The notes: generated from the sequence alone by a model not told the origin. DNA of 64,000 nt from Sulfurimonas sp. (GCA_028689055.1 JAQTWZ010000002.1:9503-73502), one strand, 5' to 3'; positions 1-64,000 are shown, counted from the stretch's first letter. Translations and numbers: made by a program.

Positions 1-1
1 A

Positions 2-1534
2 AATATCATAGGAATCATCTCTACAGGAAACGATATCACCCAAGAGGAGTCACTTACACAACAGCTCATGTTGAGTAGTCTCCAGTATGAGACGACTTTC
101 AAAGCAGCGCAGATTGGTATAGCTCATGTAGCCCTTGATGGTTCATGGATCGATGTCAACGACTATCTGTCTCATCTTATCGGTTACACAAAAGAGGAGT
201 TGCTTTCTCTGACATTTCAAGATATAACCCACCCTGATGATCTTCAAAAAGATATGGCGTATGTCAAACAACTCATAGACGGCAAAAGAGAGACCTATGG
301 TATGGAAAAACGCTATATACACAAAAATGGCAATATCATTTGGATCTATCTTTCAGTCTATTTATTGAGAAAATCAAATGAAGAACCCCTTTATTTTATC
401 TCTACAATCCAAGATATTTCTCAGATAAAAATGCTTATGTTTGAACTTGATGAAAGAAAAACAGAACTGGAAAATATCATCAAATTTGCTCCAAATCCCA
501 TTATCCTTCATGATGAAGATGGTCTTATTTTGATGCTCAACGAGGTATGGAGTGAGATTACGGGTTATTCGCTCAAAGAGACACCTACGCTTCAGATTTG
601 GGCAGAAAAAATAGTAGGAGCAAGTCAAAAATCTCTTCTAAAAAGTATCAATAACCTTCACACACCAGAGGCTCAGATACAAGAAGGAGAATATACCATG
701 CACACTAAAGAGGGAAAAATGGTGACATGGATCATCTCTTCAGCCCCTTTAGGAAAACTTCACAATAATAAACATCTTATGATCGTATCTGCGATGGATG
801 TTACTGAGCTACAGAGTCATGAAAAGCTTATGCTATCACAATCCCGTCAAGCTGCTATGGGAGACATGATAGGAATGATCGCACATCAATGGCGTCAACC
901 CCTTACAGTTATCTCAATGGTTGCCAACAATCTCAAAGCACATTTGGAACTTGAAGAACTCATTCCGACACCTGAACTTGAAAAACTTACTACTGTTTTG
1001 AGCGAACAAACGCAGTATCTTTCACACACAATTGATGATTTTAGAAACTTCTTCAGACCGGATAAAAGGAAAGAAAACGTTTCTCTCTGTGAGATCTATG
1101 ATAAACTTAAAACTATCGTTGATAAAACGCTAGAAAACAATCAGATTACTCTGAGTTTTTCAAAGGATTGTACGATGAAAATTTTGACTTTTCCAAATGA
1201 ATTGGTTCAAGTGCTTATCAATCTCATCAACAACTCCAAAGATGCAATCAAAGAACAAAATATCCAAAATGGCAAAATAAATATCCAAACAGCTCATGAA
1301 GGAACTTCACTCACTATCACTGTGCAAGATAACGGCGGCGGGATAGAAGCTTCTGTTATCGAACAACTAGGAGAACCTTACATCACTACCAAAAAAACAA
1401 ACGGAACAGGACTAGGACTTTATATGTCAAAAATCATTATCGAGAAACATTTAGATGGCAGGTTGCAATGGAAAAATTGTGATGAGGGCAGTTGTTTTTC
1501 AATCATTTTGCCGTATGAAATAGATACAAAATAA
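2..1534 (+). CDS. PAS-domain sensor histidine kinase (5' end truncated by window edge)
   Basis: Frame is open upstream of the listed ATG to base 2 (NIIGIISTGNDITQEESLTQQLM, PAS/PAC-like). H-box IAHQWRQPL, N-box NLINNSKDAI, G-box DNGGGIE and GTGLGLYMSK. Confidence 0.9.
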   Translation, partial: NIIGIISTGNDITQEESLTQQLMLSSLQYETTFKAAQIGIAHVALDGSWIDVNDYLSHLIGYTKEELLSLTFQDITHPDDLQKDMAYVKQLIDGKRETYGMEKRYIHKNGNIIWIYLSVYLLRKSNEEPLYFISTIQDISQIKMLMFELDERKTELENIIKFAPNPIILHDEDGLILMLNEVWSEITGYSLKETPTLQIWAEKIVGASQKSLLKSINNLHTPEAQIQEGEYTMHTKEGKMVTWIISSAPLGKLHNNKHLMIVSAMDVTELQSHEKLMLSQSRQAAMGDMIGMIAHQWRQPLTVISMVANNLKAHLELEELIPTPELEKLTTVLSEQTQYLSHTIDDFRNFFRPDKRKENVSLCEIYDKLKTIVDKTLENNQITLSFSKDCTMKILTFPNELVQVLINLINNSKDAIKEQNIQNGKINIQTAHEGTSLTITVQDNGGGIEASVIEQLGEPYITTKKTNGTGLGLYMSKIIIEKHLDGRLQWKNCDEGSCFSIILPYEIDTK

Positions 1535-1544
1535 AGGAATCAAA

Positions 1545-3056
1545 ATGGTATCTCTCAAAGAACTCAAACAACTCAGTTGTGGGCTCAAAATACTCTATGT
1601 CGAAGACGATGCCAAACTCAGAGAGATAGTTGCCGATCATTTAAAAATCATTTTTGACTCGGTTAGTGTTGCACAAGATGGTGGAACAGGCCTCAAAGCT
1701 TTTCATGAAGCATCGTATGATTTGATTATTACCGACATACAAATGCCAAATCTCGGAGGCTTAGAGATGGTGGAAATCATCAAAAAAAGTAAGCCAAATC
1801 AAGAGATTATTATCACAACAGCCTATTCGGAAATATCCTATTTTATGGATGCTATACGACTTGAAGTGAGTGGTTATATTATCAAACCCATTGATTTTGA
1901 ACAGATGAAACAGACTCTTTTTAGAATTGTAGAAAAGATCGTGAAGTATAGAGAAAATACTCAATATAAACTTCATCTTGAAGAAATGGTAAATGAAGAG
2001 ATTGCCAAAAATAGATATCTTGAAGAAGAAAAAATCAAAAATTACGAAGAGACTCTTCTCGCACTGGTGGATATGGTAGAAAGACGCGATACATATACCG
2101 CAGGACACTCACGCCGCGTTGCGAATTATTGTAAAATGATTGCAAAACAGATGAACTACGCAGATAAAGAGTGTGATCTCATCTATCGTGCAGGTATTTT
2201 ACATGACATAGGAAAAATCACAACCCCTGATTCCATCCTCCTCAAACCAAGCAAACTTGAATTTCGTGAGTATGCTCTCATCAAGGAACACGCAAGCATC
2301 GGAGCACAAATGCTTCATAATATTCCTATGTATATTGATTTATCAGGTATAGTTGCAGCACATCATGAGCACTATGACGGTAAGGGTTATCCGCTTGGAC
2401 TCAAAGAAACGCAGATACCGCCGCTTTCTCGTATTATGATTATTGCCGATGCTTTTGATGCAATGACAACAGACCGTATTTATAAGCCTAGAATGGTACA
2501 AGAAGAAGCTTTAGCAGAAATACTAAGACTCTCAGGAGCTCAATTTGATCCAGAAGTTGTCCCTTTTGCATTGCAAGCTTTAGAAAAGGTAACTATTGAT
2601 GAAGATATCACACAAAAACCTAAAAGTGATATCGAAAAGCAAAGATTTGCCTATTTTTACATAGATCAATCCACAGGCATCTACAACCAAAACTATCTTG
2701 ATTTGATACTGCTACAAAATAAAACTGAAAAAACATACACAACACTGACACTTTTGAATGTACATAATTTTACAAAATATAATAATAAATATGGATGGTC
2801 AACAGGGGATTTGTTACTTCAAGCCATCGCAAAATATTTACGTGAGAAATATCCAGATGCCTTACAATTTCGATTTCATGGAGATGATTTTGTGAGTTTA
2901 TTTAGCGGGGCTTTATGTATTGATTTTTTAGAAATGTCAAAATCACTGCCTAAAGAAGGTGAAGGAATCACCTTTACTTTAGAACCTTATGATATTCAAA
3001 GTAAGGATATAACTTCGCTGGCAGCTCTTGAAAAAATTGTTGAAGATAAATTTTAA
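1545..3056 (+). CDS. Response regulator: REC + HD-GYP + diverged GGDEF-like C-terminal domain
   Basis: REC motif DLIITDIQMP; HDIGKI and HHEHYDGKGYP (HD-GYP); C-terminal FRFHGDDFVSLFS resembles a degenerate GGDEF. Confidence 0.88.
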   Translation: MVSLKELKQLSCGLKILYVEDDAKLREIVADHLKIIFDSVSVAQDGGTGLKAFHEASYDLIITDIQMPNLGGLEMVEIIKKSKPNQEIIITTAYSEISYFMDAIRLEVSGYIIKPIDFEQMKQTLFRIVEKIVKYRENTQYKLHLEEMVNEEIAKNRYLEEEKIKNYEETLLALVDMVERRDTYTAGHSRRVANYCKMIAKQMNYADKECDLIYRAGILHDIGKITTPDSILLKPSKLEFREYALIKEHASIGAQMLHNIPMYIDLSGIVAAHHEHYDGKGYPLGLKETQIPPLSRIMIIADAFDAMTTDRIYKPRMVQEEALAEILRLSGAQFDPEVVPFALQALEKVTIDEDITQKPKSDIEKQRFAYFYIDQSTGIYNQNYLDLILLQNKTEKTYTTLTLLNVHNFTKYNNKYGWSTGDLLLQAIAKYLREKYPDALQFRFHGDDFVSLFSGALCIDFLEMSKSLPKEGEGITFTLEPYDIQSKDITSLAALEKIVEDKF

Positions 3057-3349
3057 TCGGCAACTCTATAGATGAGTTGTCCTGCAAGTTCCATATAGAC
3101 ACTTTTTTTGAGGTCTTCCATCTTGTCCATATTGGTGATGCAGTAGGATTTGATAGCTCGGTCAAGTTGATCATAATCATAAGTCTCAGCAAGCATCATC
3201 TCCATCGCAGCGATACGCTCAACCAAAAGGTCAAATTCATCTTGTCTCAAATCTACACTTGTTTGATTGTGTATGTCCCAATATCTTGAACGCGGTGTTC
3301 CTCTAAAAATATCATCTTCGTCTTCAAATAATGCATCAAATTTGCCCAT
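3053..3349 (-). CDS. Conserved hypothetical protein (98 aa)
   Basis: ORF with plausible start; acidic helical protein. Confidence 0.6.
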   Translation of the reverse strand: MGKFDALFEDEDDIFRGTPRSRYWDIHNQTSVDLRQDEFDLLVERIAAMEMMLAETYDYDQLDRAIKSYCITNMDKMEDLKKSVYMELAGQLIYRVAD

Positions 3350-3455
3350 ATTTTTATCCTTTTGTTTTTGATATACTATCCAAAATAGAGAGTAATTTCA
3401 TAGTATTATTTTGTTAATTGATTTGCTTTACATTGATAAAAGAAATGAGATAAAG

Positions 3456-3490
3456 CTTCAAACTCTGCCACCTAAGTGTAAAGTTTGAAG
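3456..3490 (-). terminator. Possible terminator downstream of ppaC
   Basis: Inverted repeat CTTCAAACT/AGTTTGAAG with 17-nt loop, T-rich on the minus-strand 3' side. Confidence 0.4.
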
Positions 3491-3497
3491 AAAAAGA

Positions 3498-4415
3498 TTA
3501 AAACTGTGGCTGGACGAAAGGTATAACTTGTTTTTTACGGCTTAAAACACCTGGAAGCCATGCTTGAGAGTTCTCAAGTTTTGTGTTAAACGCAGCTTCT
3601 ATTTTGCTCGGATCATCACTGATGACGAGAAGTTTTGAACCTTCTATCATGATATCTGTCAGAAGTACCAAGATTGTATGAAGTCCACTCTCCTCTTTTA
3701 GCTTTTGCATATCTTCAAAAAGATCCTCGATACGATCATCAAGCGCCGTGATATCTACCATCTCAAGCTGATTGATACCCACTTTTGTGCCGTTCATGTC
3801 AAACTCTTTGTAGTCTCTCGTATTTAAGTTTCTCGCAGTCGCACCTTTTACGGCAGATTTTGCTATAAACATCTCCATCGCAAGTTCTTTATACTCTTCT
3901 ATACCGCATATTTTTGCAAGTTCTTTGACTGCTTTTGTATCTACTTTTGTACAAGTAGGAGATTTGAATATAACCGTATCGCTAAGAATTGCTAGCATCA
4001 TCATCCCTGCGATATCTTTTGGTATCTCGATGTTGTAGTGGTCATACATCTCTTTTACAACCGTGTTTGAACATCCTATCGGGCGTATCCAACACTCAAG
4101 CGGCGTATCAGTCGTCAAATCTCCTAGTTTGTGGTGATCGACTATTCCAAGGATTGTCGCTTCCATAATATCTTTTGGAGCTTGTGCCTTATCGGAAAAA
4201 TCTATAAGATAGACATTTTCGCCGGCTACTGAAGTTTTGAGTTCAGGTAAGGTACCGCCAAACTTATTGAGGATAAACTCTGTTTCTGCAGATATTTCAC
4301 CCTGACGTGTTGGGATACACTCTTCACCGAGCTGATTTTTGAGATAAGAGAGAGAAATAGCACCTACGATAGAGTCGCTATCAGGGCTTGTGTGTCCAAA
4401 AACATATGTTGCCAT
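3498..4415 (-). CDS. ppaC: Manganese-dependent inorganic pyrophosphatase (DHH family)
   Basis: MATYVFGHTSPDSDSI, VDHHKLGD, family II PPase architecture and length. Confidence 0.93.
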   Translation of the reverse strand: MATYVFGHTSPDSDSIVGAISLSYLKNQLGEECIPTRQGEISAETEFILNKFGGTLPELKTSVAGENVYLIDFSDKAQAPKDIMEATILGIVDHHKLGDLTTDTPLECWIRPIGCSNTVVKEMYDHYNIEIPKDIAGMMMLAILSDTVIFKSPTCTKVDTKAVKELAKICGIEEYKELAMEMFIAKSAVKGATARNLNTRDYKEFDMNGTKVGINQLEMVDITALDDRIEDLFEDMQKLKEESGLHTILVLLTDIMIEGSKLLVISDDPSKIEAAFNTKLENSQAWLPGVLSRKKQVIPFVQPQF

Positions 4416-4471
4416 TTTAAATAACCTTTGTAATATTTTTTGTAATTATACTGAACTTTTTTTAAACGCCA

Positions 4472-4909
4472 TTAGTCTATGCGATAGACCTGCGCAACTC
4501 TTGAACCATCTTTGATGATTTTGACTCTATCTCCTGCGAAGATCTCTTTGCCTTTAGCGATAACGACGACATGCTCACCATTGTCAAGTTTGACTGTAAG
4601 TTCACTTGCGTTTGCTTTGCCTACTTCGTTGCCTGCATAAGCCCCGACTAAACCGCCACCAAGTGTTGTAAGTGTCTTACCGCTTGCTCTGCCCATAGTA
4701 GAACCTACAACAGCACCGATGAGTGCTCCTAAAAATTTTCCGCTTCCATCATCGCTGATGATGACCGGTCTGCTCTCTAGCACAACACCTATATCGTATC
4801 TTTTGATTTGGTTGTAGCTACTGCCATCATACTCAGGACCTGTATTTGTAGCACATCCACTGAGTAACAGTGCCGAGGTAACTGCAAGAATATAAATATT
4901 TTTTTTCAT
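4472..4909 (-). CDS. Glycine-zipper outer-membrane lipoprotein (SlyB/Pcp-like)
   Basis: Lipobox LLLSGCA; glycine-zipper GALIGAVVGSTMGRASGKTLTTLGGGLVGAYAGNEVG. Confidence 0.85.
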   Translation of the reverse strand: MKKNIYILAVTSALLLSGCATNTGPEYDGSSYNQIKRYDIGVVLESRPVIISDDGSGKFLGALIGAVVGSTMGRASGKTLTTLGGGLVGAYAGNEVGKANASELTVKLDNGEHVVVIAKGKEIFAGDRVKIIKDGSRVAQVYRID

Positions 4910-4992
4910 TGGAAACTCCTTTATTTTGCTTGATTAATTATACCACCACTTAAAATATTTAAAGATAATCATTTTGATATTGTTTAATATAT

Positions 4993-6057
4993 CTATACTT
5001 TTAAGAGCGGTAATTTATCCAATAAAGCTTCACAGTATTCCCATTGTTCAAGTGTCTCTTTGAGATTTTGCGGTATTGCGTTTACACCCATATAAGCGCC
5101 CAAAACCATCCCGATAGCTATTGCACGAGAGGCATTATCACCGCCTACCATTGCGTTTGCTTGAAGTGCTTTGATGAGTCCGTCTTCTTTGTCTGCATAT
5201 TTGAGTATAAAATAAACAGCACCGGGAAGTGTTCCCTCGGTCGGGCTTGCTTTGCCTACTTTGATAGGTTCGCTTCTACCGACATCCCAAAGCCGTGCCA
5301 TACTCGTAAGCGCCAAATCATCGCTAAATAGCTCATGATGCAGGGCTGCGTTTTCATCTGCTTCTTCTTTATACTTCGCAATTGCTTGTGCTACTTTTTG
5401 TTCAAAAAAGCCGCCCATCTGTATTGCAACCATCTCTATAGCTTCGGATGGTGTTTGTCCGTTTAAAACGCGATGTGTCACACGGGCAAAAAATTCTCCT
5501 CCGCCTAACGCTTGTGCATTTGTATGCGTAAACATCACTTTTCTCGCCACATCAACGAGTTCATCTTCACTCTCATAATATCCATGAGCAGCCACATGAC
5601 GAATAGCCATTGCGTTTGATATACCGCCAAGGCGCTCAAGAGGAAAACCTTGACGTACTTGCGCGTAGGTCTCTTTTGTCATTGTACATATCCATGAACC
5701 CCAGCCATTTTCCAGACGTTTCATCCAGTGAGGAATCATATTGATAACAGAAAAAGGACGAGGCGTATCAGATATGGCTGCTAAATGTTCAAGCACGAGA
5801 ATATTATAATCTCCATAATCCGTAGTCCCGCCCGCACTTTTACCGGGGTGATAGTTTCTCTGTCCCCACCCTATCCCATGCGTCTCTCCGCCCATCATCT
5901 CACCGGGAGACATAAACCTTTCTATCGGTTTTTTTCCGTACGCCTCATAGATTTTTTTTGCATCGTATTCGTAGTGAGAGCCCAGACATAAAGCATCACC
6001 GACGATAGCGCCGAAAAATGCGCCTTTTATCGCTTCTTTTTTTGAGGGAGTATTCAT
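4993..6057 (-). CDS. ADP-ribosylglycohydrolase family protein
   Basis: GAFFGAIVGDALCLGSHYEY; MVGGDNASRAIAIGMVLGAYMG (DraG-family signatures). Confidence 0.85.
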   Translation of the reverse strand: MNTPSKKEAIKGAFFGAIVGDALCLGSHYEYDAKKIYEAYGKKPIERFMSPGEMMGGETHGIGWGQRNYHPGKSAGGTTDYGDYNILVLEHLAAISDTPRPFSVINMIPHWMKRLENGWGSWICTMTKETYAQVRQGFPLERLGGISNAMAIRHVAAHGYYESEDELVDVARKVMFTHTNAQALGGGEFFARVTHRVLNGQTPSEAIEMVAIQMGGFFEQKVAQAIAKYKEEADENAALHHELFSDDLALTSMARLWDVGRSEPIKVGKASPTEGTLPGAVYFILKYADKEDGLIKALQANAMVGGDNASRAIAIGMVLGAYMGVNAIPQNLKETLEQWEYCEALLDKLPLLKV

Positions 6058-6136
6058 AAGCTACAATCCTAATATTTTTCTTGATTGTAACGCAGGAAGA
6101 TTTATTTTTGCTATTTATTTTTTTCTGGAAGATTTT

Positions 6137-6166
6137 CTAATGTGCGATTAAACTATCGCGCATTAG
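6137..6166 (-). terminator. Hairpin downstream of uvrA
   Basis: CTAATGTGCGAT-TAAACT-ATCGCGCATTAG, 12-bp stem with one non-canonical pair, just 3' of the uvrA stop. Confidence 0.55.
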
Positions 6167-6174
6167 AAGAGGGA

Positions 6175-9006
6175 TTATTTATTATGAAACGCAAGTTCTT
6201 TTTCAAGGTATAGACCTGTATAAGAACCTGTTTTTGTGTGACTTTTTGCCATAGACTCAGGTGTACCCTCATCGATGATAAGTCCACCGCCAGAGCCACC
6301 TTCGGGTCCCATATCGATGATATAGTCTGCGTTTTTGATCATATCAAGATTGTGCTCAATCACCAAAACGCTATTGCCGAGTTCTACGAAATTGTGTAGC
6401 ACACCCGTGAGTCTGTCCACATCTGCAAAATGCAGACCTGTTGTCGGCTCATCAAGGATATAGAGTGTTTGTCCCGTATCTTTACGGCTGAGTTCTTTAG
6501 AGAGTTTTATCCTCTGCGCTTCACCGCCTGAGAGTGTCACTGCGTTTTGTCCAAGCGTGATATATCCAAGCCCAACGTCCACCAAAGTCTGCATCTTCTG
6601 CTCTATCTTCGGTATCGCTTTGAAAAACTCATACGCCTCATCAACGCTCATGTTGAGTACATCAGAAATAGTTTTGCCTTTATAAAATACTTCAAGTGTT
6701 TGTTTGTTGTATCTATGTCCGTTACACGCATCACACTTCACCATGATATCAGGCAAAAAGTGCATCTCTATCTTGATCTGCCCTTCCCCTTGACATTTTT
6801 CACAGCGTCCGCCTTTGACGTTAAAACTAAAACGCGACGAAGTATATCCTCGTATTTGAGACTCTTTTGTCAGGGCAAAAAGATTGCGTATCTCATCCAT
6901 TACACCTGTATAAGTCGCAGGATTTGAACGTGGTGTTCTTCCAATGGGGCTTTGGTCAAGGTAGATAACTTTGTCCACATGTTCAAGTCCGTTTATCTCT
7001 ACGCCTGCTACTTTGTTGACTTTTCTTGCATGATTGAGAAGTTCTCTTGCTGTTGGCAGGAGTGTCTGAAGGATAAGCGAACTCTTTCCGCTGCCGCTGA
7101 CACCCGTGATACAAACAAAATTGTTCAGTGGTATTTTGGCACTGAGCTCATGTATATTGTTGAGACTTACATTTTTTATCTCGATATATTTTTCCTGTGC
7201 TCGTCTGTAAAAATACTCTATCTTTTTTCTGCCGAACATATAATCAGCCGTAAGTGTTTTGGCTTTTTTGAGTTCTGCCAGTGTCCCGCTAAAAACAACT
7301 TCTCCGCCAAATTTTCCGGCACCGCTTCCGATATCTACAATAAAGTCTGCGTTTTCTATCGTCTCTTTGTCATGTTCGACAACGATAACAGAGTTGCCTT
7401 TTTCCTGAAGATTACGCAGGGTTTTGATGAGTTTTTGCGTATCTCGCTCATGTAGACCGATACTCGGTTCATCCAAAACATACATTACGCCTGTCAAGCC
7501 GCTTCCTATCTGAGAAGCGATGCGGATACGCTGTGCTTCACCACCGCTTATCGTCCGTGCATCGCGTCCAAGAGTGATATAACCCAGACCCACATCAAAC
7601 AAAAAGTAAAGACGTTCGCGAAGCTCATTGAAAATAGGAGCTGAAATCTGTAAGCCTTTTGCATCGAGTTTGTTGAAATTTTGATCATCAGCAAACCACT
7701 CATAACTTTTTGCGATAGGCATATCCAAAATATCCGCTAACCCTTTTTGCCCTACTTTTACAGCTAAAGACTCGCGTTTGAGTCTATGAGAATTACAGAT
7801 ATTACATACTTTTTCGCTCATGTAGTCTGCTAACTCTTTTTCATCTTTGAACATATCATAGGCTATACGTACGATTCCCGGCCACATTCGTTTGACTGTA
7901 TGGCTCTTCCATAAAAACGCAACCTCTTCTATGCCGCCGTGAAGTATCGCTTTTTTTTGGTGCTCTTCAAGGTCACAATAGGGGACATTTATAGGAATAT
8001 CATTCGCAGCACAAAAGCCTTTAAGAAATGTAAAATAGTAGCCCTTATTGAAACCATAAACTATCTTTATAGCTCCTTTTTCGACACTCAAATCCTGATC
8101 GATTATTTTGTCATGATCAAGTGCATAACGAAGCCCTAAACCGTCACATTCAGGACAAGCACCTTTGGGTGAGTTAAAAGAAAATGAAAGTGGCTCAAGA
8201 GGATCAAAACTTATCTTACAGTCAAAACAGGCATTGTGTTCTGAATAGTGCATATGGTTTTTAGAGAGTCCAAGTTCTTCATGATTCAATATCTCAACTT
8301 CAAGCTCTCCATAACTCTCTTTAAGCGCTTTTTCGACATCTGCAGCGATACGCTCTTTGTTTTCTTCTTTGACAACAACTCTGTCTATCACAACTTTGAT
8401 AGTATGTTTTTTTGTTTTGCTCAGCTCTATCTCTTCATCCAAACGCACCATCACGCCGTCTATCATGGCGCGTACATAGCCTTTGTGTACCAAAGACTCA
8501 AGCATATCTGCGTATGAGCCTTTTTTTTCATTGACAAGCGGTGCCAAGAGGACAAGTTTTGCGCCTTCAGGAAGCTTCGCCACTTGAGCGATGATGTCAG
8601 AAGCACTCATCTGAGAGATCTCTTTGCCGCATTTATGGCAGTGTTGCACTCCTACGCGCGCATATAAAAGTCTTAGATAATCATAAATCTCAGTGATTGT
8701 TCCTACCGTTGATCGCGGATTTTTAGAGGTTGTTTTTTGATCTATCGCGATAGCAGGAGTGAGCCCTTCTATCTTGTCCACATCTGGTTTGCCGACGCGG
8801 TCTAAGAACTGTCTTGCATACGAAGAGAGAGACTCCATATAACGTCTTTGACCCTCAGCATAAAGGGTGTCAAACGCAAGAGTTGACTTGCCGCTTCCAC
8901 TTAAACCTGTCATAACGACAAGCTTATTTTTTGGAATGGTTAAATTGATATTTTTTAAATTATTTTCTCTTGCACCCGTAATTTTTATCACATCTTTGTT
9001 CTTCAT
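6175..9006 (-). CDS. uvrA: Excinuclease ABC subunit A
   Basis: GLSGSGKSTLAFDTLYAEGQRRYMESLSSYARQF; zinc-finger CXXC motifs; two ABC signatures SGGEAQRI. Confidence 0.97.
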   Translation of the reverse strand: MKNKDVIKITGARENNLKNINLTIPKNKLVVMTGLSGSGKSTLAFDTLYAEGQRRYMESLSSYARQFLDRVGKPDVDKIEGLTPAIAIDQKTTSKNPRSTVGTITEIYDYLRLLYARVGVQHCHKCGKEISQMSASDIIAQVAKLPEGAKLVLLAPLVNEKKGSYADMLESLVHKGYVRAMIDGVMVRLDEEIELSKTKKHTIKVVIDRVVVKEENKERIAADVEKALKESYGELEVEILNHEELGLSKNHMHYSEHNACFDCKISFDPLEPLSFSFNSPKGACPECDGLGLRYALDHDKIIDQDLSVEKGAIKIVYGFNKGYYFTFLKGFCAANDIPINVPYCDLEEHQKKAILHGGIEEVAFLWKSHTVKRMWPGIVRIAYDMFKDEKELADYMSEKVCNICNSHRLKRESLAVKVGQKGLADILDMPIAKSYEWFADDQNFNKLDAKGLQISAPIFNELRERLYFLFDVGLGYITLGRDARTISGGEAQRIRIASQIGSGLTGVMYVLDEPSIGLHERDTQKLIKTLRNLQEKGNSVIVVEHDKETIENADFIVDIGSGAGKFGGEVVFSGTLAELKKAKTLTADYMFGRKKIEYFYRRAQEKYIEIKNVSLNNIHELSAKIPLNNFVCITGVSGSGKSSLILQTLLPTARELLNHARKVNKVAGVEINGLEHVDKVIYLDQSPIGRTPRSNPATYTGVMDEIRNLFALTKESQIRGYTSSRFSFNVKGGRCEKCQGEGQIKIEMHFLPDIMVKCDACNGHRYNKQTLEVFYKGKTISDVLNMSVDEAYEFFKAIPKIEQKMQTLVDVGLGYITLGQNAVTLSGGEAQRIKLSKELSRKDTGQTLYILDEPTTGLHFADVDRLTGVLHNFVELGNSVLVIEHNLDMIKNADYIIDMGPEGGSGGGLIIDEGTPESMAKSHTKTGSYTGLYLEKELAFHNK

Positions 9007-9015
9007 GAAAATCCT

Positions 9016-9747
9016 CTATAAAAATATTCTCTGCCCTAAATAGGAAACGATTATAATATAAAAAAATACCAATAATCTCCTTTGCAGGACGACATTAACT
9101 CTATCTTTTAATAAAATCCCAATATAAACACCCAGCAAAGAAGCAAGTGCTATAGGGAGACCTTTTTCATAATCTATATGCCCGGCAGTCGCATGTGAGA
9201 TGAAACCGGCTAGAGATGAAAAAACAACAAAAAAGAGCCCTGCTGCTATGGCGCTTTTTAATGGAACATAAAAATACCCTACCAACATAGGAACTAAAAT
9301 CACACTTCCGCCAACACCTATTGCGATACTCATTGCACCCAAAAAGAAGCCCAAAACAAAAAGTATCACTTTGTTTACTTCCCGTTGCGTTTGATGCTCT
9401 TTTGTCTTAAAAAAAAGTCGTAGCAATGCAAACGCAGCAAAACCAAAAAATACAATCTCTAAAGTCCTATCTTCAAAACTTGATGTTATCAAGCCGCTAA
9501 GTAGCGCACCAAGAGAGCCGCCGATACCTATCGTCATAACTAGACCCAAGTCAAGTGTTTTGTTTTTATGGTTAAGATAACTTCCATACATAGAGCTAAA
9601 TACCATCTGTAAAACAGATGTGCCCATGGCTATTTTTGTCTCAAATCCAAGAATTAACAACACAGGCACTAAAATGGTACCGCCGCCTATGCCGAAAAAA
9701 CCAGATAAAAATCCGACGAAAATACCAACGAAAATCAATTCAAACAT
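9016..9747 (-). CDS. TSUP/TauE-SafE family membrane permease
   Basis: FVGFLSGFFGIGGGTILVPVLL and GVGGSVILVPMLVGYF duplicated motif; about 8 TM. Confidence 0.87.
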   Translation of the reverse strand: MFELIFVGIFVGFLSGFFGIGGGTILVPVLLILGFETKIAMGTSVLQMVFSSMYGSYLNHKNKTLDLGLVMTIGIGGSLGALLSGLITSSFEDRTLEIVFFGFAAFALLRLFFKTKEHQTQREVNKVILFVLGFFLGAMSIAIGVGGSVILVPMLVGYFYVPLKSAIAAGLFFVVFSSLAGFISHATAGHIDYEKGLPIALASLLGVYIGILLKDRVNVVLQRRLLVFFYIIIVSYLGQRIFL

Positions 9748-9865
9748 AAGCGACCTAATATTTTTTGAAATTTTACAGCAATGCGCCTTTAGTGTAGTTG
9801 TAGAAGCATTTAATTTTATTTTGAGATTGCATAAAGTATAATCTTTTCAAATTAAAGGCGATAAA

Positions 9866-10294
9866 ATGTTAAAAAATATCCTCCAAGCTTGTGAAAATTT
9901 TTGTATGCATCAAATCCGCCTTCCATACACGATTGATGCTATACAAACAAAAAAGAGAACACTTATTGCTTATTTGGATATAAACACCGCCGAGGGCAGA
10001 GAATATAGAGTTTATATTGCTGCAGAACCAAGTTTTGTTCAAAGAGTTTCAAAAATTTTTTTGGAAGAAGATGAAAGTGATGAGGAGACTTTGATAGATA
10101 TGATTTTAGAAGTCACGAACCTTATCGTAGGCAGCGCAAAAGTTATTGAAACGCAGAGTGCTGCAAACGAATATACTATCGGTACACCACACTTTTTAAA
10201 AACAGATATTTTTGATTTTGAATATGATTTTTCTAAAACTCTCCGAGTAGAAAATGATGCGATTATTATGGCTATCAAGGAATTAAATGGCTAA
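9866..10294 (+). CDS. CheX-like chemotaxis phosphatase domain protein
   Basis: CheX-like E-x-x-N pattern (DMILEVTNLIVGSAK); directly upstream of fliN. Confidence 0.6.
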   Translation: MLKNILQACENFCMHQIRLPYTIDAIQTKKRTLIAYLDINTAEGREYRVYIAAEPSFVQRVSKIFLEEDESDEETLIDMILEVTNLIVGSAKVIETQSAANEYTIGTPHFLKTDIFDFEYDFSKTLRVENDAIIMAIKELNG

Positions 10295-10631
10295 GAATAG
10301 ATATAAGCATAAATATGGTCATGAAGACCCGCTATTTGATGCGCAAAAAGAACTCTCTTGGATGAATTATTCTGGACTTTTAGATATGGAAGTCGAATTT
10401 ATCGCCGATCTTGGAGAGACTGAACTCAGTGTTGCAGAAATACTCAAGCTTGAAAAAGGATCTATCATCGACCTTAAAAAACCAGCCGGAGAAAGTGTGG
10501 AGTCCTACGTAAATGGGCGCATACTCGGAAAAGGCGAGGTCATGGTATATGAAAAAAATCTGGCTATTCGTATCAATGAAGTATTAGACTCTAGCGGCGT
10601 TTTATACCACCTTTCAAAAGAGAGATTATGA
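10287..10631 (+). CDS. fliN: Flagellar motor switch protein FliN
   Basis: SpoA domain: VEFIADLGETELSVAEILKLEKGSIIDLKKPAGESVESYVNGRILGKGEVMVYEKNLAIRI. Confidence 0.9.
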   Translation: MAKNRYKHKYGHEDPLFDAQKELSWMNYSGLLDMEVEFIADLGETELSVAEILKLEKGSIIDLKKPAGESVESYVNGRILGKGEVMVYEKNLAIRINEVLDSSGVLYHLSKERL

Positions 10632-11557
10632 TTAAACTTCTTCTTATTTTTTTATTACCTATCTCAATATATGCATCAAAAATACTCAGCTACAATATAT
10701 ATGACCGAACAGACAGAGCAGATGTCATGATTACATTTGATACGCCATACGAAGGTGTTATCAAACAAAGCGCCAATGATGCAAATATTATCATCAAACT
10801 CTATGGAGCTACAGTAGAGTCTCCTAAAATCAAGAAACTCACATCACAATACCTTTATAAAATCAGCATAACTCAAATGTCTGACTATGTTCAAGTTGTA
10901 GCTTCCATTGCTTCTTCGGTAAAACTTATTGCTTCAAAAACTTCAGATGCATATGGCTTAAGGCTGCGTTTTACTACAACCTTACCAGTTGAGACAAAAG
11001 CAGCTCCAGAAGTTGAAGTTGAAGAAAATCCTTTGGCGATCCTTCCTACAAAAAAAGATGATCCCTTAAGTGATAATTACTATATCGTTATCCTTGTTTT
11101 AGTAGTTGGTATTCTAGTACTATTTTTTATCAAACAAAGAATGTTAACAGCTCCAAAAACAAAAACTCAGAGCTCATGGCTGTTTAATGCAAATAATCAC
11201 GATGATGACACGCCAATGCCTCAGACATCAGTGGCAAGTTCCACGCAGTCCAATATAAAAAATAATGAAATAAATGATGTCTCTATACGTTTTCAAAAAT
11301 CTATAGACAGTAATAATAATGTAGTATTGCTTGAGTTTGCTGAGCAAAGTTATTTGGTTTTGATGGGGAAAAACAATCTTTTATTGGATAAATTTACAGA
11401 TAATAAGCCTGTAAATCAAGATGATTTTGAAAATATTCTCAAAAATAGACACCAAGAACTTGATGATTTTTTACGCGTTCAAAGTCATGAGCAAAAAGAA
11501 CCACTACAGGCATACAAAGAGAGGGCAGCATCTCTGCTCTACTCAAACGAAGCATAA
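10628..11557 (+). CDS. FliO-like flagellar biosynthesis protein with N-terminal periplasmic AMIN-like domain
   Basis: Signal peptide, AMIN-like beta domain, TM (YYIVILVLVVGILVLFFIKQRM), then FliO-like NNNVVLLEFAEQSYLVLMGKNNLLLDKF; overlaps fliN. Confidence 0.55.
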   Translation: MIKLLLIFLLPISIYASKILSYNIYDRTDRADVMITFDTPYEGVIKQSANDANIIIKLYGATVESPKIKKLTSQYLYKISITQMSDYVQVVASIASSVKLIASKTSDAYGLRLRFTTTLPVETKAAPEVEVEENPLAILPTKKDDPLSDNYYIVILVLVVGILVLFFIKQRMLTAPKTKTQSSWLFNANNHDDDTPMPQTSVASSTQSNIKNNEINDVSIRFQKSIDSNNNVVLLEFAEQSYLVLMGKNNLLLDKFTDNKPVNQDDFENILKNRHQELDDFLRVQSHEQKEPLQAYKERAASLLYSNEA

Positions 11558-11572
11558 GAAATATCTAATTTA

Positions 11573-12715
11573 TTATGCTTGGGTTGCTTCAAATCTCTCT
11601 TTGAGTGATTTTTCAATAAGCTGTATATTATCCATAGTCAGTTGATATGACGGATCCATCATCTTGCTTATGTGATAAACCTCAGTCACCGTGATACCAT
11701 ACGGATCTTTTTTCTCTTTTACGACTTCATTATCATCATTAAAAGAGTAGAGATAGAGAGTTTTTCTTGTTTTTTGAATATAGTAAGTAAGCACTATCTC
11801 ATCGCTGTGTTTTTTTTCTAAAGCCACAACAACCATTTGTTCACCATCACATTCACTCTCACTCAACATGAGCAGCTCTTTCACATCTCGTATATTCATG
11901 TACCCGATGTAAAATTTATTATACAAGTCATGATATCTCTGAATTTTATAATTCATTAAAAAATTGATATCAACCACATATTTTTTGTTTGCTCGTATAG
12001 TTTTTGTAATCCAAGACATTGTATTGTAATAACGAAACGGATGTAACTTCAGTGAACTAGCTTCAATCAGCTTTGGTGACTTTATTCTGTCCTTTGGTGA
12101 GAGTTGTTTTCCGTCAGTGTTGATAATGTAATCTAAAACACTCTGCGCAGAGAACTCTTTTGTTAGCCATACCTTACAGTAAGCTGGGAGTTGTTTTGTC
12201 CCCGTAGCACCATCATTAAGGATAATAAGTGACTTGATCTCATACTGAGGAAAGATAATCTCAAGAAGTGCTTTTTTCTTGCGCAATCTTTTACGTAATT
12301 TTAAAACAGACTTCACAAGTGTCATCTCAACAAAATAGAGTTCTTTCTTTTTTGTGATGATGATGGCATCAAATTCACTTATCTCTCTGCTTTTTGTTCT
12401 GTAAACTATCTGCTGTTTTTCACTTATAGAAAGTGTATTTGCATGTGCTTTTTGCTTATTCTGGTGATAACCCTTCAGAACAAACTTTTCTATATCATCA
12501 TTTTGAGTGACATAACGCAGAAGTTTTTCATAAGTATAATTTTCAAATACCTCTCCCTCAAAAGAACGAAAAGAACTCAAATATGCGGGGTCTTCTTTGT
12601 CTATATTTTTACGGATAAGAGAGAGAAGATGTTTTGTATTGTATTTGTAGTGGTAGAGGTTATCGTAGATATCGCTTTCGTCCAATGATTGGATAGATGT
12701 GCTCATGTCCAACAT
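11573..12715 (-). CDS. Hypothetical protein, possible PD-(D/E)XK-like nuclease fold
   Basis: REISEFDAIIITKKKELYFVEMT resembles a diverged D...E-x-K core; 380 aa. Confidence 0.55.
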   Translation of the reverse strand: MLDMSTSIQSLDESDIYDNLYHYKYNTKHLLSLIRKNIDKEDPAYLSSFRSFEGEVFENYTYEKLLRYVTQNDDIEKFVLKGYHQNKQKAHANTLSISEKQQIVYRTKSREISEFDAIIITKKKELYFVEMTLVKSVLKLRKRLRKKKALLEIIFPQYEIKSLIILNDGATGTKQLPAYCKVWLTKEFSAQSVLDYIINTDGKQLSPKDRIKSPKLIEASSLKLHPFRYYNTMSWITKTIRANKKYVVDINFLMNYKIQRYHDLYNKFYIGYMNIRDVKELLMLSESECDGEQMVVVALEKKHSDEIVLTYYIQKTRKTLYLYSFNDDNEVVKEKKDPYGITVTEVYHISKMMDPSYQLTMDNIQLIEKSLKERFEATQA

Positions 12716-13668
12716 TAGAAAAGTATCTCACTCGTCTGAAAAAAGTCATCTAAAATTTTGCGAAATTCAACTGGATCTGCTATGCTATTTATATCATTTC
12801 TCAAGAGAGAGGCGCCTCTATAACCTTTGGAATACGTATGTGTATGTTTTCTAAACATTGGGACTCCGTGATTTCCATAAAATTCTATCATCTTATCAAA
12901 ATGTTCCATGATGATTTCATGCTTTAGTTTATTGTCTATATATTTATTACCTGTTCTAAGTTGATGAAATATCCAAGGTGCACCAACTGCCCCTCTTCCT
13001 ATCATCACACCATCAGCACCCGTATGTTCTAAAACCCACTGTGCTTTTTCGTATGAATCAATATCGCCATTTGCAATAACGGGTATAGAGATAGCATTTT
13101 TAATCTCAGCTATAGCATCATAGTCCACAGCGGCTTTGAATTTTCCTGCTCGCGTTCTACCATGAACTGCTAAAAAATCAGCACCGCTATCTTCAACCAT
13201 TTTGGCAATATCAATATGATTCTTTTTCTCAAATCCAAGTCTTATTTTTACGCTGGTTAATTGTTTGTTGGAGGTATTTTTAATAGTTTTGATAATCTCA
13301 CCCATCAAAGGAAGATTCAAAAGAAGGGAACTCCCACTGCCGTGCCCAACAACTTTTGGAACAGGACAACCACAGTTTAGATCTATAATATCTATACCGG
13401 GCTGTTCGTTAAGTATTGCAACAGCACGTCTCACTACATCCACTTCCGCACCGGCAATCTGAACAGAGTAAGGATCTTCTATAGATGATTTTTCAATCAT
13501 ATGAAAAGTTTTTTCAGAGCCATGCGCTAGTGCATTTGAACTGAGCATTTCACTGACAGTCAAATCAGCTCCGAATTTTTTGACGACACTTCTAAAAGGC
13601 AAATCTGTATATCCTGCTAAAGGAGCCAATACATACACAGGCTTTTCAAAAGAAAGTTTTTCAATCAT
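12715..13668 (-). CDS. dusB: tRNA-dihydrouridine synthase
   Basis: LAPLAGYTDLPFR, IDLNCGCPVPKV, VIANGDI, GVMIGRGA. Confidence 0.9.
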   Translation of the reverse strand: MIEKLSFEKPVYVLAPLAGYTDLPFRSVVKKFGADLTVSEMLSSNALAHGSEKTFHMIEKSSIEDPYSVQIAGAEVDVVRRAVAILNEQPGIDIIDLNCGCPVPKVVGHGSGSSLLLNLPLMGEIIKTIKNTSNKQLTSVKIRLGFEKKNHIDIAKMVEDSGADFLAVHGRTRAGKFKAAVDYDAIAEIKNAISIPVIANGDIDSYEKAQWVLEHTGADGVMIGRGAVGAPWIFHQLRTGNKYIDNKLKHEIIMEHFDKMIEFYGNHGVPMFRKHTHTYSKGYRGASLLRNDINSIADPVEFRKILDDFFQTSEILF

Positions 13669-14685
13669 CTAGATAAATAGACTTATATCAAATTTTTGAT
13701 TGCATTTTTTTAATGCACTGTACGCTTTAAATTTTAAGAACTCATCACTTTGAGAATTTTGCAGTATTTCAATAGTCGGCTCTAACATCTCTAGGTCAAA
13801 AAGAGTAAAAAGATATGCTTCCATAACTTTTTCATCTTCTTCTGAGAGAGTTTCAAAGAGTTTAATTCTTTGTTCCGGAGAAAAACCTGTAGAGAGCGCT
13901 TTTGAAATATCGATATACTCTTTTGATGTAAAATCAAGTGACTTAAACATTGAAATAAGTGACTCATTGGAGATTTCCAATCTATTTTCTACGGCATTAA
14001 CACGTACCAAAATCTCAAAAAGAGCTTTTTTGCTTAAGAACTGTTTGTATTTTTCTATAGCATAAAGAGGAGAAACTTTTACAAAATCAGTATAAGCGTC
14101 TCTGCACAACTCTTCATCATACAACTCGGACTTGCTGAGAATCTTTTCAGCACTCAAAAGAGCTTTATTGTACTTATTTCTATTATTTAAAGCGACGAGT
14201 TTATTGTTGGCTTTTAAAGAATATTGCTTGAGTTCAACAACCTCTCCAGATTTAATCTCTTCAATGATTTTTATAACTTTATTCAACTTTTCATTTTCTG
14301 TATCAGGACTCAAATTTGAAGTTGGAAAAAGCATCGAGTTATGAACGATAGATCCCAAAAGCTTATATCTTGGGGTTTTATACAAATAAACTCTATCTTC
14401 TCTTCCCAAATAAGAATCTATAATAGAATCTATGATTTTTTCATAGTCTTTTTCAAATTTTCTCATTTTCAAAGTTCCCATAAAAGAATGGAAAAATATA
14501 TGTAGAAGTGTTAGGAGATAAAATATAGCCAATGGAGCAACAACCCATAATGCCACTGATAAAGAAGGAAGGGTTACCCCGAAAAAATCTAAACCAATAC
14601 TTGCTTGTGTTACATAGGCATAAACATACCATCCTACCAATGTAATAAAAATAAGTGATGCCATTGTATATTTTTTTATTTGCAT
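13669..14685 (-). CDS. Hypothetical membrane protein
   Basis: Two N-terminal TM segments and helical C-terminal domain. Confidence 0.6.
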   Translation of the reverse strand: MQIKKYTMASLIFITLVGWYVYAYVTQASIGLDFFGVTLPSLSVALWVVAPLAIFYLLTLLHIFFHSFMGTLKMRKFEKDYEKIIDSIIDSYLGREDRVYLYKTPRYKLLGSIVHNSMLFPTSNLSPDTENEKLNKVIKIIEEIKSGEVVELKQYSLKANNKLVALNNRNKYNKALLSAEKILSKSELYDEELCRDAYTDFVKVSPLYAIEKYKQFLSKKALFEILVRVNAVENRLEISNESLISMFKSLDFTSKEYIDISKALSTGFSPEQRIKLFETLSEEDEKVMEAYLFTLFDLEMLEPTIEILQNSQSDEFLKFKAYSALKKCNQKFDISLFI

Positions 14686-14695
14686 AATAATCCTT

Positions 14696-15046
14696 TTATT
14701 TTGTTTTTTCTACGATCTCTCTACAGTCGATACAGTAAATTGCATGTGGTTTTACTTTTAAACGCTGAAAACCTATATCATCTTCACACATTTCACAAAT
14801 ACCATATTCACGGCTTGCAATTTTACCAAGAGCAAGAGTGATTTCACGTAACTCTTTTTCTTGTTGTTGCACTATTGCGCCTTCCACCATTGAGCTATTG
14901 TTCGCCGAAGCATAATCGCCCTCATCGTTTAACTCTAATGAATTAAGTTGTCTAATCTCTTCATTAACCCCTGAAATGTTCTTAATTATCTGAACTTTAC
15001 GGCTCTCTAAAATCTCTTTAAAGTAGTTTAACTCACTTGCTTGCAA
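14696..15046 (-). CDS. DksA/TraR-family zinc-finger regulator
   Basis: EYGICEMCEDDIGFQRLKVKPHAIYCIDCREIVE. Confidence 0.88.
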   Translation of the reverse strand: MQASELNYFKEILESRKVQIIKNISGVNEEIRQLNSLELNDEGDYASANNSSMVEGAIVQQQEKELREITLALGKIASREYGICEMCEDDIGFQRLKVKPHAIYCIDCREIVEKTK

Positions 15047-15055
15047 TCTCTTTCC

Positions 15056-15514
15056 TTACTTGTGATATGGGTGGTTACTTAAAATGGAAAACCCCCTATA
15101 TATCTGTTCCAATAAAACTGCCTTAGCAATTTTATGACTCATGGTGATATTTCCTAAACTTATAACTGTATCGCTCTTTTTTAAAAAAGCGTCTTCAAAT
15201 CCATAAGCGCCACCTATGAAAAATTTAACTGACATTCTATCATTTAATAGCTTACTAAAATCAAAACTGTCGATTAATTTTCCATCAGGATGCAAAGTGA
15301 TAGAGTAATCACTCCCTAAATAAGGCTCTAAAACCTTCGTATAAGCCTGCTTGGAGGCTTCTGGTGAAATAGTGTGTGATTTTGCTACATCTTTTGGAAA
15401 AAGTTCTATATCTTCTATTTTGGCAAAGCGTGAAATCATTTTCATAAGATCTTTATAAAGAGGATCATAAATACTTTTCTCTTTTTTCGCTATAGATACA
15501 ATATCTATCTTCAT
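15056..15514 (-). CDS. rlmH: 23S rRNA pseudouridine-1915 N3-methyltransferase RlmH
   Basis: SPOUT motif [41 protein letters not shown]; start placed at MKIDIVSI. Confidence 0.93.
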
Positions 15515-15515
15515 C

Positions 15516-16076
15516 CTATAGTAACCCACTTCCAATGACGTGGTAAGTCACATTTTGAAAAGTATCACTTATTTTCACTCCGCCTATTGCCGCCACATAA
15601 TGTTTTGACTCAGAAGCGATATGATCGAGGCTATCACCGAGAATAGTACTAATATCTTTTTTTGTGTTTGTATCTCTATATGCACCCAAACCAATATAGT
15701 TGAGATCCATCTCGTTGGCTTGTAAAACTTCTTCTATATTGTGTGTAGAAATACCTAATATTTTCTCTTTTCCTATTACGCTTCTAATTATTTTGACAGC
15801 CGTAGTGATATCTTTGTCTATTTTTTGTAAATCTTCCTGACCAAGATGTACGCCATCACAATATTCTATGAGTTCATATTTATCATTTACAATCAAAAAA
15901 CCATCGTACAACTTTCTGATTTTTATGAGCTGCTGTTTTATAAAAACTATATCTGCATGCTTATTTCGATACTGAATAATCTCAGCGGCATTATTTTTTG
16001 CGATAGTAATATATTCTTCTAATGATATGCCTCGGCTCTCAAGCATATCTTGATCACAAAGTGCATACAGTCTCAT
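15516..16076 (-). CDS. Thiamine phosphate synthase family protein
   Basis: [31 protein letters not shown]. Confidence 0.8.
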
Positions 16077-16077
16077 G

Positions 16078-16920
16078 TTACGCTTTTAAAAATTTTAGAA
16101 GATCTGAAAGTGTTTTTTTAAGATTGTTTCTATTGACAATCATATCAATAGAACCTTTTTCAAGCAAGAATTCTGCTCTTTGAAAGCCATCAGGAAGAGC
16201 TGAGCCTATAGTTTGTTCAATAACTCTTTGTCCAGCAAAGCCGACAAGAGCCCCTGGCTCAGCAATAATGATGTCTCCAAGTGTCGCGAAAGAAGCCGAA
16301 ACACCACCCATAGTGGGATCTGTAAGAACAGAAATATATAAAAGATTATGTTTTGCAAGTTTTGCAAGTGCTGCGGATGTTTTACTCATTTGCAAAAGAG
16401 AAAAAGTGCTCTCTTGCATTCTTGCTCCGCCACTTGCACTTAAGATAATCAAACCTTCTTTATTGGCGATTGCACGATTGACTGCTCTAACAATTTTTTC
16501 CCCTTCTACTGAACCAAGAGAACCACCCATAAAACCAAAGTCAAAAATAACTATTTGCGCACTTATGCCGTTCATGACGATAGATCCACTCACAATAGAA
16601 GATTTTCTTCCTGTCTTGGCAAATCCTTCTTCAACTCTTTTTACATACGCTTTACTATCAACAAATTTAAGTGGATCAATAGGCGCAAGATTTGCATCAT
16701 GCTCGACAAAACTACCCTCATCTGCCAAAAGTTCTATTCTCTCTTTGACACCTATTCTGAGGTGAAAACCACATTTTGGACACACATAGTTTTGATTCTC
16801 TACTTCTTTGTAAAACATTAAAGCATGGCAAGATTTACACTTAATCCAGTGCGCAGGTGCTTCTTTATTAGCTACTTGTACATTATCTTGCTTGCGGGAA
16901 AAAAGGCTTAGTATATTCAA
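16078..16920 (-). CDS. accD: Acetyl-CoA carboxylase carboxyltransferase subunit beta
   Basis: WIKCKSCHALMFYKEVENQNYVCPKCGFHLRI; GGARMQESTFSLLQMSKTSAAL. Confidence 0.95.
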   Translation of the reverse strand: MNILSLFSRKQDNVQVANKEAPAHWIKCKSCHALMFYKEVENQNYVCPKCGFHLRIGVKERIELLADEGSFVEHDANLAPIDPLKFVDSKAYVKRVEEGFAKTGRKSSIVSGSIVMNGISAQIVIFDFGFMGGSLGSVEGEKIVRAVNRAIANKEGLIILSASGGARMQESTFSLLQMSKTSAALAKLAKHNLLYISVLTDPTMGGVSASFATLGDIIIAEPGALVGFAGQRVIEQTIGSALPDGFQRAEFLLEKGSIDMIVNRNNLKKTLSDLLKFLKA

Positions 16921-17015
16921 AAATTGTTCCTTATTCTATGTTTGTAACCTCTTTAGAAGGTCTAAATGAACTGGGATTATACCAAATTTATACTGATGAT
17001 GTGGAGTGTTTCGTG

Positions 17016-17048
17016 TAAAAAAGAGTCTCATCCACAAAAAGTGGATGA
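17016..17048 (-). terminator. Intrinsic terminator of gltBD
   Basis: Minus strand TCATCCAC-TTTTT-GTGGATGA followed by GACTCTTTTTTACA; directly 3' of the gltD stop. Confidence 0.75.
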
Positions 17049-17059
17049 TGTGTGTAGAA

Positions 17060-18445
17060 TTATTTAAGTAATGCGGTAGAAATACTTCTAGCCGCTTCAC
17101 GACCGTCAAGTGCAGCTGTTACAACCAAATCAGCTCCTCTAAAACAATCACCACCTGCATAAATACCGGCTGTAGTAGTTTCATAAGTAGTTTTATTGAT
17201 GATGATACCACCCCATGCATTTGTCTCGATACCGTTTTCCGCTAAAAATGAAGGTACGGCAGGGTCAAAACCAAGTGACATAATGACAACATCTGCTTTC
17301 ACGCGTGTCTCACTTCCTTTAATCTCTTCCATTTTCTGACGACCGCTTGGATCTTTTGCACCGAGAGTCGTTTTTACAATCTCTACAGCAATAGCTTTGC
17401 CATTGTCACCAAGAATAATCTCTTTTGGAGCGGCAAGGAAAGTAAAATCAACACCTTCTTCCATTGCGTTTTTGTACTCTTTCTTGCTGCCTGGCATATT
17501 GTACTCATCACGGCGATAGAGACAAGTTACACTTTTAGCGCCTTCTCGTTTCGCTGTTCTAAGACAATCCATAGCAGTATCACCACCACCGATAACGACA
17601 ACATTTAAATCTTTAAAATCAAATTTTTTATCATATTTTACTTTAAAGTTTTTCTTTTGTATTGCTGTGAGATACTCCATCGCTTCATAAACATTTGCTG
17701 CGTTTTCTCCACTGAGTGAAGCTTTCTTAGCTTTTGTAGCACCCACACCGATAAACATTGCATCATGTTTGTCTGCTATCTCTTCAAAAGTGATATCACG
17801 GCCGACTTCACAGTTAAGGACAAGTTCAAGTCCGCCTTCTTGAAGAAGTTTTATACGTCTCTCTACTATTTTTTTGTCTAATTTAAAATTTGGGATACCG
17901 TATGTTAACAGTCCGCCTGCTTTGTCACTTTTTTCATACATTGTGACTGCGATACCTGAGCGTAATAGATATGTTGCGCAAGAAAGTCCTGCAGGACCAC
18001 TTCCGATAACAGCTACTTTTTTATTTGTTGTTATTCCCGGGAAGCTCGGTTTAAAACCTTGTCTAAAACCCTCTTCTGTAATATGTGTTTCAATAGAGCC
18101 GATTGTGATAGCGCCATGTCCGTCATTAAGCGTACAATCACCCTCACAAAGTCTATCATGTGGACAAACTCTTCCCATAACTTCAGGAAACGGTGATGGC
18201 TCATTAGAGAGTTTAAACGCAAACTCCAAATCTTTTTCAGCTACAGATTTTAGCCACTGCGGTATATAGTTGTGCAGAGGACATTTGTTTAAACAAAACG
18301 GATCTCCGCACTGGATACATCTATCACTTTGACTTGCGGCATCATTGGAGTTAAAAATTTCATAAATTTCGCCAAAATCTTTGGTTCTTTCAACAACCAA
18401 TCTTTTTTCGGCCTCAACTCTTTCAGTATTTAAAAATTCTCTCAT
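17060..18445 (-). CDS. gltD: Glutamate synthase small subunit
   Basis: CIQCGDPFCLNKCPLHNYIPQW; VIGSGPAGLSCA; VVIGGGDTAMDC. Confidence 0.95.
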   Translation of the reverse strand: MREFLNTERVEAEKRLVVERTKDFGEIYEIFNSNDAASQSDRCIQCGDPFCLNKCPLHNYIPQWLKSVAEKDLEFAFKLSNEPSPFPEVMGRVCPHDRLCEGDCTLNDGHGAITIGSIETHITEEGFRQGFKPSFPGITTNKKVAVIGSGPAGLSCATYLLRSGIAVTMYEKSDKAGGLLTYGIPNFKLDKKIVERRIKLLQEGGLELVLNCEVGRDITFEEIADKHDAMFIGVGATKAKKASLSGENAANVYEAMEYLTAIQKKNFKVKYDKKFDFKDLNVVVIGGGDTAMDCLRTAKREGAKSVTCLYRRDEYNMPGSKKEYKNAMEEGVDFTFLAAPKEIILGDNGKAIAVEIVKTTLGAKDPSGRQKMEEIKGSETRVKADVVIMSLGFDPAVPSFLAENGIETNAWGGIIINKTTYETTTAGIYAGGDCFRGADLVVTAALDGREAARSISTALLK

Positions 18446-18446
18446 A

Positions 18447-21400
18447 TTAGTCTCCCTTCTCTAGGTTAAGAGGTAATTTTGTCAAGTTTTTAGGGCGAAC
18501 AAGCCAGAAGTTTCTCACCTCCACCCTAAAGTTTTCAAGCAACTCTTTTCCTTTTTTACTTTGTGTTTCTACAACATAATCTTTTAATAATCTTTTGAGT
18601 AAGTGTCTTGCATCAGCACCCTCGTCGGTATCGATACGAATAGCCTCAACAAGCTCACGGTTAACATTTTCTACAAAACTATGATCTTCATCATATACAA
18701 ATGCAACACCACCTGTCATACCCGCACCAAAGTTGATTCCGGTGCGACCGAGTATAGCCACGATACCACCTGTCATATATTCGCAGGCGTTGTCACCCGT
18801 TCCCTCTACGATAGAAATTGCGCCAGAATTACGCACCGCATATCTCTCGCCCACACAACCTGAGATATAGAGTTTACCACCTGTCGCACCATAGAGACAA
18901 GTATTACCGCCAGCACTAAATCTTTCACCTTCATTTTGAGAAGTTACGATGATTTTACCGCCATGCATCCCTTTTCCAATGTAGTCATTTGCAACACCTT
19001 TGAGATAGATTGAGACACCGTTTATCAAAAATGCACCAAGTGCTTGACCTGCTATACCTTGAAGTTGTATTTTGATAGTATCTGCTTTAAGACCTGTATC
19101 TCCATAATATTGCGCTATTTCACCACTCACAAGAGCACCAAAACTTCTATGAAGATTGGTAATCTCTCTTGAGATACGGATAGGATGCTCAGGATGTTTG
19201 ATTGCATTCATAGCTTCTTTTAATACATCATATTCAAACGCATTGTCATCAAATGGAGGGTTACTTGGCTGTTGGCATGTATTAAAACCCTCTTCCTCAT
19301 GTAAAACTGAAGAAAAGTCAAATTTTTGGGCAAATTTGTCATCAACAACTTTAAGTAAATCAACACGACCGATCATCTCTTCCATTGTTGCATATCCAAG
19401 TTCAGCCATAATAGAACGAACATCTTCAGCTAAAAGTGTAAAGTAGTTAATAACTTGATTCACATGCCCTTTAAAGAACTCTTGGCGCAGTTTTTCATTT
19501 TGCGTTGCAATACCTACAGAACATTTATTTACGTGACAAATACGAAGCATTTTACAACCAACAATCGTTAAAACACCCGTACCAAACGCATACGATTCAG
19601 CTCCTAAAAGTGCTGCTTTGACGACATCCAAACCAGTTTTTAGACCACCGTCTGTTTGTAGTTGTACCAGTCTTCTGAGGTCATTTGCTTTGAGTGCATT
19701 GTGCGCTTCACTGAGTCCAAGTTCCCATGGATTTCCTGCAAACTTGATAGAAGTAAGAGGTGCAGCACCCGTACCGCCATCACCGCCTGAGATGATGATT
19801 TTATCTGCATAAGCTTTTGCAACACCCGCAGCAATCGTACCGACACCGATAGTAGAAACAAGTTTTACAGCTACTTTTGCTTTTGGATTGACTTGCTTCA
19901 TATCAAAAATAAGCTGTGCCAAATCTTCAATAGAGTAGATGTCATGGTGTGGCGGAGGTGATATAAGCGTAACCCCCGGAACTGTATGACGCAATTTACC
20001 TATAAGAGGTGAAACTTTGTGTCCCGGAAGCTGTCCGCCTTCACCCGGTTTTGCACCCTGAGCCACTTTAATCTGGATCTCTTCGGCACTTCTTAGATAC
20101 GCAGGAGTTACACCAAAGCGTCCTGATGCAACTTGTTTGATTTTCGAGTTTCTCTCTGTATCAAAACGTGCTGAATCTTCACCGCCCTCACCCGAATTTG
20201 ATTGAGCGCCTATACGGTTCATCGCTATCGCAAGCGTTTCATGAGCTTCAGGAGAGATAGAACCAAGACTCATTGCAGCTGAAGCAAATCTTTTGAAAAT
20301 CTCCTCTTTAGGTTCTACCTCAGAGATATTGATAGACTTTCTATCTGATTTAAGCTCAAAAAAGTCACGAATAAATTTCAGACCACGCTTATTTACAACG
20401 CTGTTGAGTCTATCATAATCTTCTTTTTTACCACTAGCCGAGAGTGCATGGATAGCATGAATGACAGCAGGTCCAAAATCATGGTGTTCTTGATCATTAT
20501 AAAATTTGTAAAAACCGCCAATATTTAATGGAAATATCTTATTAAATCCATTATCTCTAAAAGCATCTGTATGATTTTTTGAGATTCTTTCATCGATATC
20601 ACTATATGTAAGTCCACTCAAAGCACTTTTTGAAGTCTCAAAACACTCTTCTACAATCTCATGTGAGAGACCTAAAATGTCAAAAAGACCTGCGTTTCTA
20701 TAAGAAGCGATAGTAGCAATACCCATTTTAGACATTATTTTAAGTAAGCCCGCGTTTAAAGCGCTATGGACTGATTTAATAGCTTCATGAGGGCTCATTT
20801 TTAGAGTATTTGATTTTTCGATTTGATCTACAACTGTTGCAAAAAGCAGGTTTGGATAAACAGCACTTGCACCATATCCAATCAAAATAGCCGCACCGTG
20901 CGAGTCTATAATTTCACCCGTAACAGCTATCATAGAAACAAGATGTCGCATCTTTGCTTTTAAAAGAGCAAAGTTGAGACGCCCGACCGCCATAGCCATC
21001 GGGATGATTTTATTTGTTTTGCTAAAGTCTCTATCATCAAGTATAACGATTCTTGTTCCGTTGTCTTTGACGGCATTGAGAACATTTTCAACCAAAATAT
21101 CAAGTGCATTTTTCAACTCTCCACTATATGCAGTAGAGAATGTAGAGTTATGATAATAGGCTTGATAACGAGGTGATTTTTTATCACCAAATGATTTTAA
21201 AACTTCAAGTTTTTCACTTGTCATAATTGGTGAAATCGATTTTAAACGGTGTGCATGTGTTGGCACTTCATCCAAAATATTATGAATTTCGCCAAAACCT
21301 GTATTTAAACTCATAACGACATTTTCACGAATAGGGTCAATTGGCGGATTTGTAACTTGTGCAAATTTTTGTTTGAAAAAGTCCGTAAATGAGCGCTGTT

Positions 21401-22886
21401 TTTGTGAAAACGCAGCTAAAGGTGTGTCATCGCCCATCGAGCCGACAGCTTCTTTTCCTTCTTTATACATCGGTTCTATGACTTGTTCCACGACTTCTTG
21501 TGTAATATTGAAAAATCTTTGTCTTTGTATAAAACTCTCTTTATTAAAATCACAAGTAGTGATGTATTGCTCTTCTATATGTTCTTGAAGATAAATCATG
21601 TGCTCATTGAGCCATTTCATATATGGATTTGAACTTTTGAGATAGTCATCTATCTCATTGTTTTTGAGGATTTTTCCATATTTGAGGTCAAGACCGAGCA
21701 TCTCGCCAGACTGTAAACGTCCTCTTTCTTTTATATTGTCTTCTGGAATATCTACAACACCGTATTCGCTTGCGATGAGAAGATTATCATCTTTTGTGAT
21801 GATATATTTTGAAGGACGCAGACCATTTCTATCAAGAACACAGCCGATATAACGGCCATCTGTTACAGAAAACGCAGCAGGACCGTCCCAAGCTTCAAAA
21901 ACTGTAGAATGGAACTCATAAAATGCACGAAGCTCAGGATCCATATGTGGAGCATTTTGCCATGCTGATGGAATAACTGCACGTACAGCTTTGAAGAAAT
22001 CCACACCGTTAACGATCAAAAACTCTAAAAAGTTATCTGCACTGGCACTGTCTGATGAGTTCAACTGAAGAATAGGAAGTATTCTTTGAATCTCTTCATT
22101 TGTAAAAACTTCACTTTTAATAGACTCAGATTTTATCTCCACATTGATACGATTACCCTCGACAGAGTTTATCTCACCATTGTGTGCTACTGCGCGAAAC
22201 GGCTGGGCAAGTCTCCACTCAGGAAGTGTATTTGTAGAAAATCTTTGGTGAAAAAGTGAAAAAGAAATTTTAAAATTTTCATTTTGTAAATCTTTGTAAA
22301 ACTCTTTGATATGCGTTGGCATAATAAGACCTTTATAAGAAAGAACTTTAGAGCTCATGGAGGCGATATAAAAATCTCTCTCTTTCGTCAATTTATGCTC
22401 AGACTCTTTACGGCTTAAATATAAAAGTGCGTCAAATCTGTTTGTTGCCATAATAGAATTTGGAATAATAAAAAGTTGTACGATATGCGGTAAAGAAGCA
22501 AGCGCTTGTTTTCCAAGAGCATTGGAGTCAACCGGTACATCACGATGCAATACGACTTTGAGATCATTTGCACCACAAATCTCATCAATTATCTTCAAAT
22601 GTGCTCTATTTTTTGTAAAAACCGAAGCCACTGCAAACTGTTTTGGCAGTTCTACACCATGCTTTCCTGCTTCTTGGCGAAGAAAATCTACAGGCATAGA
22701 AAGTAAAAGACCGCTTCCATCCCCTGTTTTTCCATCTGCTGCAACCGCTCCACGGTGCATCATTCTCTCTAGCGCCGTAACAGCATCATCTAGTACCTTG
22801 TAAGACGCTTTATTATTGATATTGGCAACAAGACCAAAACCACAGTTGTCCTTAAAAGATCTCAATAAATCATGATATTCAATCAT
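18447..22886 (-). CDS. gltB: Glutamate synthase large subunit
   Basis: Class II glutaminase CGFGLVANI with short propeptide, FMN domain GEGGEDSARF, C-terminal GXGXG beta-helix domain. Confidence 0.96.
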   Translation of the reverse strand: MIEYHDLLRSFKDNCGFGLVANINNKASYKVLDDAVTALERMMHRGAVAADGKTGDGSGLLLSMPVDFLRQEAGKHGVELPKQFAVASVFTKNRAHLKIIDEICGANDLKVVLHRDVPVDSNALGKQALASLPHIVQLFIIPNSIMATNRFDALLYLSRKESEHKLTKERDFYIASMSSKVLSYKGLIMPTHIKEFYKDLQNENFKISFSLFHQRFSTNTLPEWRLAQPFRAVAHNGEINSVEGNRINVEIKSESIKSEVFTNEEIQRILPILQLNSSDSASADNFLEFLIVNGVDFFKAVRAVIPSAWQNAPHMDPELRAFYEFHSTVFEAWDGPAAFSVTDGRYIGCVLDRNGLRPSKYIITKDDNLLIASEYGVVDIPEDNIKERGRLQSGEMLGLDLKYGKILKNNEIDDYLKSSNPYMKWLNEHMIYLQEHIEEQYITTCDFNKESFIQRQRFFNITQEVVEQVIEPMYKEGKEAVGSMGDDTPLAAFSQKQRSFTDFFKQKFAQVTNPPIDPIRENVVMSLNTGFGEIHNILDEVPTHAHRLKSISPIMTSEKLEVLKSFGDKKSPRYQAYYHNSTFSTAYSGELKNALDILVENVLNAVKDNGTRIVILDDRDFSKTNKIIPMAMAVGRLNFALLKAKMRHLVSMIAVTGEIIDSHGAAILIGYGASAVYPNLLFATVVDQIEKSNTLKMSPHEAIKSVHSALNAGLLKIMSKMGIATIASYRNAGLFDILGLSHEIVEECFETSKSALSGLTYSDIDERISKNHTDAFRDNGFNKIFPLNIGGFYKFYNDQEHHDFGPAVIHAIHALSASGKKEDYDRLNSVVNKRGLKFIRDFFELKSDRKSINISEVEPKEEIFKRFASAAMSLGSISPEAHETLAIAMNRIGAQSNSGEGGEDSARFDTERNSKIKQVASGRFGVTPAYLRSAEEIQIKVAQGAKPGEGGQLPGHKVSPLIGKLRHTVPGVTLISPPPHHDIYSIEDLAQLIFDMKQVNPKAKVAVKLVSTIGVGTIAAGVAKAYADKIIISGGDGGTGAAPLTSIKFAGNPWELGLSEAHNALKANDLRRLVQLQTDGGLKTGLDVVKAALLGAESYAFGTGVLTIVGCKMLRICHVNKCSVGIATQNEKLRQEFFKGHVNQVINYFTLLAEDVRSIMAELGYATMEEMIGRVDLLKVVDDKFAQKFDFSSVLHEEEGFNTCQQPSNPPFDDNAFEYDVLKEAMNAIKHPEHPIRISREITNLHRSFGALVSGEIAQYYGDTGLKADTIKIQLQGIAGQALGAFLINGVSIYLKGVANDYIGKGMHGGKIIVTSQNEGERFSAGGNTCLYGATGGKLYISGCVGERYAVRNSGAISIVEGTGDNACEYMTGGIVAILGRTGINFGAGMTGGVAFVYDEDHSFVENVNRELVEAIRIDTDEGADARHLLKRLLKDYVVETQSKKGKELLENFRVEVRNFWLVRPKNLTKLPLNLEKGD

Positions 22887-23111
22887 TTCAACTCCCAATT
22901 TCTATGAATGTCTAATACTATCTAAAAATAATTTAGATAACAATCCCTTAGCAAAAAATGCAAACTTTTTATAAATTTAATCTCTTTTTAAAGAAACTTA
23001 GTCTATTTAGAGATAAGTGCTTGTATTGTACAGTTTAAAGGTTTAAAAAAGTATAATGGCGTTAGTATTTTTTTAAAAATATTTACAATTTGTGTAGTTA
23101 GGAAGCAGTTT

Positions 23112-23732
23112 ATGGAAGGTTATATCATAAATCTCAACAAAGTCAAAGACGAAGATTTGATAGTCACAATACTATCAAAGGGTAACTTAGAGACTCTTTA
23201 CAGATTCTATGGAGCAAGACATGGAGTCATAAATCTTGGCTTTAAAATAGATTATGAGATAGAACCTTCTGCAAAATCAAATATAGCTAGACTCAAAGAT
23301 GTTATCCATGTTGGCTTTAAATGGATCAATGATTATAAACTGTTGCGGCTTTGGCAAGACTACACTTCTCTTTTTTATAAACATCTCAAAGATGCCGAAG
23401 AACTTGGAGATTTTTATTTTGAACTTGTCAATAATGCCTCAAAAGACTGGAATAAACAAAATCCAAAACGCATCGCCATTGAGAGTTATGTCAAATTGCT
23501 CGAACATGAGGGAAGACTTCATACGGAAAATGTATGTTTTTTATGTTCACAAAAGATAAAAAAGAGTGAATTAACACTCTTAAGAGCCTATCTTCCTGCT
23601 CATGACACTTGTGCAAAAGCTCCCCACATGAGCGCTCATGGAGTTTGGGAACTTTTTACAAACAAATCAACACTTTTTTTGAGTGATGAAGAGGTTGATA
23701 GATTGTGGAATATTTTACTTCAAGGGCTTTAG
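23112..23732 (+). CDS. recO: DNA repair protein RecO
   Basis: MEGYIINLNKVKDEDLIVTILSKGNLETLYRFYGARHG; CFLCSQKI; length. Confidence 0.85.
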   Translation: MEGYIINLNKVKDEDLIVTILSKGNLETLYRFYGARHGVINLGFKIDYEIEPSAKSNIARLKDVIHVGFKWINDYKLLRLWQDYTSLFYKHLKDAEELGDFYFELVNNASKDWNKQNPKRIAIESYVKLLEHEGRLHTENVCFLCSQKIKKSELTLLRAYLPAHDTCAKAPHMSAHGVWELFTNKSTLFLSDEEVDRLWNILLQGL

Positions 23733-23761
23733 AAAAAAGTCCGTTTTACTTGCGTCTAGCC

Positions 23762-24313
23762 CTATTTTTTAGCCACTAAAGAAGCGATTTTCACCTTCTC
23801 ACCGCGAAGATTGACATCATCTCTCTCTTCATAATAGAGAATATCCAAACCGATAAATGCGTGTAAAAGCTCATTTTTTCTTAGTAGATAATCCAGATTC
23901 ATTGTCTCATGTTTATAATCTCCATGAGCAACGATAAAAGTCTCAAACACAATAATCCCGCCTTCTTTAAGCGCATCTTTCATCTGAGAAACAAGACGAC
24001 GGTTGAGATAGTTAATATTGACAATAAGATCATATTTTTTAGGTGTGATATTGTATTTGTCCAAATCAGCTTCTATCTTCTTGATAGTAGAACTATTTTT
24101 CACTTTTGAGAGCGCATAATCCGAAAAGTCCACAGCATCAACAACAAAGCCTTTATCTGCCAAAAAGTGTGCGTTTCTTCCTGTTCCACAAGCGATATCA
24201 AGTGCTTGACCTACAACTGCGTTTACTACATATTTTTCCAAAATATGAGAAGTGCCCTCAGGCATAGGAAATTCCAAATACTTTTTATTCCATTTTTCTT
24301 TATCTTCGAACAT
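23762..24313 (-). CDS. SAM-dependent methyltransferase (TehB-like)
   Basis: GQALDIACGTGRNAHFLADKGFVVDAVDFSDYAL. Confidence 0.85.
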   Translation of the reverse strand: MFEDKEKWNKKYLEFPMPEGTSHILEKYVVNAVVGQALDIACGTGRNAHFLADKGFVVDAVDFSDYALSKVKNSSTIKKIEADLDKYNITPKKYDLIVNINYLNRRLVSQMKDALKEGGIIVFETFIVAHGDYKHETMNLDYLLRKNELLHAFIGLDILYYEERDDVNLRGEKVKIASLVAKK

Positions 24314-24348
24314 TTCTCATCCTTTTTTAGACTTTTTTAGACTTTTGT

Positions 24349-25485
24349 TTAAGAAAGTCTGTTTTTATAATCTTCATATCCAAAATCCTTGATAACATCA
24401 AGTTTGCCATTTTTTCTATAAATAGCCAACGAGGGTAATTTTATACCATTAAATGTTGTATTTTTAACAAAAGTGTAGTGGATCTGATCTTCAAAGATGA
24501 CTTTGTCACCTACTTGAAGCGGTGCATCAAAAGAGTAGTCGCCCATGATATCTCCTGCTAAACAGGTATTGCCGCCGAACCTATAAGTATAATCCTTTTC
24601 TCCCGCTTCACCTGAGCCGCGAACCATCGCACGGTATGGCATCGCGAGCGTGTCCGGCATATGCGCTTCTGCGGAAGTGTCAAGTATAGCTACATTGATA
24701 CCGTTATGAAATGTATCAAGCACGGTTGCGACAAGCGTTCCTGTCTGCCAGCCTACGGCTTCACCCGGTTCGAGATAGACATCAACATCATATTTTGCTT
24801 TGAAGTTTTGTATCACTTCTATCAGTCTCTCCACGTCATAACCTTCTTTGGTGATATGGTGTCCTCCACCGAAGTTGATATATTTAAGCCCTTTAAAATA
24901 CTTGGAAAACTTTTCTTCAAAAGCATCCAAAACAGCTTCGAGCGCATCTACATTTTGCTCACAAAGTGCATGAAAGTTGAGACCGTCTATGTATTTCAAA
25001 ACGCCTTCATCAAAGTTTGCAAGTGTCGTGCCCAAACGAGAGTAGATACCGCAAGGATTGTAAATATCTTTTGGTGAAGCTGAATACTCAGGATTGATAC
25101 GAAGCGATATTTTGATATTTGGATTGATATCTTTGACTCTCTCTACATATTTGAAAAGCTGATTTGGTGAGTTAAAGACGATGTCATCAGAGATTGTCGC
25201 TATTTCGTCTATCTCTTCATCTTTAAACGCAGGAGAGTATGTATGGACTTCACCCTTAAAATATTGTCTTGCCAAAAGTGCTTCATGAAGGCCGCTTGCC
25301 GTACATCCTTTGAGGTATTTTTCTACCAAAGGAAAAGTACTCCACATAGCAAAACCTTTGAGTGCAAGGATGATTTTTGCCCCGCTTTTGTTTTGTACAT
25401 ACTCAAAAAGCTTGAGATTTTTTTCCAATAGTTCTTCTTCGCAGATATAACATGGCGTTTCTACTGCATCAAAATTGTGCATCAT
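24349..25485 (-). CDS. nspC: Carboxynorspermidine decarboxylase
   Basis: PLP fold III decarboxylase: LALKGFAMWS, NPYMP-like, INFGGGHHIT, EPGEAVGWQTG, CLAGDIMGDY. Confidence 0.92.
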   Translation of the reverse strand: MMHNFDAVETPCYICEEELLEKNLKLFEYVQNKSGAKIILALKGFAMWSTFPLVEKYLKGCTASGLHEALLARQYFKGEVHTYSPAFKDEEIDEIATISDDIVFNSPNQLFKYVERVKDINPNIKISLRINPEYSASPKDIYNPCGIYSRLGTTLANFDEGVLKYIDGLNFHALCEQNVDALEAVLDAFEEKFSKYFKGLKYINFGGGHHITKEGYDVERLIEVIQNFKAKYDVDVYLEPGEAVGWQTGTLVATVLDTFHNGINVAILDTSAEAHMPDTLAMPYRAMVRGSGEAGEKDYTYRFGGNTCLAGDIMGDYSFDAPLQVGDKVIFEDQIHYTFVKNTTFNGIKLPSLAIYRKNGKLDVIKDFGYEDYKNRLS

Positions 25486-25493
25486 CTTCTTTT

Positions 25494-26333
25494 TTACCTC
25501 TTGTCTGAATTTTGTAAATATGTTTGTTTTATGCGTTTTGCAACACTTTCAAAATAGTGCTCATCAAGCCCCATAAGTGAAACTAAATGGCTTGCTTTTT
25601 GGATAGACTCGACTGAGAGTATCTCTTTTACATTGATAGCCGTACGTATAACATCTAAAATCTCGATATATTCTTGAAGTTTTTCAGAATAATCTCGCTC
25701 ATAATCCAGCCCTTTGAGCATCTGCACATAAAGCGGTTCCATATCCCAATGATCAAAAAGCAAAGCGCTGAGATAGTATGAAGATGTCCCGCATACCGAG
25801 TCTTCGTAAGTCACGATATCGGTACAAAACGCAAGACCTTCTTTGAACTCTTTTATCTTGCCTTCTTGCGTAACAACCTTAGCCAAGATAAGTTTTCCTA
25901 TCTCCATCAAAAGCGCAAGCGGTGCTAGAAATTGCGCCCGTTTTATATCTGTTTTTGAGTACCACTGTGTAAGTAAAGCGCTTTGAAGATGACAAATATC
26001 ATTAAACAAATCATTAGATATATTGTAAGCTCGCAGATTTGCGACGAGTTTTTCATGCATAGCATAACGGATTACAAGCGCATAAATCGTTTGTGTTCCA
26101 AAAAGTGTCACTGCTTGGGAGACGGAAGTGATTTGTCTGTAAAAACCATACGCTGGAGCATTAATCATCTTGAGCACATTTGCGCTCAAAAGGACATCAG
26201 ATTCTATGATTTTTATAAGCCGAACAACATTGACATTATGCGCACCTTCTGCGTAGAGCCTTTGGATCAAAACGGCAGACTCAGACAGAGGCGGCAGAGT
26301 CTCTATAGTGTTTACGAGGCTTTTGAAATCCAT
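25494..26333 (-). CDS. HDOD domain protein
   Basis: LPPLSESAVLIQRL, ANVLKMINAPAYGFYRQITSVSQAVTLFG. Confidence 0.82.
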   Translation of the reverse strand: MDFKSLVNTIETLPPLSESAVLIQRLYAEGAHNVNVVRLIKIIESDVLLSANVLKMINAPAYGFYRQITSVSQAVTLFGTQTIYALVIRYAMHEKLVANLRAYNISNDLFNDICHLQSALLTQWYSKTDIKRAQFLAPLALLMEIGKLILAKVVTQEGKIKEFKEGLAFCTDIVTYEDSVCGTSSYYLSALLFDHWDMEPLYVQMLKGLDYERDYSEKLQEYIEILDVIRTAINVKEILSVESIQKASHLVSLMGLDEHYFESVAKRIKQTYLQNSDKR

Positions 26334-26347
26334 CTGTTTTTAAAAGA

Positions 26348-27526
26348 TTAGAGCTCTTTTATCTGCCAAGGAAGACCTTGTGTATTCATCTCTTCCATAA
26401 ACGCATCAGGATCCATTTGTTCCATATTAAATACCCCTACTCCGCTCCAAATACCTTTGAGCATAAGTTTCGCGCCTATCATCGCCGGAACACCTGTCGT
26501 ATAGGAAACACCCTGAGAATTTGTCTCTTTGTAGCACTCTTCGTGGTCTTTTACTTGATAGATATAGATTTTTTTCTTCACACCGTCTTTGAGACCCTCA
26601 GCCACGATACCGATGTTTGTTTTGCCTTTGGTACGAGGACCGAGTGATGCAGGATCAGGAAGTAATGTTTTTAAGAACTCCATTGGAACTATTTTCATTC
26701 CTTTGTGTTCTACCTCTTCTATACCCAACATACCGACATTTTCCAAACATTTCATATGCGTCAAATAGCTTTGTCCAAAAGTCATAAAAAATCTGATGCG
26801 TTTGAGACCTTTGATATTTTGTACAAGTGACTCCATCTCTTCATGATAGAGCAAATAGGAGTCTTTTGGACCGACTTCAGGATAATCCCAAACCTGCATA
26901 ATTTCCATAGGTTCTGTCTCTATCCACTTGCCATTTTCCCAGTAACGCCCTTTTGCGGAGACTTCTCTGAGATTTATTTCAGGGTTGAAGTTTGTTGCAA
27001 ACGGATATCCATGATCACCTGCGTTACAGTCAAGAATATCGATAGTATGGATCTCATCAAAATAGTGCTTTTGCGCATAAGCACAAAAAACATTTGTAGC
27101 ACCCGGATCAAATCCAGAACCAAGAAGCCCCATAATACCAGCTTCTTTAAACGCAGCATCTCTCTCCCATTGAAGTTTATACTCAAACTTCGCTTCATCA
27201 GGATGCTCATAATTTGCAGTATCAAGATAAGGTGTTTTTGTAGCGATACACGCGTCCATGATTGTAAGGTCTTGATAAGGCAGTGCCACATTTATGACGA
27301 TACTTGGCTTACAAGACTCTATAAGTTTTATAAGCGCCTCAGTATTATCCGCATCTACGGATACAGTCTCAATCGCTGCGTTTGGCAACTCATCTCTGAT
27401 GGCATCACATTTGCTTTTTGTTCTGCTTGCCAAAACGATTTTTCCAAACACATCTGCGTTTTGTACACATTTATAGACAACCACACGACTTACTCCACCT
27501 GCACCGATAATCAACGTCGTTTTCAT
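26348..27526 (-). CDS. Saccharopine dehydrogenase family, probable carboxynorspermidine synthase
   Basis: TTLIIGAGGVSRVVVYKCVQN; TANYEHPDEAKFEYKLQW; GSGFDPGATNVFCAYAQKH; near nspC. Confidence 0.9.
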   Translation of the reverse strand: MKTTLIIGAGGVSRVVVYKCVQNADVFGKIVLASRTKSKCDAIRDELPNAAIETVSVDADNTEALIKLIESCKPSIVINVALPYQDLTIMDACIATKTPYLDTANYEHPDEAKFEYKLQWERDAAFKEAGIMGLLGSGFDPGATNVFCAYAQKHYFDEIHTIDILDCNAGDHGYPFATNFNPEINLREVSAKGRYWENGKWIETEPMEIMQVWDYPEVGPKDSYLLYHEEMESLVQNIKGLKRIRFFMTFGQSYLTHMKCLENVGMLGIEEVEHKGMKIVPMEFLKTLLPDPASLGPRTKGKTNIGIVAEGLKDGVKKKIYIYQVKDHEECYKETNSQGVSYTTGVPAMIGAKLMLKGIWSGVGVFNMEQMDPDAFMEEMNTQGLPWQIKEL

Positions 27527-27640
27527 GAAAACTCTCTCCTAAAATAAATTATAAATATACATTCTTTCGAAATTGTAGCAACTCTAAGATATACACAAGC
27601 TGATAATAGCAAAAAATTGTCACCAAAATATTACTGCGTT

Positions 27641-28036
27641 TTATACTAAATCAAACGCAACCAGCAAAACACTTATCCAGATAAGCGCTGTCACGATAAG
27701 GCTCAAAAGAACCATAGTAGCACCCACATCTTTTGCCTGTTTGGCGAGGATATGATACTCTTTTGTGACAAGGTCAACAACTCTCTCGATAGCAGAATTG
27801 GCAACCTCTGCCAACACTGGAATAAAAAGTGACAAAAATAAAATACTCGAATGGGCAAAAGTTATAGGGAGATTCCATGCGACGACACCCATTACAAAAA
27901 GCATCAAAAGCTGCCATTTGAAGGATGTTTCATTTTTGACTATATCCACAAAACCTTCCACGGCGTACATCCCGTTTCTAAAAAGTGAGTGTTTTGGTTT
28001 ATTGAGTTTCATCTTGTTTCCTTGGTCATTTTTCAT
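27641..28036 (-). CDS. dgkA: Diacylglycerol kinase
   Basis: FLSLFIPVLAEVANSAIERVVDLVTKEYHILAKQAKDVGATMVLLSL. Confidence 0.92.
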   Translation of the reverse strand: MKNDQGNKMKLNKPKHSLFRNGMYAVEGFVDIVKNETSFKWQLLMLFVMGVVAWNLPITFAHSSILFLSLFIPVLAEVANSAIERVVDLVTKEYHILAKQAKDVGATMVLLSLIVTALIWISVLLVAFDLV

Positions 28037-29855
28037 TCTCTTTTTTCATTTTTGCAATTATATCGCGTAGCTCATGTGCTTTAGTCTCTTTTGGCAGCGG
28101 TTCTCCAAAATGCACTGATATTTCTCTTTTTTTGTAAAATCTTTTGTCGGTTTTTTTCTTATATTTTGAAAATAAACTTCCAAAGATTCCATTGATATAA
28201 AAAGGAACGATCACCCCGTCATAATTTTGCGGAATCAGTTCATATCCTCTGTAGAATGTTCCCAATTCTCCATCTTTGCTTATTGCACCTTCTGGAAAAA
28301 CAGCTACCATGTTGTTGTGTTTGAGTCTTTCAAATGCCTCTTTAAAGGCTTCATTTGAGGCTTTTTTAGAAACAGGGATAGTTTCACCTTTTGTAAAAAA
28401 ATGACGAAAAAACTTCCAGTTATGGATACCTTTGTCCATCATAAAATTGATGCGTTTTTCAAAAGGCAACTGAAGAATAACCCAATCCAGCCAACTTACA
28501 TGGTTTCCTAAAAAAAGTATCGCGCCCTCAGTTGGAATATTTTCAAGTCCGCTATAGCTATATCGATGTCGCGTTTTGCCGATAAGCTCCATCACAGCCC
28601 AAAAAGTCATCACAAGATAACGTTTGAAAACCATACGCACAAGAAAAACACCGACAAAACCCATGAGATAAAAAAGAACCTCCGCATTCATACCGAAGTA
28701 GGCGAACAGTGTCGTGAGTATCAAAAACGCAATCATAAAAATGTTTTGTATGAAGTTACCGCCGGCTAAAATAGTTCCCAAATGGACATTTGGAGAGAGA
28801 AACTGTATGTGTGCGTTGAGCGGTACGAGTATAAACGCAGAAAATATCCCAAAGAGCATAAACATCAACGCCATAAGCATTAATGAAGTGTTTAAGGGAA
28901 TCAAAAAAACGATGATTGTAATCCCAAATGCACCGATAGCGACAAGACCTGTATTGATGTAGTATTTTGAAAAAGAAGCAGCTAAAAATGAACCTGCGAC
29001 GATACCAATACCCGCAAGTGCCATGACACCTTGTACATAAATGGTGTTGGTAATACCAAGTTCGCTTTTTGCATATTCTCCGAATATAGCCAGTACGACT
29101 TGTGATATAGACCAAAAAAGACTCAAAGCGATGATGGCTTCAAATATCTCTTTTTTTCTTCTGAGAATTTTCAGATTTTTAAAGAGGTACACACCATTTA
29201 GATATTTTTTAATATCAAATTTTCTTTGGCTTGTTTCAACTATTTTTGTCGGTAATTTTGAAGCCAAAAACCACTCCAAAACAGAGCTCAAGACCAAAAG
29301 CCAACCCAGTGGTGCAATAGCTTGAAGTATCTGCTCTTTTGTCTGTAACTCTTCGCTATAGAGACCCTCAAAAAGTATCGTATAAAAGATAATACCACCA
29401 AGAATAGCCACGGTTGTGACCGCTTGCGCAGCTCCATTGCCAAAACTTATGTATTTTATACCGACGAGTTCTTTGATATAGCCATATTTCGAAGGACCAT
29501 AGATAGCGCTTTGGAGTGCTAATAAAAAAGTCATAGCAAACGCAGCATAAAACATACCGTGATAATAAGAATAAGTGATGCCAAGAGTGATAAAAATAGC
29601 AAAAACAGAAGAGTATTCGAGGATCTTATTTTTGGCAAATCTATCCGCCAAAAAACCTGAGGGAGAGAACATGAGCACAAAAGGCAAGAGAATAAGGGCG
29701 TTGACAAGAGCCGTCAAAATAATCTGCAACTCACCGTCATAGATTTTAAAAACCGTATTTTGGATGATAATCTTATGACCCAAATCTGTAAAGGCATTTA
29801 AAAAAACTACTAAAAGATAGTTGATAACCCCTACAAGTGCAAACATTTGTTTCAT
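28026..29855 (-). CDS. MFS transporter (LplT-like) fused to 1-acyl-glycerol-phosphate acyltransferase (PlsC-like)
   Basis: N-terminal MFS; C-terminal LGNHVSWLDWVIL (HX4D) and FPEGAISKDGELGTFYRGYELI. Confidence 0.88.
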   Translation of the reverse strand: MKQMFALVGVINYLLVVFLNAFTDLGHKIIIQNTVFKIYDGELQIILTALVNALILLPFVLMFSPSGFLADRFAKNKILEYSSVFAIFITLGITYSYYHGMFYAAFAMTFLLALQSAIYGPSKYGYIKELVGIKYISFGNGAAQAVTTVAILGGIIFYTILFEGLYSEELQTKEQILQAIAPLGWLLVLSSVLEWFLASKLPTKIVETSQRKFDIKKYLNGVYLFKNLKILRRKKEIFEAIIALSLFWSISQVVLAIFGEYAKSELGITNTIYVQGVMALAGIGIVAGSFLAASFSKYYINTGLVAIGAFGITIIVFLIPLNTSLMLMALMFMLFGIFSAFILVPLNAHIQFLSPNVHLGTILAGGNFIQNIFMIAFLILTTLFAYFGMNAEVLFYLMGFVGVFLVRMVFKRYLVMTFWAVMELIGKTRHRYSYSGLENIPTEGAILFLGNHVSWLDWVILQLPFEKRINFMMDKGIHNWKFFRHFFTKGETIPVSKKASNEAFKEAFERLKHNNMVAVFPEGAISKDGELGTFYRGYELIPQNYDGVIVPFYINGIFGSLFSKYKKKTDKRFYKKREISVHFGEPLPKETKAHELRDIIAKMKKENEK

Positions 29856-30599
29856 CTATGCTTCGTCTGATCCAACGAATGTTGTACTCCACCCTTCATA
29901 ATATCCGCGTTCAAGTTTCACTTTTTCAAAAAGTTCTTCAACAACTTTTTTTACTTCATCGTATGTCACTGCATGCTCTTTTACTAAAGCTACACCATGC
30001 TCAAACTCTTCGCTGCTGATATCATCTTTGAAAGAAAACCCTTCAATATCGAGTGTATTTAAAAACCTGTTTTTCTGAGTAGGCGTTTCAAAAGAGATAT
30101 AGTGTTCCACTTCGCGTTTTGCAGAGAGATCGTCTCCCTCTTCTTCCAAAAGAAAGATGACTTTTGCACTTTGGATATGTGTGAGCTCGAGTGTATTTGG
30201 ACACAATTGTAAATCATAAAAATTCCATTTCGGATCTTTGACGACATTACTTTCATAGCTATAACCACTCTTTTTGAGTATCGCTGTAACCATAGCGTCG
30301 AGTTCTTTTGAGGTACTCGCGTAAAAGTACAACTCACTCCAACCATCTACGATTCTAGCACCAACATATTTCACTCTTCCTTCATGCTCAAGCGCAATGA
30401 TAAGAGACTCTTTAAACTCCAAAAACTCTTCAAAACCCTCTTTACTCTCATCAAAACTGTCAAATTTGATAAAAACACTAAAGAGCCAGATATTGGACTC
30501 TCTTTGTTCATCTGCTTCTAAATCTACTTCGATGTGAATGAGGCTTCCATCGTCTATTCTGTCAAAAATTTCTCTCATATTTCTCTTCATTTTTTTCAA
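29856..30599 (-). CDS. DUF695 + RraB-like domain protein
   Basis: N-terminal DUF695-like; C-terminal LEEEGDDLSAKREVEHYISFETPTQKNRFLNTLDIEGF resembles RraB. Confidence 0.65.
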   Translation of the reverse strand: MKKMKRNMREIFDRIDDGSLIHIEVDLEADEQRESNIWLFSVFIKFDSFDESKEGFEEFLEFKESLIIALEHEGRVKYVGARIVDGWSELYFYASTSKELDAMVTAILKKSGYSYESNVVKDPKWNFYDLQLCPNTLELTHIQSAKVIFLLEEEGDDLSAKREVEHYISFETPTQKNRFLNTLDIEGFSFKDDISSEEFEHGVALVKEHAVTYDEVKKVVEELFEKVKLERGYYEGWSTTFVGSDEA

Positions 30600-30647
30600 A
30601 ATTATATCTAAATTCTTATTTTATATTGAGATTGATTATTAAAACTA

Positions 30648-30676
30648 TTGACATTTAAAAATAAATTGATTACAAT
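30648..30676 (+). promoter_or_regulatory. Sigma-70 promoter for porin/FMN-binding cluster
   Basis: TTGACA (30648-30653), 17-nt spacer, TACAAT (30671-30676). Confidence 0.75.
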
Positions 30677-30695
30677 TCTCAAAATTTAAAACAGT

Positions 30696-30714
30696 TATGA
30701 TAATAAGTATCATA
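30696..30714. promoter_or_regulatory. Fur-box-like operator
   Basis: Perfect interrupted palindrome TATGATA-ATAAG-TATCATA between promoter and RBS; resembles GATAATGATwATCATTATC. Confidence 0.6.
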
Positions 30715-30732
30715 ATAATAAAGGAAACTAAA

Positions 30733-31950
30733 ATGAAAACTTCGACAACTGCTCTAAGCATTTTCACAGCGTTACTTCTTACTTCATCTGCATTTGCAAG
30801 TGAAGCAACTGAGTTAGAAGCCCTCAAACAAGAGCTAAAAGAGCTTAGAGAGATGACAAACACGCTCGTAGATGAGACAAGTGATCTCAAAACAGGTTTT
30901 TCTTATACAACGGTAGATACGCAAAAGTCACACAGTGGATTGGGAAGCGCTGCTTCAAAAGTCTATTATTCAAAATCTCCTCTTTCTATAGGCGGTTATG
31001 GTGAGATGTATTATGCGCAGACAACTGAAGGTGACGCTAAAGTCGATGTTTATAGATTTGTTCCCTATATTGGTTATAAATTTTCGGACAATATCATCCT
31101 AAATGTGGAACTGGAGTTTGAACACGGTGGGGTAAAAGACGGCGCTGCAGGAGATGGTTATGTTGTTGTTGAGTTTATGTATCTTGACTTTTTATGCAAC
31201 AAAAACGCAAACCTCAGAGTCGGAAATATGCTCATGCCTATGGGACTTATCAACGAAAAACATGAGCCGACACTTTTTACTACGGTACAAAGACCAAATA
31301 CGGAAAAAACTCTTATCCCTTCCACTTGGCATGAGAGCGGTGTGATGGCTTACGGTGAAATTGCTGAAGGTCTCTCTTATAGACTAGGTGGTTTTACGGC
31401 GCTTGATTTATCTATGGGAGCAGGCAAAGGTGACTCATGGCTGAGAGATAGTCGTATCGGTTCATTTGGAGATACACAAAGAGATGATTTAGGTTTAGGT
31501 GTTGTCGCCAGAGTGGATTATACAGGCATAAACGGCTTGCTTGTCGGTGCTTCAGGATATACAGATACACACATCAAAATGTATGATATCCATGCAGACT
31601 ACAAACTAGATGCCATGAGACTCTATGGCGTTTATACGCAAACAACTCGCTCAGATGCTCCAAACGGTGAACCAGAGAGCGCAAAAGGCGGCTATATAAA
31701 CGCAAGCTATGATATGCTTTCATTTACATCATGGAGTGAGAAAATGCCCCTTTTTGTCCAGTATGAAAGTGTTGCGGCGCAAGATGCTATCGCCGGCGGG
31801 ACTTCTGTAGCTCCGAAAAAGACGACGACCGTAGGTATCAACTATTTTCCACATGAGCAGGTAGTCCTCAAAGCAGATTATGCGATGCAAACGCAGGATG
31901 ATAAAACCGATTTGGCTATCGCCAGTGTTTCGATGGGATTTATTTTTTAA
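30733..31950 (+). CDS. Porin-like outer-membrane beta-barrel protein
   Basis: Signal peptide MKTSTTALSIFTALLLTSSAFA, coiled coil, barrel strands ending in ASVSMGFIF (terminal aromatic). Start moved to ATG 30733 behind AAGGAAAC. Confidence 0.8.
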   Translation: MKTSTTALSIFTALLLTSSAFASEATELEALKQELKELREMTNTLVDETSDLKTGFSYTTVDTQKSHSGLGSAASKVYYSKSPLSIGGYGEMYYAQTTEGDAKVDVYRFVPYIGYKFSDNIILNVELEFEHGGVKDGAAGDGYVVVEFMYLDFLCNKNANLRVGNMLMPMGLINEKHEPTLFTTVQRPNTEKTLIPSTWHESGVMAYGEIAEGLSYRLGGFTALDLSMGAGKGDSWLRDSRIGSFGDTQRDDLGLGVVARVDYTGINGLLVGASGYTDTHIKMYDIHADYKLDAMRLYGVYTQTTRSDAPNGEPESAKGGYINASYDMLSFTSWSEKMPLFVQYESVAAQDAIAGGTSVAPKKTTTVGINYFPHEQVVLKADYAMQTQDDKTDLAIASVSMGFIF

Positions 31951-31959
31951 AGGATTTGT

Positions 31960-32481
31960 ATGAAAACTCTCCTACTTGCTTTTTTATTCGCTCTCTCTTT
32001 GAGTGCGGATGTTCTTATCTCTCCTGAAGAAGCGCTCTCTTTGGCCTATAAAGATGCTACAAAGATAGAAAAAAGAAATATTTTACTGACAAATGCGCAG
32101 GCGCAAAAAATACAAGAAGAGAGTAAAGTCAAACTCTCAAGCAAGATATACCGTATCTTCACAGCCCAAAAAGATGAAAAAGTTTTGGGTTACGGTATCC
32201 TCATCAACGAAACAGTTCGTTCCAAAAACGCAGTGATACTCTACTTTATCTCAAGTGATTCGCTCCTCAAAGGTATAGAGATCATTGCATTTAACGAACC
32301 GCCTGAGTATCTTCCATCCAAAATATGGAATGCACAGTTCCAAAATATACAAACGAGTAAAATGCTTCGTCTCTCCAAAGAGATACCGACAATCACAGGA
32401 GCGACCATGAGCGCAAAAAGCGTCACGGATGGCTCAAGAGTTGCGTTTGCTTTGTATAACGAACTTTTGAAAAAGGAGTAA
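31960..32481 (+). CDS. Exported FMN-binding domain protein
   Basis: Signal peptide; IPTITGATMSAKSVTDG matches the covalent FMN attachment region (S/T-G-A-T) of FMN-binding proteins. Confidence 0.78.
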   Translation: MKTLLLAFLFALSLSADVLISPEEALSLAYKDATKIEKRNILLTNAQAQKIQEESKVKLSSKIYRIFTAQKDEKVLGYGILINETVRSKNAVILYFISSDSLLKGIEIIAFNEPPEYLPSKIWNAQFQNIQTSKMLRLSKEIPTITGATMSAKSVTDGSRVAFALYNELLKKE

Positions 32482-32483
32482 AC

Positions 32484-32966
32484 TTGCGTTTTACACTTAT
32501 AAAAGATATCAAAAAAGACACGGTGATGCGACCCGTTTTGGGCGCGCTTTTGTTTTTTGCCCTTTTATATCTCATCTCGGATATTTTGGTCAAACAAAGC
32601 AGTTTCGGTATCACTCCCGCAGCAGTTTCTGCGACACTTTTTGGAGATGAAGAGCAATTTTTGGAGGCTCTTTCACAAGCCTCTTTTTTAGAGTTTTGGC
32701 ATACGGAGATATTTTTTTCGATGATGCTACTCTTTACCATGAGCGCTGTTTATATCCGTCTATACGAAGCATCCAAAAAAGCGATGTTGCTTGTGCATCT
32801 GCTTTTTATCAGCGCCCTGCTCGCCCTTTTTGCTTTGCCGTTGGCCTATTTTGTAGATCCTGCGTTTGTGAATATTTATAGTTTCTCTTTTATAGTGTGG
32901 CATCTAAGTGCCCTCATCGTCGCTTTTTGTGCGCTTCAAAGGCTCTATTTTGCAAAAAGCGTATAA
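32484..32966 (+). CDS. Integral membrane protein with TM histidines (paralogue 1)
   Basis: 4 predicted TM; FGITPAAVSATLFGDEEQFLEALS...HTEIFF...LLVHLLF...VWHLSALIV. Confidence 0.65.
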   Translation: MRFTLIKDIKKDTVMRPVLGALLFFALLYLISDILVKQSSFGITPAAVSATLFGDEEQFLEALSQASFLEFWHTEIFFSMMLLFTMSAVYIRLYEASKKAMLLVHLLFISALLALFALPLAYFVDPAFVNIYSFSFIVWHLSALIVAFCALQRLYFAKSV

Positions 32967-33402
32967 AACTTCTCTTCTGTATTTTCTTGCGTTTTGTCTG
33001 CTTTTACTCCTAAGCGCCGCCTTGCTTTTTTCACACAAGATAGGTTTCACACCAGACGCAGTTATGGCTTATTATCTGGGGTGTGAAGCAGATTTTATAG
33101 CCGCCAAATCCGATACGGGAATACTCAAAATCATCCTGCCGCATATTTTTGCCTACGCTCTGCTTTTGATGGTACTTTTACACTTTTTGAGATTTACACG
33201 CTACAAAAACAAACGCTTCATGAGCACCCTTATCACGACATTTTTTTTCGCTGCGTTTTTTGAGATATTTACCCCGTTTCTGATACTTCATATCTGTGCA
33301 CTTTTTGTTTACGCCAAACTAGCTGCTCTTTTTCTTTTCTTTCTTTTGATGTCAACCGTTTTATACCTGCTTTTTGCTAGTATTGCATTTCTTAAAAAAT
33401 AG
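32950..33402 (+). CDS. Integral membrane protein with TM histidines (paralogue 2)
   Basis: IGFTPDAVMAYYLGCEADFIAAKS...PHIFAYALLLMVLLHFLRF...LILHICALF; TTG start inferred at 32950 (ORF opens at 32908). Confidence 0.6.
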   Translation: MQKAYKTSLLYFLAFCLLLLLSAALLFSHKIGFTPDAVMAYYLGCEADFIAAKSDTGILKIILPHIFAYALLLMVLLHFLRFTRYKNKRFMSTLITTFFFAAFFEIFTPFLILHICALFVYAKLAALFLFFLLMSTVLYLLFASIAFLKK

Positions 33403-33415
33403 CTAGGAGTTTTGT

Positions 33416-33970
33416 ATGTTTGAAGTGTTGTTGCTTGCGTTTGCCCTAAGTATGGACGCTTTTGCCGTCGCCATCGGTTTGGGTGTAAAAAAAGGAGCGT
33501 TTGATAAACTTCTTGCTCTCAAAGTTGCGCTGTTTTTCGGGATTTCTCAAGGTTTGATGCCGCTTTTTGGCTACTTGGCAAGTCTCGGTATCGGTGATTT
33601 TATCACATCCGTAGATCACTGGATCGCCTTTGTTCTGCTTGGACTTATCGGCGGAAAAATGCTTTATGAGAGTTTCGGTGAAAACACGGAAGAAGAGATT
33701 GCTATCATCACCAACAAAGTCCTGCTTTTACTCGCAATTGCTACAAGTATCGATGCTATGGCAGCTGGATTTACACTCAATCTCATGAGCCTCAATCCTT
33801 TTCTATCAATGCTGCTTATCGGTGTTGTGACTTACTTTTTTAGTTATTTTGGTGTTTATGTCGGTTCACGCGGCGGCAGTTATCTTGAGAGCAAAGCCGA
33901 ATTTTTGGGTGGTTTGGTACTTGTGGGGATAGGTTTCAAAATCCTACTTGAACATACCGGTTTTCTCTAA
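33416..33970 (+). CDS. mntP: Manganese efflux pump MntP
   Basis: ALSMDAFAVAIGLGVKKG; ATSIDAMAAGFTL. Confidence 0.93.
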   Translation: MFEVLLLAFALSMDAFAVAIGLGVKKGAFDKLLALKVALFFGISQGLMPLFGYLASLGIGDFITSVDHWIAFVLLGLIGGKMLYESFGENTEEEIAIITNKVLLLLAIATSIDAMAAGFTLNLMSLNPFLSMLLIGVVTYFFSYFGVYVGSRGGSYLESKAEFLGGLVLVGIGFKILLEHTGFL

Positions 33971-33984
33971 GTCGTCCGTTTTTT

Positions 33985-34127
33985 AACTGATGTTACGCAC
34001 GAAAACGAACCCGTCCGTTTTCGTGGCAGGGACAAGCCTCCCTACAACCCCCTAAAGCTACGAAAAACTATGTTTTTCGAGAATTACAAGGTGTTTTAGA
34101 CACTTTTTATAAAAGTGCGTAAGGTCA
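33985..34127. repeat. Structured intergenic repeat, copy 1
   Basis: Stems 33998-34025 (CACGAAAACG/CGTTTTCGTG), 34028-34043 (AGGGA/TCCCT), 34061-34079 (CGAAAAAC-TAT-GTTTTTCG). Ends TTACGCAC (33993) / GTGCGTAA (34115). 34046-34105 matches 44109-44168 at 59/60. Confidence 0.88.
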
Positions 34128-35081
34128 ATTCTTAATATAAAGAGATAGATTTTTACTCTCTACATACTTCCTATCAGTTTCTACGATGATATATGCCAGA
34201 GGCAAAGTATCCAAAAATGCATAAGCTTTTTGCGGCGGCATCACACTTGCCGCAGTCGCATACGCGTCTATATCGCTATTTGGCAAATGCGATATCAGTG
34301 TGATAGACGCAAAAGCTTTTTGTGACCTTTTCATCTTGGGATCGATAAGATGGTTGTTGGATTTGTCTTGTACATAACGATTGTAATTGCCACTTGTTGT
34401 GATAGCCGTATCCGCTTTAAGCGTCTCAAAAGAGAGTAATATCCCATCCGAAAATGGATCTTGTATATCTATCTTGCATCGTTGCAGACAACGGATATCT
34501 CCGCTTGCGGCGATAATAGCATCATCTATCTTTTGCATCTTCAAAAACGCAGCCGCCTTATCCACCGCAAAACCCTTGCCCATACCTCCGAGGTCTATTT
34601 TGACATTTTTTTGCAGCCTCGCTTGCGTTTTATCAAACGAAAGTGCTCCAAAGCCAATCCTTGCGTTTTGCAGTTCACTCTCACTTGCTACGCGCTCATC
34701 TGCGCCAAATCTATATAAATCTTTTGTGATAGAACCGACTGTTATATCAAAATAGCCCTGCGTTTTGTGATAATAGTTTTGACTTAACAGCAGAGCTTCA
34801 TAACTCAAAACATCTAAAACCGCATGTTTTTCTTCATTGAGTTTGGAAATAGGAGAGTTTACGCGGTAAGAAGATAAAGAAGCTTCCACATCTTCTATGA
34901 TGCCAAAAGCTGCCTCAACATCTTTTTTGTAACTTTCATCCGTACTTATACTTACAAAAGTTCCGAGTGCGACTTTGGTTCGCGTGAGCGTCTGAGCAAA
35001 AAGAGAAAACCAAAGAAAAGAAAAAAGAAAGAAAAATCTAAATATCAATGGTTTCTTGAACTTCCAAACCAAAACCGCCAA
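34125..35081 (-). CDS. apbE: FAD:protein FMN transferase
   Basis: DVLSYEALLLSQNYYHKTQGYFDITVG; VDLGGMGKGFAVDKAA; AASGDIR; TSGNYNRY. Start uncertain (overlaps ribBA). Confidence 0.9.
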   Translation of the reverse strand: MAVLVWKFKKPLIFRFFFLFSFLWFSLFAQTLTRTKVALGTFVSISTDESYKKDVEAAFGIIEDVEASLSSYRVNSPISKLNEEKHAVLDVLSYEALLLSQNYYHKTQGYFDITVGSITKDLYRFGADERVASESELQNARIGFGALSFDKTQARLQKNVKIDLGGMGKGFAVDKAAAFLKMQKIDDAIIAASGDIRCLQRCKIDIQDPFSDGILLSFETLKADTAITTSGNYNRYVQDKSNNHLIDPKMKRSQKAFASITLISHLPNSDIDAYATAASVMPPQKAYAFLDTLPLAYIIVETDRKYVESKNLSLYIKN

Positions 35082-36066
35082 GTCCTACAAACTCTGCCTG
35101 TTTCATAGAAGTGATAAGGTTCATTTTTGAAACACCTAATGACTTAAGTATTTGCGCGCCTGTACCTATCTCTTTCATCGCTGCGTTATCTTGATGTGTG
35201 GTTTTGTTGATAAAAACCAACACACCGCTGTTTTGCTTGAGATATTCTATAGAGTGTACAAGATTATTGTATTTTTTTTGATTTAAAAGCAGTTCGATAT
35301 CAGGGACTACATTGTGAACGCGGACATTTGCCACTTCACCCGCTTTATAAAAAACGATAGCAGTATGTTCTATCTTGTCATGGTCGATAAAGGTATGTTT
35401 ACTTACTTTTACTCCAAAAAACTCTATCTCTTCTACATTTGTTTCATTGACAAGTCTCTCGTTTGCAAGTCGGTACTCTACGATATCAGAGATAAAAACA
35501 GTTTTGAGACCATGCTCTTCCCCGAAGATATCCAAATCATCTCGTCTAGCCATCGTCCCATCTTCTTTGATGATCTCACAAATAACTCCGGCTTCACTCA
35601 GCCCTGCCAAACGACAGATATCGACAGAGCCTTCTGTATGCCCTGTTCGTACAAGCGTACCGCCGTCTTTGGCTATAAGAGGGAAAATATGTCCCGGTCT
35701 TACCAACTCATCTGCATGGCTTATAGGATTAGCAAGAATCTTTATCGTGTCATCTCTCTCGCGTGCAGAGATACCGGTAAGTGCATTTTTTGCATCTACA
35801 GAGACAGTAAACGCAGTCTCATAAGAAGAGGTGTTGGAGTTTACCATCGGGTTTAACTGCAGTCTTTGTGCCGTTTTTTTGCTTAGTGCTACGCAGATAA
35901 GACCACGGGCATGTCTCGCCATAAAGTTTACATGTTCAGGTGTAGAAAACGCAGCTGCATAGACCAAATCCCCTTCGTTTTCTCTATCCTCATCATCAAC
36001 CATGATGATCATCTTCCCTTTTTTTATCTCTTCAATCGCTTCTAAAACTCTTTGTATCGGTGTCAT
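35038..36066 (-). CDS. ribBA: RibBA-type protein: DHBP synthase with degenerate GTP cyclohydrolase II domain
   Basis: MIMVDDEDRENEGDLVYAA, RPGHIFPL, HTEGSVDICRLAG; the C-terminal region has no cysteines. Confidence 0.88.
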   Translation of the reverse strand: MTPIQRVLEAIEEIKKGKMIIMVDDEDRENEGDLVYAAAFSTPEHVNFMARHARGLICVALSKKTAQRLQLNPMVNSNTSSYETAFTVSVDAKNALTGISARERDDTIKILANPISHADELVRPGHIFPLIAKDGGTLVRTGHTEGSVDICRLAGLSEAGVICEIIKEDGTMARRDDLDIFGEEHGLKTVFISDIVEYRLANERLVNETNVEEIEFFGVKVSKHTFIDHDKIEHTAIVFYKAGEVANVRVHNVVPDIELLLNQKKYNNLVHSIEYLKQNSGVLVFINKTTHQDNAAMKEIGTGAQILKSLGVSKMNLITSMKQAEFVGLGGFGLEVQETIDI

Positions 36067-36159
36067 ATTTACTCTTTATATTTTATTGGAAAAAATTATA
36101 TTAAAAAGTTAATTAAAAAGAGTTCAAACTAAAGTTTTACAATTTTATCGCTACACACC

Positions 36160-36188
36160 TTGACAAGTAACACTATTTTGCCTATAAT
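36160..36188 (+). promoter_or_regulatory. Consensus sigma-70 promoter of tRNA cluster
   Basis: TTGACA (36160-36165), 17-nt spacer, TATAAT (36183-36188). Confidence 0.85.
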
Positions 36189-36227
36189 TTCGCTCCAACA
36201 AACATGGTAAGCAAGTTTGTTTGATGT

Positions 36228-36304
<77 letters not shown>

Positions 36305-36326
36305 ATTCTTTAATTTTTCAATATTT

Positions 36327-36401
36327 TGGGGTGTCGCCAAGCGGTAAGGCACTGGTTTTTGGTACCAGCATCCGGGGGTTCGAATCCCTCTACCCCATCC
36401 A
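36327..36401 (+). tRNA. tRNA-Gln (TTG)
   Basis: TGGGGTG...CTGGTTTTTGGTACCAG...GGTTCGAATCC...TACCCCATCCA. Confidence 0.95.
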
Positions 36402-36448
36402 CTCTAAATCTAATCCTTATCAGATTATTTTTGTTGCTCCACACATGT

Positions 36449-36525
<77 letters not shown>

Positions 36526-36599
36526 ATTAAAAATTACTAAAGTACAAATCTAATCCTCTAATTCCAAGCAACACCCCTTTTATACGTTTTTAAAAAATT

Positions 36600-37388
36600 C
36601 TATCTCTTGAGGTTGTTGGTAGTTTGTAACATTTCATCACTTGTTGTGATAACTTTTGAGTTTGAATCGTATGCGCGTTGTCCTGTGATAAGGTCGGTGA
36701 GTTCAACAACTAATTCGACATTGCTTAATTCCACAAAACCTTGTCTCAAAACGCCAAGACCATCAACCCCGGGAGTTCCTTCAACAGGTTGTCCTGAACT
36801 GTCTGTTTCTATATAAAGATTATCTCCCATTGAGTGAAGACCTGCCGGATTGATAAAGTTTGTTGTAGAAATTTGACCGATTTGTGTAGCCTGCGTTTGT
36901 CCTGCTTGCACAACCGATACCGTTCCATCCGTACCGATGCTGACATTTGTAGCGTCAGGCGGGATAACAAGTTCTGGGACCATTTTATAGCCGTCACTGT
37001 TTACCATTGTACCGTTATCATCTATCTTAAACGCGCCGTTTCTTGAGTAAACTTCAGTTCCATCAGGAAGTTCCATCTTAAAAAAACCTTTTCCCGTGAT
37101 AGCGATATCAAGTTCGTTGTCCGTCTGCTTGAGACTTCCCTCTGAAAATATTTTGTTGATAGCCGTTGGACGTACACCAAGACCTACTTCTATGCCGGTT
37201 GGACTTTTGGTTACATCACTTGTAGAAGTTCCTGCGTATTCCATCACGTGATACATAAGATCTGCAAACTCTGCGCGCGATTTTTTAAATCCGATAGTAT
37301 TGACGTTGGCGATATTATTGGCCGTAGTATCTATTTGAGTCTGCATCCCGAGCATTCCGGTTGAAGCAGTATAGAGTGATTGCATCAT
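36600..37388 (-). CDS. flgG: Flagellar basal-body rod protein FlgG
   Basis: MMQSLYTASTGMLGMQTQIDTTANNIANVNTIGFKKSRAEF; C-terminal VELSNVELVVELTDLITGQRAYDSNSKVI. Confidence 0.94.
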   Translation of the reverse strand: MMQSLYTASTGMLGMQTQIDTTANNIANVNTIGFKKSRAEFADLMYHVMEYAGTSTSDVTKSPTGIEVGLGVRPTAINKIFSEGSLKQTDNELDIAITGKGFFKMELPDGTEVYSRNGAFKIDDNGTMVNSDGYKMVPELVIPPDATNVSIGTDGTVSVVQAGQTQATQIGQISTTNFINPAGLHSMGDNLYIETDSSGQPVEGTPGVDGLGVLRQGFVELSNVELVVELTDLITGQRAYDSNSKVITTSDEMLQTTNNLKR

Positions 37389-37413
37389 AAGTTATCCTTT
37401 GAAAATTTTATTT

Positions 37414-38235
37414 TTATGCGCGTTTAGCGAGTTTTTCAATCGCATCGCGGTTCATATCATTCATCTGTGTATCCATAGCTTTTTGATACATACCCACAAG
37501 ACGGTTTGTCTCTATCATCTGCGTCATCATTTTCACTGCGTTTACGTTACTTTTCTCTACAAAACCTTGCACAACAGCACCGTTTTTTTCAACACTTTGT
37601 GCCTGTTCGATATCATCATAAACATAAAGATTATCCCCTTCTTTTTTTATCATAGAGAGATTGTCCGGCTGTACTACAAAAAGTTTTGAAGCAAGTGCCA
37701 TCGTAGCGGTATTGGGTACATTTTTATACATCTGACCGTCTTTATCAACTTCTATCACGGTATCTTCAACGTTAAACGCAATACTTTCATTGGATTGAAA
37801 ATAGTCACTTGGAAGGACTTCATAGCCCTGCTTTGTAACAAGTTTCCCTTCATCGTTAAGAGAAAAAGAACCATCACGAGTGAGTCTCACTCCGTTTGGA
37901 GTTTTGACTGCAAAAAAGAGACCTTCTTTTGAAAGCGCAAAATCAAGAGGATTACTTGTCTTTTGCATACTGCCGACTGAATAATCAGTAAAACTATCCA
38001 CAACCTGCGGTGCACGCGTCATAGCTCTATTGATATATTTTGCAGCATCTTCGGTGTGATTAGCATTTGGAAGCTCATCACGACTCTCTTTATAAAGGCG
38101 CATAAAGTCACCAATGACAAGATTGTCCTCTTTAAAACCGGCTGTATTGATATTTGCAAGGTTGTTCGAGATAGTGTCAAGACGGTTGAACTGAGTCACC
38201 ATTCCTGCAGCTGAACTGTAATAGCCTGTTTGCAT
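37414..38235 (-). CDS. Flagellar hook-basal body protein (FlgF/FlgG family)
   Basis: MQTGYYSSAAGMVTQFNRLDTISNNLANINTAGFKEDN. Confidence 0.88.
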   Translation of the reverse strand: MQTGYYSSAAGMVTQFNRLDTISNNLANINTAGFKEDNLVIGDFMRLYKESRDELPNANHTEDAAKYINRAMTRAPQVVDSFTDYSVGSMQKTSNPLDFALSKEGLFFAVKTPNGVRLTRDGSFSLNDEGKLVTKQGYEVLPSDYFQSNESIAFNVEDTVIEVDKDGQMYKNVPNTATMALASKLFVVQPDNLSMIKKEGDNLYVYDDIEQAQSVEKNGAVVQGFVEKSNVNAVKMMTQMIETNRLVGMYQKAMDTQMNDMNRDAIEKLAKRA

Positions 38236-38269
38236 ATGTCATCCTTGTTTTGGATATTTTTTGTTAAAC

Positions 38270-38286
38270 AGCAAAGAGTGTTCCAA
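38270..38286 (-). promoter_or_regulatory. Sigma-54 promoter upstream of FlgF/FlgG-family gene
   Basis: Minus strand TTGGAACACTCTTTGCT fits YTGGCACGRNNNTTGCW with -24 GG and -12 GC; 35 bp upstream of the ATG. Confidence 0.7.
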
Positions 38287-38384
38287 AAAAACAAGTCCAT
38301 TTTCAAATGATAAAAAAAATTAATAAAAAAGCTTAGTTTAATATCATCTGGGTATAATCCACTCTTCAAAAATCCTTAAAACCT

Positions 38385-40277
38385 ATGGAGCAACCTACAT
38401 ATATGACTGCAAAAGAACTCAATCAAGCCATAGAAAATTTTTTCACAAGTAAAAAATCGAAAGATTGTTCTACTTATGAATCTCTCATCGAACTTTTCGA
38501 CAAACAACCGACATCCGCTCAGGCCAAAGTAATTCACAAACTTATCGTAAAACATAAAGCATGTTTATATACATCTTCTGAGCACGCAAAACTTCTCAAC
38601 GATAGAGAAGCTGAAGCACAACGTGATGCACAAAGAAAAATGATCGAAGATAATGATTCGGACAGTTTTGACATATTAAAAGAACATGAACTTCTTGAAT
38701 GGTCGCGTTCAGATTCTCCCGTGCGTATGTATCTTCGTGAAATGGGACAAATCCCTCTTCTAACAAAAGAAGAAGAGATCGAAATTTCAAAAACCATAGA
38801 ACGCGGGGAAGGCATTATCATTGATGCCATTTGTTCTGTTCCTTATCTAATAGACTTTATTCTTGATTATAAAGATCCTCTTATCAACCGTGAAAGACGT
38901 GTTAAAGAGCTTTTCAAAAGCTTTGAAGACGACAATGAAAACGACGCTGATGACGAAGGTGATGATGAAAATGATGACGAAGGTGAAGAAAAAGAAGGGG
39001 GTGAAAAAAACCTTTCTGCAAAAGATAAAACAAGAGTAGAAAAAGTCTCTACAAGCTTTAAAGCACTTGAAAAAGCAAAAAAAGACTGGACAAAATCTAC
39101 CGAAAAAGCACCAGAAGACCTTGAAGGTGCAGAGATTACAGAAGAGATAGTAAACTATTTCTTAAATCTTACCTTCAAAAAAAGTATCTTAAAAGAGAAA
39201 CTTCTTGAACTTGGACCAACTTCTAAACTTATAAATGAACTTGTAAAAGCAATGGAAACAGCGCTTAAAAGTGATGATGGTTATGATAAAGAACTCCGAA
39301 GACTTGAATATAAACTTCCTCTTTTTAATGCAACACTCAAAGCAAATCACAAAGTTCTTGTTGCAAAGATTAGTGACTTAACCAAAGAAGATATCGCAAA
39401 TATGGTGCCTGAAGCGACTATGGTCAGTACCTATATGGAAATCAAAAAACTTGTTCAAACCAAAGAAGCTTCAAAAAACAGCTTTGATATGGAGCCTGAA
39501 AAACTTGCAGACATCCTTGAGCAAATCAAACGCGGTAAAAATATCTCTGAGATATCCAAAACAAGAATGGCAAAATCAAACCTCAGACTTGTTGTCTCTA
39601 TCGCAAAACGCTACACAAACAGAGGACTTCCTTTCCTTGACCTTATACAAGAAGGGAACATCGGTCTTATGAAAGCCGTTGATAAGTTTGAATACCAAAA
39701 AGGATACAAGTTCTCTACTTATGCAACATGGTGGATTCGTCAAGCTATCTCTCGCGCTATCGCTGATCAGGCAAGAACGATTCGTATCCCGATACATATG
39801 ATAGAGACGATCAACCGTATCAACAAAATCATGCGTAAACACCTTCAAGAACACGGAAAAGAGCCGGATGTCGAGACAATCGCAGAAGAAGTCGGTCTCT
39901 CAGTTGAGAAAGTCAAAAATGTTATCAAAATCACAAAAGAACCTATCTCTCTTGAAGCTCCTATCGGAAGTGAAGAAGATGGTAGATTTGGTGACTTTAT
40001 CGAAGATAAAACATCTGTTTCACCATCGGATGCTATCCTCAAAGATGATTTACGTGTACAAATCGAACACGTTTTGGAGCAACTCAACGAAAGAGAAAAA
40101 GCGGTAATCAAGCTGCGTTTTGGAATCATGGATGATGAGAGTGATAGAACACTTGAAGAGATAGGAAAAGAGCTTAACGTAACACGTGAGCGCGTACGTC
40201 AAATCGAATCAAGCGCTATCAAAAAACTTAAACATCCTAAAGTCGGACGCAAACTTAAAAATTATATAGAAGAATAA
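38385..40277 (+). CDS. rpoD: RNA polymerase primary sigma factor RpoD
   Basis: [45 protein letters not shown]...WWIRQAI; C-terminal [19 protein letters not shown]. Confidence 0.97.
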
Positions 40278-40278
40278 A

Positions 40279-40974
40279 ATGACATTTGAGCAACAGTGGA
40301 TAGAGTATGACTACAACCCTTTTATACTCTTTAACACCAATGGAAAAATAAACTCCCTCAATGCAGAAGCCCAATTTCTTTTGGGTTTTGCTTCTGTACA
40401 TGAGCTCTTTGAGCTTGCGACTTCTTATGCTAGTGTCAATTTTGGTTTTAAAACAAGTTTTATGGACATCGAGTTTGGAAGATACAAGTTTTTTGGTATC
40501 ACCGTAGGTTATGAAGATGAAGAACAGATAGGGCTCAAACTCTATCAAGCACCTGTTTTCAAAATAACAAATCCTAAGACAAACGATGGAGAGCTTACCA
40601 ATATATATACGCTTATAGATTTGTGTATCGCAACAAACTCTATCAATAGCAAGATTAATTTTGTCAAAGATTTTGACCCGACAATACCGAGTGTTTTACT
40701 CAATTCCAATAAAATTATCAAAATTCTCAATAAGATGTATGATTGTTTTAAAGAAAACGAGAAGATTTTTACAAAAGTTTATTACAGAATTGGTGAGCAT
40801 ATAAAGTTTGAAGGAAAGAAATATAGTATATTTTCTATAGAAATTACTTCAAGCATACTCAATAAAAGTAAACTCCAAGAACTCAAACACTTTGTTGAAG
40901 AGAGCGGTTATTATATCGAAGTACAAAACGCAGTCACAATCAATATTCCTATGATCATGAGCAAAGAGATTTAA
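40279..40974 (+). CDS. Hypothetical protein, PAS-like N-terminus
   Basis: YNPFILFNTNGKINSLNAEAQFLLGF; directly downstream of rpoD. Confidence 0.55.
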   Translation: MTFEQQWIEYDYNPFILFNTNGKINSLNAEAQFLLGFASVHELFELATSYASVNFGFKTSFMDIEFGRYKFFGITVGYEDEEQIGLKLYQAPVFKITNPKTNDGELTNIYTLIDLCIATNSINSKINFVKDFDPTIPSVLLNSNKIIKILNKMYDCFKENEKIFTKVYYRIGEHIKFEGKKYSIFSIEITSSILNKSKLQELKHFVEESGYYIEVQNAVTINIPMIMSKEI

Positions 40975-41480
40975 CTTAAAATCTCTTTCGCACTCAAATA
41001 TCCTATAATCATCCCCGGTAATAAAGAACCAAGATAGACCGGCACATCTAAAACATTATTATTTTTAAGCGCAATAAATCCAAGTACCAAAAAAACATAA
41101 GGCACAAGCCGAAACGCAGAAACACTGCCTCTGGCTCCATATTTTGCACTGCTTAGTGAAAATGTTTTTATCTTTTTCTTTTCTTCTTTTACTATTTCTC
41201 GCAGGTCAAGTTCTTCATAAGGCGCTTCATTAAGAGGTGTCTCGTCATAGAGCTCATGTGGGTCTTCTATCTCATCTAGCAAATCTCTTTTTTCTTCTAT
41301 CTGATTGTTATCTATCTGCGTTTGGATCATCTTTTTGTATGCGAACATAGAACCAAACATAATAAACGCAGCGCTCATGAAGGCAACTTGCAGATTGATA
41401 TAAAACTCAAAAGATATCAGATTTGTAAGCAGTATCAGGAGTTCGGATATCCCAAGAAAACTAATAGCTTTTTTCACCAT
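40971..41480 (-). CDS. Hypothetical membrane protein
   Basis: Predicted TM segments; start uncertain (ORF extends to 41498). Confidence 0.55.
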   Translation of the reverse strand: MVKKAISFLGISELLILLTNLISFEFYINLQVAFMSAAFIMFGSMFAYKKMIQTQIDNNQIEEKRDLLDEIEDPHELYDETPLNEAPYEELDLREIVKEEKKKIKTFSLSSAKYGARGSVSAFRLVPYVFLVLGFIALKNNNVLDVPVYLGSLLPGMIIGYLSAKEILS

Positions 41481-41781
41481 AGTCCTCATCGTCATCATTA
41501 TCTTCGAGCTGTTTTTTCATCGCGTAACGAGGCTCTTTTGCCAACTCTTGCATCGCTTTGTATTGTTTTGAATAGGCTTTGTAAACATTTAAAATGGCAG
41601 CCGCAATACCGATAAAAACACCGACCCATAAAAGCCAGCCTATCCCCGTAAGGTTACGAAGCAAAAAACCTATTCCCACACCCATGAGAACAGCGACAAC
41701 CATAGAAATCCCCAAAGAAAGGCTATCAGCTGCTTCGATGATAGGTTTTATTCTCGGTTTTTTTTCTTCTTGTTCAGCCAT
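41461..41781 (-). CDS. AtpZ/AtpI-family protein
   Basis: [54 protein letters not shown]. Confidence 0.8.
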
Positions 41782-43066
41782 TTGTGATCTCCTTAAATAC
41801 TTTTTCACTCGCTTTGATGGTATCTTCTATCATCGCGTCGGTTGTAGCCGTAGAGATAAAACCTGTCTCATAAAGTGAACAAGCAAAATAAAAACCTTCA
41901 TGAAGCATTTTTGAGTGAAACTTTGCAAAAAGCTCTGCATCGGAATTGCATGCATCAGCGAAGTTTTTGACCGGTTGTTCGTTGAAGAAAAAGCCAAACA
42001 TACTGCCTCGCACATCTATTTGCATCGTAATACCGCAAGCCTTTGCAGCAGCTTGCATCCCTTCTACAAGTCTTCTTCCCCGTGCTTCAAGAACTGCCAT
42101 AACTCTTGCGTTTTCTCTGAGTTTTGTCAGTGCCGCAAGACCTGCCGCCATTGCTACAGGATTGCCGCTGAGTGTCCCTGCTTGATACACTGGACCCTCA
42201 GGTGAGAGCATCGACATAATCTCTTTTCTTGCGCCAAAAGCACCGACAGGCATACCGCCGCCGATAACTTTTCCAAGCGTCACTATATCAGGTTTTGTGC
42301 CTGTAATAGACTCAGCACCGTTTATAGAAGCACGAAAACCGCTCATGACTTCATCAAAAATAAGAAGTGTGCCGTGTGCATCACAAAGTTTTCTAAGCTC
42401 CGCCAAAAACTCTTTATCAGCAGGAACAAGTCCCATATTTCCGGCAATAGGCTCGATAATAACACAGGCAATATCTTTTGAGTCCGCAAAACATTTTTTG
42501 ACACTCTCTATATTGTTATACTCTGCTAGAAGTGTATGTTTTGTAAAATCAGCCGGAACACCCGGAGAACTTGGATTGCCAAATGTTGCGGCACCGCTTC
42601 CTGCTTGCACTAAAAGCGCATCACTGTGTCCGTGGTAACAACCCGTAAACTTCACAATATCATCACGTCCAGTATAGCCACGGGCAAGACGGATAGCGCT
42701 CATGACGGCTTCCGTTCCACTGCTTACAAAACGTACTTTTTCTATAGAATCGAAAAAAGAAATGACCAATTTTGCAAGCTGCGTTTCTGCTTCTGTTGGA
42801 GCTCCGAAACTTAGACCGTGTTTCACTGCGTTTATGACTGCGTTTTCTATACTTTCATCCCTGTGACCAAAGATTAGCGGTCCCCAACTTTGCACAAAAT
42901 CCACATATTTGTTGCCATCAATATCTGTAAGATATGCGCCCTCACCTTCAGCGATAAAAAGAGGCGTGCCTCCTACGCTTTTAAATGCTCTTACAGGAGA
43001 GTTTACTCCGCCTGGAATCAAGCTCTGTGCTTCTTCAAATGCTTTTATTGACGCTTCTGTACTCAT
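41774..43066 (-). CDS. hemL: Glutamate-1-semialdehyde 2,1-aminomutase
   Basis: [60 protein letters not shown]. Confidence 0.96.
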
Positions 43067-43157
43067 GATTAAACCTTCTAAATATTTTTATTATTATAGC
43101 AAAGTAGGATTAATTTTTATTGGCTATAATTCCGAAAATATATACTTTGGAAAATAC

Positions 43158-44048
43158 TTGAGCAGATCCTCCTTCGCACTTTTTGTTGCACTCCTTATCC
43201 ATCTTGTTTTACTGCTTCTTTTTTGGATTTTGGGAATGACTGCTGTAAACATGAAAAAAGAGCAGCCAAAAGAGGAAGAAAAAAAGATAAAAATCTCTCT
43301 CAAAGAGATGCCAAAGAAGCACACAGAATCAGGGCTTCCAAAGACTCAGCCGATACAAGAGCCGATGCCTATCGCGCCACCAATGCCAAAAGGCTCTCAG
43401 CTCAAAGAAGTCTCGCAACAAACACCTGTAAAATATGAACCAAAACAACAAGCAAAACAGCCAAAACTCAATAAAGAACTAAAACCAAATAAAGAAAAAC
43501 CCGTAGAACAGCCAAAAACAGAACCTCTTCCGCCTGAAAAACCTTATATTCCTCTTGAAGAGATCCAGCCAAAAAAAGAGACACCAAAAAAAGAAAAAAA
43601 GAAAGAAGAGTCTCTCTTTGATATCCTCTCTCAAGATAAATCCGCGCAAGAAGAACCAAAAAAAGAGACAAAAACGGCTTCAGGAGGTAATATATTCCAA
43701 AACATCCAAGAGCTCTACGGAGATGAATTTGGCAAGATGACTCCAGGACAACAGCAATATCTCATAGACAATCAAGAAGTCATGAGACGCATAACGCAAC
43801 AAGTCCTAACCCGTGTAGCACGCGTAAATATCAAAGAAAATTTTAATGTCAACAAAACAAATATCATTGAGTTTTATCTGCATCCAAACGGAGATATGAC
43901 GGATTTCAGATTTATCAAAAAAACAGGTTATTATGTACTTGATGACACAACAAAAGAGACGATAGAATATGCGTACAGCAGATATCCGAGACCTAAAGAG
44001 AAGATTCTTATACGCTACAATGTTTTTTACAACCTCGCGGCTTATTAA
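43158..44048 (+). CDS. TolA/TonB-like energy-transduction protein
   Basis: N-terminal TM, K/E/P-rich linker, C-terminal TonB-like domain; TTG start inferred, as the listed ORF start lies antisense inside hemL. Confidence 0.75.
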   Translation: MSRSSFALFVALLIHLVLLLLFWILGMTAVNMKKEQPKEEEKKIKISLKEMPKKHTESGLPKTQPIQEPMPIAPPMPKGSQLKEVSQQTPVKYEPKQQAKQPKLNKELKPNKEKPVEQPKTEPLPPEKPYIPLEEIQPKKETPKKEKKKEESLFDILSQDKSAQEEPKKETKTASGGNIFQNIQELYGDEFGKMTPGQQQYLIDNQEVMRRITQQVLTRVARVNIKENFNVNKTNIIEFYLHPNGDMTDFRFIKKTGYYVLDDTTKETIEYAYSRYPRPKEKILIRYNVFYNLAAY

Positions 44049-44232
44049 CTAATATTACATACCCAAACGAACAAGTCCGTTTGGGCAGGAGGGACTCAAG
44101 TCCCTTCCAACCCCCTAAAGCTTCGAAAAACTATGTTTTTCGAGAATTACAAGGTGTTTTAGACACTTCATGTAAAAATGCGTCAGGTCAGCAACTAATA
44201 ATTTCATACCCAAACGAACAAGTCCGTTTGAG
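44046..44232. repeat. Structured intergenic repeat, copy 2 plus partial tandem head
   Basis: Stems CCCAAACG/CGTTTGGG (44062-44085), AGGGACT/AGTCCCT (44090-44105), CGAAAAAC-TAT-GTTTTTCG (44124-44142). Head AACTAATA..CATACCCAAACGAACAAGTCCGTTTG recurs at ~44192-44231. Confidence 0.88.
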
Positions 44233-44234
44233 TG

Positions 44235-45167
44235 CTAAATCTCTTCCAAAAGCGCCAAGGCGCCTTTGTATATCGGCTCATCAATAAAACCATATTCTTC
44301 ATCCACAAAACCCGTTATACCCATTTCTTGATGCATCTCAAAGAGTTTTATGATGATTTTTGCTCTATTGATCTGCGCCTCTTCATTGACAAAAATCAGA
44401 TTCACCATCTCAACTTGTTTAGGTGATATACACCCTTTGGCATCATATCCCATCCCTTTTTCCAAAGAGACCCATTTACCGAACTCTACTAGATTCGTAA
44501 AGTCTTGATAAACAAATGAAACAGGTTTTACACCCATAGATTTACAGGTAATCAAAAAGTGTGAAAGCATATAAAGCATCGTAGGATTATGGCGTTCGAT
44601 AAGATGATGAGAGAGTTTCATATCTGCAAAAAGATCCAAAATACCAAGATAAAAAGTCGTAACTTGTTTGCTTAAAGCCAAAGAAGAGAGATGATGCCAA
44701 GCTTCAGCTGTTTCTATAGAAAGATGCAGTTGTGTGTCTTCATTTAGGAGTGCCAAGACATTTCTTACTTGTTGCACGCTTCGTATTTTTGGGACTCTGA
44801 TAGCATCAGGCATATACTGATTAAGATACGTAATCTCTTCATAACCGCCTGCATCAAGAGCATTCACACGTACGACAAGTTTTTTGTCTGATTTTTGATG
44901 TAAAGATAAAAATATGGCACACAATACAAGTGCAAAAGGTTTTTCTTCTTTACTGACACCGTCTTCAAGATTGAGCATAATACAATCCGCTTCGAGACTC
45001 TCTATCTTAGAGAGGTGCTTGATATTATTACATGAGAGCATGAGCACCGATGAAAAATTATTTTTGCTATTGATACTTCTTACTCTTGGTATTGCCAACG
45101 CATCAAGAGCCTTTAAATCTCTATTTGCGTAAGCTTCTTCTATTTTTTCAAAAAAATTATTTTGCAT
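44235..45167 (-). CDS. HpcH/HpaI aldolase / citrate lyase beta-like protein
   Basis: NLEDGVSKEEKPFA, VRVNALDAGGYEEI, LSIETAEAWHHL. Confidence 0.82.
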   Translation of the reverse strand: MQNNFFEKIEEAYANRDLKALDALAIPRVRSINSKNNFSSVLMLSCNNIKHLSKIESLEADCIMLNLEDGVSKEEKPFALVLCAIFLSLHQKSDKKLVVRVNALDAGGYEEITYLNQYMPDAIRVPKIRSVQQVRNVLALLNEDTQLHLSIETAEAWHHLSSLALSKQVTTFYLGILDLFADMKLSHHLIERHNPTMLYMLSHFLITCKSMGVKPVSFVYQDFTNLVEFGKWVSLEKGMGYDAKGCISPKQVEMVNLIFVNEEAQINRAKIIIKLFEMHQEMGITGFVDEEYGFIDEPIYKGALALLEEI

Positions 45168-45768
45168 TTTTAGCCTCTGTTGCTTCTTTAAACAATGCGT
45201 TAATATCGATTGTTTCGTCAGGTTTTGTTATTTCTTTTGGTTCTTCTACGACATCTTCTACTTTTTGAGTTTTGTTCTCTTCTTTTGACTTTTCGAGAAC
45301 TTTTTCTACTTTTAAAGGTTCGCTAACTTTTTTTGTTTCTTGAACGTTTTTTGTGTTTTGTGCTCTTTTAATTTCTTCTGCTTTTTGTGCTTCTTTTGCT
45401 TTTTGTGCTTCTTGCGCTTCTTTTAATGCCTGTGCTTTTTTTAGCTTATCTGCATTGAGATAAAAATAGAGCGCACTAATCTCTTTTGGGGTTAAAAAGT
45501 AACGGGGCATACTATCTATTCTGCTGTTGAGTGCCTTATAAAACGCAGCATATTCGAGATTGTTTATCGCAGAACCGGCAAAACTTTTTTCTACCTTTTT
45601 ATGTATATATTTTGCTACGACTCTGCCCTCACCCTTATCCCCATGACAGTGCTGACAGCCTATGCCTCTAGGGTTTTTATAGAGCTGCGCTGCATACTCT
45701 TCTTGCGTTATAAAACTGCTCTGGGCATACAAAAAAAGTGGTAAAAGTAAAAAAAGTATATATTTCAT
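45157..45768 (-). CDS. Exported monohaem cytochrome c with K/E/A-rich tail
   Basis: Signal peptide; GIGCQHCHGDKGEGR (CXXCH); SMPRYFLTPKEISALYFYL. Confidence 0.8.
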   Translation of the reverse strand: MKYILFLLLPLFLYAQSSFITQEEYAAQLYKNPRGIGCQHCHGDKGEGRVVAKYIHKKVEKSFAGSAINNLEYAAFYKALNSRIDSMPRYFLTPKEISALYFYLNADKLKKAQALKEAQEAQKAKEAQKAEEIKRAQNTKNVQETKKVSEPLKVEKVLEKSKEENKTQKVEDVVEEPKEITKPDETIDINALFKEATEAKNAK

Positions 45769-45830
45769 CTCAAAGCGACCTTTTATTATTTTGACGGTAT
45801 TATAATAGAAATATTATTTATGGGGTTTAA

Positions 45831-46688
45831 ATGACACTTCTTGATGGAAAAGCACTCTCACAAAAGATAGAAACGGGTGTTGGGATTGGCGTAAAAGAAC
45901 TCAAAAGTAGAACAGGATCGGTTCCTGGTTTGGCTGTTGTTTTAGTCGGGCAAGACCCAGCCAGCGCTGCTTATGTCAATATGAAAAAGAAAGCATGTGA
46001 TCGTGTAGGATTTTATTCTGTAACGCATGAGATGCCTGAGGATATCTCTCAAGAAGCGATTGAAAACACTATTGTTATGATGAACAAAAATCCAAACATC
46101 GACGGTATCCTCATCCAACTTCCTCTGCCTAAACAGATAGATACAACAAAGATATTGGAACTTGTTGACCCGAGTAAAGATGTGGATGGTTTTCATCCCT
46201 ACAATGTAGGAAGACTTGCAACCGGACTTGATGGTTTTGTTCCGTGTACGCCGCTTGGTGTAATGGAGCTTTTAGCAGAATACAATATTGATGTAAAAGG
46301 CAAAAACTGCTGCGTAGTAGGTGCTTCAAATATCGTAGGAAAACCTATGGCTGCCCTGCTTCTAAACGCAAACGCAACTGTTGAAATCTGCCATATTTTT
46401 ACGGATGATTTGAAAAAACACACTCTAAACGCAGATATCATTTTAGTTGGTGTTGGCGTTATAAATCTTATCAAAGAAGATATGGTAAAAGAAGGTGCGA
46501 TCATCATCGATATCGGTATCAACCGAGCCGATAACGGCAAACTTGTCGGTGATGTGGACTATGCAAACGTAAATGCGAAATGCTCCTATATCACTCCCGT
46601 TCCCGGCGGTGTAGGTCCTATGACTATTGCTATGCTCCTTAGCAACACACTCAAAGCTGCACAAATAAACTATAAAGAAAAGAACTAA
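45831..46688 (+). CDS. folD: Methylene-tetrahydrofolate dehydrogenase/cyclohydrolase
   Basis: YVNMKKKACDRVGF; GILIQLPLPKQID; TPVPGGVGPMTIAMLLSNT. Confidence 0.97.
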   Translation: MTLLDGKALSQKIETGVGIGVKELKSRTGSVPGLAVVLVGQDPASAAYVNMKKKACDRVGFYSVTHEMPEDISQEAIENTIVMMNKNPNIDGILIQLPLPKQIDTTKILELVDPSKDVDGFHPYNVGRLATGLDGFVPCTPLGVMELLAEYNIDVKGKNCCVVGASNIVGKPMAALLLNANATVEICHIFTDDLKKHTLNADIILVGVGVINLIKEDMVKEGAIIIDIGINRADNGKLVGDVDYANVNAKCSYITPVPGGVGPMTIAMLLSNTLKAAQINYKEKN

Positions 46689-47498
46689 ATGAAAAAAGCC
46701 CTACACAAAGCCTATAAATTTTCAAACTCCTGGACAGGAACGGTTATTATCGTTCTTTTTGTTATATTTTTCATCGCACAAGCTTTTAGAATCCCTTCTG
46801 GCTCAATGAAAGACTCGCTCCTTATAGGAGACCATCTTTTTGCCAAAAAATTTGCTTACGGTATCTCTATGCCACATATTCCTTTTCTTGAACTCTCTAT
46901 CATGCCTTGGAGTGATAAGCTGCGTTTGGTAGATGGAGACAAACCAAAACGCGGCGATATCGTCATCTTTCGCTACCCGCACAACCCAAAACAGCATTTT
47001 GTAAAACGCTGTGTCGCTCTTCCCGGAGATGAACTTTTTGTGGACAACAAAGACCTTTATCTGCACCATAAAGAAGGAAATGAGTGGATTTTGGAAAACT
47101 TTAAAGGGTATGAGACTGTAACTATCGCGGACAAAGTTTGGGTAAAAAATCCTTATATGAAAGAGCACCCGGGTATCCATCATGATGATAAAATCATCAA
47201 CAACGGTATCTATCCTATGCCTCTGTTTTATTTTTCTCCTATCAAGATTCAAGAAGGTGAATATTTTATGATGGGTGACAATCGCGACCACTCCAATGAC
47301 AGCCGTTTTTGGGGTGCAGTTCCTTATGACAACATCGAAGGAACACCTTGGTTTATCTACTTCTCTATCGGGGAAGATTGGGAGATAAGATGGGACAGAA
47401 TAGGGAAAACACCGACAGATCTTGAAATGCCGACGCATTTAGATTTGGCAAGAGAAGAGAGACTCAAAACACAAAAAGATGATCATGGAATCTATTGA
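46689..47498 (+). CDS. lepB: Signal peptidase I
   Basis: FRIPSGSMKDSLLIGDHLF; KRCVALPGDEL; MMGDNRDHSNDSRFWG. Confidence 0.96.
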   Translation: MKKALHKAYKFSNSWTGTVIIVLFVIFFIAQAFRIPSGSMKDSLLIGDHLFAKKFAYGISMPHIPFLELSIMPWSDKLRLVDGDKPKRGDIVIFRYPHNPKQHFVKRCVALPGDELFVDNKDLYLHHKEGNEWILENFKGYETVTIADKVWVKNPYMKEHPGIHHDDKIINNGIYPMPLFYFSPIKIQEGEYFMMGDNRDHSNDSRFWGAVPYDNIEGTPWFIYFSIGEDWEIRWDRIGKTPTDLEMPTHLDLAREERLKTQKDDHGIY

Positions 47499-48162
47499 TA
47501 TACTCAAAATCGTCGTAGCTGTTTTAGCTCTTGCGGTTGCCATTATCGGGCATGAGATTATGCATGGCTGGGTTGCTTATATGTATGGCGACTTTACGGC
47601 AAAAAACGCAGGAAGACTCTCTATCAATCCCCTTATTCATGTGGATTTGGTTGGGACTATCATCGTTCCTGCTACTATGTATTTTTTACCGATGCTTTTG
47701 GGTGCTGAGAGCGGATTTTTATTTGGTTGGGCAAAACCGGTACCTATAAATACCGCAACCGTTATACGAAACGCAGGCTACAATGGTGCGATGCAGGTAG
47801 ATTTGGCAGGGATTGTTTATAACTTTACACTCGCTGTTTTTGCATCTATCTTTTTAGTTGCCATGAGCACGCCGACTGCAGCCGATGGATTGGGATATAT
47901 CTTTTTATATCTTTTTATCTACCAGCTACTTATTATCAACGTCGTATTGGGTGTTTTTAACCTTCTGCCTATTCCGCAGTTTGATGGGGCACATTTTTTG
48001 ATGCACCTTGCGCTCAAACACAAGATAAACGCAGTCGCAGAGTTTTTTTATAGATATGAGCGTTTTGGCATTATCATCGTTCTTATCGTACTGATGACAC
48101 CACTCAAAGATTATCTGTTACTCATGCCTGTGCGCACTATACTGCAACTTTTAACATCATAA
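47479..48162 (+). CDS. Site-2 protease family (M50) membrane protein
   Basis: IIGHEIMHGWVAYMYGD; NLLPIPQFDGAHFL. Confidence 0.88.
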   Translation: MIMESIDILKIVVAVLALAVAIIGHEIMHGWVAYMYGDFTAKNAGRLSINPLIHVDLVGTIIVPATMYFLPMLLGAESGFLFGWAKPVPINTATVIRNAGYNGAMQVDLAGIVYNFTLAVFASIFLVAMSTPTAADGLGYIFLYLFIYQLLIINVVLGVFNLLPIPQFDGAHFLMHLALKHKINAVAEFFYRYERFGIIIVLIVLMTPLKDYLLLMPVRTILQLLTS

Positions 48163-48175
48163 ACAAAGGAACAAA

Positions 48176-48607
48176 ATGAAATTTTATATCGCAACAGACC
48201 ATGCAGGAATCGACTTAAAAGACTATACGGTCGAACTTTTACAACAAAAAGGTCACGAAGTTGTTGATTTGGGACCGTTTACAAAGGATAGAGTTGATTA
48301 TCCTGATTATGCACATAAAGTTGCTATGAGTGTTTTAGAAGATATAGGCACACAAGGCGTACTTATCTGCGGTTCTGGCATCGGCATGAGTATCGCTGCA
48401 AACCGTCATGCAGGTATCCGTGCGGCACTGTGCCATGACGCTTATACAGCGAGTGTTGCACGTGGACACAATGATGCAAATATATTATGTTTCGGTGAGC
48501 GTATTGTCGGTAAAGGTGTTGCAGAATCTATTATTGATGCGTGGCTTAGCGGGAGTTTTGAAGGTGGTCGTCACTGCGGCAGAGTTAAAAAAATAGAAAT
48601 AAACTAA
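48176..48607 (+). CDS. rpiB: Ribose-5-phosphate isomerase B
   Basis: IATDHAGIDLKDY; GVLICGSGIGMSIAANRHAGIRAALCHD. Confidence 0.95.
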   Translation: MKFYIATDHAGIDLKDYTVELLQQKGHEVVDLGPFTKDRVDYPDYAHKVAMSVLEDIGTQGVLICGSGIGMSIAANRHAGIRAALCHDAYTASVARGHNDANILCFGERIVGKGVAESIIDAWLSGSFEGGRHCGRVKKIEIN

Positions 48608-48612
48608 GGAAA

Positions 48613-48951
48613 ATGCCTATGTTTTGGGAATGGTCACTATTAACAATACTTTCGATGTTGTCTGTTTATCTTTTTGTAAAAATGTATTACTTTAAAAGCA
48701 TCACAAATAAAGAGCAAAGAGGCAATGATCTTATGAAACTCACGCTTCAAGAAGCGGAGATACTCATAAGAAAATACCAAATACAACTCCAAAGAGCTCT
48801 GGGAAATGTTGATATCTTGAGTGAAGAACTTGCAAAACTTAGAAATGAACTCAAAGTTCTCAAGCAGAGAAACTCAAAACATAGACAAGAGACAGATCGT
48901 CTCAACGGCAAGATAAAAGCCCTTGAGAGTAGAATAGACGCATTACTCTAA
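48613..48951 (+). CDS. Hypothetical membrane-anchored coiled-coil protein
   Basis: N-terminal TM and heptad-rich C-terminus. Confidence 0.6.
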
Positions 48952-48965
48952 GAAGGGAGATACAA

Positions 48966-49514
48966 ATGACATTAAGCAATACAGAGAGAAAAATTATAGA
49001 AAATTCTATCCGTGATATCAACGATTTTCCAAAACCGGGTATTATTTTTAAAGATATCACAACACTTTTGAATGATAAAGAAGCGTATGGTGTGCTCATG
49101 AACCATCTCTATCAAAGATATAAAACATACAATCTTGATTTTATCGCAGGCATAGACGCGAGAGGTTTTATTTTTGGAGCGGCTCTTGCGCAGATGCTTG
49201 GCGTAGGTTTTGTCCCTATCAGAAAAAAAGGGAAACTTCCTTATACAACTATCAGTGAAAAATATACGTTGGAGTATGGTGTCGATGAAGTAGAGATACA
49301 TCTTGATGCGTTTAGAGATATCAAAAACGCAAGAGTGCTTCTCATCGATGACCTCATAGCAACAGGCGGCACGGCAAACGCAGCAGCAACGCTTATCAAC
49401 AAAACGGGCGCGCTGTGTGTTGAAGCGTGTTTTATCATGGCACTCTCTTTTTTAGAGGGACAAAAAAAATTACAAGAGCAGACTGAGGTCTATTCACTTA
49501 TCGAGGTTCACTAA
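48966..49514 (+). CDS. apt: Adenine phosphoribosyltransferase
   Basis: [42 protein letters not shown]. Confidence 0.96.
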
Positions 49515-50713
49515 TGTATATACCTAGCAAATCAAAATTCGATCCGGATACAAACGGACATTTCGGTATCTTTGGCGGTAGATATGTGCCGGAAACACTT
49601 ATGCCTTCACTTCTCAAACTTGAAGAAGAGTATGAAGCTATTCGTTTTGACAAGAACTTTTGGCAAGAAGTGGACTACTATCTTAAAGATTATGTAGGTC
49701 GTCCTTCTCCTTTATATTTTGCAAGTAATATCTCCAAAGAACTTGGGGCAAAAATCTATCTCAAACGCGAAGATTTGAACCATACAGGTGCACATAAAGT
49801 CAACAATGTTATCGCGCAGGGTCTTATGGCAAAACGTCTTGGATATTCCAAAGTCATTGCTGAAACAGGTGCCGGACAGCATGGTGTAGCAACTGCGACA
49901 ATTGCAGCTTTACTCGGGCTAGAGTGTGAGATATTTATGGGTGCAAAAGATGTGGCTCGTCAGGAGCTCAATGTTTTTCGTATGAAACTCTTAGGTGCAA
50001 AAGTAAACTCTGTTAAAAGCGGAAGCAAAACACTCAAGGATGCTATGAATGATGCCATCCGCCACTGGGTCACAAACGCAAGAGATACTTTTTATATCAT
50101 AGGAACCGTTGCAGGTCCGCATCCTTATCCGATGATGGTACGTGACTTTCAAGCCATTATAGGCTACGAAGCACGTGCACAGATTCTTGAAAAAGAGAAC
50201 CGTTTGCCTGATTATGTTATCGCTTGTATCGGCGGCGGCTCAAACGCTATCGGAACTTTTCAGCACTTTTTAGAAGATAAAGAGGTAGAGTGTATCGGTA
50301 TCGAAGCCGGCGGTCTCGGCATAGATACAAACAAACATGGATGTTCTTTGGAAAAAGGTCGTCCAGGAGTGTTGCATGGACAGATGACGTATCTACTTCA
50401 AGATGAAGACGGACAGATACAAGAGGCGCACTCTATTTCTGCAGGACTCGACTATCCGGGCATCGGTCCTGAACATGCTTTTCATAAAGACAATCTCTCG
50501 GTGACATATGACAACATCACCGATCAAGAAGCACTAGACGCCTTTGTATGGCTCTCACAAAAAGAGGGAATCATCCCTGCGTTTGAAAGTTCTCACGCTG
50601 TTGCATATCTCAAAAAACTGCCAAATATAAAAAATAAACTTATCATCGTAAACCTTTCTGGTCGCGGAGATAAAGATATGATTCAAGCAAAAGATTTGCT
50701 TCACTTTGACTAA
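49514..50713 (+). CDS. trpB: Tryptophan synthase beta subunit
   Basis: [48 protein letters not shown]. Confidence 0.97.
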
Positions 50714-50730
50714 AAAATAAAGAGGAAACT

Positions 50731-52146
50731 ATGAATATCAAACTATCAAAAAAGAGTATAAGCGAACTTGAAACAGATATCTTCCTTGAGTTTGTAAATG
50801 AAAAAGATATCAAGTCACATGAGCAGGGAAAAACTCTCTCACTGGCGGGCTTTAAAGGCGAACAAGATACGCTGTGTTTTTTACATGAGCAAGCTCTTCT
50901 TGTTTGCGGCGTAGAGAGTGATACAAATGATGATCTTAGAAGTGCCGCTACAATCGCCATCAAAGCACTCAAAGCATCCAACTATAAAAGTGTTAAAGTG
51001 CTTTGCGAATCAACTACTCTCATCAGTGGTCTTGTAGAAGGTTTTGTTCTAGGCGGTTACGAATATACAAAATACAAATCCGAACCAAAAAAAGCTCCAC
51101 TCAAAAAGATAAGTATCTCGTGTGGTGAAGCAGATTTTGCCACGATGCAAAAAACATTTGATGAGGCGATTATCATAGCAAACGCAACAAATTTTACGCG
51201 TGATATCGTCAATGAAATTCCCGAAGATCTCAACCCTCCATCTTTTGCAAAACTTGCAAAAGAGCTTGCAAAAACAAATCACCTCGAATGTGAAGTTCTG
51301 GGTGAAAAAGAGCTTGATGCCCAAAATATGCACTCAATGCTCGCTGTCGGACGTGCTTCAAGACATGAGAGCCAGCTTATCCACATGAGCTACAAACCAA
51401 AAAATGCAAAAAAAATCATCTCTCTTGTGGGCAAAGGTCTTACTTACGATAGCGGTGGACTCAGCCTCAAAGCAGCAACTTCTATGGTCACTATGAAGAT
51501 GGACAAAGCGGGAGGATGTGCTGTTCTTGGAATGATGAAGGCGGCAAGTGAACTCAAACTCGATATCGAAATTCATGCCTTTATCGGAGCAGTTGAAAAC
51601 ATGATAGGCGGTGATGCATACAAACCTGATGATGTTTTAGTTGCAAGAAGCGGTACAACCATCGAAGTAAGAAATACCGATGCGGAAGGTCGCCTTGTTT
51701 TAGCTGATGTGCTTGATTATGCGCAAGACAAAGTAAAAGCGGACTATCTTTTTGATTTCGCGACACTTACAGGTGCATGTATGGTTGCACTCGGTCAATA
51801 CACAACAGGTGTCATGGGGCATTCAAACGCTCTCAAACACACAATCTTTGAGGCAGCAAACAATTCAGGAGAACTTGTCGGTTCTCTTCCTTTTAACAAA
51901 CATCTCAAAAAACTTCTCAAAAGCGAGATTGCAGATATTTCCAACACCTCGTCAAAACCTTATGGCGGCGCGATAACTGCAGGGCTTTTTTTGGATAAAT
52001 TTATCAAAGAAGAGAACAAAGAAAAATGGCTGCACTTCGACATCGCAGGTTCTGCTTATACAGAGACTCCTTGGGATTGTAATGTGTATGGCGCGACGGG
52101 TGCGGCAGTGCGTATGATAAGTGACTTTTTGAAAAATATTAAATAA
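50731..52146 (+). CDS. pepA: Leucyl aminopeptidase
   Basis: GKGLTYDSGGLSLK; NTDAEGRLVLADVLDYA. Confidence 0.95.
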   Translation: MNIKLSKKSISELETDIFLEFVNEKDIKSHEQGKTLSLAGFKGEQDTLCFLHEQALLVCGVESDTNDDLRSAATIAIKALKASNYKSVKVLCESTTLISGLVEGFVLGGYEYTKYKSEPKKAPLKKISISCGEADFATMQKTFDEAIIIANATNFTRDIVNEIPEDLNPPSFAKLAKELAKTNHLECEVLGEKELDAQNMHSMLAVGRASRHESQLIHMSYKPKNAKKIISLVGKGLTYDSGGLSLKAATSMVTMKMDKAGGCAVLGMMKAASELKLDIEIHAFIGAVENMIGGDAYKPDDVLVARSGTTIEVRNTDAEGRLVLADVLDYAQDKVKADYLFDFATLTGACMVALGQYTTGVMGHSNALKHTIFEAANNSGELVGSLPFNKHLKKLLKSEIADISNTSSKPYGGAITAGLFLDKFIKEENKEKWLHFDIAGSAYTETPWDCNVYGATGAAVRMISDFLKNIK

Positions 52147-52151
52147 TCTTT

Positions 52152-52616
52152 ATGCTCAGTAAAAACAATCGTATCAAACTTCTAGGACTCCTTCTCCTCC
52201 TAGGGTTTGCACTTTTAAACTATCTTACAAGCACTTCTCAGCCTTCTACAACACACCAACCTTCTCAGACTAATGAACGCTTAGCGCAAAGCCCTGTTGC
52301 AGAAGCATATAAACGCAAACAAAGCAATATTCAGGTTGAAGACTCCGGTGAAGTAATACGCATACTCAAAGATGATACACAAGGGCACAAACATCAAAAA
52401 TTTCTCTTGCGTTTAGTTTCAGGAGAGACGATTCTTATCGCTCACAATATCGACCTTGCACCTCGTATAGAAAATCTCTCTATCGGTGACAGTATTGCGT
52501 TTTATGGCGAATATGAATACAATCCAAAAGGCGGTGTTGTCCATTGGACGCATCATGACCCCAAAAAGCGTCACATAGACGGTTGGCTCAAACATCAAAA
52601 TAGACTCTACCAATAA
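52152..52616 (+). CDS. DUF3465-like protein
   Basis: HKHQKFLLRLVSGETILIAHNIDLAPRI...GVVHWTHHDPKKRHIDGWLKHQ. Confidence 0.7.
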   Translation: MLSKNNRIKLLGLLLLLGFALLNYLTSTSQPSTTHQPSQTNERLAQSPVAEAYKRKQSNIQVEDSGEVIRILKDDTQGHKHQKFLLRLVSGETILIAHNIDLAPRIENLSIGDSIAFYGEYEYNPKGGVVHWTHHDPKKRHIDGWLKHQNRLYQ

Positions 52617-52636
52617 GTTACGCACACTTATAAAAA
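52617..52636. repeat. Possible terminal fragment of the structured repeat
   Basis: TTACGCACACTTATAAAAA matches the inverted copy-1 tail TTACGCACTTTTATAAAAA at 17/19, immediately after a stop codon. Confidence 0.4.
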
Positions 52637-52695
52637 CTCCAAGCTACTTTTGGCTATGATTGCATCTAAATTTTGAAGCAATATAAAGGGTAAAT

Positions 52696-53796
52696 ATGGG
52701 TTTAGCAATAGGTCTAGTCGGACTTCCAAACGTAGGTAAATCAACAACTTTCAACGCACTCACAAAAGCACAAAACGCAGAAGCGGCAAACTATCCATTT
52801 TGTACCATAGAACCAAACAAAGCAATCGTTCCGGTTCCGGATAAAAGATTAAACGCACTTGCAAAAATCGTAAATCCAGAGAGAATCCAATACTCTACAC
52901 TTGATTTCGTCGATATCGCAGGTCTTGTAAAGGGTGCAAGTAAAGGCGAAGGTCTTGGCAATAAATTTTTATCCAATATCCGTGAAACAGAAGTTATCCT
53001 TCAAATCGTTCGTTGTTTTGATGATGATAACATTGTACACAACGAAGGAAACATCGATCCGCTTCGTGATGTCGATATTATCGAAGGTGAACTTATCTTA
53101 GCCGACATCGAAGTGCTTGCCAATCGTATAGAGAGACTCAAAAAACAGGCTAAAACAGACAAAACTGCAAAAATTATGCTTGAACTTGGTGAAGAGCTTT
53201 TAGAGTTTTTAGGCGATGGAAATCTTGCAATAAACTTTTCCAACAACCAAAGTGATGAGTTTAAATTGCTCATGCAAGAAACAAGATTACTTACAAACAA
53301 AGAGATCATGTATGGTGCAAATGTTGATGAAGACGGATTGCTAGAAGACAATGCTTATGTTGTAGCACTCAAAGAACATGCGGCAAAAAATAACTGTGAA
53401 ATCATCAAACTTTGTGCAAAAATAGAAGAAGAGCTCATCGGTCTCACAGAAGAAGAGGCAAATGAATTTTTGACAGATTTGGGTGTTGAAGAGTCTGGAC
53501 TTGAGCAGATTATCCACAAAGGTTTTGACAAACTTGGTCTCATGAGCTACTTCACAGCCGGTGTCAAAGAAGTCCGTGCATGGACTATCCGTAAAAACAC
53601 GACCGCTCCACGTGCAGCATCTGTCATACACAATGACTTTGAAAAAGGTTTTATCCGTGCAGAAGTAATCGCTTACAACGATTTCGTAGAACTCGGCGGT
53701 GAAGCAAAAGCAAAAGAAGCAGGCAAAATGAGACTTGAAGGAAAAGAGTATATTGTGCAAGATGGTGATATCATGCACTTTAGATTCAATCTTTAA
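52696..53796 (+). CDS. ychF: Redox-regulated ATPase YchF
   Basis: GLVGLPNVGKSTTFNALT; DIAGLVKGASKGEGLGNKFL. Confidence 0.97.
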   Translation: MGLAIGLVGLPNVGKSTTFNALTKAQNAEAANYPFCTIEPNKAIVPVPDKRLNALAKIVNPERIQYSTLDFVDIAGLVKGASKGEGLGNKFLSNIRETEVILQIVRCFDDDNIVHNEGNIDPLRDVDIIEGELILADIEVLANRIERLKKQAKTDKTAKIMLELGEELLEFLGDGNLAINFSNNQSDEFKLLMQETRLLTNKEIMYGANVDEDGLLEDNAYVVALKEHAAKNNCEIIKLCAKIEEELIGLTEEEANEFLTDLGVEESGLEQIIHKGFDKLGLMSYFTAGVKEVRAWTIRKNTTAPRAASVIHNDFEKGFIRAEVIAYNDFVELGGEAKAKEAGKMRLEGKEYIVQDGDIMHFRFNL

Positions 53797-53826
53797 GAAA
53801 TTTTTGAAGATATCAGAGAGATCAAA

Positions 53827-54426
53827 ATGAAGTTAGCATATGCTGGACCGAAACCTATTATTTCACACACAGGTGTTGCATTTGATAAAAATAAGGAAGA
53901 TAAGTACAGTTATCTGAGTGCCCTCGTTAAACTTTTAAACGCCCTAAACCATGAATATCTTGAAAATAAGACTTATATCTGCGACACTGATGTTCATGAT
54001 TTAAGCGCTGATGAAATTTATAGAGAACTCAAAAAATATTGCGAAACTCTCGATGAAGTCATCCAATCTGAAAATCATTACATTGAAGCCCAAATCGACC
54101 ATGATTTACACAGAGCGGACGAAAACAGAGTGCTCAATGAAGCAGAGAAAGAAGTTTTCCATAATAACATCGCTCTTATGCATGACTATAAGATACAAAG
54201 ATCTATCAACAAAAGCGTCTATTATTGCGCTATTCATGCTTTAGCTCGGATTATTGAAAGAGAAAGAATAGAGCATATTACCGTACCGATGTTGATGAAA
54301 TATACTCATATTTTACACTCTGTTCAGGGCGTACTTCAAACAGAAAAAAGACCACTTGATAGTGATCTTATTATTTTTGAAGAAGATGATAAACTTTTTA
54401 CGAAACTGCAGATACGTTATATCTGA
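53827..54426 (+). CDS. Hypothetical protein
   Basis: 199-aa ORF with plausible start; no recognised motif. Confidence 0.6.
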   Translation: MKLAYAGPKPIISHTGVAFDKNKEDKYSYLSALVKLLNALNHEYLENKTYICDTDVHDLSADEIYRELKKYCETLDEVIQSENHYIEAQIDHDLHRADENRVLNEAEKEVFHNNIALMHDYKIQRSINKSVYYCAIHALARIIERERIEHITVPMLMKYTHILHSVQGVLQTEKRPLDSDLIIFEEDDKLFTKLQIRYI

Positions 54427-55241
54427 AGTTTTGCTATTACATCTCCAAATCTCACATGTTCTCCTGCGTTTACAGATAGCTCTAGCATATCTTTTTGCGC
54501 CAAAACAACTATCGTAGAACCCATTTCAAAACATCCAAAATCTGTCCCTTTATCAAGATAAAGATTTTCAAATGTATATGCGTTTGGTCTCGTAGCTTCA
54601 GCGTTTGTCTGGATACGTTTCTCAAAATTCACCTGCATCACACCAACATTTAAAGCACTCACGAGTATCATATAAAATCTTTGTTTTGCACTTGTCTCAC
54701 AGAGTAAAACAACACGTTCGTTTTCTATAAAAAGGTTGATTCTTTTTTTGAGTGAAGGAACATTTACCGGATAAAACTTCCCTGGAATATGCACCGCTTT
54801 TAAAACTTTTGTATTTGTAGGTATATGATAACGGTGATAATCTTTTGGAGAGAGATAAAAATTTATAAAAGTTCCATCACTTATGATACTCTTTTCATCT
54901 AAATCAAATTCAGATCCCAAAAGCTCCTCACATTTATAACGCATCCCTTTGATTTGCAGTGCATAATCCTTTTGGATATTGCCACACTCAGAGATAAAAG
55001 AATCACACGGAGAGATAAAATCTTCTGCTGCAAGAGAGTAGATTCGCTCTTCTTTGAGTTTTCTAGTAAAGAGTGCGTTGAGGCTTTTATATGTACTTGG
55101 TGAGTGAAATTCGCTCATGTCAAGTCCCATCAAAGAGACATAAGTCCCATTGACGATTTTTTGAAACCACGTCGGAAATTTTTTAGAAGCAAATTTCCCA
55201 AAAGTTTGTGAAATAGCTGATGTTATATGTCTTTTTTCCAT
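54417..55241 (-). CDS. psd: Phosphatidylserine decarboxylase
   Basis: DFISPCDSFISECG; LSPKDYHRYHIP; FEMGSTIVVL (GS(T/S) pyruvoyl site). Confidence 0.93.
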   Translation of the reverse strand: MEKRHITSAISQTFGKFASKKFPTWFQKIVNGTYVSLMGLDMSEFHSPSTYKSLNALFTRKLKEERIYSLAAEDFISPCDSFISECGNIQKDYALQIKGMRYKCEELLGSEFDLDEKSIISDGTFINFYLSPKDYHRYHIPTNTKVLKAVHIPGKFYPVNVPSLKKRINLFIENERVVLLCETSAKQRFYMILVSALNVGVMQVNFEKRIQTNAEATRPNAYTFENLYLDKGTDFGCFEMGSTIVVLAQKDMLELSVNAGEHVRFGDVIAKLQI

Positions 55242-55257
55242 TTGTATCCTTTGTATG

Positions 55258-56334
55258 TCAATCTGTAATCTTGCGTTTTGCTATCTCTTCAATGAGCACC
55301 GTTGCATAAGAGCCTTTTGGAAGTGTAAAGTTCATCTCATATTGTGCATCCATAGAAAGATATCGTCCCTCTACCTGCGTTGCATAGACCCACGCATATC
55401 TTCTCGCACCGTCTTCATTGATCTCTGAGTTAAAATCTTTTTCTATCTCTCCGGCAATTCCCGTTGAAGTTTTCACTTTTTTACCACAAAGCAAACCTGT
55501 TACGGAGATATCGCGTTTGTCAAATCTCTCCAAATCATGTTCAGTTCCATCATAATCAAAGAGTCTTCCATACGGATAATGTTCCATAATATCCCCAGAT
55601 ATCAGCTTAAATGGGTGTTTTTGTGCTTGCATTTTACTCACTTCATCATTTGGAAAATTCAAAATAGATTCAAGTTCTTTGGCGCTGAAACTACTCACAA
55701 GAGAGTTTATCTCAAGACGACGGCTGAGCCAAAGATTGAAGAGATGACTTTGATAAGCAGAGATGAGAAGTTTTTTTATCTTCGGATTTCTCTCTTTTTT
55801 CTCACCTTTTGCTATCTGCTCACCCAAAATATGGTTATCTCCGTCATTGCCGAAACGTTGGTATCCAAAATAGTTCGGCATACCAAATTCAGATATATTT
55901 TTGAGTGCTTCATCTATTTTTTTTGCAGATGTAGGGTTCACTTTTTTGAGTTTGATATAAAATCTATTTCCTTGAAGATGTCCTATTCGTATTTTATTAT
56001 TATGATACGCTTTGGAGAGTATTTTGATACTTTCATGTTCAAACTTATCTAAGGCTTCTTCATGTTTTCTATGCAAAGAGATATACTGTTTTGTCATCGC
56101 ATGTTTATCTTTGAGACCTGCATACCCTATCTCTTTTTGCTGTATGCCAAGATATTTTGCAAGAGTACTTACAAGTTCTAAAGTCGATAAACTCTTTTTT
56201 CTTACAAAAAGGATGAGATGCTCACCCTCACCTGAGAACTCATAAAGCGGTATCTCTTCAACCACGAAATCTCTTGGAGTTTGTCTAAAATGAAAATCAA
56301 TACTCGCATGAGCGAGAGAATAAAATCTGTCCAT
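55258..56334 (-). CDS. truD: tRNA pseudouridine synthase D
   Basis: IGYAGLKDKHAMTKQYISL; GMPNYFGYQRFG; start placed at MDRFYSL. Confidence 0.93.
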   Translation of the reverse strand: MDRFYSLAHASIDFHFRQTPRDFVVEEIPLYEFSGEGEHLILFVRKKSLSTLELVSTLAKYLGIQQKEIGYAGLKDKHAMTKQYISLHRKHEEALDKFEHESIKILSKAYHNNKIRIGHLQGNRFYIKLKKVNPTSAKKIDEALKNISEFGMPNYFGYQRFGNDGDNHILGEQIAKGEKKERNPKIKKLLISAYQSHLFNLWLSRRLEINSLVSSFSAKELESILNFPNDEVSKMQAQKHPFKLISGDIMEHYPYGRLFDYDGTEHDLERFDKRDISVTGLLCGKKVKTSTGIAGEIEKDFNSEINEDGARRYAWVYATQVEGRYLSMDAQYEMNFTLPKGSYATVLIEEIAKRKITD

Positions 56335-56345
56335 ATTTTGCCTTT

Positions 56346-57167
56346 TTAAAAATGATGCGATTTGCATCTGTTTGTATATTTTATTCTCGCCGATTTGGCA
56401 AAAATATTGAGCTTCACCCTACTCTGTGCAGCACGCCTAAGAAGTGTTTTTTTTTCTCTTTTATCAAACGCAACCAACATCTCATACTCTTCTCCGCTGC
56501 AACCGAGTGTTTTTTCTATTTTTTTAAAAAATTTAAAGCCAATCTTGTTTACATCGGAGAGTTTTTTCAAGTCACTAAAAAGTCCATCAGAGATATCCAT
56601 ACCCGAACTCAAAAATCTACTTGCGTTTTGTATAAACTTTTGTCTTAGCGTGATATCTACAAATTTTGATTGTTTGTGGATAGTTCCTAAATTTGATAAC
56701 TTTCTCAGATCCTTTATCGAACGACCCAAAATGCCCGTATATGCCAAAAGATAATTTTTTCTAAGAGCGCTTCTAAGCAAAGGTTTTTTAACTTTTGAAA
56801 TTATAGTGATCGTTATATCAAGTTTTGTATTACTAATCGTATCACCACCGATAATCTCTATGCCATAAAGAGCGGCACTCTCTTGAAAACCTCTCGCAAG
56901 AGCACGCATTTGTTCTTTTGTTATACTCTTTGGCATAGCGACACTCAAAAGTGCATACAGCGGTTTCGCATTCATCGCTATTGCATCTGAAATATTCACA
57001 AGCATCGATTTTTTTGCAATCTGATAATGTGTCATCCATTTTGTCTTAAAGTGGACATTTTCAAAAAACGCATCTTTTGAATATACAAAATCCCCAACAA
57101 CCGCGCCGTCATCTCCGATACGATTACTATTAAATTGTGCGATAAAATAATTTTCTAAATTCATCAA
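56346..57167 (-). CDS. thiL: Thiamine-monophosphate kinase (diverged)
   Basis: IGDDGAVV, NISDAIAMNAKPLYALLSVAMP, GGDTISN, SSGMDISDGLFSDL. Confidence 0.85.
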   Translation of the reverse strand: MMNLENYFIAQFNSNRIGDDGAVVGDFVYSKDAFFENVHFKTKWMTHYQIAKKSMLVNISDAIAMNAKPLYALLSVAMPKSITKEQMRALARGFQESAALYGIEIIGGDTISNTKLDITITIISKVKKPLLRSALRKNYLLAYTGILGRSIKDLRKLSNLGTIHKQSKFVDITLRQKFIQNASRFLSSGMDISDGLFSDLKKLSDVNKIGFKFFKKIEKTLGCSGEEYEMLVAFDKREKKTLLRRAAQSRVKLNIFAKSARIKYTNRCKSHHF

Positions 57168-57343
57168 ATTTCTTAACTTTAATTTTTCTTAATTGATATA
57201 GTAGTAATGGATTATATCATTTATTAAGAAAATATAATAAAACACTCTACCGCAAAAATATTAAACACCTCAATGTTATTTAATCATTTTTTTGTAGAAA
57301 CTTTTATGAGCACAAAACAAGTAGAGAAATAGTCTAAAAAACC

Positions 57344-58423
57344 TTATAACTCTTTTTTGTATTCCAAATCACCTGCTACAGCTTCTTTGTCATTGATAAT
57401 TTTTTCTATCTGCTGTTTGACTTTGTCATAGCGATACTGCTCTTTAAAGCCGATAACTCTGCCTCCGGCTGCGTTTGGATGTCCGCCGCCGTTTGCCCAC
57501 TCTTTGGAGATCTGCGAGACACTTACTTGATTGTTCGCACGAAGACTCATCGCACCTCTGTAGCTTACATCAACAATAAAATCATACTCAGGAAACGCAA
57601 GTAAAAAGCCGTTACCGATGATAGAAGTATTACCGATGCCATAGCTGAGATAACCGCGGTATCCTTTGTAGTAAATAGTGTTTTTGTCTCTTTGCGTGCC
57701 AAGAAGTTCTACGATGTATTTTGTCGCCAAATTATCAAGAGTATCATTTCTATCTACACGAAAAAACTCTTTTTTGAGTGTATGGATTTTATCATCAAGA
57801 AGGATGTGTGCATCTAGCTCATGTATAAGTTCAGAAGCTTTATGCAATAAAGATATTTTGTATGCATTGTCTTCATTAGGGAACATAACACGGTTGAGTT
57901 CGCGTGTTTCTGTCACAAGTCGCATACAAACTTTTCCGTATTCAAAGTTTTCAACTTCTTCTTGTTTCCACAAATCGACTGCGTTTACGACATCCACATA
58001 TTTACTCATCCAGAGAGGTTCGTTCAGTTCCCAGTTTTCTTTGACATAATCATAGGTTATCTTCGTCGCAGAGCGGCTTGTATCGAGGTTGTACCAAGCA
58101 TATTTTTTTGCACTCTCTTCACCGCTTCCATGATGGTCTAGGAGTAGAAGTTTGACATCTTTGTTAGAGTCGTTGAACATATGGACTTTGTTGTGTATCC
58201 ATTTTGATTCATCAGCGCTTAGATTTAGATCTGTTACAAGGATGAGAGCAGGGCTTTTGTCATCTGCAATCGCTTCGACAATCATATCAAGCTTTTGTTT
58301 GACTTCTTCGCCATAATTTGCATTATAGTTTTTGATCTCATAGGGAGTATATTTCATAATCAATTGACAACTATAACCATCTAAATCAATATGAGAAAGA
58401 TGATAGATTTTTCTGTTTTTCAT
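57344..58423 (-). CDS. DHH-family phosphoesterase
   Basis: SHIDLDGYSCQ, LLLDHHGSG, GGHPNAAGGR. Confidence 0.85.
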   Translation of the reverse strand: MKNRKIYHLSHIDLDGYSCQLIMKYTPYEIKNYNANYGEEVKQKLDMIVEAIADDKSPALILVTDLNLSADESKWIHNKVHMFNDSNKDVKLLLLDHHGSGEESAKKYAWYNLDTSRSATKITYDYVKENWELNEPLWMSKYVDVVNAVDLWKQEEVENFEYGKVCMRLVTETRELNRVMFPNEDNAYKISLLHKASELIHELDAHILLDDKIHTLKKEFFRVDRNDTLDNLATKYIVELLGTQRDKNTIYYKGYRGYLSYGIGNTSIIGNGFLLAFPEYDFIVDVSYRGAMSLRANNQVSVSQISKEWANGGGHPNAAGGRVIGFKEQYRYDKVKQQIEKIINDKEAVAGDLEYKKEL

Positions 58424-58437
58424 TTTTTTCCTTGTTT

Positions 58438-60606
58438 TTATTTAACTGTTATCGAACCCATAACTTCAAAAGTCGCACTCGAATCTATCTCTGCATGTGA
58501 AAGTGTAACAACATCCAAAGAGAAACGCTCAAAAATCTCTGCCACACCACGTCTAATCTGCGGATCGACAATGATAACGACCGGAGAGACTCCTTTTTGC
58601 AGGAGTTCCGCAGCTTTTGCACTTGTGGCCTGTATGAGGGCATTTATCTCACCTACGTTGAGATTTAAACTGCGTACACCGTCTTGTTCACGAGATTTTT
58701 CAAGCATCATTTGCTCAGAATTTGTGTCAAAAGTGAGCAGTCTGATAACGCCGTCATCGCTTGAGTACATCTGTGTGATGATACGTGAGAGTTTTGAGCG
58801 GACCTGCTCGGTGATAAGCTCCACATTTTTAGTGTATTCGGCGATGTCGGCCGTAGTTTCAAGGATGGTTAGCATATCTTTAAGAGGGATTTTTTCATGT
58901 AAAAGTGCTTTAAATATTCTTTGAATAAGTCCGATTGAAGCCACTTTGAGTACATCATCCACGATAACCGGAAAATCATTTTTGATTTTATTGATAAGGG
59001 ATTGTACTTCTTGGCGTGTGAGAAGATCTTCTGCGTTGCGTTTGACGAGTTCGCTCATGTGCGTTGAGATGACGGTCGCAGGATCTACAACCGTATAGCC
59101 GTTGATGATAGCATCTTCTTTTTGATCCGCCGTTATCCACATAGCATCAAGTCCAAACGCAGGTTCTTTTGTTTTTTCACCCGTAATTTCACCCGTAGCC
59201 ATCCCGCTGTCCATAGCTAAAAATTTATCAGGAACGATTTTGCCCTCGCCTATAGAGATACCTTTGAGAAGTATCTGATACTGTTGTGGTTGGAGGTGCA
59301 GGTTGTCACGGATACGCACTTGTGGCATCAAAAAACCATAATCTGAGGCGATTTTACGTCGCATAGAACGGATGCGCTCAAGTAAGTCACCACCCTGAGA
59401 ACTATCCGCTAAGCGGATAAGCTGATAACCGAGAGTGAGTTCAAGCATCTCAACTTTGAGGATATCTTCAAGTGCCGCTTCTTCTTCTTTGGCAATCTCT
59501 TCGTTGCTTTTTTTCGGGCGTGTTGCAGCGTGTTCTTTTGCTTGTTCTTCTTTTGTTTTTTGGTTTATAATCTTGCCTACATCCAAAATAGTAAGCTCAC
59601 CTCGTTGGTATTTATAAATAGACCAACCCAAAAGAGCAAACATAATACCTACAAATCCCATGGAAGCCGTAGGAAGCCCCGGAACAAGAGCGAACAAAAT
59701 CATAATAAAGCCGACAATCATCATGATTTTTGCATTTCCCATCATTTGATTGATGGTTCCCTCTGCAAAATTGTCTCCATCACTAGAACTTCGGGTGATC
59801 ATGATACCTGTGGCGGTGGAGATGATAAGTGCGGGGATTTGCCCCACAAGACCATCACCAATAGTCAAAAGTGTAAATGTCGATGCACTGTCACTTACGC
59901 TCATGTCATGCTGGAAAACACCGATAAGAAAACCGCCGATGATATTGATAAGCGTAATGATGATACCGGCAACTGCGTCTCCCTTTACAAACTTACTAGA
60001 ACCGTCCATAGCTCCGTAAAAGTTTGCATCTTGAAGGATTTCTGCCCGTCTTGCTTTTGCTTGTGCATCATCGATCAGACCTGCGTTTAGGTCGGCATCG
60101 ACCGCCATTTGTTTTCCCGGCATTGAGTCGAGCACAAAACGCGCCGCAACTTCTGCAACCCTTGTCGAACCTTTGGTGATGACCATAAAGTTGATAAGAA
60201 CAAGGATGGAGAATATGATAATACCGATAACAAAGTTCCCACCCACGACAAAATTACCAAAACTGGTGATGATATCACTCATCGCGGCTTCACCTTCATG
60301 TCCATGACTAAGTATCATTCTTGTTGTTGCGATATTGAGTGCAAGTCTGAAGAGTGTGAGAATGAGTATAAGTGTTGGAAATGTGGTTAAATCCGTAGGT
60401 TTTGGCACATACAGTGAAATAAGCAAAACTAAAACAGCCAAAGCAATAGAGACGGTCAAAAGCACATCAAGAAGTCCTGATGGAAGAGGTACGATGATGA
60501 TGGCAAGAATCGCCATAACAAAAATGACGACACTCAGATCTCTTTGTCCGAGAAGGAAGTTGAGACTTGTCCCTATTTGTTGTTTAAGTGTGAGCTTTTT
60601 TGCCAA
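58438..60606 (-). CDS. flhA: Flagellar biosynthesis protein FlhA
   Basis: FPTLILILTLFRLALNIATTRMIL; RVAEVAARFVLDSMPGKQMAVDADLNAG; KDLLTRQEVQ-like C-terminus. Confidence 0.96.
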   Translation of the reverse strand: MAKKLTLKQQIGTSLNFLLGQRDLSVVIFVMAILAIIIVPLPSGLLDVLLTVSIALAVLVLLISLYVPKPTDLTTFPTLILILTLFRLALNIATTRMILSHGHEGEAAMSDIITSFGNFVVGGNFVIGIIIFSILVLINFMVITKGSTRVAEVAARFVLDSMPGKQMAVDADLNAGLIDDAQAKARRAEILQDANFYGAMDGSSKFVKGDAVAGIIITLINIIGGFLIGVFQHDMSVSDSASTFTLLTIGDGLVGQIPALIISTATGIMITRSSSDGDNFAEGTINQMMGNAKIMMIVGFIMILFALVPGLPTASMGFVGIMFALLGWSIYKYQRGELTILDVGKIINQKTKEEQAKEHAATRPKKSNEEIAKEEEAALEDILKVEMLELTLGYQLIRLADSSQGGDLLERIRSMRRKIASDYGFLMPQVRIRDNLHLQPQQYQILLKGISIGEGKIVPDKFLAMDSGMATGEITGEKTKEPAFGLDAMWITADQKEDAIINGYTVVDPATVISTHMSELVKRNAEDLLTRQEVQSLINKIKNDFPVIVDDVLKVASIGLIQRIFKALLHEKIPLKDMLTILETTADIAEYTKNVELITEQVRSKLSRIITQMYSSDDGVIRLLTFDTNSEQMMLEKSREQDGVRSLNLNVGEINALIQATSAKAAELLQKGVSPVVIIVDPQIRRGVAEIFERFSLDVVTLSHAEIDSSATFEVMGSITVK

Positions 60607-60609
60607 GTC

Positions 60610-61014
60610 TTAATCTTCTAAAATATCAGCTAAGGTGAGATTAGCTAAAAAAGAATCGATTTTGCGCTGCAGTTTGTTTAGAAAAGGCCAGATAGAGCAG
60701 ATATCTGCTTTCTCAGAAGGACAGTTTTTCGTTGAAGGCGCACAATCAAAAACTGCAGGAGCTTTGCCTTCTACAGCAGACATCACATCGAGCATATTGA
60801 TCTCTTTTGGATCTTTTGCCAGAGTAAAACCGCCATTAACACCTTTGTAAGATTTTAGGATGTCGTTTTTGGCAAGTGCTTGCAATATCTTTGCTAGAAA
60901 ACTTTTGGAGATAGAAAGTTCACGTGATAAGGTATCACTATCCATAGGAGATGAAGCTTTAGCGAGTACTATAAGGGATAAAATTGCATATTCACTGGCT
61001 CTTGTTATTAGCAT
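60610..61014 (-). CDS. Rrf2-family transcriptional regulator
   Basis: MLITRASEYAILSLIVLAK; SKSFLAKILQALAKNDILKSYKGVNGGFTLAK; three C-terminal Cys. Confidence 0.88.
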   Translation of the reverse strand: MLITRASEYAILSLIVLAKASSPMDSDTLSRELSISKSFLAKILQALAKNDILKSYKGVNGGFTLAKDPKEINMLDVMSAVEGKAPAVFDCAPSTKNCPSEKADICSIWPFLNKLQRKIDSFLANLTLADILED

Positions 61015-61062
61015 AAGTTACTTTTCTGATTTAAATTTGATTCTGATTATATCTAAAGAAGT

Positions 61063-61343
61063 TAAAAAACTCATCTAAACACAACCAATAGCTGATTCAT
61101 CCAAAAAGGTAACATAGTTTTTTATTGTACCACTCATCATGCGAATAGCTTGGGGGAAATTAATATATTTTTCTCCTCTGAGCATATTTATTGTAACGTT
61201 TGTACTAAAAAAATTCTAGGAGCATTACAAGTACGAATCAAGGATGCAGCTTCACTAAATGTGACATCTTTGACATAGTGCATATTCGCAACACTCCAAT
61301 GAGTCGGATGCCTTTGTATGAATCTCTCTTGAGATAGACACTT
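61063..61343 (-). pseudogene. ISAs1-like transposase C-terminal remnant (frameshifted)
   Basis: Minus-strand CLSQERFIQRHPTHWSVANMHYVKDVTFSEAASLIRTCNAP, then +1 frame INMLRGEKYINFPQAIRMMSGTIKNYVTFLDES; fits RxHWxIENxLHxxxDVxFxEDxxxIRxxNAP. Confidence 0.6.
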
Positions 61344-61390
61344 GTTATAGCCCTTCCCCCCCTTTTTTTCTCATTCCTATATGCTATAAT
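61344..61390. other. Type II CRISPR-repeat or anti-repeat-like sequence (degenerate)
   Basis: GTTATAGC...TTTCTCATT...GCTATAAT with near-inverted termini, resembling the GTTGTAGC..TTTCTCATTTCG..GCTACAAT II-C repeat pattern; interrupted by C7T7. Confidence 0.35.
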
Positions 61391-61434
61391 GCGACTCTAA
61401 AAACCCTTCTGGAGCGTAATTGTCTGGGATATTT

Positions 61435-61565
61435 CTACCCAAACGCGTCTTGACAACGCCAAAGATTTTCCATCTTTTGGATGTTTTCATCATCAACATT
61501 GACCAGTGTCCAACCGATAGAGGTAATCCCTAAATCTAAACCCAATATTATTTTTGAAATTTCAA
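61435..61565 (-). pseudogene. Cas9 N-terminal (RuvC-I) fragment
   Basis: Minus strand KIILGLDLGITSIGWTLVNVDDENIQKMENLWRCQDAFG then TAG; a 1-nt frameshift in an A-run separates it from upstream TTG AAA TTT CAA AAA. Confidence 0.65.
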
Positions 61566-61664
61566 TTTTTATTTATGAAAAAACTTGTATCACAATATCA
61601 ATAGTTTATCCGAGTGAGAAACGAATGGACTATACTCTTTTCTTTTTTTTCATGACGTAGTTAT

Positions 61665-62072
61665 TTAGATTGAAGCTGAAATTCGTTTGATACAGAGGAC
61701 TGAATTTTCACTATTTGACAATTCTCCTTGTGCAAATTCACATAAAAACAAAATATTTTCACACATACATATTTTTGCGTAATCTTCAATGTATTCAAGC
61801 ATCATCTCAGAATATCCCTTCATCCTTTCTTTTTCATCCACAATAAAATCATATACACAAAGATGGCGTTTATACTGAAGCGTTGTATTTACACTCACTC
61901 CTGCAAATGTAACAATTTTTTCTCTTTCAAAGATACCAAACATTCGATATTTTGTGTGTTTCATGTCATAAATAAGGTCTTCGAACTCTTCATAAGAAAC
62001 TTTATCTCGTAATTGACGGACAACTAAATAAGCTTTATCTAATTCTTTTAAATCTAATTCTCTAATTTGCAT
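61665..62072 (-). CDS. GNAT-family N-acetyltransferase (C-terminus possibly altered)
   Basis: MFGIFEREKIVTFAGVSVNTTLQYKRHLCVYDFIVDEKERMKGYSEMMLEYIEDYAK; the tail ENILFLCEFAQGELSNSENSV does not look like a normal GNAT end. Confidence 0.65.
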   Translation of the reverse strand: MQIRELDLKELDKAYLVVRQLRDKVSYEEFEDLIYDMKHTKYRMFGIFEREKIVTFAGVSVNTTLQYKRHLCVYDFIVDEKERMKGYSEMMLEYIEDYAKICMCENILFLCEFAQGELSNSENSVLCIKRISASI

Positions 62073-62356
62073 ATTCGTTTGTGATGCTCCTTTTTTTCAA
62101 AACTAATAAATCAATTTTTAAATTTCAGCTTAATTGTTCACACGCATACACTTGACCACTTGAAAAGGTAAAAAATATTCTTGACGCATTGTAACATAGG
62201 TGGCCAAGTAAATTATGCTTTGGCTAGTATTTCTCTCATAGATTGACCTTTGAATTCAATTTTGTAAGCTGTGTACGTACGCATTCCATGCATATAAGAG
62301 ATTTGGTGAAAAATTAAAAGCACTCTCAATTGCTCATAGTATGTGCTGCAAATGTT

Positions 62357-64000
62357 TCAACACTCTAACCTCTCCAACTGCAGATAAGCTATAAACTGTA
62401 CTACATGAGCCGTCGTAAAATAGATATTTTTTGGCTCACCGTTTAGCTTTATCTCAAGTGTGTAGATGTCGTTAAAATCTAAATGTTCTTTAAAAATATC
62501 AGGTAGGTTTTTATCGACTGCTTTATGTATTACTTCTATAATATTAGATATCTTAGCGCTTTCAAAGTTTTCTATATTTTCTATACGCTCCAAAAATATA
62601 GGTTCAAAAGCACCCCATTTTAGATTTGCACTACAGTTTCTGCATAGACATAAACTGTCTGCAGTGCTCACAAAGCTCTTTTTATTTTTTACGATTCTCT
62701 TATCATTCCAACTAAAAAACTCAAAAGAGTTTTGATTATCAGCTACTTTTCTAAATGTAAATCCACATATTTGACAATATCCTTTATATGTATTTTGTAA
62801 AAATCCTTTTATATCATTTTTTAGTTCGTCGTTTCTAGCTTTATTTTTATCAATAACTATAATCTTTTTTATAATCTCTTCTTTGCTTGTTTCTTCAAAA
62901 TTTTTTATATCTTCACTAACTTTTTTTATAAAATCATTTTTATAGTGCTCTTCATCAATGATAATATCAGGCTCAATATCTTCTTGCCATTGCGTAGTTT
63001 GAGATTTATGCTTTTCGATATTTTTTTCCGTGCTTAATGCTTCATTATTTTTATGTTTATTTTTTATTTGCTTATTATTTGAAGCTTTATCTTCTTTTTT
63101 TTGTTGATTATTTATTTTTGAGTTATTAATATTTTTTGATATATACTCAATTTTTTTAGTAGCTTCCTCTTCCGATAACTTATGTATATCTTGCCTTATT
63201 TCAAAGGAATCAATTTTGTTAAAATCAAAGATTTGAAAATAATCTTTATATTCATCTTGCAGTAACAATGGGCTTTTAGTAAAGCCGTAAAATTCAAATT
63301 GTGCTCTAGTAATTGAAATATAAAAATGTGCTAAGTTTAGAGTATTATCTTCAGAAATATAAACTATTATAGGAGCTTCTTCTCCTTGAATTTCATCAAT
63401 TGTGAAAAATATAAAATCATAATTTTCTATCTCAATATTTTTCTTAAAAAACCCGACTTCGTACTCTTTTTTCAATTGTTCATTTAACTGTAAAACGGTT
63501 AATATACTCTCTTTTTCATAGACTATCATGATTGGAAATTTATGTTCATATAAATCTATCTGCTGATTCCTAATATCAATCAATTTACCTAAAATGCTTT
63601 TGTTGGAGTAATATATATGAGGTTTTTGATATCTTTTCTTATTGAATTCTATTTGATCTTTATAATAATCTTTTTCTTTTGGGATTGATAATTCATCATT
63701 TGTTATTAGTTTTCTTACAATCAATGAAGCAGTTGCTAATTGATAAGTTTGTCTAAAATTTCTTGTAAAAATTATTTTTTCTATGTCTGCGTTTTGCGGT
63801 TCATAAATAACCGTTTTTTGTGTTTGTGCATTATCTCCAATAAGTATAACTCTTTGAAAAGCAATTTTAAACAAATCAATAACCTCTATTTGTTTTATTT
63901 GCTGGTATTCATCAATTAAGACAGTTTTTGGTATTTTTTTAAAAAATGAAAATTTAGGTTGAACTGATAAAATTGATTTTGTAAAAAATACTACATGAGC
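62357..64000 (-). CDS. UvrD-like SF1 helicase C-terminal part fused to Cys-rich zinc-finger/HNH-like domain (5' truncated by window edge)
   Basis: Open to the edge: KTVLIDEYQQIKQIEVIDLFKIAFQRVILIGDNAQ (motifs II/III), FTRNFRQTYQLA (IV), FFTIDEIQGEEAPIIV (V), YISITRAQ (VI); C-terminal GYCQICGF...CLCRNCSANLKWG. Confidence 0.85.
   Translation of the reverse strand, partial: AHVVFFTKSILSVQPKFSFFKKIPKTVLIDEYQQIKQIEVIDLFKIAFQRVILIGDNAQTQKTVIYEPQNADIEKIIFTRNFRQTYQLATASLIVRKLITNDELSIPKEKDYYKDQIEFNKKRYQKPHIYYSNKSILGKLIDIRNQQIDLYEHKFPIMIVYEKESILTVLQLNEQLKKEYEVGFFKKNIEIENYDFIFFTIDEIQGEEAPIIVYISEDNTLNLAHFYISITRAQFEFYGFTKSPLLLQDEYKDYFQIFDFNKIDSFEIRQDIHKLSEEEATKKIEYISKNINNSKINNQQKKEDKASNNKQIKNKHKNNEALSTEKNIEKHKSQTTQWQEDIEPDIIIDEEHYKNDFIKKVSEDIKNFEETSKEEIIKKIIVIDKNKARNDELKNDIKGFLQNTYKGYCQICGFTFRKVADNQNSFEFFSWNDKRIVKNKKSFVSTADSLCLCRNCSANLKWGAFEPIFLERIENIENFESAKISNIIEVIHKAVDKNLPDIFKEHLDFNDIYTLEIKLNGEPKNIYFTTAHVVQFIAYLQLERLEC

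Follow-up and report, generated by a model that had tools for sequence, protein, structure and literature searches.

In this work we analyzed a stretch of Sulfurimonas DNA of 64,000 nucleotides (the window) that carries a set of genes for an outer-membrane porin, an exported FMN-binding protein (fmn) and two small membrane proteins (tm1 and tm2), accompanied by apbE, which encodes an FAD:protein FMN transferase. The reading that we favor, and consider fairly probable, is that this module encodes an assimilatory ferric reductase repressed by Fur. Sequence evidence strongly supports the membership of the module, its control by Fur, the partnership of ApbE with the FMN protein, and the link with iron uptake. 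According to the proposed mechanism, under iron shortage Fur would leave the two operators located around the promoter, and porin-fmn-tm1-tm2 would be transcribed. The porin would admit small ferric complexes to the periplasm, and ApbE would place FMN on Thr149 of the exported RnfG-like protein. TM1 and TM2, whose histidines are probably ligands of haem b, would draw electrons from the quinol pool and pass them through the inner membrane to the FMN, the reduced FMN protein would turn Fe(III) into Fe(II), and the resulting Fe(II) would be imported by FeoB. The haem, the quinol donor, the direction of the electron flow, Fe(III) as acceptor, and the hand-over to FeoB are the steps that we infer.

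Gene organization and conservation of the module

The features of the region, in window coordinates, are the following:

30627..30641, no strand assigned: distal Fur-box-like site TGAGATTGATTATTA, 11 of 14 positions; the boxes of the relatives lie at about −106
30648..30676, + strand: sigma-70-type promoter, TTGACA-17-TACAAT, 11 of 12 consensus positions
30696..30714, no strand assigned: proximal Fur box, palindrome TATGATAATAAGTATCATA (TATGATA-ATAAG-TATCATA), which contains TGATAATAAGTATCA (13 of 14 positions)
30733..31950, + strand: outer-membrane porin, Porin_O_P-like, 405 aa; Pfam match just above the cut-off
31960..32481, + strand: exported RnfG-like FMN_bind protein, 173 aa; predicted flavinylation at Thr149, codon 32404-32406
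32484..32966, + strand: TM1, four-helix membrane protein; TTG start; His73, His140
32950..33402, + strand: TM2, four-helix membrane protein homologous to TM1; TTG start, overlaps tm1; His65, His78
33416..33970, + strand: MntP-family efflux pump; accessory, in a minority of loci
34125..35081, − strand: ApbE, FAD:protein FMN transferase; no second ApbE was detected in the genome
35038..36066, − strand: RibBA, for the synthesis of riboflavin; overlaps apbE, and the two are neighbors only in Sulfurimonas and Sulfurimonas-like loci

The promoter, the palindrome and the open reading frames described in the initial annotation were all found in the window, and Pfam agreed with the identities given there to the porin, the FMN-binding protein (bit score 23.3, cut-off 22), MntP (158), ApbE (186) and RibBA (DHBP_synthase and GTP_cyclohydro2 domains); no PDB relatives of the porin were found. 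The porin was taken to start at the ATG at 30733, since the ATG at 30697, the first in frame, falls inside the operator, and tm2 most likely starts at the TTG at 32950, overlapping the end of tm1. The gaps along porin-fmn-tm1 and tm2-mntP are 9, 2 and 13 bases, and these short distances together with the tm1/tm2 overlap make it likely that porin through mntP are carried on one transcript. The genes apbE and ribBA, both convergent with the module, overlap by 44 bases. Among the best 80 of the 86 loci that were confirmed, the closest named FMN protein is that of Sulfurimonas sp. GWF2_37_8 (91% identical).

Conserved synteny, whose absence the initial annotation had named as grounds for refutation, was evident. 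About 90 loci were compared, from 13 whole-genome relatives and from a scan of named genomes with two short peptide patterns (the best 80 of the 86 loci confirmed by it), and in most of them porin, fmn, tm1 and tm2 are collinear. The exceptions are contig ends, extra fmn copies devoid of tm1 and tm2 (L104, 6001-6519, and L078, 6001-6525, in genomes that have a copy of the module elsewhere), and loci without a porin; L054, L067 and L078 have no porin of their own, and in L065, L071, L073 and L082, among others, no porin was detected by blast upstream of fmn-tm1-tm2. In L140, which belongs to another family of the order, the porin gene is divergent from fmn, and two Fur boxes precede it. The apbE gene usually adjoins the module, though the flanks vary and apbE changes side: it is convergent and just downstream in Sulfurimonas, and divergent and upstream of the porin in Sulfuricurvum, a switch that corresponds to one change on the FMN tree. 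Relatives in other families of the order keep the gene set despite having different flanking genes. In an even sample of the phylum TM2 was present in 20 of 298 genomes, belonging to 7 of 58 genera, and a search for TM2 on plasmids found none; the named organisms among the listed loci are all Campylobacterota, a few titles reading just "bacterium". These comparisons strongly support a core of five genes, porin-fmn-tm1-tm2 plus apbE, shared by Sulfurimonas and other Campylobacterota.

The cluster as initially annotated also included mntP and ribBA; the porin, the FMN protein, the membrane pair and ApbE retained their place, and these two genes, present or adjacent only in subsets of the loci, were rejected as core members and are regarded as accessory. 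In most Sulfurimonas loci ribBA either overlaps apbE or lies directly against it, and it is a neighbor only there and in some Sulfurimonas-like loci. MntP is part of the module operon in 6 of 52 module-bearing Sulfurimonas genomes (6 of 85 overall), and its gene follows tm2 in some Sulfurimonas and apbE in some Sulfuricurvum; it has thus joined the locus more than once. In the Sulfuricurvum-type loci L083, L091, L096, L103 and L135 the MntP gene lies beside or near apbE. A role of the operon in the homeostasis of manganese or of several metals, for which MntP would be the functional output, would agree with the recruitment of this gene in two different arrangements and with its rarity (20 of 85 genomes have MntP anywhere); however, most loci lack MntP, several genomes have it elsewhere, and the operators correspond to those found at genes for iron uptake, so that we consider this reading very improbable.

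Other elements were observed in the same part of the window. A non-coding dispersed repeat lies between mntP and apbE (33972-34115); the genome has 11 stretches that match it, eight of which are at least 90 bases long with 82-100% identity. The repeat includes a 13-base inverted repeat, and has a further copy at about 44042-44177. Two tRNA-Met genes with the same covariance score (36228-36304 and 36449-36525) flank a tRNA-Gln gene (36327-36401).

Fur boxes and association with iron-uptake genes

For the palindrome TATGATAATAAGTATCATA at 30696-30714, 0.02 chance matches with at most 3 mismatches are expected in the window, and the sequence TGATAATAAGTATCA inside it (30698-30712) fits the 7-1-7 Fur box at 13 of 14 positions. 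Upstream of the porin, the best-scoring box matches on average 12.3 of 14 positions in 72 loci, as compared with about 9-10 when the same regions are shuffled. Most Sulfurimonas loci show two boxes, roughly 37 and 107 bases ahead of the porin, and at the distal position (about −106) most Sulfurimonas relatives have boxes with 12-14 of 14 positions. The boxes of Sulfuricurvum are weaker and lie near −28 and −86. Fur boxes also occur at the module in order-level relatives, and the paired boxes are kept across genus, family and order. In the whole genome there are six Fur sites with at most one mismatch: one at the module, three in the imelysin region, and the remaining two ahead of the genes for FeoB and an OprD-like porin; apart from the module itself, this census points to iron genes alone. 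The promoter of the module thus has a Fur box in common with known iron genes. The iron-responsive control claimed in the initial annotation is borne out as far as the binding sites can tell, and the module is probably controlled by Fur and turned on when iron is short.

The imelysin region encodes an imelysin, a di-haem peroxidase-like protein (DHOR), a second imelysin, a fatty-acid-hydroxylase-like protein, a porin, MauG and a Fur-like protein. The cluster lies on contig C4 of the window genome at about 41.6-50 kb, and holds three of the six best Fur boxes of the genome. Imelysins have been implicated in bacterial iron uptake (PMC3143127). The porin of the window is a paralogue of the porin of this cluster (33% identity, E 1e-60); a kinship with the OprD-like porin of FeoB was rejected, given that the two have no similarity. 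In three loci fmn is divergent from the imelysin-DHOR cluster, and the shared intergenic region has Fur-box matches of 12-13 of 14; behind fmn there is tm1 in L054 (where the contig ends), tm1-tm2-apbE in L067, and neither tm1 nor tm2 in L078. This divergent arrangement is the strongest single functional link of the module. FeoB is present in 84 of 85 genomes and was not found in the module-bearing genome G006; being nearly universal, it does not single out the module.

The initial annotation had proposed ferric reduction or metal homeostasis. Because of the census of Fur sites and the three loci divergent from the imelysin cluster, the role is narrowed to iron acquisition, which stands, at the expense of a broader metal homeostasis. 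A relay controlled by Fur could also serve an acceptor other than ferric iron, for instance as an iron-sparing flavin substitute for a periplasmic cytochrome that would supply electrons to a peroxidase or to some other oxidant of the periplasm. The acceptors of flavinylated relays are diverse (PMC8238504), DHOR genes are located beside the module in three relatives, and control by Fur would by itself also fit an iron-sparing switch; nonetheless, the adjoining cluster also has two imelysins, and the dedicated porin is paralogous to the porin of that cluster. We regard this relay as unlikely.

The predicted flavinylated protein and the membrane pair

The motif TGATMSAKSV reported in the initial annotation corresponds to residues 146-155 of the FMN protein, and Thr149 is invariant in 70 of 70 homologues. 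This protein has a cleavable-looking signal peptide and is exported, so it is probably periplasmic rather than anchored to the membrane. A profile search matched it to RnfG (PDB 9eri_G, E 1.8e-10); the candidate that it represents a remnant of an RNF or NQR complex was rejected, since no other RNF subunit is found among the neighbors of the cluster. The window genome, 99.6% complete, encodes one ApbE, and only one FMN_bind protein could be detected in it; the Pfam FMN_bind model is weak on this family (it found the protein in 33 of 85 genomes), and divergent further substrates may exist. Among the 85 genomes of the genus at least 90% complete, the FMN protein and ApbE occur together in 52, the FMN protein alone in none, ApbE alone in 7, and neither in 26 (Fisher p 8e-16, shared ancestry ignored; two FMN hits with E 7e-4, in G015 and G361, were judged spurious and excluded). 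An exported FMN_bind protein carrying the Thr of an S/T-G-A-T motif is thus encoded together with an ApbE. The motif and the co-occurrence uphold the earlier proposal that the adjacent ApbE flavinylates this protein, and argue strongly for Thr149 as the predicted site.

Two membrane proteins containing histidines had been noted previously; they are indeed present, and have four near-invariant histidines across the pair. A profile comparison showed the two proteins to be homologous (97% probability, E 2.6e-11), and structure prediction gave each of them four long helices and an additional short one (pLDDT 89.5 for TM1 and 93.4 for TM2). All 69 TM2 homologues have His65 and His78, which share one helix with a spacing of 13 residues; of 73 TM1 homologues, all have His73 and 71 have His140. 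The conserved histidines sit on predicted helices; by our reading of the topology, three are oriented towards the periplasmic side and one towards the cytosolic side, without forming two neat pairs, which is a point against the proposed mechanism. Lys123 of TM2 and Arg92 of TM1 are also invariant. From the histidines we infer that the pair probably binds haem b, using these residues as ligands.

No Pfam match was obtained for the pair of the window at E<=1, and no convincing one for 13-14 homologues of each protein at E<=1 or for 69 TM2 homologues at E<=0.1; a weak cytochrome b561 hint (E 0.0017) appeared in only 2 of 14 members. The PepSY-like, MsrQ-like, DsbD and NQR/RNF-like models were unmatched by TM1, TM2 or the homologues searched, and neither was a NapH-like iron-sulfur match found. 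PDB sequence and Foldseek searches gave no convincing match, and the PDB fold matches, insignificant helical bundles only, were rejected. That no haem-binding family or fold was recognized by Pfam, PDB sequence or Foldseek counts against the haem reading. Tentatively, and with slightly less than even confidence, we propose that TM1 and TM2 represent an undescribed carrier class, a homologous four-helix heterodimer that would jointly bind haem b, in a Campylobacterota ferric reductase outside the five published classes.

In the search for linked genes no cytosolic reductase or permease was found, which counts against the ferric-reductase reading. TM1 and TM2 might themselves be an Fe(II) permease, in which case the FMN protein would reduce periplasmic iron with electrons from elsewhere. 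Small paired four-helix proteins with conserved histidines and no proven cofactor would suit this role, and so would the module-bearing genome in which FeoB was not found. However, FeoB is otherwise present, and polar conservation is sparse once the histidines, one Arg and two Lys are set aside, with all acidic positions below 85%, unlike in known Fe(II) carriers; in addition, the published flavinylated proteins sit beside a membrane electron carrier (PMC8238504). A permease is in our view quite unlikely.

Relation to known flavin-based systems

The membrane components published for flavinylation systems belong to the NapH-, MsrQ-, PepSY-, DsbD- and NQR/RNF-like classes (PMC8238504). The PepSY- and MsrQ-like clusters have been linked to iron, and repression by Fur has been reported for the PepSY-like ones (Meheust et al. 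2021, PMC8238504). The putative ferric reductase module resembles these two systems in combining ApbE, an exported flavinylated protein and a membrane carrier (haem-binding in the MsrQ-like systems), a role that TM1 and TM2 would fulfill; in contrast, it has two small separate subunits that fall outside the class-defining Pfam models, a porin where those systems have a TonB receptor, and no VIT1 or NAD-binding domain. In Caulobacter crescentus, the genes CC_3060-CC_3063 are likewise repressed by Fur and include ApbE and a putative periplasmic DUF2271 protein (PMC3751524); DUF2271 proteins have been reported as ApbE substrates (PMC8238504). That system differs in the substrate domain and in the membrane component, and no porin of this family was noted in its description (PMC3751524). 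The FMN protein is a profile-level relative of the RNF subunit RnfG (PDB 9eri chain G), with its Thr flavinylation motif; unlike the RNF complex, the module has no other RNF subunit among its neighbors, and its FMN protein is probably periplasmic.

Within the same phylum, riboflavin-linked assimilatory ferric reduction has been reviewed for Campylobacter jejuni and Helicobacter pylori, where RibBA and flavin are also tied to Fe(III) reduction (PMC6041382). In these bacteria the process is described via riboflavin production and not via a flavinylated protein, and its mechanism in C. jejuni is described as unresolved (PMC6041382). In the open-licence literature on Sulfurimonas FMN-binding we found no description of the module. 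The module would provide a concrete and testable machine for the ferric-reduction step of Campylobacterota, in abundant sulfur oxidizers, and would add an uncatalogued pair of membrane proteins to flavin-based electron transfer; its simplicity, with five genes, one ApbE and one detectable substrate, may suit it as a clean model.
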